Positions 1 to 34,085 of a stretch of DNA of 34,085 nt are shown here, in pieces (the stretch's first letter is position 1; each line of letters starts with the position of its first letter). Made by a program: the position numbers and the translations under genes. Below the pieces are notes generated by a model that ran no database searches, had not been told where the DNA came from, and saw only the letters and a program-made list of their open reading frames with translations. Origin of the DNA: a virus; the IMG/VR virus record IMGVR_UViG_3300029448_000184, positions 1 through 34,085 of that record. The stretch is one strand, 5' to 3'.

Positions 1-196
1 CTACAACTGCTTGTATTCCTGTTTGTGTTGCTTGACTAACTGTTTCTGTTGCTACTGTTTCTGTTACTGTAGACTCTGCTACTTCCTTGCCACCTTTAGA
101 TTTGTAGATGTCATCCTTCTTAAAGGATACTTTATCTCCATCCCTATACAGTATACCCTCAATGGTAACCTTTTCACCTTGAGATTTCTTACTCAT
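1..196 (-). CDS. Hypothetical fibre-region protein, N-terminal part only (cut by window edge)
   Basis: An open frame of 65 codons starts at the ATG complementary to 194-196 and runs off the left edge without a stop. The start overlaps the end of the previous gene by 8 bases (ATGAGTAA), so translation is probably coupled. The visible part begins MSKKSQGEKVTIEG, has a lysine-rich stretch, then a threonine/valine-rich low-complexity run with repeated TVTET/VATET units. It lies last in the minus-strand structural block, after the fibre genes. No family recognised; the function cannot be judged from the fragment. Confidence 0.6.
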   Translation of the reverse strand, partial: MSKKSQGEKVTIEGILYRDGDKVSFKKDDIYKSKGGKEVAESTVTETVATETVSQATQTGIQAVV

Positions 197-599
197 TGCT
201 ATATGCTTCTGTTTCTAATAAAGTATTACGTTCAGATACTGTTAGCCAGCTATCTATGGTATGTCCTTTAGTATCTAACCATGTTTCCCAATCTTGCAAA
301 TCATCATAAGTTAATATAGGAACACGATAAGTAGGTGCTACTGTAGCAGCTAAACATATAATAGCTTTAGTTTCATCAATAGATTTTCTTATTGATATAG
401 AATATTCTTCTATAGTTTTTTGAGAGGTAGATACTCCATCATCATCTACAGTTTTTGCAGACCAAGTAGCTTCTATAGGTAATTCCTCAGAAAGAAATTC
501 TATAGGTACTTCTAAGTGTGCATAAGGAATACCATTAGTATGTACAAATTTATCGTACTTATGTGGTACTGCAACTATATCTTCTTCATTAACCGACAT
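189..599 (-). CDS. Hypothetical protein downstream of fibre gene
   Basis: 136 residues, starting MSVNEEDIVAVPHKYDKF and ending in an acidic tail. It has no signal peptide or membrane segment. Its start lies inside the last 11 bases of the LamG fibre gene, and its stop overlaps the next start, so it belongs to the same transcript. The second half (about residues 95-130) carries a tryptophan-containing DLQDWETWLDTKG stretch and looks like a small alpha/beta domain. The position after the fibre suggests a tail-fibre accessory or chaperone role, but this is only inferred from context. Confidence 0.65.
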   Translation of the reverse strand: MSVNEEDIVAVPHKYDKFVHTNGIPYAHLEVPIEFLSEELPIEATWSAKTVDDDGVSTSQKTIEEYSISIRKSIDETKAIICLAATVAPTYRVPILTYDDLQDWETWLDTKGHTIDSWLTVSERNTLLETEAYSNE

Positions 600-2301
600 A
601 AGTTCTTGTCCTCGCTAGTTGTCCTGCGTCTGATAACGCACTACTATATTGTAAAAGGTGTATTACTAAATTTGAATTGCTTGCATCCCTTCTTACAAAA
701 GTTTGTGTAGCACTACTATTATTAATAGATAATATATCTGACGCACTTACATCTGTTGTAATTAAATCTAATCCACACTCGCTATTATTATGTACATAAC
801 CACTAGGATTAGATATAGAAGTATTAGTTAGTGCATAATCCGCAGATACTAATATACCACTTGTATCAACAACTCTTTTACCCCAAAAAAGAGATAAAGT
901 TGCATTGGCTATTGTTCCATCATGGTTTGTACCTACATGACTACTAGTTGCTGTAGTAGTTCCTATATTACCACTAAAGTCCATATCTAAAATAACTGTG
1001 CTACTAGTATCGTTGGTTACTTTAAGAGAATGTATTCCTCTATCCCAAACACCTGATTCACCATCCGTACCATGACCACCAATATGAACATTAGCATTAG
1101 CATCATATAAAGTTGCTTCAGCAGCAACAGAAGTAGCAGTAGCTAAAACATCATCAAAATAAAATTGTACAACTGTTCCTGTTTTAACTATTTTCCAATT
1201 AGTAACTCTTTGTGGTACGTTTCCTTTAGCACAAACAGCAAATGTAACGTTACTTCCATCACTGCTAGTTCCTAATGAAAAACCACCACTATTAGAACCA
1301 CTCGCTACAAGAACAATCCAACTTAAATTTCCGCTTGTAAGATACCTTGAAATTAGTATTCTATCGTTACCTTCATCAGTTAAATCTGCTTTACCCTCTA
1401 TAGTAAAGTTATCCGAACCAAATGCAAAATCAGAACCTTGACCTGAGTTAGCTAATTGAATGTTAGAATCTACACCATCAAAGGTAGCTATTTGTTTTGT
1501 CTTACTTGATAAAGCAGGTACTCTTTTTGAACTACTAAGTGTAAATCCGTATTGATGATTCCAAGAAGCTATATCATTTAATGTAGTTGAACCTACATTA
1601 GCAGTTTGGGCGTGATTACCATTACCACTAACATCATAAACAGGGTCAGTTGAACCTGTAATAGTTTCTGCTAATGGATAATGTAAAATTGTATCAGTTG
1701 AGCTATTACCAACAATTACATTAGATAATTTTCCATTAATAATTCTACCACTAAAAGCACCACCTATTTTTACAGTACCTGCTGTCATTAGTGTATCATT
1801 TGCACTAAGTGTTTCTGTCCATCTTTGTGTTCCATCTGCTTCATAAACAGTAAATGTAATGTTACTTCCTGAACGAGAAGATACTATACGACTCCATTCT
1901 CCTGTAGGGATAACATTACTTGCACTTGTCAGGAAGGCTGTACTAGCTACCCTAGCTCTTAATCTTCCTGATGTAGTATGAGTGCCTATATATTGGTCAG
2001 CCGAACCTCCTCCACCTAATACTACTTCACCATAACTAACATGAGCATCAGGATAATAATAGCATTCAACATACCAATCACCTCTTGGTGCAATAGAAGC
2101 AGTAGATATAATACTTTCGGTATCATCATTTGTAAAATCAGCACAAGTGACACCTGTAAGAGTAGCATCAGTACCTTTATTATTAACTAATGTCTTACCA
2201 TCTGTAGTTGGTTGTATTAACCAAGTATTTAGATTAGTCAGTTCAGGAAGTAATACATCATTATTACTACTACCTTGTCCTAGATTTAAACCTAAAGACA
2301 T
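589..2301 (-). CDS. Tail fibre/adhesin with two LamG-like (concanavalin-A-like) domains
   Basis: 570 residues. Two regions have the jelly-roll composition and motifs of LamG/ConA-like lectin domains. The first is about residues 55-215 (GDWYVECYYYPDAHVSYGEV, then a GEWSRIVSSRSGSNITFTVY strand pair). The second is about 265-430 (ATFDGVDSNIQLA, SDNFTIEGKADL, NWKIVKTGTVVQFYFDD). Such domains bind surface glycans, so this is likely the host-recognition fibre or tail-tip adhesin. It starts at an ATG sharing one base with the stop of the upstream 93-residue gene (TAATG) and follows the gp16-position gene, where T7 keeps its fibre gene. The N terminus lacks an obvious T7 gp17 attachment domain, so a separate fibre or decoration role remains possible. 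Confidence 0.75.
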   Translation of the reverse strand: MSLGLNLGQGSSNNDVLLPELTNLNTWLIQPTTDGKTLVNNKGTDATLTGVTCADFTNDDTESIISTASIAPRGDWYVECYYYPDAHVSYGEVVLGGGGSADQYIGTHTTSGRLRARVASTAFLTSASNVIPTGEWSRIVSSRSGSNITFTVYEADGTQRWTETLSANDTLMTAGTVKIGGAFSGRIINGKLSNVIVGNSSTDTILHYPLAETITGSTDPVYDVSGNGNHAQTANVGSTTLNDIASWNHQYGFTLSSSKRVPALSSKTKQIATFDGVDSNIQLANSGQGSDFAFGSDNFTIEGKADLTDEGNDRILISRYLTSGNLSWIVLVASGSNSGGFSLGTSSDGSNVTFAVCAKGNVPQRVTNWKIVKTGTVVQFYFDDVLATATSVAAEATLYDANANVHIGGHGTDGESGVWDRGIHSLKVTNDTSSTVILDMDFSGNIGTTTATSSHVGTNHDGTIANATLSLFWGKRVVDTSGILVSADYALTNTSISNPSGYVHNNSECGLDLITTDVSASDILSINNSSATQTFVRRDASNSNLVIHLLQYSSALSDAGQLARTRTYVG

Positions 2302-2582
2302 TACAACTCTCGTACATTAATATTAGTGCCACTACTACGAACTTGAGTTTGTCCAGTAGCAACTAAAAAAGGTCTTGTTACTCCATATGGTGGGATAAAA
2401 AATGCACCCGCATCATTTGCTGATGGAGCTGATGAACCATATGCAACCCATACTCCAGCACCTGTAACTTCTGCTATTTCTATTACACCACTAACTGTTA
2501 TTGCCGCATCACTTGTTACAGCACCTGACATGCTACCAACTTGTATTGGTGCACCTGTTCTATCAAATCTTAAACCTTGCAT
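2301..2582 (-). CDS. Small beta-rich structural protein preceding the fibre gene
   Basis: 93 residues (MQGLRFDRTGAPIQVGSMSG...), rich in Ser, Ala, Gly and Val with alternating hydrophobic residues, consistent with a small beta-barrel or beta-sandwich. It has a strong ribosome binding site (AGGAGGATTC before ATG) and is the first gene behind the promoter at 2614-2642. It shares one base with the start of the LamG fibre gene (TAATG). No family recognised. The promoter-proximal position and coupling to the adhesin suggest a fibre adaptor or tail component. Confidence 0.65.
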   Translation of the reverse strand: MQGLRFDRTGAPIQVGSMSGAVTSDAAITVSGVIEIAEVTGAGVWVAYGSSAPSANDAGAFFIPPYGVTRPFLVATGQTQVRSSGTNINVREL

Positions 2583-2613
2583 GAATCCTCCTATATATGT
2601 GTCTTTAATCGCT

Positions 2614-2642
2614 GTTCTACATTAGCTAGGATAAAATGTCAA
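2614..2642 (-). promoter_or_regulatory. Sigma-70-type promoter for the fibre genes
   Basis: On the minus strand a perfect TTGACA (2637-2642) is followed, after 17 bases, by TAGAAC (2614-2619; 4 of 6 match to TATAAT). It lies in the 77-base gap between the giant protein gene and the 93-residue gene, one of few real gaps in the structural block. The bases before the -35, TTTACTTGACA, are the same as in the capsid promoter at 19845-19850. Confidence 0.55.
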
Positions 2643-2659
2643 GTAAAAAAAGGATGTTT

Positions 2660-5600
2660 TTAGTAATTACTGTATATTCCAGAACTTACACCAAATATTT
2701 CAGGTACAACAGACATTCCTGTTTCAACAGCATTTAAATCTTCTTCAGCCGCATCAAAAAATGTTTGAACAACGATAGGCATAAATGTGCTTAATGCTTG
2801 CTCTTTTAAATCTTCTGGATTAGTAAAATCTATATCCTGTCCTGTAAATGAATCCTTTTGAGTTATTAACTCTCTAGTTATATTTACAACAGGATTAAAT
2901 TTATACTCAATAAATTTAGTTAATTCTTTATAAGCGTCTTTATCAACCTCAACATCTTCATCAAATCCTGCATACACGCTTTTAACAGCAAGTGCCATAA
3001 TTCTTGCAGGCTGTACTAAACCACCGAATATATCCCATCTCTGACTACCTAACTGTATTTTACCAAAATCTGTATCTTCTGGGTCATCTTCGCCTTCTGC
3101 TCCTGCTAGAATAGCTAAGTTAATTATTGCTAATCCAGTACCTATTAAGAAAAACCATTGTCTTGCTACTTCTTTTCTTAATCCCGCATATTCACCCTTA
3201 TTACCAACTACTATTGCGGCAGCAGTAAATGGTGCTTGCACTCTTGATACAGCAAAACGTGGAGAGAAAAATGCGTATGATAACGCTTCTGCCGCTCCGC
3301 TAAATTGTTTTAAACTACCACGACCTGTGCACACATTAATATAGTTTGCGTAAGCTTCTAATGCTTCTGGTGGAGCATCTGGATGTTTATTTACAAAATC
3401 ATCAAACAATCCTGTTCTTAATAAATTTAAACCAGTAACCATATTTCTTTCTGAAGCACTTACGATACCACCAAAGTTTGGTATTATATCAAATTTTTTC
3501 AAGAAGTTAGTCATAAACACTTCTTCTCTAGCATCCAACGCACCATCCATACTGGATAGGTATAATCCGTATTGGTCACGAATTGGTTGCATATCACTTC
3601 TTTTTATTCTTTCATCTATTAATCTTGCTTTATCTTCTGAGAAAAATGCTTGAAACGCTTGACCAAAAGTTTTAGCCGCTAATCTAGGATTGGCTATGGA
3701 TACTATTAATCCCTGTCTTAATGCGTAAGACATATCAGCTGTTGCTAGTAATGCTCTAGGTATACCCACTATTTCTCTTGCTAAAAACGAACCTTTATTT
3801 CTTCTTAATTGATAGTTGTATAATCTATTATTTAATTCAGCTTTTTTGGCGGATAGTTCTATAAGCTTTCTTTCTAATTCTTTACTTTCAATTTCTTTAG
3901 GTTTACGCTTTCTATCCTCTATAATATCTATTGCTATAGATGGTTGCATTTTTAACATTTCATCTAGTTGTTGAATTTTTTCTTCTGTTCTAATTAATCT
4001 GTTAAGCTCTCTTAATCTATCTAAAGCACTTTGCAGTCTTTCTTCTGCTGATTTATCGTTAGACTTACCGCTAGTAAACTCATTTATATGTGCTTCAATT
4101 ATAGCTATTGTATTGTATAGTTGTTCATTTTCATATATAGCCTTTTCTGATTTAGCTATTTTTATTTCTTTCTTCAATCTAGCCACTTCTTCTGAATCTG
4201 GTTTACGTTTTTTAGGATTATCCTGTATATTTATAAGTAAATCTTCTAACACAGCTGTAAGTCTAGCTTGCTTTCTTAATTCAACGAGCATTTCTTTTAA
4301 TGTATTAATTTCTTTTTTTACAGTAGATTCTGTTCTATTACCTAGTATGTTTAAAATATCTGTCCTACCAAACTGCGGTAAATCAACAGTTAATTTTTTT
4401 ACCAATCCTTCTAATGTGGTTTCTCCTAAAGCTATATAATCTCTTGATAAATCTAAAATTGCTTTTTTTATTTCTGGAGTAATATTTAAATCATCTCTAA
4501 TAGATGGTCTAATTGTAACATCTTCTTTTACAAGCAATCCTAATTCTCTTAATGCTTTTTTGTTATCCCTTATATCTTTTAATATTTCATTCTTTTTTCT
4601 TTTACCAGATTCTGTAAGTTTTAATTTACCTCTAATTATTTTTACATATCTTTTAGCATTGGCTTCTAAATCGGCTGTTCTTAATTCTGTTTCACCTTCT
4701 GTTAATCCATCAACCTCTTTTTCTAATCTTGCTAAATCTGTTGTTACGTCTTTTATAAACTTTCTATCTTCTTTTGTTAGTTTTTGGTCACCCAAGTTTC
4801 TTTGTGCTCTTGATAACACACTAGATAAACTGTAGTATTTTAGATTAGATTTGGTAAGCCCAACATACCGTAATGTTGTTCCTGAAGCTGTATTTAACGC
4901 TTTAGCGACCGCTACTGTAGCATCTAAATCACGTAGTTTTTCATCTGCTTTATCTTGCAAAATATCAACAGCAATAATATTACCTTTTTTAGTTTCTTCT
5001 AAAATTTGTGCATCTAAATCGTTTAACATATTTTCTAATTTAGATTTATGTAATCCAACTTTTATCAAATCTAAATGATTATAAAGTAATTTTCTACCCT
5101 GTTCTAAATATGTAAATTGTGTTTTAACATATGATTCTAGGTTTTTATAAGTGTATGATTTTTGAACAGCTATTACATCGTTTGCAAATATTTGTTGTCC
5201 TTTTTCATCGTTTGGATTAAAACGATTAAATCCTTGAAGTGTAAGGTCTAAATCTCTTTTAGTTATGGACTCTGGACTTGCTCGTTGTGCTAATATGCTA
5301 GGGTCTGCTATTCTTGATTCCTTAATAGCTTCGATAAATTCTGCTAATATTTTTTGTTCATTTTCAGATAATTGTTTCTTTTTAAGTCTTATCTTTTTAA
5401 CAACTTTTGGTTCAATAGCTACATCTTCTGGTAACTCAAGTCTATCTTTTGTTCTTAAAACTGCGTTGTATTGTGCAGGAACGTGAGTTTCTTTTCCTAT
5501 ATCTGTTCTAATTTGTTTTGCACTTCTATTTTTATTTCTTAATTTTTCTATAGTTTCAGAAACATTAAATGTTGTACCATCTGCTTTTGTAAATTCAGGT

Positions 5601-8600
5601 ATAATTTGTAATATGTCTTGTGTTGTATCAAAAAATAAAACCTCTACTTCACCATCAGTTTCAACATGAAATGGATACGACTCGTGGTAATCACCGTCTT
5701 TAGGGTCTGTTGCTACAGCTTTTGGTTTTCCTTTAAACCTTATCATGCTTACAGCACCTGCTAAAGGAACATCATCTAAAATAGGGTCTTTATATAAATC
5801 TACAAATTCTTCGATTGTTCCTATTGATGGGTATTTAGCTTTTTTACCTTTACCTAACAAACTTGAAATATATTTTTTTCTTATATCCATAGAATTAAAA
5901 TCAGATAAAACATTTGATAATTTTTCTAATATATCTTCTGATAAAAGTTCTTTTGTAACATTATTCATTTCTTCAGTAATTAATTTTCCGTTTGTTAATT
6001 TTTTTCCTTTAAATGGTGTTAAGCTTGTAACTCTTTTAATTTCATCTACTAATTCATTTCTACTTAATTCATTATTTTTAAGTGCTGTACCGAAATGTTG
6101 AAAAAACATTTTTCTCATAGTTTGATTTGATAAATGAGTATCTTCTCCCATAACTATAGGAATTAAATAGTAGTATCCATCATCATTTGGCTCAACTCCT
6201 TCAAATTGTTTTACAATATTGTTTGCTACAGTTTGGTTTGTTGCCGCCCATATTCTTCCTGTAATAGCAGGATAAAATACGCCACCTAAAAATCTTTGTT
6301 GATTAAAATATCCACCAAGTAATTTATCAGATTGTGTGGTGCTTACTCTAAATCCATCAAAATCTTCTATGTTTACTCCCTCTTTTACAGGAACTTTAAA
6401 ATCACCTCTAGCTTTTGAAAATCTTATTTTTTTATTTGTTTTATTAAATTCTTTTTGTGACTGTTTATTTAAATCTTTAAATTTTATATTTTCCATTTCC
6501 ATTAAATCAGTTAATGATGGTAGGTCATTTATGCCTGTTTTTTCAGCTATTTCTTTTCTTTCTAATTTTGTTAGCCTTTTAGTTATTTTCATTTCTCCGC
6601 TAACTAACCACTCTCCTGTCATATTAGGATTTGTTTTATATTTATAATGACCTCCTTGTGGTGTAGTTTCTGTAATTTCTGCTTTTCTACCTTTACCTCT
6701 TTTATTTGCTTCAGCTTGCCAATCAACATCATTACCAACTTCAACTTCAACCCATATAGTATCAGATACTCTGTAGTTTGGTTTAGTATCCGAAGGTTTA
6801 GCTTTACCTCCTATTTGTGATGCTATTAAAACATCAGCAGTGTGAAATCCTGCTCTAGGTGCAAGACCGCTACTCATACCTTTTCCGACAACTTTTTCTT
6901 TGCCTTTAATAGTTTTTCTTTTGCCAATACCCGCTGACATCCATTCACCTTCTTCAAATGGTGTATTAGCGTTTGCAAATAACGGATAAAGTTTTCCGTC
7001 TTCATTAACCCTTACTAATTTATAAGCTTTTACAGTTTTTTTAGGTATTCTTTCTTTAGGTGTTTTGTAATGAGTTTCATTTTTTTCTACTTCATTTATA
7101 ACCTGTGCTCTACCGCCTTCAGGTGTTTGTTTAGAAGCACGCACTTTACGTTTACCAAATTGTTTTCTTATAGCTTTAGTTATTTCTTCTTTTGATTTTC
7201 TTGCAAATGCTTTAGTGTTAGCACCCTCTACGCCCAACTCTTTTGCTCTAGAAATCATATCAGCTTTAGTAAGATTTTCTATATCGGGTCTAAATACATC
7301 TAAATCAGATGTTTTGATTTCTAATCCTTCAGATAAAGCTACAGCCATGTTATTTAATGTATTAATAATTTGTTTATCGGATTTAGGCATATTCTTTTTA
7401 ATTTTAAATCCACCATTAAATATGCTGTCTTTATAATTACCAAGTCCTAGTAAATCCATTAATTCTTCTAAAAATTTAATAATTAAATTCTTTTCTGTTT
7501 TAGGTAATGCTTGATAATTTTTTGCTATTATTTCTACTAGTTTTGCTAATGCTTCTTCTGATTTATATTCAGCTTCTCCATATCTTGATAGATGCACATC
7601 TATTTCATCTTTTACATCATCTGGTAAATACTTTTTAGCACGCTCAAAAACTTCTTTTAATCTTTCTTCAAATGCATCCTGTGTTCCTTTTGTATTGTTA
7701 TACAACTGCTCTAAAGCTCCTAATGATGCGTGAAATCCTTCGTGCACAAATAATTCTGGTGTAGCAACTTCTGCGTTTATATGTATAACCAATGAGTCAT
7801 CTGCACCTATTATAGTAACACCCTCTGTGTTTGGTGCTTCAGAAGATTTATTATACTCTGCTTCTGTTTCGTGTAGTATAATTTGTGCTTCTGGAAATAC
7901 ACTTTGTAGTGATTTAGCTAAATTATTTTTTGCATTATTTAACTCATTTATTCTTTCTTCTTTTTGTTCTTCTGTTTCCTCTGCTGTTTCCTCTTGCTCT
8001 AATATTTGCTCGTTATATTGGTCAATTAATAATTGTCTTGCTTCTTGTAAAGAAATATTTTTTTCTTCTGCTAATTTTTTAGCTATTTCATCATATTTAC
8101 CTGCTAAAATAGCATCTATTTCAACTTCTTCAAGCGGTTGAGTTTGTGCTTCTTCTATTACTTGTTCTGGTGGTGTAAAGTCAGGGTCAAAGAAATTATA
8201 TGTCTGTAAATATTTTTGATAATCTATATCCCTTATAAGCGATAATAATTGATTATATTGTGTTTGTGCTTCCTTATCGCCATTTACACCCTTTAAAAAT
8301 GTTTCAGGTAAATCTTTTAATAACTCTTTTTCGTTATTAGGTAAGGTATCTATGTATTCTGTAATACGAACATACACAGGATTTTTTTTATTTACGCCTT
8401 GATTTTTTAAATTATTAAAATCTGTTTCTGTTAAAAATCCTATTGTTGAATATGGAAGCCCTGTTCTTCCCTCATACTTAATCATAAAATCATTAAGTTT
8501 ATCTAATATTTTTTTTCTAACAAATTCTTCACTTTTTGTTCCTCTAGCTTCTACAAACTCTGTAGCTAGTTCGTTTGACTCTGTTAATGACAATCCAACA

Positions 8601-10810
8601 TCTTGAAAAACTTTTACAAAAGTATCTATTTCAGCAGTTTTTCCAATTAAAGCTTCTTGCTCTCTAATCATTTTTTGATACTCAATTCGAGCATCTTCAT
8701 TCTTTTCTAACTCTGCGGTTGTATGCATTTCTGCTAAAGCATCAAATTGACTTTCATATTTTTTTAAATATTCTTCTACTGTTTTTGTATCAACTTCTCC
8801 ATCTTTATTTACAAATGTTTGTTCAAATCTTGTTTTATAAACTGCTTTTATTAAAGCTTTATTAAAATTATCGTATGCTTCTTTTCTATCTTTACCTTTT
8901 GCATTAAATTTATCTTCTATTAGTTTTTCAGCTTCTTTAGAATCAATTCCATTTATTTCTAATAATCTTTTATCTTTAACAATAATTGCTTCTTTTTGTC
9001 CTTTTTTACCAAAAAACCCTAATTCTTTTGTTGCTAAATCTAATGCTTCATCTTCGGTATATAGTTGTTTTCCTTCTTTATCTTTTAATTTTATTAAACC
9101 ATCTTTTCTTTGCATTATAGCCTGAAACTCATTATTAGCACTAACCAAGTCAGTTACGAACGCACCGCCACCAAGAAGTGCAACTGCATATTTAGCTTGC
9201 TCCATTGCTTTAAGACCTTCTTCTCCTGCATCAATTAAATCCGTTTGCAACAATGCTTGCATTATTGTTAATTGATTTCCTAAAATTTCTCTATCTTCCT
9301 CTGTTAGTTTCTTGCCTGCTTGCTTACCTATATCCATAATTACTTCTTGAAAACCTTCTTCAAGTAATTCACCAAAATAGTTTAATGTTGCTGTTGTGGT
9401 TGCTTTTGTAGCTGTTGCACCAATAAATCTAGCACCCATTTTTTTAGCTAATTTTCTTGATAATGCTCTTGTCCAATTACCGCCTAATCCTTTCATAGGT
9501 ATAGCACTTGCCATAAATTCTATACCCGCATACGGTAAAGCAATTATATTAGCTAAATCGTCTATCTGCTGAAGTTCTTTTTGAGATATATTTCTAATAT
9601 CTCTATCACCAATTAATGTTGATTTTAAATCACCCGCACCACTTCTTCTCCAGTAATCTAAATTTCTAACCGTTAAACCGTAACGTAAACCTTGTTTAAA
9701 TTGTTTAACTTTTGCAGAGTCAGCTCGTAATAGTTCAGTTGGTTGTATTTTTGTTTTTAAAAGTTTTGGGTCTTTTTTAACTTTTGCTAATTTTTTTAAT
9801 GAACCTGCACGTTTAAAATCTTTTGTAAGCAACATAGGTATAGACATTTCTAATATTGGTGCACCTGTTCTTGTACCCTCCATCCAAACTCGTGTTGCAG
9901 GACTTGCATTTGAAAAGTCACCCGCATAACCAGTAATACTATCTAATTCATTTTTTTGTTTTATTAATTTGTTTAATTCATTAAAAGCAGTTTCTTTTTT
10001 TTGTCCTGTATTGTTTAAAACATTATTATATAATTTATCGTATTCTTGACCAAATCTTACATCAACTAGTCCTTGAGCAAATGTATCACCCCAGTTCATG
10101 CTTCCTTCAATTATTTCTCCTCTTAAATTTTTTTGTCCTACTTTTCCTTCTTGAACTCTTTTTAAATAAGGATTAACTACTAATACATTTCCTGCAAAAT
10201 CAAAAATTTTATTTTGTATTTCTTGTACTTGTGGAGGTAAGTTAAATGGTGACATTTCTTTTATTATTTTTTCATTAGATTGTTTGTTAGATTTTGGTTT
10301 TACAAAAGCAGGTTCATCTTGTTCAACACTATAAAAATATCTTTGTCTAGCAGAACCAATAAAATTTGCTGATTCTTTAGTGTATTCCATTTTCTTTTTA
10401 TTTATAAATTCACCATAATTTATTTCATCATCATCGGATAAACCCATATCATTTCGTATCATTATATCGGCTAATCCACCCTTTATAGGTTTTTTATGTT
10501 GACCGCTTAAAAATAACTCTGATATATATCTGTACTCATCTTCTTCGTCTGAAAATTTATTGTAATAGTCTAATTCTGATTCGTTTAATTTTTCACCAAT
10601 ATTAAAATTAACTATTTGATTTGGTCGAAACGGAGTTTTATCTTCTTGATAATTAATTGGGTCATCATTAAATACATTGCCATCTAATCTAAAATCATTA
10701 AATGCTTGCAATATTTGGTCTTTAGATTTTACTTTTTCATTATCTTTATAAGGATTACCATTTTGTCGAATAAAATTGTAATACTCTGTTCTGTTATAAG
10801 ATGAAAGCAT
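2660..10810 (-). CDS. Giant internal virion/polyvalent protein (gp16 position) with HExxH metallopeptidase-like motif
   Basis: 2716 residues, about twice T7 gp16 (1318), in the gp16 position after gp14- and gp15-like genes. It probably enters the cell with the DNA. Visible parts: hydrophobic patches near residues 430 and 540; long helical, charged stretches from about 600 to 980; HEGFH at 1023-1027 with EEALA about 55 residues later, the zinc-ligand layout of gluzincin peptidases; a SAP-like helix pair at about 1180-1225 (ADMISRAKELGVEGAN); globular regions at about 1270-1450 and 1480-1650; Lys/Glu-rich coiled coil at about 1700-2250; and a C-terminal region from about 2290 typical of phage large polyvalent proteins, with one membrane-type helix near 2548-2570 (WFFLIGTGLAIINLAILAG). 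I see no lytic transglycosylase motif like that of T7 gp16. It starts at ATG 10810 behind AGGTAAATAA. Confidence 0.85.
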   Translation of the reverse strand: MLSSYNRTEYYNFIRQNGNPYKDNEKVKSKDQILQAFNDFRLDGNVFNDDPINYQEDKTPFRPNQIVNFNIGEKLNESELDYYNKFSDEEDEYRYISELFLSGQHKKPIKGGLADIMIRNDMGLSDDDEINYGEFINKKKMEYTKESANFIGSARQRYFYSVEQDEPAFVKPKSNKQSNEKIIKEMSPFNLPPQVQEIQNKIFDFAGNVLVVNPYLKRVQEGKVGQKNLRGEIIEGSMNWGDTFAQGLVDVRFGQEYDKLYNNVLNNTGQKKETAFNELNKLIKQKNELDSITGYAGDFSNASPATRVWMEGTRTGAPILEMSIPMLLTKDFKRAGSLKKLAKVKKDPKLLKTKIQPTELLRADSAKVKQFKQGLRYGLTVRNLDYWRRSGAGDLKSTLIGDRDIRNISQKELQQIDDLANIIALPYAGIEFMASAIPMKGLGGNWTRALSRKLAKKMGARFIGATATKATTTATLNYFGELLEEGFQEVIMDIGKQAGKKLTEEDREILGNQLTIMQALLQTDLIDAGEEGLKAMEQAKYAVALLGGGAFVTDLVSANNEFQAIMQRKDGLIKLKDKEGKQLYTEDEALDLATKELGFFGKKGQKEAIIVKDKRLLEINGIDSKEAEKLIEDKFNAKGKDRKEAYDNFNKALIKAVYKTRFEQTFVNKDGEVDTKTVEEYLKKYESQFDALAEMHTTAELEKNEDARIEYQKMIREQEALIGKTAEIDTFVKVFQDVGLSLTESNELATEFVEARGTKSEEFVRKKILDKLNDFMIKYEGRTGLPYSTIGFLTETDFNNLKNQGVNKKNPVYVRITEYIDTLPNNEKELLKDLPETFLKGVNGDKEAQTQYNQLLSLIRDIDYQKYLQTYNFFDPDFTPPEQVIEEAQTQPLEEVEIDAILAGKYDEIAKKLAEEKNISLQEARQLLIDQYNEQILEQEETAEETEEQKEERINELNNAKNNLAKSLQSVFPEAQIILHETEAEYNKSSEAPNTEGVTIIGADDSLVIHINAEVATPELFVHEGFHASLGALEQLYNNTKGTQDAFEERLKEVFERAKKYLPDDVKDEIDVHLSRYGEAEYKSEEALAKLVEIIAKNYQALPKTEKNLIIKFLEELMDLLGLGNYKDSIFNGGFKIKKNMPKSDKQIINTLNNMAVALSEGLEIKTSDLDVFRPDIENLTKADMISRAKELGVEGANTKAFARKSKEEITKAIRKQFGKRKVRASKQTPEGGRAQVINEVEKNETHYKTPKERIPKKTVKAYKLVRVNEDGKLYPLFANANTPFEEGEWMSAGIGKRKTIKGKEKVVGKGMSSGLAPRAGFHTADVLIASQIGGKAKPSDTKPNYRVSDTIWVEVEVGNDVDWQAEANKRGKGRKAEITETTPQGGHYKYKTNPNMTGEWLVSGEMKITKRLTKLERKEIAEKTGINDLPSLTDLMEMENIKFKDLNKQSQKEFNKTNKKIRFSKARGDFKVPVKEGVNIEDFDGFRVSTTQSDKLLGGYFNQQRFLGGVFYPAITGRIWAATNQTVANNIVKQFEGVEPNDDGYYYLIPIVMGEDTHLSNQTMRKMFFQHFGTALKNNELSRNELVDEIKRVTSLTPFKGKKLTNGKLITEEMNNVTKELLSEDILEKLSNVLSDFNSMDIRKKYISSLLGKGKKAKYPSIGTIEEFVDLYKDPILDDVPLAGAVSMIRFKGKPKAVATDPKDGDYHESYPFHVETDGEVEVLFFDTTQDILQIIPEFTKADGTTFNVSETIEKLRNKNRSAKQIRTDIGKETHVPAQYNAVLRTKDRLELPEDVAIEPKVVKKIRLKKKQLSENEQKILAEFIEAIKESRIADPSILAQRASPESITKRDLDLTLQGFNRFNPNDEKGQQIFANDVIAVQKSYTYKNLESYVKTQFTYLEQGRKLLYNHLDLIKVGLHKSKLENMLNDLDAQILEETKKGNIIAVDILQDKADEKLRDLDATVAVAKALNTASGTTLRYVGLTKSNLKYYSLSSVLSRAQRNLGDQKLTKEDRKFIKDVTTDLARLEKEVDGLTEGETELRTADLEANAKRYVKIIRGKLKLTESGKRKKNEILKDIRDNKKALRELGLLVKEDVTIRPSIRDDLNITPEIKKAILDLSRDYIALGETTLEGLVKKLTVDLPQFGRTDILNILGNRTESTVKKEINTLKEMLVELRKQARLTAVLEDLLINIQDNPKKRKPDSEEVARLKKEIKIAKSEKAIYENEQLYNTIAIIEAHINEFTSGKSNDKSAEERLQSALDRLRELNRLIRTEEKIQQLDEMLKMQPSIAIDIIEDRKRKPKEIESKELERKLIELSAKKAELNNRLYNYQLRRNKGSFLAREIVGIPRALLATADMSYALRQGLIVSIANPRLAAKTFGQAFQAFFSEDKARLIDERIKRSDMQPIRDQYGLYLSSMDGALDAREEVFMTNFLKKFDIIPNFGGIVSASERNMVTGLNLLRTGLFDDFVNKHPDAPPEALEAYANYINVCTGRGSLKQFSGAAEALSYAFFSPRFAVSRVQAPFTAAAIVVGNKGEYAGLRKEVARQWFFLIGTGLAIINLAILAGAEGEDDPEDTDFGKIQLGSQRWDIFGGLVQPARIMALAVKSVYAGFDEDVEVDKDAYKELTKFIEYKFNPVVNITRELITQKDSFTGQDIDFTNPEDLKEQALSTFMPIVVQTFFDAAEEDLNAVETGMSVVPEIFGVSSGIYSNY

Positions 10811-10814
10811 TTAT

Positions 10815-12518
10815 TTACCTATTTTTTTTACCCGCAGGCAAAGCACGTTTTTTGTATATTAAATTATTGTTTTCTCTTTCTTGCAATATTCCAACAAATT
10901 CTGAATCATCAAATTGACTGTTTTTTACATCACTTCCGTAATATTTATCCATTAATTCTTTTGTTACATTTTTTGTTATTGGTTTTAATGCTTTAGTAAC
11001 AGCTTCTATAACATCATCTTTATAGTCAAAATATTTAAGTTTACCGTCTTTTTTAGTAACTTGTATACCTGTATTTTTATTATCTTCAATTACCTCTAAA
11101 GCATTATTTACCGTTTCCATTGCTGTTACAATTCCATCTAATTTTTTACTTATAGATATATTCGATGTATTTTTAATTGTTTCTAAAAAAGTTACCATAG
11201 CAAAATTTTCTACTTCATTAAATGAATTAGCTTCAAGTTTAACAGCACCCTCTTGTTCAGAAAATCTCATAGCAAATATATTATTTTTATTTTCATCACC
11301 CATTACTTTAAATAAAGGAGCGGTAACCCTTTCTATCATATTATTGCTCATTAATGGATTACCCTCTGCATCAGTAGCGGTTAATAAATTTGTAAGCATT
11401 TTTAAATCATCTTGAAAGTTTTGAGATTTACCTTTTCCATCCACTCCTTTTCCAAGTAAAACATTTGTTACAGCTACTGTTATATCTCCCTCGTATGTAC
11501 CTGTTTGGTTTATAATGCCATCAGGAATATCTTTTATTTCATTGTATTTTTTTTCTTTTTTTCCATCTTCAGTAATAGATGTTTCTATTGTATACAATTT
11601 AGAATCTGAATTTATAACAACACCACTTACTTCCATATCTTTAAGAGCTAATCTATTTTTATAATGTGTTTTAGTATTATTATCTGCTCCAGAGTTTTCT
11701 ATTATACTTTCTGTTAATAAATTATCTGTTAACATTTTATTAAATTCAGGTACATTTTGTGTTGCAACAGTAGAAAAATATTTACTATTTAAAGAACGAA
11801 ACTGCACTTCTAACTGTTGACGCTGTGAAAAATTAATTTTAGTGTTATCAGTTTTTAATGCTTCTTCTTGTAAAGCGTCTAGCAATTTTTTATTACCATC
11901 TATAGCTAATTTTTGTCCTTTATTTAAATAATAACTGTAGTATCCTTGAGTTTTATATTTTTCTTTTTCTATAGGAGAAATTGGTAATTTATCTATTTCA
12001 GCATCAGCTTCTTCATGTTTATCTTCTAATCTTAATTTATCAGATTTTTGAACAATAGATATTATATTTTTTTCTAATTTAATTTTTTCTAATGATATAA
12101 ACTCTCTTTTTTTATTTTCGCTTTTGTATTCATTCCAATCATTTTGCATTTCTCGTGTTACTACAACATCATTTTCTTGTGCCCATGTTTTAAAATTATT
12201 ATCTGCAAAATCATTACTAGTTAAATGTTCATATATTTCATCTTCGGTTTTACCCTCACTTTGAACTCTTTTTCTTTCTTCTTCTCTTTTAAATGTAAAA
12301 TCGTCTTCCCATAAGGCATATTTACTTTTATCAGCATTAGTTTTTAATTCTATTTTTTGATTTAAAAATTCTTGACTTAGTCCAACTGCTGACGACATTA
12401 AGTTATAATCACTAGATGCTTCTGCTCCCGCTAAAGAAATACTTTCTGAGCCATCAATGGTTACTCCTTGTGCTGTATTTACATTTGCTTGTTGTGTATA
12501 TAATGGTATTTTTGGCAT
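10815..12518 (-). CDS. Internal virion protein, gp15-like position
   Basis: 567 residues, mostly helical and charged, beginning MPKIPLYTQQANVNTAQG. The N-terminal PLYTQQ-type segment followed by a long helical body is usual for the middle core (ejection) protein of T7-like phages. The rest has Lys/Glu/Asn-rich helices without membrane segments. It starts at an ATG sharing one base with the gp14-like stop (TAATG) and ends five bases before the giant gene. The three form one translational unit. Identification as the gp15 analogue rests on order, size (T7 gp15 is 747) and composition rather than a diagnostic motif. Confidence 0.7.
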   Translation of the reverse strand: MPKIPLYTQQANVNTAQGVTIDGSESISLAGAEASSDYNLMSSAVGLSQEFLNQKIELKTNADKSKYALWEDDFTFKREEERKRVQSEGKTEDEIYEHLTSNDFADNNFKTWAQENDVVVTREMQNDWNEYKSENKKREFISLEKIKLEKNIISIVQKSDKLRLEDKHEEADAEIDKLPISPIEKEKYKTQGYYSYYLNKGQKLAIDGNKKLLDALQEEALKTDNTKINFSQRQQLEVQFRSLNSKYFSTVATQNVPEFNKMLTDNLLTESIIENSGADNNTKTHYKNRLALKDMEVSGVVINSDSKLYTIETSITEDGKKEKKYNEIKDIPDGIINQTGTYEGDITVAVTNVLLGKGVDGKGKSQNFQDDLKMLTNLLTATDAEGNPLMSNNMIERVTAPLFKVMGDENKNNIFAMRFSEQEGAVKLEANSFNEVENFAMVTFLETIKNTSNISISKKLDGIVTAMETVNNALEVIEDNKNTGIQVTKKDGKLKYFDYKDDVIEAVTKALKPITKNVTKELMDKYYGSDVKNSQFDDSEFVGILQERENNNLIYKKRALPAGKKNR

Positions 12519-13102
12519 TATGTCATCATCCCCGCTTGTCCTATATTTATATCACCTTTATATCCTGAACTTTTTTTAGGACTAAAAAAACTTTTTATTT
12601 TTCCAAACTCTCCCGCTTCATAGGCTTTAAATCCACTTGTCATAGCCCCACTAAATCCACTTAATAAAGATGATTGAGCGGCTTGTTTAGCTTCAAATCT
12701 AGCTTGTCTTGCTTGTATTTCACCTTCCCATTTTATAGCTTTACTTTGTTGCTTTTTAGTATCTATTTGTAATTGTCTATTTCTTCTAGCATTTAAAATA
12801 TCCATTTGCATATTACTAGCGGACTCTAGCATAACATCCATAGTAGTGCCACTCATTTGTGCACCAGATTTAACTATAGCTGTTTGTGTTTCACTTAATG
12901 CTCGTCTTTTTTGTTTGTAAGCCTGACTTGTTTCATAATCCATAGACTGAGCAATACTTTTAGCTTCCATATTTTTAACAGATGCATTGTATGCCGCCAT
13001 TGCTCTAGCTTGTTTTGCTTTTGCTTTACCCGCCGCTTTTGCACTTCTAGCACCTAAAAATCCTTGTGCTAAACTTAATCCTGCTGATACTAAATTTAAC
13101 AT
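12518..13102 (-). CDS. Internal virion protein, gp14-like
   Basis: 194 residues from the ATG at 13102, which shares its A with the stop of the nozzle gene and has GGAGAAAATATA in front. A longer in-frame reading to 13144 has no such site and would overlap 43 bases, so I reject it. The protein starts with a hydrophobic, glycine-rich helix (LVSAGLSLAQGFLGARSAKAAG), then a long Ala/Gln/Lys-rich helix, and ends with SLLSGFSGAMTSGFKAYEAG. This is the pattern of T7 gp14-type inner core proteins, which go into the outer membrane on ejection. Neighbours on both sides (nozzle and gp15-like) support this. Confidence 0.82.
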   Translation of the reverse strand: MLNLVSAGLSLAQGFLGARSAKAAGKAKAKQARAMAAYNASVKNMEAKSIAQSMDYETSQAYKQKRRALSETQTAIVKSGAQMSGTTMDVMLESASNMQMDILNARRNRQLQIDTKKQQSKAIKWEGEIQARQARFEAKQAAQSSLLSGFSGAMTSGFKAYEAGEFGKIKSFFSPKKSSGYKGDINIGQAGMMT

Positions 13103-16100
13103 TATATTTTCTCCACGTTTGCTATCATTGCTAATACAGTACAAGGTTGTGGTTCATCTTGAACAACATAAATTGTTTGTAAAAATTCATTTGCATTGCT
13201 TAACCATACTTCAGCATCCTCTGTATTTAAAGCGGAATTACTTGTAAATATAACAGGGTCTGTATTTGTTTCTGTTTGTCCTGTTTTAGCAGATAGTGTA
13301 TCTTTAAATCTTATAGTGGCTTTTTGTATAGGTTTTTTAGAACCTAGTGTTGCTTCAGATTGAATATATAATGGTGCTAATGTTGATGTAAATGGTTTAC
13401 CTACAACTATAGTATATGTTCCATTAGCTAAATTAGCTCCGCTAGCATCTTTAATAGAAGCTACAGTTAAAGAGCCATTAGAACCAACTGTGTATGTACC
13501 TGTTTGCAGTACACCATTTACTTTTACACTAACTGTATCACTAGCAAATTGGTCTAATTCATTTGCAGAAAAACTAGCACTTTGACTAGATACTGCTTTA
13601 CTAGCTGTTGTATAATTATCTAATCCATTATATTCTGTAGTATATGTTGTACCCCAATTTCTTGAATCTAATTTTACATAACATCTTTCATTGTTTTCTT
13701 TTTTAACAATAACATAAACACAATCTTCTCCTGTGGCTGTAGGTAATACTGATACAGATTCACATACTGTATTTGTTTCAGATGTAACAGCTAACCTTGT
13801 ATTATCACTAGATATAATAGATAAAAATCCTTTTGTTGCAGGAGTTGTTTCTGTAATAGTTACAATGTTTGCCGCAGGATTAGCTACAGTAAAATCTGCA
13901 TGTGTATTTATAGCAGTAAAAATATTATCAGCAGTTACATCATTACTTGTATTAGGTCTCCAATTTAAAGAAGTTGAAGGAGAGCTTGCACCAACGGTTT
14001 CAGAAGTAAACGTTACAGTAGTACCATCTGATTTAGTAAGAGCTAATGTAGTTCCTACTGCTATATTAGCATAATCAGTTACAGTTATAGTAGCCGTTCC
14101 GCTTCTACCACCTAATATGTGTCTATGCCATCCAAATGTTTCTGTTTCTTTTTCATATGTAAGACCTAATAATGTACCATCATTTCTTACTGCCCATATA
14201 ATTGTTTCGGGTTGTGTTTGTACTGCAAACTGCAATATACCACCTTCTGTAATATGGTCTGCTATTGATGTTAAATCTGATGCTAAGAATACACCTTTAG
14301 TATTTTGGTCTATCCACTCTCTTAATTTAGTACCTTGACGCATTGCAAATAATATAGAAGCATTTACTAATGTTCCTTGTATTTTATTAGAACCATAATT
14401 ACTTTTACGTTTAATATTAAACTGTGTTGGTGTAACAGCAAGTTGGTCTGAACCTGAACCCAAAGACCATTCATTTGAGCTTGTACCTATAACTAAACTA
14501 GAAGATGGACACAACCATCTTATTTCATCTATTGTATTAGAATTAATAGTTAAACGCATAGAATCTGTTGCGTTTACACCTGTTTGAAAATTATCTAAAT
14601 CATTACTTCTACTTAACCATAATGTATTAGGATTACTATCTGTACCACCAAAACATAATCTACTTTCATATATAGCTACAGAGTGTGGGTATCCTCTGTG
14701 GTCTGAATATGCAGCTTCTATAAGGCTTAGTTTTTCAGGAAATCTTTGTACCCACGCACCATTACTTAACCATGTTGAAAAATCATCTGAAGATGAATTA
14801 TGAGCTGTTACTGCTTCATAATATCTATTACCACCTTGATATGAAAATTCTATAATTTTTCCATTATCTTGAATTGCATACAAAAGTTTATTTGCAGAAT
14901 CATATCCTGTGCCTCTTAATGTTACATCACCACTATTCCCTATATCTAAATTTATAGATAAACTAGCTATATTTGAATCATAAACATCCCATTGGTCTAA
15001 GGCATCATTTAATGCATATAGCTGACCATCTATAGAAGTCCAATCCATAAATACTCTTCTATCTGCTGTTTGACCACCATATGTAGAAGTTCCAACCTGT
15101 TCTTCATGCCAAAAATCACCTGAAGTACCTTGATTTATATTTCCTGCACGATTATCACCACCTGTTGCATTTTTACCTAAAACTGTAGAAATTAAACTAC
15201 CTGATGAATCTATTTTAGAAGTTTGTATTTTAACTTGAAACTTTCCTGAACTACTACCACCAAGACTAATAGCTTTATGCGTTGTAGCATACAAATGCGT
15301 TCCATCATTACCTAATCCATAACTAAATAAATGAGTACTATATGCACTATAATTTCCTGATGTTTCAGGAAAGGTATAAAATGTAGATTCATAACCACCT
15401 GTAAGACTATATTTATATATAGCACAACTATTACCTGCATCAGAAAAATAAATTTTATTAGCATAATAAGCATAATCTTGATTAAAAGTTCCTATACCAC
15501 CAATAACATAAAGTTTGTCATTATAATAAGTAATATCTGATGCTCTTGTTACAAGCGTTGTAGATAAATTAAAATTACCATCATGGTTATATGCAAGCCC
15601 ACTTGCACCTCCATTAGCTATTGTATACTTATGAATTGTTTGTGTACCACTATCTGCTCCTAATGCATATTGAGTAGTTAAAACCCATAGCTTTGCATTT
15701 CCATAAGCCATTCCTACAACATTAGTTAATGCAGAATTACTACTATCCTTTAATTGTACAAATTTATCATCATCACCTCCTGAGGAAGGATTTGTTGCGG
15801 ATAAAGAACCATCAAATTTAAGTTTTTTTCCTTTTAGAAATGGAGTATTTGCCGCCCAAATAGCTCCATAGTCTGTTATCGTATATGCTATAGGTGTTTC
15901 TAATGTAGCAGTTGCTGTAGCTACTCCTGATGTTGTTGATGCACCTAAACCTACTGCTGTTATTAAACATAATCCATATATATAAGGGTCTTCTGCTTTT
16001 AACTCCCAACTGACTTGTCTATAATCATTTAAAGTAGAATATGTTGTTACTACTCTATAATAAACTTGTAATAATGCACCTATAGGTTCAGGTTCTGTAC

Positions 16101-17205
16101 TAGCAAATGTATAATTTTTACTTAATGTTTGAAAAGAAATATCGCCTGAATCATCCATACTTGAATCTATTGGCATGTGTCCATTATCGCCAATAACAAC
16201 ATATTCCTCGTATGTATCTCCACCATCTAAACTTCTTAATACAGTTACTCTGCCTCTCCAATTTCCTTTTGTTTCTATTGACCAATTAGAACCACCCATA
16301 TTAATTGGTTCTGATTTTAAAAAAGATGCTGTTGATATAGCTTGTTGTTGTATATTAGCTGTTACAGTATCAGTTGAAGGGTCGGATGGCATTGTATATG
16401 TAAAACTATTAGCATCAGGTACACTAGCTACAGTAAAAGTACCATCATAACTTGCACCATCATAACTTGCACCTGATACAACAAATGAAGAACCTACTGC
16501 AAAAGGATGATTATCATAGGCTACTGTAGCTGTTGTTCCACTAGATGTTATTGTTTGATTAATCGTTGCAGATGTACTAATTCCCGCATTACTATCATGT
16601 GAAATTGAATTATTTATATCTCTTGGTTGTTTAATTAAAAATTTTGCACCAACATGATTTGAATAAAAATAATTACCATTAGCTGTTATAGATATAGAAC
16701 TACCTTTAGTTGTACTACCTGTTATAGAAAATGTTCTATCGGGGTCTTCATCAAGTAATGGAGGTACTTTATAAGTTAATATATTTAAAGTCCAATTAGT
16801 ATCTCCTACTCTTGATAATTTTTCTACTGCATGATTTGGATGTGCAATAAATACAATATCAGCAGATTGTGTTAGTTTTAAATCATATAGTTCTGTTTCT
16901 AAATATGATGTAGTAATTGTAGCTTTTAAAGTTTCATTACTATATATACCTAAACTTTTATCAGTAAATATTAATGTATATGCGTTTTCATTATTAAAAA
17001 CAAATGAATAAGAAACTGCTTTAGCATTATCAGATACTGTTGATAAATATTTTGTAGCAGGTCTTCTTTCTACACCACCTGCTTGCATAGGAATAAAGTT
17101 TTCTAGTTTAATACAAGATTTATTATATAATGTAGAATCAAAACGTGCATGGGTATTAGGACTTACTTCTCCACCATTAAAAGCATTTATAACTTTTTTA
17201 GCCAT
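13102..17205 (-). CDS. Tail nozzle protein (tail tubular protein B, T7 gp12-like), enlarged by inserted domains
   Basis: 1367 residues against 794 for T7 gp12. The N terminus (INAFNGGEVSP, then LENFIPMQAGGVERRP) and the LCFGGTDSNPNTLWLSRSND segment near residue 840 are hallmarks of gp12-type nozzles. The C terminus (PLYIQSEATLGSKKPIQKA, PCTVLAMIANVEKI) also fits. Insertions visible: an Ig-like or similar beta domain at about 190-295 (HPFAVGSSFVVSGASYDG); a block at about 495-800 with repeated strand pairs such as YYNDKLYVIGG, DGTHLYATTH and DGQLYALND, like propeller blades; and a further beta domain at about 1025-1140 of a type common in phage tail proteins. Strong AGGAGGG ribosome site; start ATG at 17205. 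It closes the tail and sits directly after the gp11-like gene. Confidence 0.92.
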   Translation of the reverse strand: MAKKVINAFNGGEVSPNTHARFDSTLYNKSCIKLENFIPMQAGGVERRPATKYLSTVSDNAKAVSYSFVFNNENAYTLIFTDKSLGIYSNETLKATITTSYLETELYDLKLTQSADIVFIAHPNHAVEKLSRVGDTNWTLNILTYKVPPLLDEDPDRTFSITGSTTKGSSISITANGNYFYSNHVGAKFLIKQPRDINNSISHDSNAGISTSATINQTITSSGTTATVAYDNHPFAVGSSFVVSGASYDGASYDGTFTVASVPDANSFTYTMPSDPSTDTVTANIQQQAISTASFLKSEPINMGGSNWSIETKGNWRGRVTVLRSLDGGDTYEEYVVIGDNGHMPIDSSMDDSGDISFQTLSKNYTFASTEPEPIGALLQVYYRVVTTYSTLNDYRQVSWELKAEDPYIYGLCLITAVGLGASTTSGVATATATLETPIAYTITDYGAIWAANTPFLKGKKLKFDGSLSATNPSSGGDDDKFVQLKDSSNSALTNVVGMAYGNAKLWVLTTQYALGADSGTQTIHKYTIANGGASGLAYNHDGNFNLSTTLVTRASDITYYNDKLYVIGGIGTFNQDYAYYANKIYFSDAGNSCAIYKYSLTGGYESTFYTFPETSGNYSAYSTHLFSYGLGNDGTHLYATTHKAISLGGSSSGKFQVKIQTSKIDSSGSLISTVLGKNATGGDNRAGNINQGTSGDFWHEEQVGTSTYGGQTADRRVFMDWTSIDGQLYALNDALDQWDVYDSNIASLSINLDIGNSGDVTLRGTGYDSANKLLYAIQDNGKIIEFSYQGGNRYYEAVTAHNSSSDDFSTWLSNGAWVQRFPEKLSLIEAAYSDHRGYPHSVAIYESRLCFGGTDSNPNTLWLSRSNDLDNFQTGVNATDSMRLTINSNTIDEIRWLCPSSSLVIGTSSNEWSLGSGSDQLAVTPTQFNIKRKSNYGSNKIQGTLVNASILFAMRQGTKLREWIDQNTKGVFLASDLTSIADHITEGGILQFAVQTQPETIIWAVRNDGTLLGLTYEKETETFGWHRHILGGRSGTATITVTDYANIAVGTTLALTKSDGTTVTFTSETVGASSPSTSLNWRPNTSNDVTADNIFTAINTHADFTVANPAANIVTITETTPATKGFLSIISSDNTRLAVTSETNTVCESVSVLPTATGEDCVYVIVKKENNERCYVKLDSRNWGTTYTTEYNGLDNYTTASKAVSSQSASFSANELDQFASDTVSVKVNGVLQTGTYTVGSNGSLTVASIKDASGANLANGTYTIVVGKPFTSTLAPLYIQSEATLGSKKPIQKATIRFKDTLSAKTGQTETNTDPVIFTSNSALNTEDAEVWLSNANEFLQTIYVVQDEPQPCTVLAMIANVEKI
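16441..16470 (-). repeat. 15-base tandem duplication inside the nozzle gene
   Basis: ACCATCATAACTTGC occurs twice back to back (16441-16455 and 16456-16470), followed by ACC of a third copy. In the coding frame it doubles the pentapeptide ASYDG in a surface loop of the inserted beta domain. The copies are identical, so the duplication is probably recent. Confidence 0.9.
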
Positions 17206-17213
17206 AAACCCTC

Positions 17214-18164
17214 CTAACTAAAGCTACCATATGATGTTTGTGAAAATGGTGGTCTTGAATTACTTATTGATGAACCCGATGTATATGTAGACTCAAGATA
17301 TTCGCTATCAACTGTTGGTGCATCTTGTTTTTCAAATGCATTGGCTCGTCTTGCTTCTGGCATAATTACATTATTAAATTCTTCTAACAATAATTTGTAA
17401 AATTCTAACTCACCTGTAATAGGAACAGCCATTCTTGCCGCTAATAATACAACAAACGCTTGTTGAAATAAAGAATCCATATTTTCTGGTTCTGGTGCTT
17501 TTGAATAACATAAGTATATATTTTCTTCATTTGATAACAATGCGTTACCCTCTATGCTGTAATAAACTTTTGATTTACCATAGTAATAAACTTCTGATGT
17601 GTTTGTTACATATGATGTTCTTATAAAACCTGTTGGTAATCTATGTTGATATGAATATTCAAAATCAGGTTTTACTACTGTTATAGTTGCACCTGTTGCG
17701 GCAGAACTACCACTATTATAATCTCCATTAGGATTATATGTAGTAGAAGATAAAGTTATAGGTGCTTGGTTTCCACCTCCATACCCTAATGTTAAACTCC
17801 ATCTGCTATTAGTATCATCATATACTAAATTTACATATCCATTAGTAGCTGATGTGCCTGTAGTATATGTTGGTTTTCCGTTTGAATCTGTTCCTGTAGC
17901 AGATAAATCTCCACTAAAACCACCCTGTGCAGTTATAGTAGAGCCTATTGCTATATTAATTTCAAATGCACCTAATCTGCTTCTTGACTTACAACAGTTC
18001 CATTTGTGCATACGAATTAATTCATCTAATGTATTTGTATAATGTAAGTTGACTGTTTTTGCGTGTGATAAAGTGTTGTCTGTAATTTCAGAATCGGTAA
18101 GTGTTAGTCTTTCACTACCTAGTTTACTTAATGCTAAATTTATTATGTCTGTTTTAGATGCCAT
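17214..18164 (-). CDS. Tail tubular protein A (T7 gp11-like head-tail adaptor) with inserted beta domain
   Basis: 316 residues. The N terminus (MASKTDIINLALSKLGSERL ...) and HYTNTLDELIRMHKWNCCKSRSRL match the conserved start of gp11-type adaptors, which form the ring between portal and nozzle. T7 gp11 has 196 residues; the extra length is a Gly/Ser/Thr-rich beta region at about 70-170 (GGFSGDLSATGTDSNGKPTY ... DYNSGSSAATGATITV). The adaptor fold resumes after it (FEYSYQHRLPTGFIRTSYV, LCYSKAPEPENMDSLFQQAF). The start codon follows directly on the T-tract of the terminator at 18166-18193 and has no Shine-Dalgarno sequence. Nine bases separate its stop from the nozzle start. Confidence 0.88.
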   Translation of the reverse strand: MASKTDIINLALSKLGSERLTLTDSEITDNTLSHAKTVNLHYTNTLDELIRMHKWNCCKSRSRLGAFEINIAIGSTITAQGGFSGDLSATGTDSNGKPTYTTGTSATNGYVNLVYDDTNSRWSLTLGYGGGNQAPITLSSTTYNPNGDYNSGSSAATGATITVVKPDFEYSYQHRLPTGFIRTSYVTNTSEVYYYGKSKVYYSIEGNALLSNEENIYLCYSKAPEPENMDSLFQQAFVVLLAARMAVPITGELEFYKLLLEEFNNVIMPEARRANAFEKQDAPTVDSEYLESTYTSGSSISNSRPPFSQTSYGSFS

Positions 18165-18165
18165 G

Positions 18166-18193
18166 ATAAAAAAATATGGGGGGTTGCCCCCCC
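18166..18193 (-). terminator. Intrinsic terminator after the capsid module
   Basis: On the minus strand six G, a GCAA tetraloop and six C (18193 down to 18178) form a GC hairpin with a GNRA loop, followed by ATA and seven T (18168-18174). It starts nine bases after the stop of the 137-residue gene and ends one base before the ATG of the gp11-like gene. T7 places its main late terminator at the same point, just after the capsid gene. It is probably partial, because no promoter is visible for the tail genes beyond it. Confidence 0.82.
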
Positions 18194-18201
18194 TGTTAGT
18201 C

Positions 18202-18615
18202 TTACTCGTTTGTTGCGATTAGGATATATCCTGAAATTGTAACTGATTGGTCTACGTTAGCATCCGTTGTTACAATTAAAGTTTTATTTCCTAAGTCTAC
18301 ACTACCTGCCGCACTTCCTGTAGTAGGAAAAGCAATTTCTCCTGCCGCAGATGTAGCACCTGAAGTACCAACTGCATCAGTATCATCAGCATGACCAACA
18401 AGAATAGTAGAATTTGTGCTACTACTATGTGGGTCTGTGAAAAATAAAGAAGCCGCTATTAAACGTGCTTCTTTTGGAAGAACATCACTAATATTGTGAG
18501 TTCCTGCACCTGTGCCTGTAGCTAAAGATACTGGAATTGCTTGAACATTTCCACGATAGTTAGACTTTGTTACAAGACCTGAATTTAGGTTTGTTACTTC
18601 TGTTGAATTTGCCAT
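18202..18615 (-). CDS. Capsid-associated protein (possible decoration protein)
   Basis: 137 residues, rich in Thr, Ser, Ala and Gly with a beta pattern, beginning MANSTEVTNLNSGLVTKSNY. It has a good ribosome site (AGGAGGATAGTTAA) and follows the major capsid gene by 12 bases, before the terminator. Made in the same unit as the capsid protein and hence likely abundant, it is plausibly a head decoration or head-fibre protein. No specific family is recognised, so the role is inferred from position and composition. Confidence 0.65.
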   Translation of the reverse strand: MANSTEVTNLNSGLVTKSNYRGNVQAIPVSLATGTGAGTHNISDVLPKEARLIAASLFFTDPHSSSTNSTILVGHADDTDAVGTSGATSAAGEIAFPTTGSAAGSVDLGNKTLIVTTDANVDQSVTISGYILIATNE

Positions 18616-18627
18616 TTAACTATCCTC

Positions 18628-19680
18628 CTATTGTTGGCATGGGATTGCGATAATTTTTTCTTCTTCCATACGAACAGCACCAAATTCTGCTTTCATGTAC
18701 GCATAGTAGTTGAAAGATTTATCAGCTCTCTCACTAATTTTAGTTGTTATGTCAGGATTGACTTCGAATAATACTGAATCTTGAATCATAGCATAACAGC
18801 AACGAGTTGTACCCGCTGGTGCTACCCATGTTCCTGTGTCAGCATTAACATTAGCTGTAGTATCTACAGAAATGTCAGTTGCAGCATGAGAGTCAGCATC
18901 GGCAGACATGAAAGGAACAATGTTAGAAATACAGAAGCTTGCACCCATGTAATCATAAATTTGTCCTGCACCCTGCTCATTAACCCTTGCACCACCACGA
19001 TTATCAAAATCTGTGAAGTTGCTGTCATTCATGATGTCCTGCCACTGATGCCAAGAAATCTTGAATAAAGGTTTTTGAGTTTCGATGTCAACACTATTGT
19101 TTCCAAACGTAGCTAATGTTTCAAGGAACTTACCATAGTTGAAACCTAATCGGTTAGCCGCACCATCAGCACCAATACTTCCATCACTTTTAGTTTTTAC
19201 ACTAATGATGTTTTTGTCTTGGTTTCCCGAGTTGCCTGATGTTGCATATGGAAATTCACCAAATTCAACGTCATCAGCACCTTCAACTCCACCTTTAGCA
19301 CTACCTAGAGCCGCCGCATCAATCACTAAATCTTCTTGTCGAAGAAATTTATTCTTCATAACAGCTAATTTTTGTGAACGTGGGTCGATTCCCATTTTAG
19401 ATAAGTCCGCCCAATCCATGAATTGTCCATCTTGGAATTGAGAACGTGTTATACGTCTACGACTGTAATCAATGTCTGATACAGGAGAATCTCCAAATCG
19501 GTTAGTTACCTTTGATGGAAGACCGCCGCCTGTAGTACGTTGATATACACCTTCTTTGCGAAATAAATCGCCTGTAGCAAGTGAAACATAAGGTCTCATT
19601 TTGCCACCTACAGTTTCAACAGTTTCTCTTACAGCTCTGTCAAAACCTGTGATATAAGTATTAAGCAGATTTCCCGCCAT
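18628..19680 (-). CDS. Major capsid protein
   Basis: 350 residues, close to T7 gp10A in length (345). It begins MAGNLLNTYITGFDRAVRE and carries SPVSDIDYSRRRITRSQFQD and KISWHQWQDIMNDSNF, consistent with podovirus capsid proteins of the HK97 fold. It follows a scaffold-like gene and a dedicated promoter, and has a strong ribosome site (CGGAGGTATATT). It also has a higher G+C content than the surrounding late genes, as often seen in highly expressed capsid genes. The capsid call rests on position, size and expression signals as well as sequence style. Confidence 0.88.
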   Translation of the reverse strand: MAGNLLNTYITGFDRAVRETVETVGGKMRPYVSLATGDLFRKEGVYQRTTGGGLPSKVTNRFGDSPVSDIDYSRRRITRSQFQDGQFMDWADLSKMGIDPRSQKLAVMKNKFLRQEDLVIDAAALGSAKGGVEGADDVEFGEFPYATSGNSGNQDKNIISVKTKSDGSIGADGAANRLGFNYGKFLETLATFGNNSVDIETQKPLFKISWHQWQDIMNDSNFTDFDNRGGARVNEQGAGQIYDYMGASFCISNIVPFMSADADSHAATDISVDTTANVNADTGTWVAPAGTTRCCYAMIQDSVLFEVNPDITTKISERADKSFNYYAYMKAEFGAVRMEEEKIIAIPCQQ

Positions 19681-19814
19681 AATATACCTCCGTTAAGTTA
19701 ATATTTACATACTAGTTTTTCGGCTATGAGTATCCGCACCTACGGGTCTGCCTAATTTAAGGTTTTCACCCCGACTCTCCCATTGGCTGTAAAAGGTATC
19801 AATGTTTAAATCTG
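19681..19814 (-). promoter_or_regulatory. Structured 5' leader of the major capsid gene
   Basis: About 130 transcribed bases lie between the capsid promoter and ATG, unusual in a block where genes mostly overlap. On the minus strand I see ATACCTTT (19791-19798) complementary, with two G-U pairs, to GGAGGTAT (19685-19692), which contains the Shine-Dalgarno site. Inside are CGGG/CCCG and GAGT/ACTC pairings that could form a junction, plus a GGT-GAAA-ACC mini-hairpin. No known riboswitch class is recognised. Function as a translational control or stability element is inferred. Confidence 0.4.
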
Positions 19815-19820
19815 AACAAC

Positions 19821-19850
19821 TATATACTATATTTTAATTTATTTTGTCAA
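19821..19850 (-). promoter_or_regulatory. Sigma-70-type promoter for the capsid module
   Basis: A perfect TTGACA (19845-19850) and TATATA (19821-19826; 5 of 6) are separated by 18 bases in a very AT-rich stretch between scaffold and capsid genes. It matches the fibre promoter in the bases before the -35 (TTTACTTGACA). It suggests transcription by the host polymerase. Confidence 0.65.
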
Positions 19851-19858
19851 GTAAATTT

Positions 19859-20686
19859 TTATACAATTTTTTCAAGTAAAGCTTGACGTTGTTTAAGCAT
19901 TCTTTGATACTCTGAAGTACCTGTGTTACCTTGATATTCATACATATCCCTTTCTAAGTCATCTAACTGGTCACTAATAGTAGCAAAGTTTTGTTCCATT
20001 CCATCTTGGATAATTTCATCTTCACTAATCATTGGTACAACATTATTAAACATTGCTTTAATAAAATCAACATTGTTTCCAATAGCAGGGTCATCTTTAA
20101 AATCAGATAAACCAAGATAATCCATAATATTAGCTACTTTACCCATGTTGTATTCGTAACTATCTCCAGTCCATTCTTTTCTTAATGTATCTTCAGATTC
20201 ACGAATACTTAATTCATTTTCTTGTTCCATACTAGAAAACTGTTCTTTACTACCATTAATTTCCCAGTCCATTAATTTTTGTGCTTGGTCTTGAGTTAAT
20301 CCAATACTGTGAGCAAGTTCAGAAAAATTATTAACTCTGTTATCATCAACCTCAAAACCTTCTTCGGGTTCTTCAAACTCAAAGTTATACCCTTCTTTTG
20401 TTTCGGGTATACCCATAATTTCTCTACGTTTATTTACATCATTTTCATCTTCAGAAGTCCAAAAGTCTTCTGCTTTTTTACCTATTTGCGATTGAGCATT
20501 TATTGCTCCTTTAACTAAGTCTGTTGGATTGTCGTACTTTGACCATATAGAGTGTTTACCTAAATCATCAGGTAATCCATCTCTCCATGCTTCGTTAAAC
20601 TTTCCTTCATCTGTTAAAATATCAACAGCCTGTTCTACAGTATCCGATGTTTCTACGGGTGTTTCTACAGTTTGTTCTTCACTCAT
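19859..20686 (-). CDS. Scaffold (capsid assembly) protein, T7 gp9-like
   Basis: 275 residues, very acidic (SEEQTVETPVETSDTVEQAV at the start) and largely helical, ending in a basic segment (MLKQRQALLEKIV). Acidic helical proteins between portal and capsid genes are the scaffolds around which podovirus procapsids form. T7 gp9 has 307 residues. It starts at ATG 20686 behind AAGGATAATTAA and is followed by the capsid promoter. Confidence 0.82.
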   Translation of the reverse strand: MSEEQTVETPVETSDTVEQAVDILTDEGKFNEAWRDGLPDDLGKHSIWSKYDNPTDLVKGAINAQSQIGKKAEDFWTSEDENDVNKRREIMGIPETKEGYNFEFEEPEEGFEVDDNRVNNFSELAHSIGLTQDQAQKLMDWEINGSKEQFSSMEQENELSIRESEDTLRKEWTGDSYEYNMGKVANIMDYLGLSDFKDDPAIGNNVDFIKAMFNNVVPMISEDEIIQDGMEQNFATISDQLDDLERDMYEYQGNTGTSEYQRMLKQRQALLEKIV

Positions 20687-20696
20687 TTAATTATCC

Positions 20697-20786
20697 TTAT
20701 TTTTTATATTTTTTAGTTGTTGTTTTTTTTACCGTTTTCTTTTTTGTAGGTTTTGCAACCATTTTCTTTTTACTTCCATATTTCAT
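20697..20786 (-). CDS. Lysine-rich micro-protein (29 residues)
   Basis: A short frame between the 44-residue gene and the scaffold gene. It starts MKYGSKKKMVAKP and continues in Lys/Thr only, with 14 lysines in 29 residues and no acidic residue. GGAGAT lies nine bases before the ATG, overlapping the stop of the previous gene. The gene fills what would otherwise be an unexplained gap. Strong positive charge suggests binding of DNA or of the acidic scaffold; this is inference. Poly-A-rich coding makes a chance frame conceivable, but the ribosome site and fit argue for a gene. Confidence 0.6.
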   Translation of the reverse strand: MKYGSKKKMVAKPTKKKTVKKTTTKKYKK

Positions 20787-20795
20787 GTAAATCTC

Positions 20796-20930
20796 CTATA
20801 TTAATTTTCTTTTTTGTGATAATAAATATGCTTTTCTTTGTTCGGGACTCATATCATAAATTGGTTTTATTTTTTTAGTTTTAAAATTTCCTTTAGGATT
20901 TTTTTGTAATTGTTTAAAAAGTGTTTCCAT
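20796..20930 (-). CDS. Small basic hypothetical protein (44 residues)
   Basis: Frame from ATG 20930 to TAG 20796-20798, reading METLFKQLQKNPKGNFKTKK and ending YLLSQKRKLI. It begins two bases after the stop of the Bbp19-like gene and its stop overlaps the ribosome site of the next gene. It is basic, with a helical C-terminal half containing DMSPEQRKAYLLSQ. No family recognised. Position between portal and scaffold suggests a head-assembly role. Confidence 0.6.
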   Translation of the reverse strand: METLFKQLQKNPKGNFKTKKIKPIYDMSPEQRKAYLLSQKRKLI

Positions 20931-20932
20931 AT

Positions 20933-21139
20933 TTAACTTTCTGAAATAATTGCATCAATGTATCTGTATATATCCTGTAAAGCATTACGATATACCATTT
21001 CTTCTAACGTCAATGAGCTTCCTGCTTGCTCATCAATCATTGAAAATCTTCTTAAATCATTTAATACTTCTTTTCCTTCTGGAGATAATAGACACCTGCG
21101 ATAGCAAGCGACTAGGTTTTCAGCATCCTTGCGTTCCAT
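20933..21139 (-). CDS. Bbp19-like small structural protein
   Basis: 68 residues, helical. The core LLSPEGKEVLNDLRRFS followed by LTLEEMVYRNALQDIYRYID resembles the small Bbp19-type proteins found between portal and scaffold genes in many podoviruses: a SPxGxxVLxDL segment, then an R-x-x-L-x-D-I-type helix. Ribosome site AAGGATAA; ATG one base after the portal stop. The molecular role of the family is not well known to me. The assignment is from motif memory and position. Confidence 0.6.
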   Translation of the reverse strand: MERKDAENLVACYRRCLLSPEGKEVLNDLRRFSMIDEQAGSSLTLEEMVYRNALQDIYRYIDAIISES

Positions 21140-21140
21140 T

Positions 21141-22781
21141 TTATCCTTCTAATTGATTAAGTATACTATCTGGTGATACTGCACCACTTACTTTTTGAGC
21201 GGCATCTGCTATAGCGGGTAATTGTTGCAACTGTTGTTGTTGTGCCATAGCTTCTGCTTTTTCTTCTCTTTCTTGTTCTACTTCCATTGGGTCTTTTAAT
21301 GCGTTCATGCTAGAACTATTAGCAAACCATATTTCTCTAAATAATTGGTCAGGGTCAACATTTTCTAATGATTTTAACATTTCTGGATTCATTTGTGCTA
21401 ATTCACCAAATACTCTCATAGTGTTAACCGCACCCATAGTTTCAAAAGATTTAGTAGCTAATGACAATCTTCCTACATAATCTACTTCAAAATCTGCTGA
21501 TTTTAATAATTCCTGTGGAATTTCAGGTAATAATTTACGTTTTTGTAAAATATAATATGCATTAGTCATTATAGGATTTATATGTTCTTCAATATATCTA
21601 CTAACAAATGGAGATAAACTCATTAAATCAGTAGTCATACGTTCTTGAACTTCGGTTGCTGTCATATTTCTATATTGGTCTAATGGTCTAAATAAATGAT
21701 TAAAAAATTGACGTTTAATTTGGTTTTCATGTAAATCAAATATTTCTTTTGCAAGCTGTGGATTACCATTTGGTGCAAGTCTTTCTGGTTTTCCATTAGG
21801 ATTAGTTGCTCTCCATTTAATAAATGCACCTGCACGACTACTCATACCGCTAACACTGTCGTCATCAGGAACAAGCCATTGTGGATTTGCATGATGTTCA
21901 GCCGCTATAATCATAGAACGATAAACAACATTAGTTCTTCTTGCAGTTCCAAGACACATACTCATAGGTGAACGACCATATATTTCTTCATTACCCACCA
22001 TAAATCTTGATACTTTAAATGGATTATAATCAAATCCACTTTCTTTTACAATTTCTTTTGTGTCTAAGGATACATGATAAGATGCAAATGGTTTATCTAT
22101 AGATTTTTTGCTTCCTACTTTATAATTTTTTCTTGGTGATACAAATTGTATAAATTTAAATTTTGTTTCCTCGTATTTTGAATTATTATCTAAAATTTTA
22201 TCAAGCTTTGCTAGTCTTAAAGCTTCTTCACCAAATTTTAATATAGCTTGTCTACCAGAAAGTTGATATTTTCTAGCTACAGTATCAACTTCATGTAAAT
22301 GATTTTCATCTATTCTTACTTCATCTATTATGTAGTTTCTAAATTTAATTATTTTTTCATCATCTTCTTCTATTGAAAGACAATTAGTTCCAAAACAACC
22401 TAATGAAAGTAATGCTTGAAATTCTTCTTGAGCAAAATTACTACTAATTAATACTTGATGTGCAATACGACTTACTTCTTCAAAATAATTAGCTACATTT
22501 TTATTAGCCATCATCATAGGAGAAGGATGTCTAAATTTTGCCCATACAGTGTTTGGCGGAAACATATGAGAAAAAAATCCTGATGCAAAAGAATAGTTTG
22601 CTTCTATACAGGTATCTATCATTCGTTGTGGTGGTTTTTCCTGTCCTGCTACACGAATACGATTAATGTTATCGTTAGTTGGAAAACAAAAATCTGCACA
22701 TTCTTGCCATAAATTTTGCCAGTTACCAATAACATTTGAACTCATGTTATTATATTTTTTAATTATTGTATTACCGTCCAT
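21141..22781 (-). CDS. Portal protein (head-tail connector, podovirus type)
   Basis: 546 residues from the ATG at 22781, which shares one base with the previous stop (TGATG); T7 gp8 has 536. The WQNLWQECADFCFP segment near residue 20, the ASGFFSHMFPPNTVWAKFR segment near 70 and the PLDQYRNMTATEVQERMTTDLMSLSPF segment (starting about residue 365) are typical of T7-like connectors. Twelve copies would form the ring through which DNA is packed and ejected. The C terminus is Gln-rich and low in complexity. An in-frame TTG one codon earlier is less likely as start. Confidence 0.93.
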   Translation of the reverse strand: MDGNTIIKKYNNMSSNVIGNWQNLWQECADFCFPTNDNINRIRVAGQEKPPQRMIDTCIEANYSFASGFFSHMFPPNTVWAKFRHPSPMMMANKNVANYFEEVSRIAHQVLISSNFAQEEFQALLSLGCFGTNCLSIEEDDEKIIKFRNYIIDEVRIDENHLHEVDTVARKYQLSGRQAILKFGEEALRLAKLDKILDNNSKYEETKFKFIQFVSPRKNYKVGSKKSIDKPFASYHVSLDTKEIVKESGFDYNPFKVSRFMVGNEEIYGRSPMSMCLGTARRTNVVYRSMIIAAEHHANPQWLVPDDDSVSGMSSRAGAFIKWRATNPNGKPERLAPNGNPQLAKEIFDLHENQIKRQFFNHLFRPLDQYRNMTATEVQERMTTDLMSLSPFVSRYIEEHINPIMTNAYYILQKRKLLPEIPQELLKSADFEVDYVGRLSLATKSFETMGAVNTMRVFGELAQMNPEMLKSLENVDPDQLFREIWFANSSSMNALKDPMEVEQEREEKAEAMAQQQQLQQLPAIADAAQKVSGAVSPDSILNQLEG

Positions 22782-23002
22782 CAATAAGAGCTCATCATTG
22801 TAGAAGGTGATTCAGTAATCTCACCTTTTTTCTTTTTTCTTTTAGGTGACGTTATCATTGTATCTTGCATTGTAAATTGGTCATCCATAGTTTGACGCAT
22901 ATAATTTTGTTGGTTTGTAACATCAATCATTTCTGGTGGCTTTGGTGGCTCAACAACAGCGGGTGGTGGTGGTAATGGTTTACTTTTACTTCTTCTGCCC
23001 AT
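22781..23002 (-). CDS. Small proline-rich hypothetical protein
   Basis: 73 residues with an N-terminal basic/proline-rich stretch (RRSKSKPLPPPPAVVEPPKP) and a Lys-rich segment (SPKRKKKKGEI). It is probably disordered. It overlaps the upstream gene by 17 bases and the portal start by one base, so translation is coupled. Similar short proline-rich proteins occur beside podovirus portals, but I do not recognise a named family. Confidence 0.6.
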   Translation of the reverse strand: MGRRSKSKPLPPPPAVVEPPKPPEMIDVTNQQNYMRQTMDDQFTMQDTMITSPKRKKKKGEITESPSTMMSSY

Positions 23003-23318
23003 AGTATTTATTCCTAAATTTTTTGTAATCTAAAAGTCTTATCTTTTTATCTTTATCTTCTCTATGATAGCATAAATATGGTAATGGTTCAAAAACACTA
23101 AATAACTTTTTAATATTACCTAACGCATAAACTACATACCATGTATCAGGTTTGTCAAGCTTATTGTGATTCTTTTTTGTTATGTAATATGAATGTGTTT
23201 TATATCCACAAACAAATACATTATTATCTAAATATATGTGTGTGCATTTTTTTAACAAATCTAATGCATTCGGGTCAAATTCAAGATATTGTTCGAATGG
23301 TGTCATACTATCATCCAA
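22986..23318 (-). CDS. Hypothetical protein between terminase and portal
   Basis: 110 residues, overlapping the terminase end by 16 bases and the next gene by 17. Alpha/beta pattern with aromatic strands (KCTHIYLDNNVFVCGYKTHS, DTWYVVYALGNIKKLFSVF) and a basic C terminus. In T7-like phages small acetyltransferase-like proteins can occur in the late region, and the strand pattern faintly recalls such folds, but no cofactor motif is visible. Function unknown. Confidence 0.65.
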   Translation of the reverse strand: MDDSMTPFEQYLEFDPNALDLLKKCTHIYLDNNVFVCGYKTHSYYITKKNHNKLDKPDTWYVVYALGNIKKLFSVFEPLPYLCYHREDKDKKIRLLDYKKFRNKYYGQKK

Positions 23319-24682
23319 TCATCAGAAATAAACTCTGGAGTTCTACTTGAATCTTTTTTAATTAAATACTCACTAACCATCCGATGATGCATAGCCATAA
23401 ATAACATTCGCACAGCATCCGCACCGTGTGAATGTTCATTGTGTAATATTCTACCTGTGTTGGGATTCCATTGGTAGTTCGTAAGATGTTCAAGTAATTG
23501 ACTATTTTTCTCATCAATTTTGCAATCAGGAAGATGCCGTCTGACAATCTCAATGTCATCTCGCACCGAATTGGTTTTTGGGATTGGTCGTATTTCAAAG
23601 CTATACTGTGTACGGCAGAAGTCCAAGATATTAGTTCCTGTGTTACCCATACGCTTTTTAGCGTCATGCGGCATATAATGTCCTGCGTATTTATAATTCT
23701 TTTCATTCACCACATCCAGATAATGTTTTATATCATAACCAGTGTTTTCATAGTAGTCAATAATAAAAGCTTTATTATCTTTAATAAATGCAAACACTAT
23801 AGCAGTTGGGTCATCAACACCCAAGTCCCAAAATGTAAAAATTGGTTCATTTTGTGCAGAAATGCTAGTAATATTGCCTTTATTTTGTATTTTAACCATT
23901 TCATAACCGTAAACAGAATTGGCTACATCAGATACCGCTTCGTTTAAATATTCTTGTCTTGCGAGCGAATATGATATCATTTTTGAGTCAATTCTATCTT
24001 GGATATTTAAATATTGAACATTGGTGTACGGGTCTATTTTTCCCTGTAATTCTGGATTTAAGTTTATTTCATCGCTTATCCAGTAGTATCTTTTTGTATC
24101 TTCAGGTGTTAACCACTCACAGAACCAGTTCGGGTTGTCTTTGTTGGCTTCATACATCTGATATAGTTGGTTTTTCTTACCACGCATCGTACCATTCATA
24201 ATTATAAATGAGTTACCCTCATCCAAAATAGGTGCAAGAAATCCTGTTACCTCCTGTTTATGTAATGAAAACTCGGATAATGCGTAACCGTAACCACCCT
24301 GCCCTACGAAATCTAGGTTATCCGTACCACCCATATTAACTGTTGAGCCATTAATAAGTTTAATTTTTAAATCTGTATTGTTTTTATTTAACACAATTTC
24401 TGGAGGAAAAATTAAATCTATAAGGTGTCCGCTCTTTTCTCCTATGCTTACAATGTTATTCCATATAGCACGCTCCGCCCATTTGCGGGTTGGAAACAAA
24501 TAATAATATGACCCGACACGGGTCATCGCTTTTTTGGATAGTATACTGGCGGTGGTAACATCCTTTCCATGCCGTCTGGGATGGCTTATTAGAATGTTTC
24601 TAGCACCATTATCGAGTGCTTTCCATGCACCTAATTGATAATTTCTTGGTTTAAGTTGTGGTAATCTTATTCTGTTTCCCAT
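23303..24682 (-). CDS. Terminase large subunit (DNA-packaging ATPase/nuclease)
   Basis: 459 residues. The N-terminal ATPase has a Walker A variant HPRRHGKD at residues 34-41 (Lys40) and a Walker B end YALSEF with the catalytic Glu at about 137. The C-terminal nuclease half has FTFWDLGVDDPTAIVF near residue 285, with the first metal-binding Asp, and HSHGADAVRMLF near 430. It pumps DNA into the procapsid through the portal and cuts concatemers. The start overlaps the putative small subunit by 16 bases. The gene is visibly richer in G+C than the giant internal protein gene. Confidence 0.93.
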   Translation of the reverse strand: MGNRIRLPQLKPRNYQLGAWKALDNGARNILISHPRRHGKDVTTASILSKKAMTRVGSYYYLFPTRKWAERAIWNNIVSIGEKSGHLIDLIFPPEIVLNKNNTDLKIKLINGSTVNMGGTDNLDFVGQGGYGYALSEFSLHKQEVTGFLAPILDEGNSFIIMNGTMRGKKNQLYQMYEANKDNPNWFCEWLTPEDTKRYYWISDEINLNPELQGKIDPYTNVQYLNIQDRIDSKMISYSLARQEYLNEAVSDVANSVYGYEMVKIQNKGNITSISAQNEPIFTFWDLGVDDPTAIVFAFIKDNKAFIIDYYENTGYDIKHYLDVVNEKNYKYAGHYMPHDAKKRMGNTGTNILDFCRTQYSFEIRPIPKTNSVRDDIEIVRRHLPDCKIDEKNSQLLEHLTNYQWNPNTGRILHNEHSHGADAVRMLFMAMHHRMVSEYLIKKDSSRTPEFISDDWMIV

Positions 24683-24969
24683 ACAACTTCAGCAAAATTT
24701 ACAGGTTCAATAATTAAATCTTGCGTATCCTCTTTTATTCCTTCGACGTGTACTAGTTCTCTTGCGGCGGCGGCACTACCATTATCCATTTGTCTTTTTA
24801 ATGCTTCGGATATGTACAGCTTTACGCTACTCTTATCGTTCCAGTCTATACTAGAACCCTCCATAACCATATCCGCCTTGCGTCGAAACTCGGCTAATTC
24901 TTTAGCGTACGCCCATAACTTCTTATTATCCTCACTCTTTAAATCGCTGTATATAGTTTCTGCACTCAT
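24667..24969 (-). CDS. Putative terminase small subunit
   Basis: 100 residues, helical and charged (LWAYAKELAEFRRKADMVME, VKLYISEALKRQM) with an acidic C terminus. It sits directly in front of, and overlaps, the large terminase gene, where the small DNA-recognition subunit is normally encoded; the size fits (T7 gp18 has 89). I see no clear helix-turn-helix, so the assignment rests mainly on position. Confidence 0.65.
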   Translation of the reverse strand: MSAETIYSDLKSEDNKKLWAYAKELAEFRRKADMVMEGSSIDWNDKSSVKLYISEALKRQMDNGSAAAARELVHVEGIKEDTQDLIIEPVNFAEVVWETE

Positions 24970-25136
24970 TTAGACCAATCTATACTATCGTAGTTTTCAC
25001 GATACTTTTCCTTGTCAAATTTTGCGTAATTATAATTTAAGCCTTCACGATTTTCACGTTTATTTTTAGCTTTCCAATTACGTTCTGCCTGTGCATCAGG
25101 ACTGTATCTATGAGGTAAGTTCGGAAAGTGTCCCAT
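24966..25136 (-). CDS. Hypothetical small protein upstream of terminase
   Basis: 56 residues from ATG 25136 to TGA 24966-24968, overlapping the next start as ATGA. It begins MGHFPNLPHRYSPDAQAERN and is rich in Asn, Lys, Glu and Tyr, probably helical or disordered. AGAAAGG lies nine bases before the ATG. It continues the overlapping run of the packaging genes, which supports it as real. No family recognised. Confidence 0.55.
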   Translation of the reverse strand: MGHFPNLPHRYSPDAQAERNWKAKNKRENREGLNYNYAKFDKEKYRENYDSIDWSK

Positions 25137-25272
25137 CGTTTTGCCTTTCTACATAGCACATCATACATATTGAATGCTCTACGTATCCCTGTTCATCTAA
25201 AATATCTATTATAGGATTGTCCTCTGAATCAATGCAACAACAATCTTCACAACTCTTATTTATCTTCGACAT
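25108..25272 (-). CDS. Zinc-ribbon-like micro-protein (54 residues)
   Basis: Starts MSKINKSCEDCCC and ends TLSELTS. Four cysteines are spaced as C8-x2-C11 and C36-x2-C39, the pattern of a small zinc ribbon; C12 and C13 are additional. It overlaps its neighbours by 17 and 29 bases. The ribosome site is weak, so expression may depend on coupling to the gene before. Zinc ribbons usually bind nucleic acid or protein; its target is unknown. Confidence 0.55.
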   Translation of the reverse strand: MSKINKSCEDCCCIDSEDNPIIDILDEQGYVEHSICMMCYVERQNDGTLSELTS

Positions 25273-25405
25273 AATCAAATCTTATTCCACAATATGGACA
25301 ATACGTTGGGTCATTTAAAGCGTACTCTATTTCAACGATTAACCAGTAATTCTTACAATCTTGGCATACGCATAAACTCAACTCCTCTAAGTCTAGGTTA
25401 TCCAT
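25256..25405 (-). CDS. Zinc-ribbon-like micro-protein (49 residues), first gene of the late block
   Basis: Starts MDNLDLEELSLCVCQDC and ends GIRFDYVEDK. CQDC (14-17) and CPYC (36-39) form a four-cysteine zinc-ribbon pattern with C12 extra; the YCPYCG knuckle is typical of such ribbons. No clear Shine-Dalgarno precedes the ATG, and the predicted promoter would leave a leader of only about ten bases. It is either leaderless-like or transcribed from further upstream. The coding pattern and overlap with the next gene support it. Confidence 0.5.
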   Translation of the reverse strand: MDNLDLEELSLCVCQDCKNYWLIVEIEYALNDPTYCPYCGIRFDYVEDK

Positions 25406-25422
25406 ATAGCCAATGTAATGCA

Positions 25423-25451
25423 AAAATATCTTAGTGCAAGAAAAAAGTCAA
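25423..25451 (-). promoter_or_regulatory. Possible sigma-70-type promoter for the packaging block
   Basis: On the minus strand TTGACT (25446-25451; 5 of 6) and TATTTT (25423-25428; 4 of 6) are 17 bases apart in an A/T-rich stretch at the head of the minus-strand genes. The start would lie near 25416, giving a very short leader, so an alternative promoter further into the control region is possible. Confidence 0.4.
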
Positions 25452-25526
25452 AAAAAATAAAAGCTGTGTGAAGGTCTATATACACGTCCGATGACACGCT
25501 GTCGACTCCGACCCTACCCTCCTAAA

Positions 25527-25558
25527 CACACCCTGCCATGCTAATTCCTTGCAGTGTG
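25527..25558. other. Hairpin in control region
   Basis: CACA (25527-25530), two bulged C, CTGC (25533-25536), a 14-base loop, then GCAG-TGTG (25551-25558): eight pairs. No T-tract follows on either strand, so it is not an obvious terminator. It could be an operator or RNA element. Confidence 0.35.
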
Positions 25559-25745
25559 CCTATAATGGACAAACTAAAGGTTATTAATGGTAAGATATGC
25601 CTAAAGGGTAAATGCTATTAGAGGGCATTCTCGTAGGTTTTAGAGGGTTACACGCAGCGCGTTGGCATATTTAGTGCTATACGTGCGGGTATTGGGATAG
25701 ATTGGATGATATAAAAAAACTCATAATCTTTTGTCTGTTTCCCTA

Positions 25746-25751
25746 TATAAT
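25746..25751 (+). promoter_or_regulatory. Candidate -10 element of an early promoter
   Basis: A perfect TATAAT sits in an AT-rich run facing the early genes. No good -35 lies 16-18 bases upstream. A second TATAAT is at 25561-25566, also without a -35. One or both may be part of the early promoter region; the exact start cannot be set from sequence. Confidence 0.3.
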
Positions 25752-25816
25752 ATTTCTTTAATTATTTGTTAATTAAATGTTGAATTTTCTATATCAGCTA
25801 TGGTAGTTTATTCTTT

Positions 25817-26047
25817 GTCGGGTGTGAGAAGTTCACGGTTTTATTTAGGCACTTCACCCGACCGAGCAATCCCTCAAATTTGGGTTGTAACTTTCGAGTT
25901 CCAAATTTAGTTCGTAAAGCGGGCAGTCAGACTAACGTAACAGTCACTTGATAGTAGGGTCAGCAACGCTAACTAGCACACACTCTACCGCATTATGAAG
26001 TCATGCTCTCCACCATCTGGTGCACCATGATATGCGTAACGAACTAA
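25817..26047 (+). ncRNA. Candidate structured non-coding RNA in control region
   Basis: Nested complementary segments: GTCGGGTG (25817-25824) with CACCCGAC (25855-25862), extended by AAGT/ACTT (25829-25832/25851-25854); AAATTTGG (25876-25883) with CCAAATTT (25901-25908) enclosing AACT-TTCG-AGTT (25889-25900), a TTCG-loop hairpin; a closing nine-pair stem TTAGTTCGT (25907-25915) with ACGAACTAA (26039-26047). Inside that are CGCAT/ATGCG (25989-25993/26032-26036), TCATG/CATGA (26001-26005/26026-26030) and CACC-ATCT-GGTG (26011-26022). Several stems are perfect and nested, which suggests a folded RNA or a DNA structure at an origin. The strand is assumed from the flanking early genes. No known RNA family is recognised. 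Confidence 0.45.
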
Positions 26048-26104
26048 TTGAGAAATTATTTTTCTTCTCCTGTGGGTGAGAATCCCACAACAATTTTACG
26101 GTCA

Positions 26105-26185
26105 GCGGTTGCCAGTTTTTTGAGTGCTTTAAGCCGAAACACTAACCGCCTAATTTTTATTAAATTAACTAAAAGGAGAAATCAA
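26105..26185 (+). promoter_or_regulatory. Early-gene leader element 1 (variant hairpin + AT box + ribosome site)
   Basis: GCGGTT (26105-26110) pairs with AACCGC (26144-26149), and AGTG (26123-26126) with CACT (26140-26143), with a 12-base bulge on the 5' side. Then come TAATTTTTATTAAATTAACT and AAAAGGAGAAATCAA before the ATG. It is the most divergent hairpin of the family but has the same downstream box. Confidence 0.5.
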
Positions 26186-26386
26186 ATGACAAGTTCAGAT
26201 TATAATTACTATGTACAATGTTTTGTTAACGGCTCAAAGAGTTTTGCAGACATCATATGTTGTATAGACTATGAACACGGCAGTGAATATGCGGACAGAT
26301 GCATAAATCAAATGGAACGAAAAATCAAATCCGCAATGAATAAAGCGGGTCGTGGTCATGAAGCAATGAACTTCGAAATGAATTAG
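26186..26386 (+). CDS. Hypothetical early protein
   Basis: 66 residues from the ATG at 26186, chosen because AAAAGGAGAAATCAA stands directly before it. The frame is open further upstream but runs through the structured leader. The protein (MTSSDYNYYVQCFVNGSKSF...) contains a CC pair and a helical, basic second half (INQMERKIKSAMNKAGRGHE). No family recognised. It is the first gene of the early block. Confidence 0.65.
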   Translation: MTSSDYNYYVQCFVNGSKSFADIICCIDYEHGSEYADRCINQMERKIKSAMNKAGRGHEAMNFEMN

Positions 26387-26441
26387 CATGGCACGAGCGG
26401 GTCGCTCCCGTTCCCAATTTTATTAAAAAAGGAGAAATCAA
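26387..26441 (+). promoter_or_regulatory. Early-gene leader element 2
   Basis: Starts right after the TAG of the previous gene with CATGGCAC. GAGCGGG (26395-26401) and CCCGTTC (26407-26413) form seven pairs, one of them G-U, around loop TCGCT. Then CCAATTTTATTAA and AAAGGAGAAATCAA follow. Confidence 0.65.
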
Positions 26442-26807
26442 ATGCGTATAAAATCAGCAATACCTTTCGAGGAAGTATTACAACACTGCAATGAAGTTGA
26501 AGGTAAACAAGTATTAATAGCTAGTGATTGGACTATATCAGCTATTGGTACAAGAATGGTACGACAAGTATTATGTAAATGGGAAAGTGAGTATGTAACA
26601 TGGGAACAACATTTAGAGTTTCCTTCAGAGTGGACTAGCTACCAATATGAAACTAATATGTTTAGTGGTGGCTATTATGATACTTATAAAAAAGCATTAG
26701 ATTGTTTTAAAATACGAACAGCAAAAAAAGGTATCAAGTTTCACAAATGTACAAAGTTAACTTGGGAATCCGATTGTTGTGAATTAGAAACAACATTTGA
26801 AAACTAG
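26442..26807 (+). CDS. Hypothetical early protein
   Basis: 121 residues (MRIKSAIPFEEVLQHCNEVE...) with a strong ribosome site. Many aromatic residues, notably a WTSYQYETNMFSGGYYDTYK stretch, and several cysteines (one CC pair near the C terminus). Soluble alpha/beta composition. No family recognised. It sits between two copies of the leader element, so it is an independent translation unit. Confidence 0.65.
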   Translation: MRIKSAIPFEEVLQHCNEVEGKQVLIASDWTISAIGTRMVRQVLCKWESEYVTWEQHLEFPSEWTSYQYETNMFSGGYYDTYKKALDCFKIRTAKKGIKFHKCTKLTWESDCCELETTFEN

Positions 26808-26861
26808 CACGGCACGAACGGGTCGCTCCCGTTCCCAATTTTATTAAAAAAGGAGAAATAA
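26808..26861 (+). promoter_or_regulatory. Early-gene leader element 3
   Basis: GAACGGG (26816-26822) pairs perfectly with CCCGTTC (26828-26834) around TCGCT. Compared with element 2, the G-U pair is here A-U. Then CCAATTTTATTAA and AAAAGGAGAAATAA follow. Confidence 0.65.
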
Positions 26862-27044
26862 ATGAAAGTATATAAAGTAGTTGTTAAAGATGTTTATTTG
26901 GTTGAAGCAAATTCTCCCAAAGAAGCAGAGTCTAAATTTGATGCTAAACATTCCTTAGACTGGAAAGATGTACATTTAGACCATTATAAACAAAGTAAAC
27001 CAATAAAAGTAGCAGACCATCCTTTTTGGAAGGAGTCTGTATGA
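26862..27044 (+). CDS. Small hypothetical protein, paralogue of the next gene
   Basis: 60 residues, MKVYKVVVKDVYLVEANSPKEAESKF at the start (shown in two parts: strand MKVYKVVVKDVYLV, then EANSPKEAESKF). The strand followed by V-x-A-x-S-x-x-E/D-A is a layout common in small phage proteins. The stop overlaps the next start as ATGA. The next gene has the same layout, so the two probably arose by duplication. Function unknown. Confidence 0.6.
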   Translation: MKVYKVVVKDVYLVEANSPKEAESKFDAKHSLDWKDVHLDHYKQSKPIKVADHPFWKESV

Positions 27045-27190
27045 AAGAATATTCAGTAGTATGGGAAAAAGAATTTGGAGTAGCACAACAAAATGTGTGG
27101 GCTAATTCAGAGGATGATGCAGTTAACAAAATTACAAAAAAAGTAGATTCCGAATGCGTAGACTGTTTAGTCGAAGTTTGTGAAGTTTAG
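27041..27190 (+). CDS. Small hypothetical protein, paralogue of the previous gene
   Basis: 49 residues, MKEYSVVWEKEFGVAQQNVW followed by ANSEDDAVNKITKKV and a C-terminal part with three cysteines (CVDC and C47). The ATG overlaps the previous stop by four bases, and there is no leader element, so translation is coupled; AAGGAGTCTGT provides a ribosome site. The strand-loop-helix layout mirrors the gene before. Confidence 0.6.
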   Translation: MKEYSVVWEKEFGVAQQNVWANSEDDAVNKITKKVDSECVDCLVEVCEV

Positions 27191-27248
27191 CATGGCTTTA
27201 GCGGGTCGCTCCCGCTTCCAATTTTATTAATTAACCAAAGGAGAAAAA
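27191..27248 (+). promoter_or_regulatory. Early-gene leader element 4
   Basis: CATGGC follows the stop. AGCGGG (27200-27205) pairs with CCCGCT (27211-27216) around TCGCT; here the second pair is G-C. CCAATTTTATTAATTAACC and AAAGGAGAAAAA follow. Confidence 0.65.
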
Positions 27249-28214
27249 ATGGAAATAGCAAATACAAGTAACAAAGACGTACAAGAGTATCGCAGTCTAG
27301 CTGAAACTAATCTTAACTGGGATGTCATCGAACGTAATATTTATCGTCATATTCAAGATAAATTTTATGAGCCGATTAACTCTCACAAGATTATTGAACG
27401 TAGCGATACAAACGAATCACTAGGTGTTGTCGGTGCAAAATATCAACCAATTCAAAATTCTCAAATTTGGGATGCTTTGAATCAGTCGTTAGCGGGCATT
27501 GATTACAAGATTACAAATGCGGGTCACTTAAAAAACGGCGGGAAGATATTTATCCAAGCTGAAGTGGGTGACGGATTTGCAATCAACGGTGATAAATTTG
27601 TCGGATACATCACGATGTGGTCATCGCATGACGGCTCATCTAGTTGTGTGCTTGGTGATACACTTGAAAGAGTGTGGTGTAGTAATTCGTTCATATCGTC
27701 ATTGTACAAGAAAAATTCTATGCTTCGCATGAAAGTTAGACATACTAAAAATGCAAGTATTAGATTTGATAATATGATGTATCAGCTTGACGAGATATTC
27801 ACTCACCGCAAAAAAGCTTTCGAAGATATCGAACGCCTTGCGAACGAGCCTATATCGGATAACCATGCTAGATTGTTTAGCATTGGTTTTGTCAATTCAC
27901 CCAAGACTCGTGGTATAAATACCGCAGATGAAATACACGGTTTATTCCGTGCGGGTATTGGTAACACAGGCGAAACCAAGTACGACCTGTTCAACGGTTT
28001 CACCGAGTATTATACTCATGGTGCAAATCGTGATGAAAAAACAGATGAACAAAAAAATAAACAGTTTGGCTCATCTGAATTGGGACACGGTGCTAAAGCT
28101 AAATCCCGTGTATTAGAAATATTATCAAATCCAGAAACAACAGACCTATTAATTGCAAAGGGTCGTAAAATATTAAGAGAAGCTGAAAACATCAAGAGTG
28201 TTGTAGCTATCTAG
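27249..28214 (+). CDS. DUF932 / phage-plasmid-like protein
   Basis: 321 residues. GVVGAKYQPIQNSQIWDALN near residue 58, the GGKIFIQAEVG segment, FVGYITMWSSHDGSSS and the RVWCSNSF segment followed by MKVRHTKNASIRF are typical of the DUF932 family (phage/plasmid-like protein TIGR03299). Family members are common in phages, plasmids and mobile elements; their biochemical role is unclear. It has its own leader element. Base composition is richer in G+C than the small genes around it. Confidence 0.85.
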   Translation: MEIANTSNKDVQEYRSLAETNLNWDVIERNIYRHIQDKFYEPINSHKIIERSDTNESLGVVGAKYQPIQNSQIWDALNQSLAGIDYKITNAGHLKNGGKIFIQAEVGDGFAINGDKFVGYITMWSSHDGSSSCVLGDTLERVWCSNSFISSLYKKNSMLRMKVRHTKNASIRFDNMMYQLDEIFTHRKKAFEDIERLANEPISDNHARLFSIGFVNSPKTRGINTADEIHGLFRAGIGNTGETKYDLFNGFTEYYTHGANRDEKTDEQKNKQFGSSELGHGAKAKSRVLEILSNPETTDLLIAKGRKILREAENIKSVVAI

Positions 28215-28309
28215 ATTGTTTTGATAGGACGCAATCAACCGAACATAAATAAAATGGAATCTTCCTAGATAAGAAAAAAACTGTCTACCTATCAACAAAA
28301 CTAAACAAG
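28215..28309 (+). other. Spacer with alternative stems
   Basis: TTGATAGG (28221-28228) can pair with CCTATCAA (28288-28295), while its first five bases can instead pair with ATCAA at 28234-28238. A GGAA-TC-TTCC inverted repeat lies between. The stems exclude each other, as in attenuators. No open frame fits here. Confidence 0.3.
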
Positions 28310-28366
28310 CATGGCACGAGCGGGTCGCTCCCGCTCCTATTTTTAATAATTAACAAAGGAGAAAAA
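28310..28366 (+). promoter_or_regulatory. Early-gene leader element 5
   Basis: CATGGCAC, then GAGCGGG (28318-28324) pairs perfectly with CCCGCTC (28330-28336) around TCGCT. It is followed by CTATTTTTAATAATTAAC and AAAGGAGAAAAA. Confidence 0.65.
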
Positions 28367-28561
28367 ATGATAGAGATAGAGTATAAACCAAAATCAAAAG
28401 TTGTGGTATTCAAAATAGAAAAGCAAAAGGTTCATGTTGAAGATGGCTATGCATATTTTTACTTAGATGAAATTGATGCTAGAAATCTTTCAAACAAAGT
28501 AATCGTTGAAATTGACGGTGAAAGAATGTCGGAATATTACAAAGAAGATGATGTCTTTTAG
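28367..28561 (+). CDS. Hypothetical early protein
   Basis: 64 residues, MIEIEYKPKSKVVVFKIEKQ at the start, alternating hydrophobic and charged residues that suggest a small all-beta fold with an acidic tail (SEYYKEDDVF). Strong ribosome site within the leader element. The next gene follows after 13 bases. No family recognised. Confidence 0.6.
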   Translation: MIEIEYKPKSKVVVFKIEKQKVHVEDGYAYFYLDEIDARNLSNKVIVEIDGERMSEYYKEDDVF

Positions 28562-28574
28562 AAAGGAGATAGTT

Positions 28575-28724
28575 ATGTCAGATGAAATAGATGTTAGATT
28601 GCAATCGCTTGATAGTGCAATTGAAAGTGCTGAGTATGATATTCGTGTTTGGAAAAAACTTCTTGATGAAAAACAAGAGGTACTGGAAGCATTGCGTGAT
28701 AGACGAGTTAAATACTCTCTATAA
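28575..28724 (+). CDS. Small coiled-coil hypothetical protein
   Basis: 49 residues from ATG 28575, placed by AAAGGAGATAGTT. Longer in-frame readings to 28506 lack a ribosome site and would overlap the previous gene. The chain is almost entirely helical with heptad-like leucines (LQSLDSAIESAEYDIRVWKK, LLDEKQEVLEALRDRRV), so it probably forms a coiled coil. Function unknown. Confidence 0.6.
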   Translation: MSDEIDVRLQSLDSAIESAEYDIRVWKKLLDEKQEVLEALRDRRVKYSL

Positions 28725-28730
28725 ATACAT

Positions 28731-28774
28731 GAGCGGTGAAATTCCGCTCCCAATTTTTAAACAAAGGAGAAAAA
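28731..28774 (+). promoter_or_regulatory. Early-gene leader element 6 (different loop)
   Basis: GAGCGG (28731-28736) pairs with CCGCTC (28744-28749) around a TGAAATT loop. CCAATTTTTAAAC and AAAGGAGAAAAA follow. Confidence 0.6.
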
Positions 28775-28999
28775 ATGTTAGATGCAACTATAAAAAACAT
28801 TGAGTGGAAACGTTCACAAAGAAAACCTAACACTCAAAAAAGTAAGCAAGGTATAAAAGAAAAGTTGAAAGACCCAAACAGTCCTTTATACAAAACAGAT
28901 TGGATTGCAGACATGAAAAAACAAGGCTATCCAACAAAATATATCAATAAATGTAAAAGAGTTGCTAGTGACGTGTTACACGACCCAACAAATTGGTAA
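28775..28999 (+). CDS. Small basic hypothetical protein
   Basis: 74 residues from ATG 28775 behind AAAGGAGAAAAA. It is Lys-rich (IEWKRSQRKPNTQKSKQGIK), followed by a part with aromatic and proline residues (DPNSPLYKTDWIADMKKQGY) and ends HDPTNW. The net charge is strongly positive, which fits nucleic-acid or protein binding. No family recognised. Confidence 0.6.
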   Translation: MLDATIKNIEWKRSQRKPNTQKSKQGIKEKLKDPNSPLYKTDWIADMKKQGYPTKYINKCKRVASDVLHDPTNW

Positions 29000-29002
29000 A
29001 GC

Positions 29003-29049
29003 TATGCGGGAGCTATATCCCGCACCAATTTTTAAACAAAGGAGAAAAA
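29003..29049 (+). promoter_or_regulatory. Early-gene leader element 7 (different stem and loop)
   Basis: TGCGGGA (29005-29011) pairs perfectly with TCCCGCA (29018-29024) around GCTATA. CCAATTTTTAAAC and AAAGGAGAAAAA follow. Confidence 0.6.
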
Positions 29050-29502
29050 ATGAAAGCAGTATTAGAATTACTTATACCTGTGCTTATACATGTTGAGAGT
29101 GGTGGTGATGTAAATGCTATAGGCGATATGGGAGAAGCTGTCGGTTGTTTGCAGATACATGAGATTATGGTTGATGATGTTAATCGTATAGCCGAAAAGT
29201 TTGGTTATATATGTCACCATACTGACGATTGGGTATATTCTGAATATTCCTATGATGATAGATATTCAAGAATAAAATCTACTCAAATGTGTGAGTATTA
29301 TCTTAATTATTATTACGATAAATATGTCGAATGGTATTACAAGCGAACCATAGAACAACGAAAGCATAAAACTTCACCGCTTGATGTGTATGAAGTGTGT
29401 GCTAGATTGTGGAATGGTGGCTACGAGGGATTAAAAAGAAATCCTAAACCTACCGATAAGTATTGGAGTAAAGTTTTGCGGATACTTAAAACCGCACCTT
29501 GA
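29050..29502 (+). CDS. Lysozyme-like / transglycosylase-type protein (putative endolysin)
   Basis: 150 residues from ATG 29050. HVESGGDVNAIGD at residues 14-26 carries the Glu16-Ser motif of lysozyme-like transglycosylases, followed by GEAVGCLQIH (28-37) matching the G-x-x-QI segment, and LWNGGYEG (120-127) matching the usual YN-G motif. It would cleave the glycan strands of peptidoglycan. There is no signal peptide, so release would need a holin, none of which is seen here. Placement in the early block, not beside the late genes, is unusual for a lysis enzyme. A role during entry or takeover is an alternative. Confidence 0.75.
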   Translation: MKAVLELLIPVLIHVESGGDVNAIGDMGEAVGCLQIHEIMVDDVNRIAEKFGYICHHTDDWVYSEYSYDDRYSRIKSTQMCEYYLNYYYDKYVEWYYKRTIEQRKHKTSPLDVYEVCARLWNGGYEGLKRNPKPTDKYWSKVLRILKTAP

Positions 29503-29516
29503 CTGTAGGAGTTCAG

Positions 29517-29544
29517 TTGACGTTTGGCGATGTCGTCGTATAAA
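29517..29544 (+). promoter_or_regulatory. Possible sigma-70-type promoter overlapping leader element 8
   Basis: TTGACG (29517-29522; 5 of 6) and TATAAA (29539-29544; 5 of 6) are 16 bases apart. The -10 would lie in the loop of the leader hairpin, so initiation here would remove the 5' half of the hairpin. Confidence 0.35.
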
Positions 29545-29581
29545 TCGCCACCAATTTTATTAACTAACAAAAGGAGAAAAA
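29525..29581 (+). promoter_or_regulatory. Early-gene leader element 8 (different stem, larger loop)
   Basis: TGGCGAT (29525-29531) pairs perfectly with ATCGCCA (29544-29550) around 12 bases. CCAATTTTATTAACTAAC and AAAAGGAGAAAAA follow. Confidence 0.6.
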
Positions 29582-29848
29582 ATGAATGACATAATACCGC
29601 TACAATCTGTAGCAAATGACGTAATGGCTAACTTGTTAAATCAAAGAGAATCTAATTCATCTGAAATAGATTTTAAAATTGGTGATACAATTACATTCAA
29701 AGCACAAACTATGTACTCATGCCGTAAAGCAACAAGAAAAGTTGTTGGTAAGGATTACACTGGAAGACCGCTTGTCCGATATGACGGATGGGATGATTTC
29801 CAAATCAGATGGAATGAGATTACACACATCAACGGAGTAAGAGTATGA
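29582..29848 (+). CDS. Hypothetical protein with SH3-like barrel pattern
   Basis: 88 residues. The second half (KIGDTITFKAQTMYSC, RKATRKVVGKDYTGRPLVRY, DDFQIRWNEI) has the short alternating strands and turn placement of small SH3-like or Tudor-like barrels. The first part is a short helix. The stop overlaps the next start as ATGA. Function unknown. Confidence 0.6.
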   Translation: MNDIIPLQSVANDVMANLLNQRESNSSEIDFKIGDTITFKAQTMYSCRKATRKVVGKDYTGRPLVRYDGWDDFQIRWNEITHINGVRV

Positions 29849-30075
29849 ATGAAACACATTACAAATCAGCTAATTTCAAAAGACTAGCTGAAAAAAGAAC
29901 AAATGAAATTCTAGATTTGTTAGACAAACTAGCTAATCTGGGAAACAAAAGTAATTATGAATACACGAGTGAAGAAGCAAAACAAATAATTCATGCGGTC
30001 GAAAGCAAATTTTCAGTTGTAAAAAATGCTTTTAATGGTAAGGTTGTTGTTAAGAAAAGATTCGAATTACTCTAA
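29845..30075 (+). CDS. Hypothetical helical protein
   Basis: 76 residues, nearly all helical (FKRLAEKRTNEILDLLDKLA and ...EEAKQIIHAVESKF), coupled to the previous gene by a four-base overlap and without its own leader element. No membrane segment and no family recognised. Confidence 0.6.
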   Translation: MNETHYKSANFKRLAEKRTNEILDLLDKLANLGNKSNYEYTSEEAKQIIHAVESKFSVVKNAFNGKVVVKKRFELL

Positions 30076-30104
30076 CGGTTGTGTTGGAGTCTAAACTAAA
30101 TCGT

Positions 30105-30161
30105 GGTCTTGGGTGCAGACCGTAAATAGCACCACCAATTTCATTAAACAAAGGAGAAAAA
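30105..30161 (+). promoter_or_regulatory. Early-gene leader element 9 (two alternative stems)
   Basis: GGTCT (30105-30109) can pair with AGACC (30117-30121). Alternatively GGTGC (30112-30116) can pair with GCACC (30129-30133), extended by GGT/ACC. Then CCAATTTCATTAAAC and AAAGGAGAAAAA follow. Confidence 0.55.
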
Positions 30162-31154
30162 ATGAACATACAACTAGCGGGTGTAACTTTTTGCACCGAC
30201 AGAAATCCAAAACTAAAAAAATTAAGACCGTGTGGATTTGTTTCGTTTGAAGAAGAAACAGACGAAAAAGTTTTGGCACACGATAAGAATGCAGTAAGAG
30301 TTATATACAAGGACGACCACATTGGTTATGTACCAAAGAGTCCTATTGTACAGGCGATGTGTCTTGAAAAAGAAACAGCTCAAATAACTTCGTATGCATA
30401 CTTCGACAACGCAATAAAATGGAATGAAAAACACATTGGTGTATTCCAGTCATTAACTATGACACTAGATGAAACACAGGTAGAAGACAACGGAAGAATA
30501 ATTGGCGGAAGATATATTAGATGCACTACATTCTTAAAAGCGTTTGACCCATATTTAAGTGGAGCAGATGGTTTAATTAAGTGGGCATTTGATAAATCTG
30601 ATGATGGTACGTTTGAAGGCTACAAGGAAGCCTTAAATAAAGCGGCACAGGATGGAACTGATATGCATCATGCTATTGAAACTTGGTGTACTTTTTATAC
30701 GTCTGAGGAAACAACAGATGATATGGTAAGTAATCTACCAAGAGGTTGGGTTAATTTTGTAAAAAAATATAATCCTGAAGCAGTTTGGATGGAAGAACGC
30801 TTCTACGATAATGAGATTATGATTACAGGACAACCTGACTTTGCGGGTTATATAGATTACAAAGGTAATCGTATTCCATGCATATTAGATTGGAAATCAA
30901 GTAAACGACCAAGCAAAAAACATGAGATGCAAATTAGTATCTATGCCATGAATAGTAAGATAGATGGTGAAAATCCTATGGGTGCTATGGTGGTTGCGTT
31001 TGGTGCTGATAACAAACAAGGTTATTCGGTTAAATTCTTATCACGAGAAGACATTGAATCAAACTATTTAGCTTCTAAACATATTAAGAAAGCGATGGAT
31101 TGTGTTGGTGTTTATATAAAGGAGTATTATGAAGAAACATTGTCACGCATTTAA
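30162..31154 (+). CDS. HIRAN domain fused to PD-(D/E)XK nuclease
   Basis: 330 residues. The N-terminal 80 match the HIRAN layout: LAGVTF near residue 5, HDKNAVRVIY at 40-49 and HIGYVP at 53-58. HIRAN domains bind DNA ends, as in HLTF-type repair proteins. The rest is a PD-(D/E)XK exonuclease of the RecB/Cas4-like kind: GTDMHHAIE near 165, GQPDF with Asp226, ILDWKSSK with Asp243 and Lys245, and QISIYAMN behind. It probably trims DNA ends in recombination or degrades host DNA. It opens the replication cassette and overlaps the next gene by 26 bases. Confidence 0.85.
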   Translation: MNIQLAGVTFCTDRNPKLKKLRPCGFVSFEEETDEKVLAHDKNAVRVIYKDDHIGYVPKSPIVQAMCLEKETAQITSYAYFDNAIKWNEKHIGVFQSLTMTLDETQVEDNGRIIGGRYIRCTTFLKAFDPYLSGADGLIKWAFDKSDDGTFEGYKEALNKAAQDGTDMHHAIETWCTFYTSEETTDDMVSNLPRGWVNFVKKYNPEAVWMEERFYDNEIMITGQPDFAGYIDYKGNRIPCILDWKSSKRPSKKHEMQISIYAMNSKIDGENPMGAMVVAFGADNKQGYSVKFLSREDIESNYLASKHIKKAMDCVGVYIKEYYEETLSRI

Positions 31155-31749
31155 TGTTGATGAAGCTACAAAGTACGGTGTGGAGCAGGCTATCCTGCTT
31201 CAGCACTTACGCTTTTGGATTTGTCAAAACGTAGGGAAAGAAACGCATACACATTTAGATAAAACTTGGATGTATCAAACTGCATCAGATATGCATAATC
31301 ACTTTCCATATTTTAGCAGACAGAAGATTAGTAGGCTACTACGAGATATGGAAAACAAAGGTATTATTCAATCTGGAAACTTTAACAAGAGTGGATATGA
31401 CCAAACGAAATGGTATACGATTAATATCGAATGTTCAGAATTAAATAATGCATACAATAAAATTAAACAACCTATACCATATAATAACCAAGATAATAAA
31501 ACAGATACTATGTTTGAAGAATGTTGGGTTATGTATGGTAGAAAAGGTAACAAGAAAATAGCTTATCGATATTGGTGTAAATTATCCGATGCAGATAAAT
31601 CTCTTGTGAAGAAGAACATTCCATCTTATGTGAATAGTAGAGAAATTATTTATCAGAAAGATTTTCAGGGATGGATTAATCCTATTAATGAAATCTTTAA
31701 AGATGAGATAGTTAAGAAAGAACAAGAAAAGGAAAGGGTTAGTATATGA
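31129..31749 (+). CDS. Winged-helix replication protein (replisome organiser-like)
   Basis: 206 residues. Residues 1-110 have the look of the winged-helix domain of phage replication-initiation proteins: AILLQHLRFWI, TWMYQTASDMHNHFPYFSRQ and KISRLLRDMENKGII, where a Ser/Arg-rich recognition helix precedes the wing (WYTINI). The C-terminal part (MYGRKGNKKIAYRYWCKLSD) is a small helical domain found in DnaT/DnaD-type partners. Directly before a DnaB-type helicase, it probably recognises the origin and loads the helicase. AAAGGAGTATT precedes the ATG; the stop overlaps the helicase start (ATGA). Confidence 0.75.
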   Translation: MKKHCHAFNVDEATKYGVEQAILLQHLRFWICQNVGKETHTHLDKTWMYQTASDMHNHFPYFSRQKISRLLRDMENKGIIQSGNFNKSGYDQTKWYTINIECSELNNAYNKIKQPIPYNNQDNKTDTMFEECWVMYGRKGNKKIAYRYWCKLSDADKSLVKKNIPSYVNSREIIYQKDFQGWINPINEIFKDEIVKKEQEKERVSI

Positions 31750-33017
31750 ATGAATTACCAAATGATAATAAAGCAGAAAGGGGTGTATTGGGTTCTATCC
31801 TTTTAGACCCACTCCCTTCATTTTCAAAGATTACCATATCTAAGGATGACTTCTTTACTCATAAGAATCAGGTATTGTTTGAACAATTAAAAGATATGTA
31901 TGTTAATAATTTATTACTTGATATAATTACAATACGAAATTATTTGAAGGATAATAAAAAATTAGACGTAATTGGTGGTGGTGATTATCTATTAGAATTA
32001 CAAGAAGAAATAATTATTCCAAATCATGTAAAGCATTATCAAGAAATTATTAAAGAAAAATCTAAACTTCGTAAAGAAATTAAAATCTTAAAGAAAGCTT
32101 TAGTTCAATCTTATAATGGTGAATCATGTGTTAGTGAAGTTATTAGTAACTTGAGTTTATCTGATATGGATTTATCTAAAGATGTACCATTACATACTTT
32201 AGGTGAAAAGTTTATTGAAGATTGTAAGACTGGAAACACGGGTACATTTAATTGGTGGTGTCCACAATGGGATGCATCTTTAGGTAAGATGAAGAACGAA
32301 TTGATGTTACTTCACGCACCAAGAAGCACGGGTAAAACTGCATTGATGTTACAATGGATTGTAAACGCACATAAGCAAAAACATAGAGTGCCGCTTGCAT
32401 CTATTGAGATGTTAAGGAGTGAGTTAATGCCAAGACTTATAGCACATTGCGGTAGTGTAAATACTTATTTTATGAGAACTCGTGGACACGCTACAAGGGA
32501 TGAATTAAAACAATCTAAACAGGCAAACGATAATATAAAACTATTAGAGTTATGTGTTCGTGACAAGGCTATGAGTATTGATGACATCAGAGCATGGGCT
32601 ATATCAGAGTCTAGGAAAGGTGCTGACTGTATATTTGTAGATAACCTGTTATCAATAAATGATGGTGGAAAACAGTATCAATCGAAGACTGTAATGTATG
32701 ACTATTTCATTCGTAAGTTTCGTGACTTGCGTGATGATTTGAATATACCAATTATTATCCTAGCTCATCCAAATGAGAATATGCAAATTGCTTGGAGCAG
32801 AGATGTAGAAAACTTTGCTGATGTAATTTTATTGTTGCATTCTGTTGGATATGATGGTATAGATGTAAACGGAAGAATGATTGAACATAAAAACTACGAA
32901 GGCGACCACGTTATTGCTAAGTTTCAAAAGAATAGGCAAGGATTGAGTCCAGTAGCTAGTTTATCATTTGATAAAAGAACACAAACATTCACTCATAAAG
33001 AGTGGGAATTAGAATAG
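31746..33017 (+). CDS. Replicative DNA helicase, DnaB-type
   Basis: 423 residues. The N-terminal domain shows NDNKAERGVLGSILLDP, the typical DnaB start. The RecA-like core has HAPRSTGKTA at 190-199 (Walker A, Lys197), ADCIFVDNLLS with Asp299 (Walker B), and HPNENMQIAWSRDVENFADV towards the end. It unwinds DNA at the fork as a hexamer. Slightly short for DnaB (about 470). The start is coupled to the replication protein by a four-base overlap. Confidence 0.92.
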   Translation: MNELPNDNKAERGVLGSILLDPLPSFSKITISKDDFFTHKNQVLFEQLKDMYVNNLLLDIITIRNYLKDNKKLDVIGGGDYLLELQEEIIIPNHVKHYQEIIKEKSKLRKEIKILKKALVQSYNGESCVSEVISNLSLSDMDLSKDVPLHTLGEKFIEDCKTGNTGTFNWWCPQWDASLGKMKNELMLLHAPRSTGKTALMLQWIVNAHKQKHRVPLASIEMLRSELMPRLIAHCGSVNTYFMRTRGHATRDELKQSKQANDNIKLLELCVRDKAMSIDDIRAWAISESRKGADCIFVDNLLSINDGGKQYQSKTVMYDYFIRKFRDLRDDLNIPIIILAHPNENMQIAWSRDVENFADVILLLHSVGYDGIDVNGRMIEHKNYEGDHVIAKFQKNRQGLSPVASLSFDKRTQTFTHKEWELE

Positions 33018-33026
33018 GAGAAACAA

Positions 33027-33644
33027 ATGGGACTAACAAATAATACGAGTAACCAAAGTAAAATAGTAACAATAGTAAAAGGTAAATTTGCAATCAGATT
33101 ACCAGATGGTTCAGATGACCCTAAAGGTGTAGAACGCACACTTGAAAAAGGTGCTAATGCAGGTAAGGTAATTAAAGAATTACAATACACAGGTATCGAA
33201 GGCAGGATAAAATCTTGTTATGTAGATGAAACAGAGTATGGTGCTAACTTCATTACAAATATGGAAGATGATGAAGGTGCAAAGTTTCTATTACAGATAC
33301 CACTAGACTCACAATTCTTTAGTCAGTATGCAAAGCGTATGCCTAATATTGATAAAGAAAAACCAATCTTTTTTGGATTGGGGTACGACCGTGAAAGAGA
33401 ACGCCACTTCTTATATTCCCGACAGAATAACGAAAAGGTATCCATGAAATTCACAAAGGATAATCCTAACGGTCTACCTCAACCTTCTAAAAAAACTGTA
33501 AAAGGTAAAGAGGTTTGGGTTTGGGATGAACAAGAAAACTTCCTATATGAAGTAGCAATGGACTTTATTGGCACATTTGATAGTGGAGTCAAAAAGGTTG
33601 TTGAAACTTTTAATGCTAAGGCAACAGAGGACATTCCTTTCTAA
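33027..33644 (+). CDS. Single-stranded-DNA-binding-like protein
   Basis: 205 residues, with a beta-rich core and a C terminus ending EDIPF, the acidic tip used by SSB proteins (DDIPF in E. coli) to recruit partners. The neighbours (helicase before, HNH nuclease after) fit a ssDNA-binding role like T7 gp2.5. I do not see a clear OB-fold signature, so the assignment rests on the tip and context. Ribosome site AGGAGAAACAA. Confidence 0.6.
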   Translation: MGLTNNTSNQSKIVTIVKGKFAIRLPDGSDDPKGVERTLEKGANAGKVIKELQYTGIEGRIKSCYVDETEYGANFITNMEDDEGAKFLLQIPLDSQFFSQYAKRMPNIDKEKPIFFGLGYDRERERHFLYSRQNNEKVSMKFTKDNPNGLPQPSKKTVKGKEVWVWDEQENFLYEVAMDFIGTFDSGVKKVVETFNAKATEDIPF

Positions 33645-34069
33645 TGCCTAAATTACCACACAATCGAACTTGGTATACTAAAAAGTTAGTAGCTAAAGCG
33701 AAGTTGTGTGTTAAGTTGCGTGACAATTATACTTGTCAATATTCTGGTAAAGAATGTTCAGGCTCTGATTGTCATGCTTCTCATGTTTTAAATGTGGGTA
33801 CTCATAAAGCATTTGAACTAGACCCAACCAACATGAAAGTATTATCTAGCTACTATCACTTACACTGGTGGCACAAGGATGTACTTCACGCTACCGAATG
33901 GTTCAAAGAAAAGTTTCCAGATAGATACCATTATTTAATGGAAGCAAGTAAAGAAAAATGGAAGATACCTACACCTATGTTAGCTGAACTGCATGATGCT
34001 ACAAAAACAGATGGTTCAGATTACGCATATAAATATTATGAAATGATAAAGGAGTTATTAAATGGATAG
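33644..34069 (+). CDS. HNH nuclease, NinG/Rap-like
   Basis: 141 residues. RDNYTCQYSGKECSGSDCHA at about 26-45 gives the cysteine pairs for zinc, followed by SHVLNVGTHKAFELDPTNMK and HLHWWHKD, the His-Asn-His layout of lambda NinG-type recombination endonucleases, which cut branched DNA. The ATG shares one base with the SSB-like stop (TAATG), so it is made with the replication proteins. Confidence 0.75.
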   Translation: MPKLPHNRTWYTKKLVAKAKLCVKLRDNYTCQYSGKECSGSDCHASHVLNVGTHKAFELDPTNMKVLSSYYHLHWWHKDVLHATEWFKEKFPDRYHYLMEASKEKWKIPTPMLAELHDATKTDGSDYAYKYYEMIKELLNG

Positions 34070-34085
34070 CGAAGCGATAGCATTA
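34062..34085 (+). CDS. Start of next replication-block gene (cut by window edge)
   Basis: ATG at 34062 lies behind AAAGGAGTTATTAA and overlaps the HNH gene end by eight bases. Only eight codons (MDSEAIAL) are visible, so no identity can be given. By gene order a DNA polymerase or another replication gene could follow. Confidence 0.5.

Follow-up and report, generated by a model that had tools for sequence, protein, structure and literature searches.

The leader of T7 gene 10, which gives strong translation, consists of a hairpin, an AU-rich stretch, AAGGAG and the ATG, and it is present as a single copy that starts at a phage promoter and is not repeated between cistrons. Structured RNAs that recur along phage genomes have also been described, as clustered hammerheads flank phage genes and the idea that they serve mRNA processing has already been published (Perreault et al. 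2011, PMC3088659). Different ribozyme classes share gene locations, the reason why phages keep ribozymes beside genes is unexplained, and pistol, hatchet and twister-sister were found by way of the locations of known ribozymes, at which other structures of unknown nature stood (PMC10085705). In cluster K mycobacteriophages, the SAS/ESAS sequences, for which the criterion is a 13-bp GGGATAGGAGCCC within a few nucleotides of the start codon, have, in some copies, upstream inverted repeats, which its authors found not to behave as RNA hairpins (PMC3203893). A plastid intercistronic expression element, in turn, triggers cleavage of polycistronic RNA into stable, translatable monocistronic mRNAs (PMC2230500).

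Here we analysed a marine virus record of 34,085 bases (the whole of this stretch is called the window below), in which the minus strand carries capsid and tail genes and the plus strand, from 26.1 kb on, holds an early block. This block encodes a DUF932 protein (g5, 27249), an early lysozyme-like protein (g9), an exonuclease-like protein (g12, 30162), a replication initiator and a DnaB helicase. The portal protein is about 28% identical to pelagiphage portals; no close isolate was found, as phage isolates were unmatched both by DNA and by the g12 protein, and the bacterial genomes searched contained no relatives of the terminase. In those portions of the literature on pelagiphages and ribozymes that were available to us, we found no paper linking ribozymes to this phage group.

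A sequence-only reading of the window had pointed to nine copies of a leader in the early block and had stated that it knew no described family of this layout. All nine elements exist, with correct sequence and coordinates; the statement on novelty, however, is not supported in view of the clustered phage hammerheads (PMC3088659), the cluster K sequences (PMC3203893) and the T7 gene 10 leader. The T7 leader has the same order of parts, whereas the window leaders are repeated between cistrons. Like the hammerheads of Perreault et al. (PMC3088659), the window leaders put several structured RNAs on a single phage transcript, next to individual genes or small blocks of genes; unlike them, they are built of hairpins, a constant AU box and a ribosome site, without a hammerhead core. 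With SAS/ESAS (PMC3203893) they share the repetition just upstream of non-structural gene starts that have larger gaps and, in some copies, inverted repeats upstream, but all nine are of the AAAGGAGAAA type and not of the GGGATAGGAGCCC type. The plastid element (PMC2230500) is likewise small and intercistronic, but it belongs to a chloroplast system and is likened here by description, not by sequence. What is new is that plain hairpins occupy a slot with the same downstream box in which close relatives use hammerhead, pistol or twister.

Each of the nine leaders, all on the plus strand, runs in the order hairpin, AU-rich box, AAAGGAG(AAA) and ATG, with CCAATTTTATTAA or CTATTTTTAATAA as the box and AAAGGAGAAA as the ribosome site; the AU-rich box and AAAGGAG are the most conserved parts. 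A covariance model made from 13 leaders (six from the window plus relatives) finds eight of the nine at E values of 6e-16 to 2e-5, including those of g10 and g12, which were absent from its input, and it has no further match in the window below E=0.1, the next one standing at E=0.11. The leader of g1 (26105-26186; hairpin 26105-26149, GCGGTT...AACCGC; box CTAATTTTTATTAA; AAAAGGAG; ATG at 26187) is atypical in having a 6-bp stem around a 33-nt loop, and the model scores it at E=0.24 by its box alone, the hairpin not being recovered. Copies 2-5 are near-identical paralogues with a common AGCATGGC and GAGCGGGTCGCTCCCGCTC and are therefore not countable as independent copies. They precede g2 (26387-26441; hairpin 26395-26413, GAGCGGG-TCGCT-CCCGTTC; AGCATGGC flank, box CCAATTTTATTAA, AAAGGAG; E=1.5e-11), g3 (26808-26861; hairpin 26816-26834, GAACGGG-TCGCT-CCCGTTC; CCAATTTTATTAA, AAAGGAG; E=7.6e-12), the DUF932 gene g5 (27191-27248; hairpin 27200-27216, AGCGGG-TCGCT-CCCGCT; CCAATTTTATTAA, AAAGGAG; E=5.9e-15) and g6 (28310-28366; hairpin 28318-28336, GAGCGGG-TCGCT-CCCGCTC; AGCATGGC flank, box CTATTTTTAATAATTAAC, AAAGGAG; E=5.7e-16). 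A conserved TCGC[TA] loop and AGC flank characterize one subtype of leader. A short upstream ORF within the hairpin, starting from the ATG of AGCATGGC, was considered and rejected, as it is disrupted in several copies.

The remaining hairpins differ more in sequence. Those of g8 (28731-28774; hairpin 28731-28749, GAGCGG-TGAAATT-CCGCTC; CCAATTTTTAAAC, AAAGGAG; E=5e-12) and g9 (29005-29049; hairpin 29005-29024, TGCGGGA-GCTATA-TCCCGCA; CCAATTTTTAAAC, AAAGGAG; E=2.8e-8) reach MFE z values of -3.95 and -3.97, respectively, and g10 is preceded by a TGGCGAT...ATCGCCA hairpin at 29525-29550 (leader 29525-29581; CCAATTTTATTAACTAAC, AAAAGGAG; E=3.2e-9). In the leader of g12 (30070-30161; CCAATTTCATTAAAC, AAAGGAG; E=1.9e-5), the GGTGC...GCACC hairpin at 30112-30133 has a CTCTAAC...GTTGGAG hairpin motif upstream of it and a loop that is able to pair with its own 5' flank (GGTCT/AGACC). 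Such a loop/5'-flank pseudoknot looks promising in the leaders of g12 and g10, but across the whole set of leaders the pairing was not better than with shuffled flanks (p=0.21), and we rejected it as a general feature.

In the nine window leaders, the hairpin is separated from AAGGAG by 14-23 nt (sd 3.1), whereas 5-103 nt (sd 31) lie between it and the preceding stop codon. Because the hairpin is thus spaced to the ribosome site and not to the stop, it goes with the gene that follows and not with the tail of the gene before; g1, the first gene, is leadered as well, though it has no protein cistron upstream. The earlier observation that the spacing is kept while hairpin sequences differ is thereby borne out, position and pairing both being retained. 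All early gaps longer than 13 nt carry a leader, which is found nowhere else in the window, in support of the suggestion that the leader marks where each translation unit begins. The leaderless genes g4, g7, g11 and g13-g16 indeed overlap or closely follow their predecessors (gaps of -26 to +13 nt), and it is for this reason that the genes from 31129 on lack a leader. An early/late split of the RegB kind, with GGAG confined to early sites, was discarded since several late genes have GGAG too.

The stem itself was assessed by anchoring it to the box. Of the 18 AT-boxed starts that the window and the related contig L019 have together, 15 carry a stem of 5 bp or more which includes four or more GC pairs and stops no further than 2 nt from the box, compared with 0.28 in shuffles. 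Pairing between arms was seen in 111/126 cells against 69.3 ± 5.4 with shuffled arms (18 distinct arm pairs from the window and relatives), in a set that includes some relatives picked for having a stem, so that the box-anchored test is the cleaner one. Within copies 2-5 covariation did not exceed shuffles, as these copies are near-identical. The check for covariation in homologues that the sequence-only reading had proposed thus came out mixed: across leader types, in the partly stem-selected set, pairing lies far above shuffles, and inside the near-identical subset covariation stays at shuffle level. Leaders have a mean MFE z of -1.8, other starts one of -0.2.

Comparison with L019, whose DUF932 protein is 90% identical to that of the window, indicated that the modules swap. 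There, the same leaders mark the starts of units with the hairpins relocated: the hairpin of window g10 lies upstream of the g9 orthologue, and g10 has a GAGCGG...CCGCTC hairpin ahead of the same box. The L019 copy of the g9 hairpin (TGCGGGA/TCCCGCA) contains a long insertion within the loop, and the gene content between leaders turns over between the two genomes. We also observed in L019, at 3846-4029, a noncoding insertion of ~180 nt that separates a leader hairpin from the start codon after it; this insertion is not in the window and has no match in Rfam. Pattern matches in L006 and nearly all of those in L020-L055 were rejected as unrelated chance matches, the exceptions being L034 and the L018/L019 contigs.

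Sister phages, having capsid genes and/or the helicase-exonuclease block in common with the window (identities of 52-82% for terminase, up to 78% for portal and 52-65% for helicase), carry hammerheads of types I and II, pistol and type-P5 twister directly ahead of early start codons, and thus exactly the clustered hammerhead arrangement of PMC3088659. Type I hammerheads were called by their full core and stems, their Rfam hammerhead scores being sub-threshold. L081 has seven elements in total, nearly all abutting start codons: four Hammerhead_II (three above Rfam gathering and one at 36.8 vs 37) and three type I hammerheads. One Hammerhead_II above Rfam gathering is present in L069, two type I hammerheads in L077, two type I and one type II in L084, and one type I in L085. 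Pistol (RF02679) and type-P5 twister (RF02684), neither of which has a match in the window, occupy the same early intercistronic site in L070 and L058. L070, whose terminase and portal are 82% and 78% identical to those of the window, has two pistol matches (62.2 and 59.2 bits vs gathering 34.5) and three Twister-P5 elements, one below gathering; L058 has three Twister-P5 above gathering.

Different modules were found at corresponding genes. The DUF932 gene is preceded by Twister-P5 in L070 and L058 and by a hairpin in the window, L019 and L009, and the g3 homologue of L084 (65% over 26 aa) has a type I hammerhead where the window has a hairpin. In L069 both kinds stand side by side, one early gene having a type II hammerhead followed by ACACCAATTTAAATTAAACAAAAGGAG and the adjacent one a GGCGGGTCGCTCCCGCC hairpin followed by ACCAATTTCAAACAAAGGAG. 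Each of these neighbouring leaders precedes ACCAATTT...AAACAAAGGAG or AAACAAAAGGAG, and since the CCAATTT box and ribosome site are the same behind both module kinds, they are independent of the module that precedes them. Twister and pistol leaders lack the AU box, so there the module is only partly shared. Related phages thus keep one slot directly before early starts, filled by four known ribozyme folds or by plain hairpins.

In the window, no Rfam ribozyme was detected, even with a cutoff of E<=10 across the leader region, nor pistol (RF02679) or twister at the gathering score. A scan for the hammerhead core of types I-III (CUGANGA ... GAAA ... UH with three stems) returned one stemless match inside the g9 coding sequence. 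The Rfam near-matches freshwater-2, DUF2815 and preQ1-II were rejected, being far under gathering and driven by the ribosome-site tail. Self-cleaving RNAs leave products with 5'-OH and 2',3'-cyclic phosphate ends, and we know of no way for a 19-nt hairpin to self-cleave. By the location logic that yielded pistol, hatchet and twister-sister, the window leaders are ribozyme candidates too. That the window-type leaders (AGCATGGC with the GCGGGTCGCTCCCGC hairpin, and the hairpins with loop-flank pairing) form a very small new class of self-cleaving RNA nevertheless seems improbable; if true, such a class would stand where the sisters have hammerhead, pistol or twister.

We consider it on balance probable that the nine elements are a modular early-gene leader, in which an exchangeable RNA module separates cistrons and the fixed AU box with AAAGGAG starts translation. 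The layout, positions, spacing and restriction to uncoupled starts, the replacement of one module by another at orthologous junctions and the sister ribozymes can be read directly from the compared genomes; that separation of cistrons is the function common to hairpins and ribozymes, and how a hairpin would achieve it, we infer. As self-cleaving ribozymes fill the exchangeable slot in the sisters, the most likely shared job would be to split the polycistronic early message into separate units whose ends are structured. The exchangeable part, in the window the GC-rich hairpin, would set neighbouring cistrons of the long early transcript apart, while the AU-rich box and AAAGGAG would initiate translation of the next unit independently. 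After cleavage by a type II hammerhead, the downstream RNA would open with a stem, followed by the AU box and ribosome site, and this product, as predicted from the fold, resembles the window layout. Because no ribozyme is detectable in the window, we favour for its hairpins either that a host RNase cuts behind them, within the AU box, or that they insulate without a cut, self-cleavage being a minority possibility. An RNA-processing site had been among the options listed earlier, and the ribozymes at the same junctions in sisters speak in its favour. With one slot and varied modules, it becomes testable which property matters, the cut or the structured end.

Alternatively, the hairpins could act in translation, in transcription or in protein binding and have no more than their site in common with the ribozymes. 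A translation-initiation leader that works without cutting, with the hairpin blocking upstream structure or ribosome run-through and the AU box acting as a 30S landing site (ribosomal protein S1) next to a strong ribosome site, on the model of the T7 gene 10 leader, would agree with the high conservation of box and AAAGGAG, with the spacing fixed relative to the ribosome site, with the leader at g1 and with the unpaired fraction of leadered starts (0.66 vs about 0.50 for others). We regard it as rather unlikely, since it leaves the four ribozyme classes at the same site in sisters unexplained and since breaking the hairpin in silico left ribosome-site accessibility unchanged (0.66 to 0.65); exposing the ribosome site is therefore not an obvious role of the hairpin, and we rejected the hairpin as an opener of that site. 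Leaky intrinsic terminators or pause sites could grade expression along the early operon: five of nine leaders fit a loose terminator pattern (a GC stem with a U-rich tract directly after), the early region has 11 such sites compared with 4.0 ± 1.9 in shuffles, and the T6 tract of a related element in L092 is complete. However, in most copies a conserved spacer, the 4-nt CCAA (or CTA), sets the T run off from the stem, sister ribozyme leaders have no T run, and the hairpin keeps its place relative to the start codon and not to the stop before it. Moreover, nine terminators in series would starve the replication genes, given no excess of internal promoters (23 promoter-like sites vs 36 expected). 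Thus, of the weak-terminator option raised by the sequence-only reading, the terminator-like look of five leaders stands, the spacer disfavours it, and we find it quite unlikely.

Recognition by an RNA-binding protein, of phage or host, that turns early translation on or off would suit an element with many copies restricted to early genes and with the conserved loop and flank of one subtype; wide variation of hairpin and loop sequences among copies and the substitution of unrelated ribozyme folds in sister phages make it very unlikely. The near identity of copies 2-5, the shifting of modules between junctions and the turnover of genes between leaders would also be expected of a mere repeat spread by recombination between gene cassettes without RNA function. 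Pairing is kept across differing stems, though, spacing is fixed, and the sister ribozymes imply selection on RNA, so that this explanation is very unlikely.

Several further RNA features were observed. Glutamine riboswitch aptamers at the Rfam gathering score occur in nearly all sister phages (L069 13629, L070 14446, L074 18341, L076 11711, L080 4122, L081 12276, L082 12101, L084 12387, L085 12151 and L058 18134). Ahead of the early genes of the window lies a long noncoding stretch (25424-26101), in which ~290 nt from 25813 are strongly conserved in L019 and adopt a predicted multi-branched fold with two compensatory pairs, these coming from two sequences only. The conserved part includes TTCTTCTCCT, the complement of the early ribosome sites, and may possibly be an early leader RNA with a regulatory or antitermination role. 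On the minus strand, a promoter-like TTGACA/TATAGT and a possibly structured leader precede the major capsid gene (19681-19858), and a GGGGGG-GCAA-CCCCCC hairpin followed by ATATTTTTTT (18165-18201) abuts a tail gene start without a ribosome site. The upstream motif of the g12 leader, CTCTA[AG]C-loop-GTTGGAGTNTAAACTAAA (window copy at 30070-30100, with no match in Rfam), recurs in several viral contigs, namely at L009 5106, L086 3859, L089 4080 (minus strand), L091 2156 (minus strand), L092 1148 and L093 12321, often with a second hairpin and T run after it. Homologues of the g9 protein (31-34%) are encoded close to this motif at L086 4770 and L092 660, in contigs that are otherwise unrelated.
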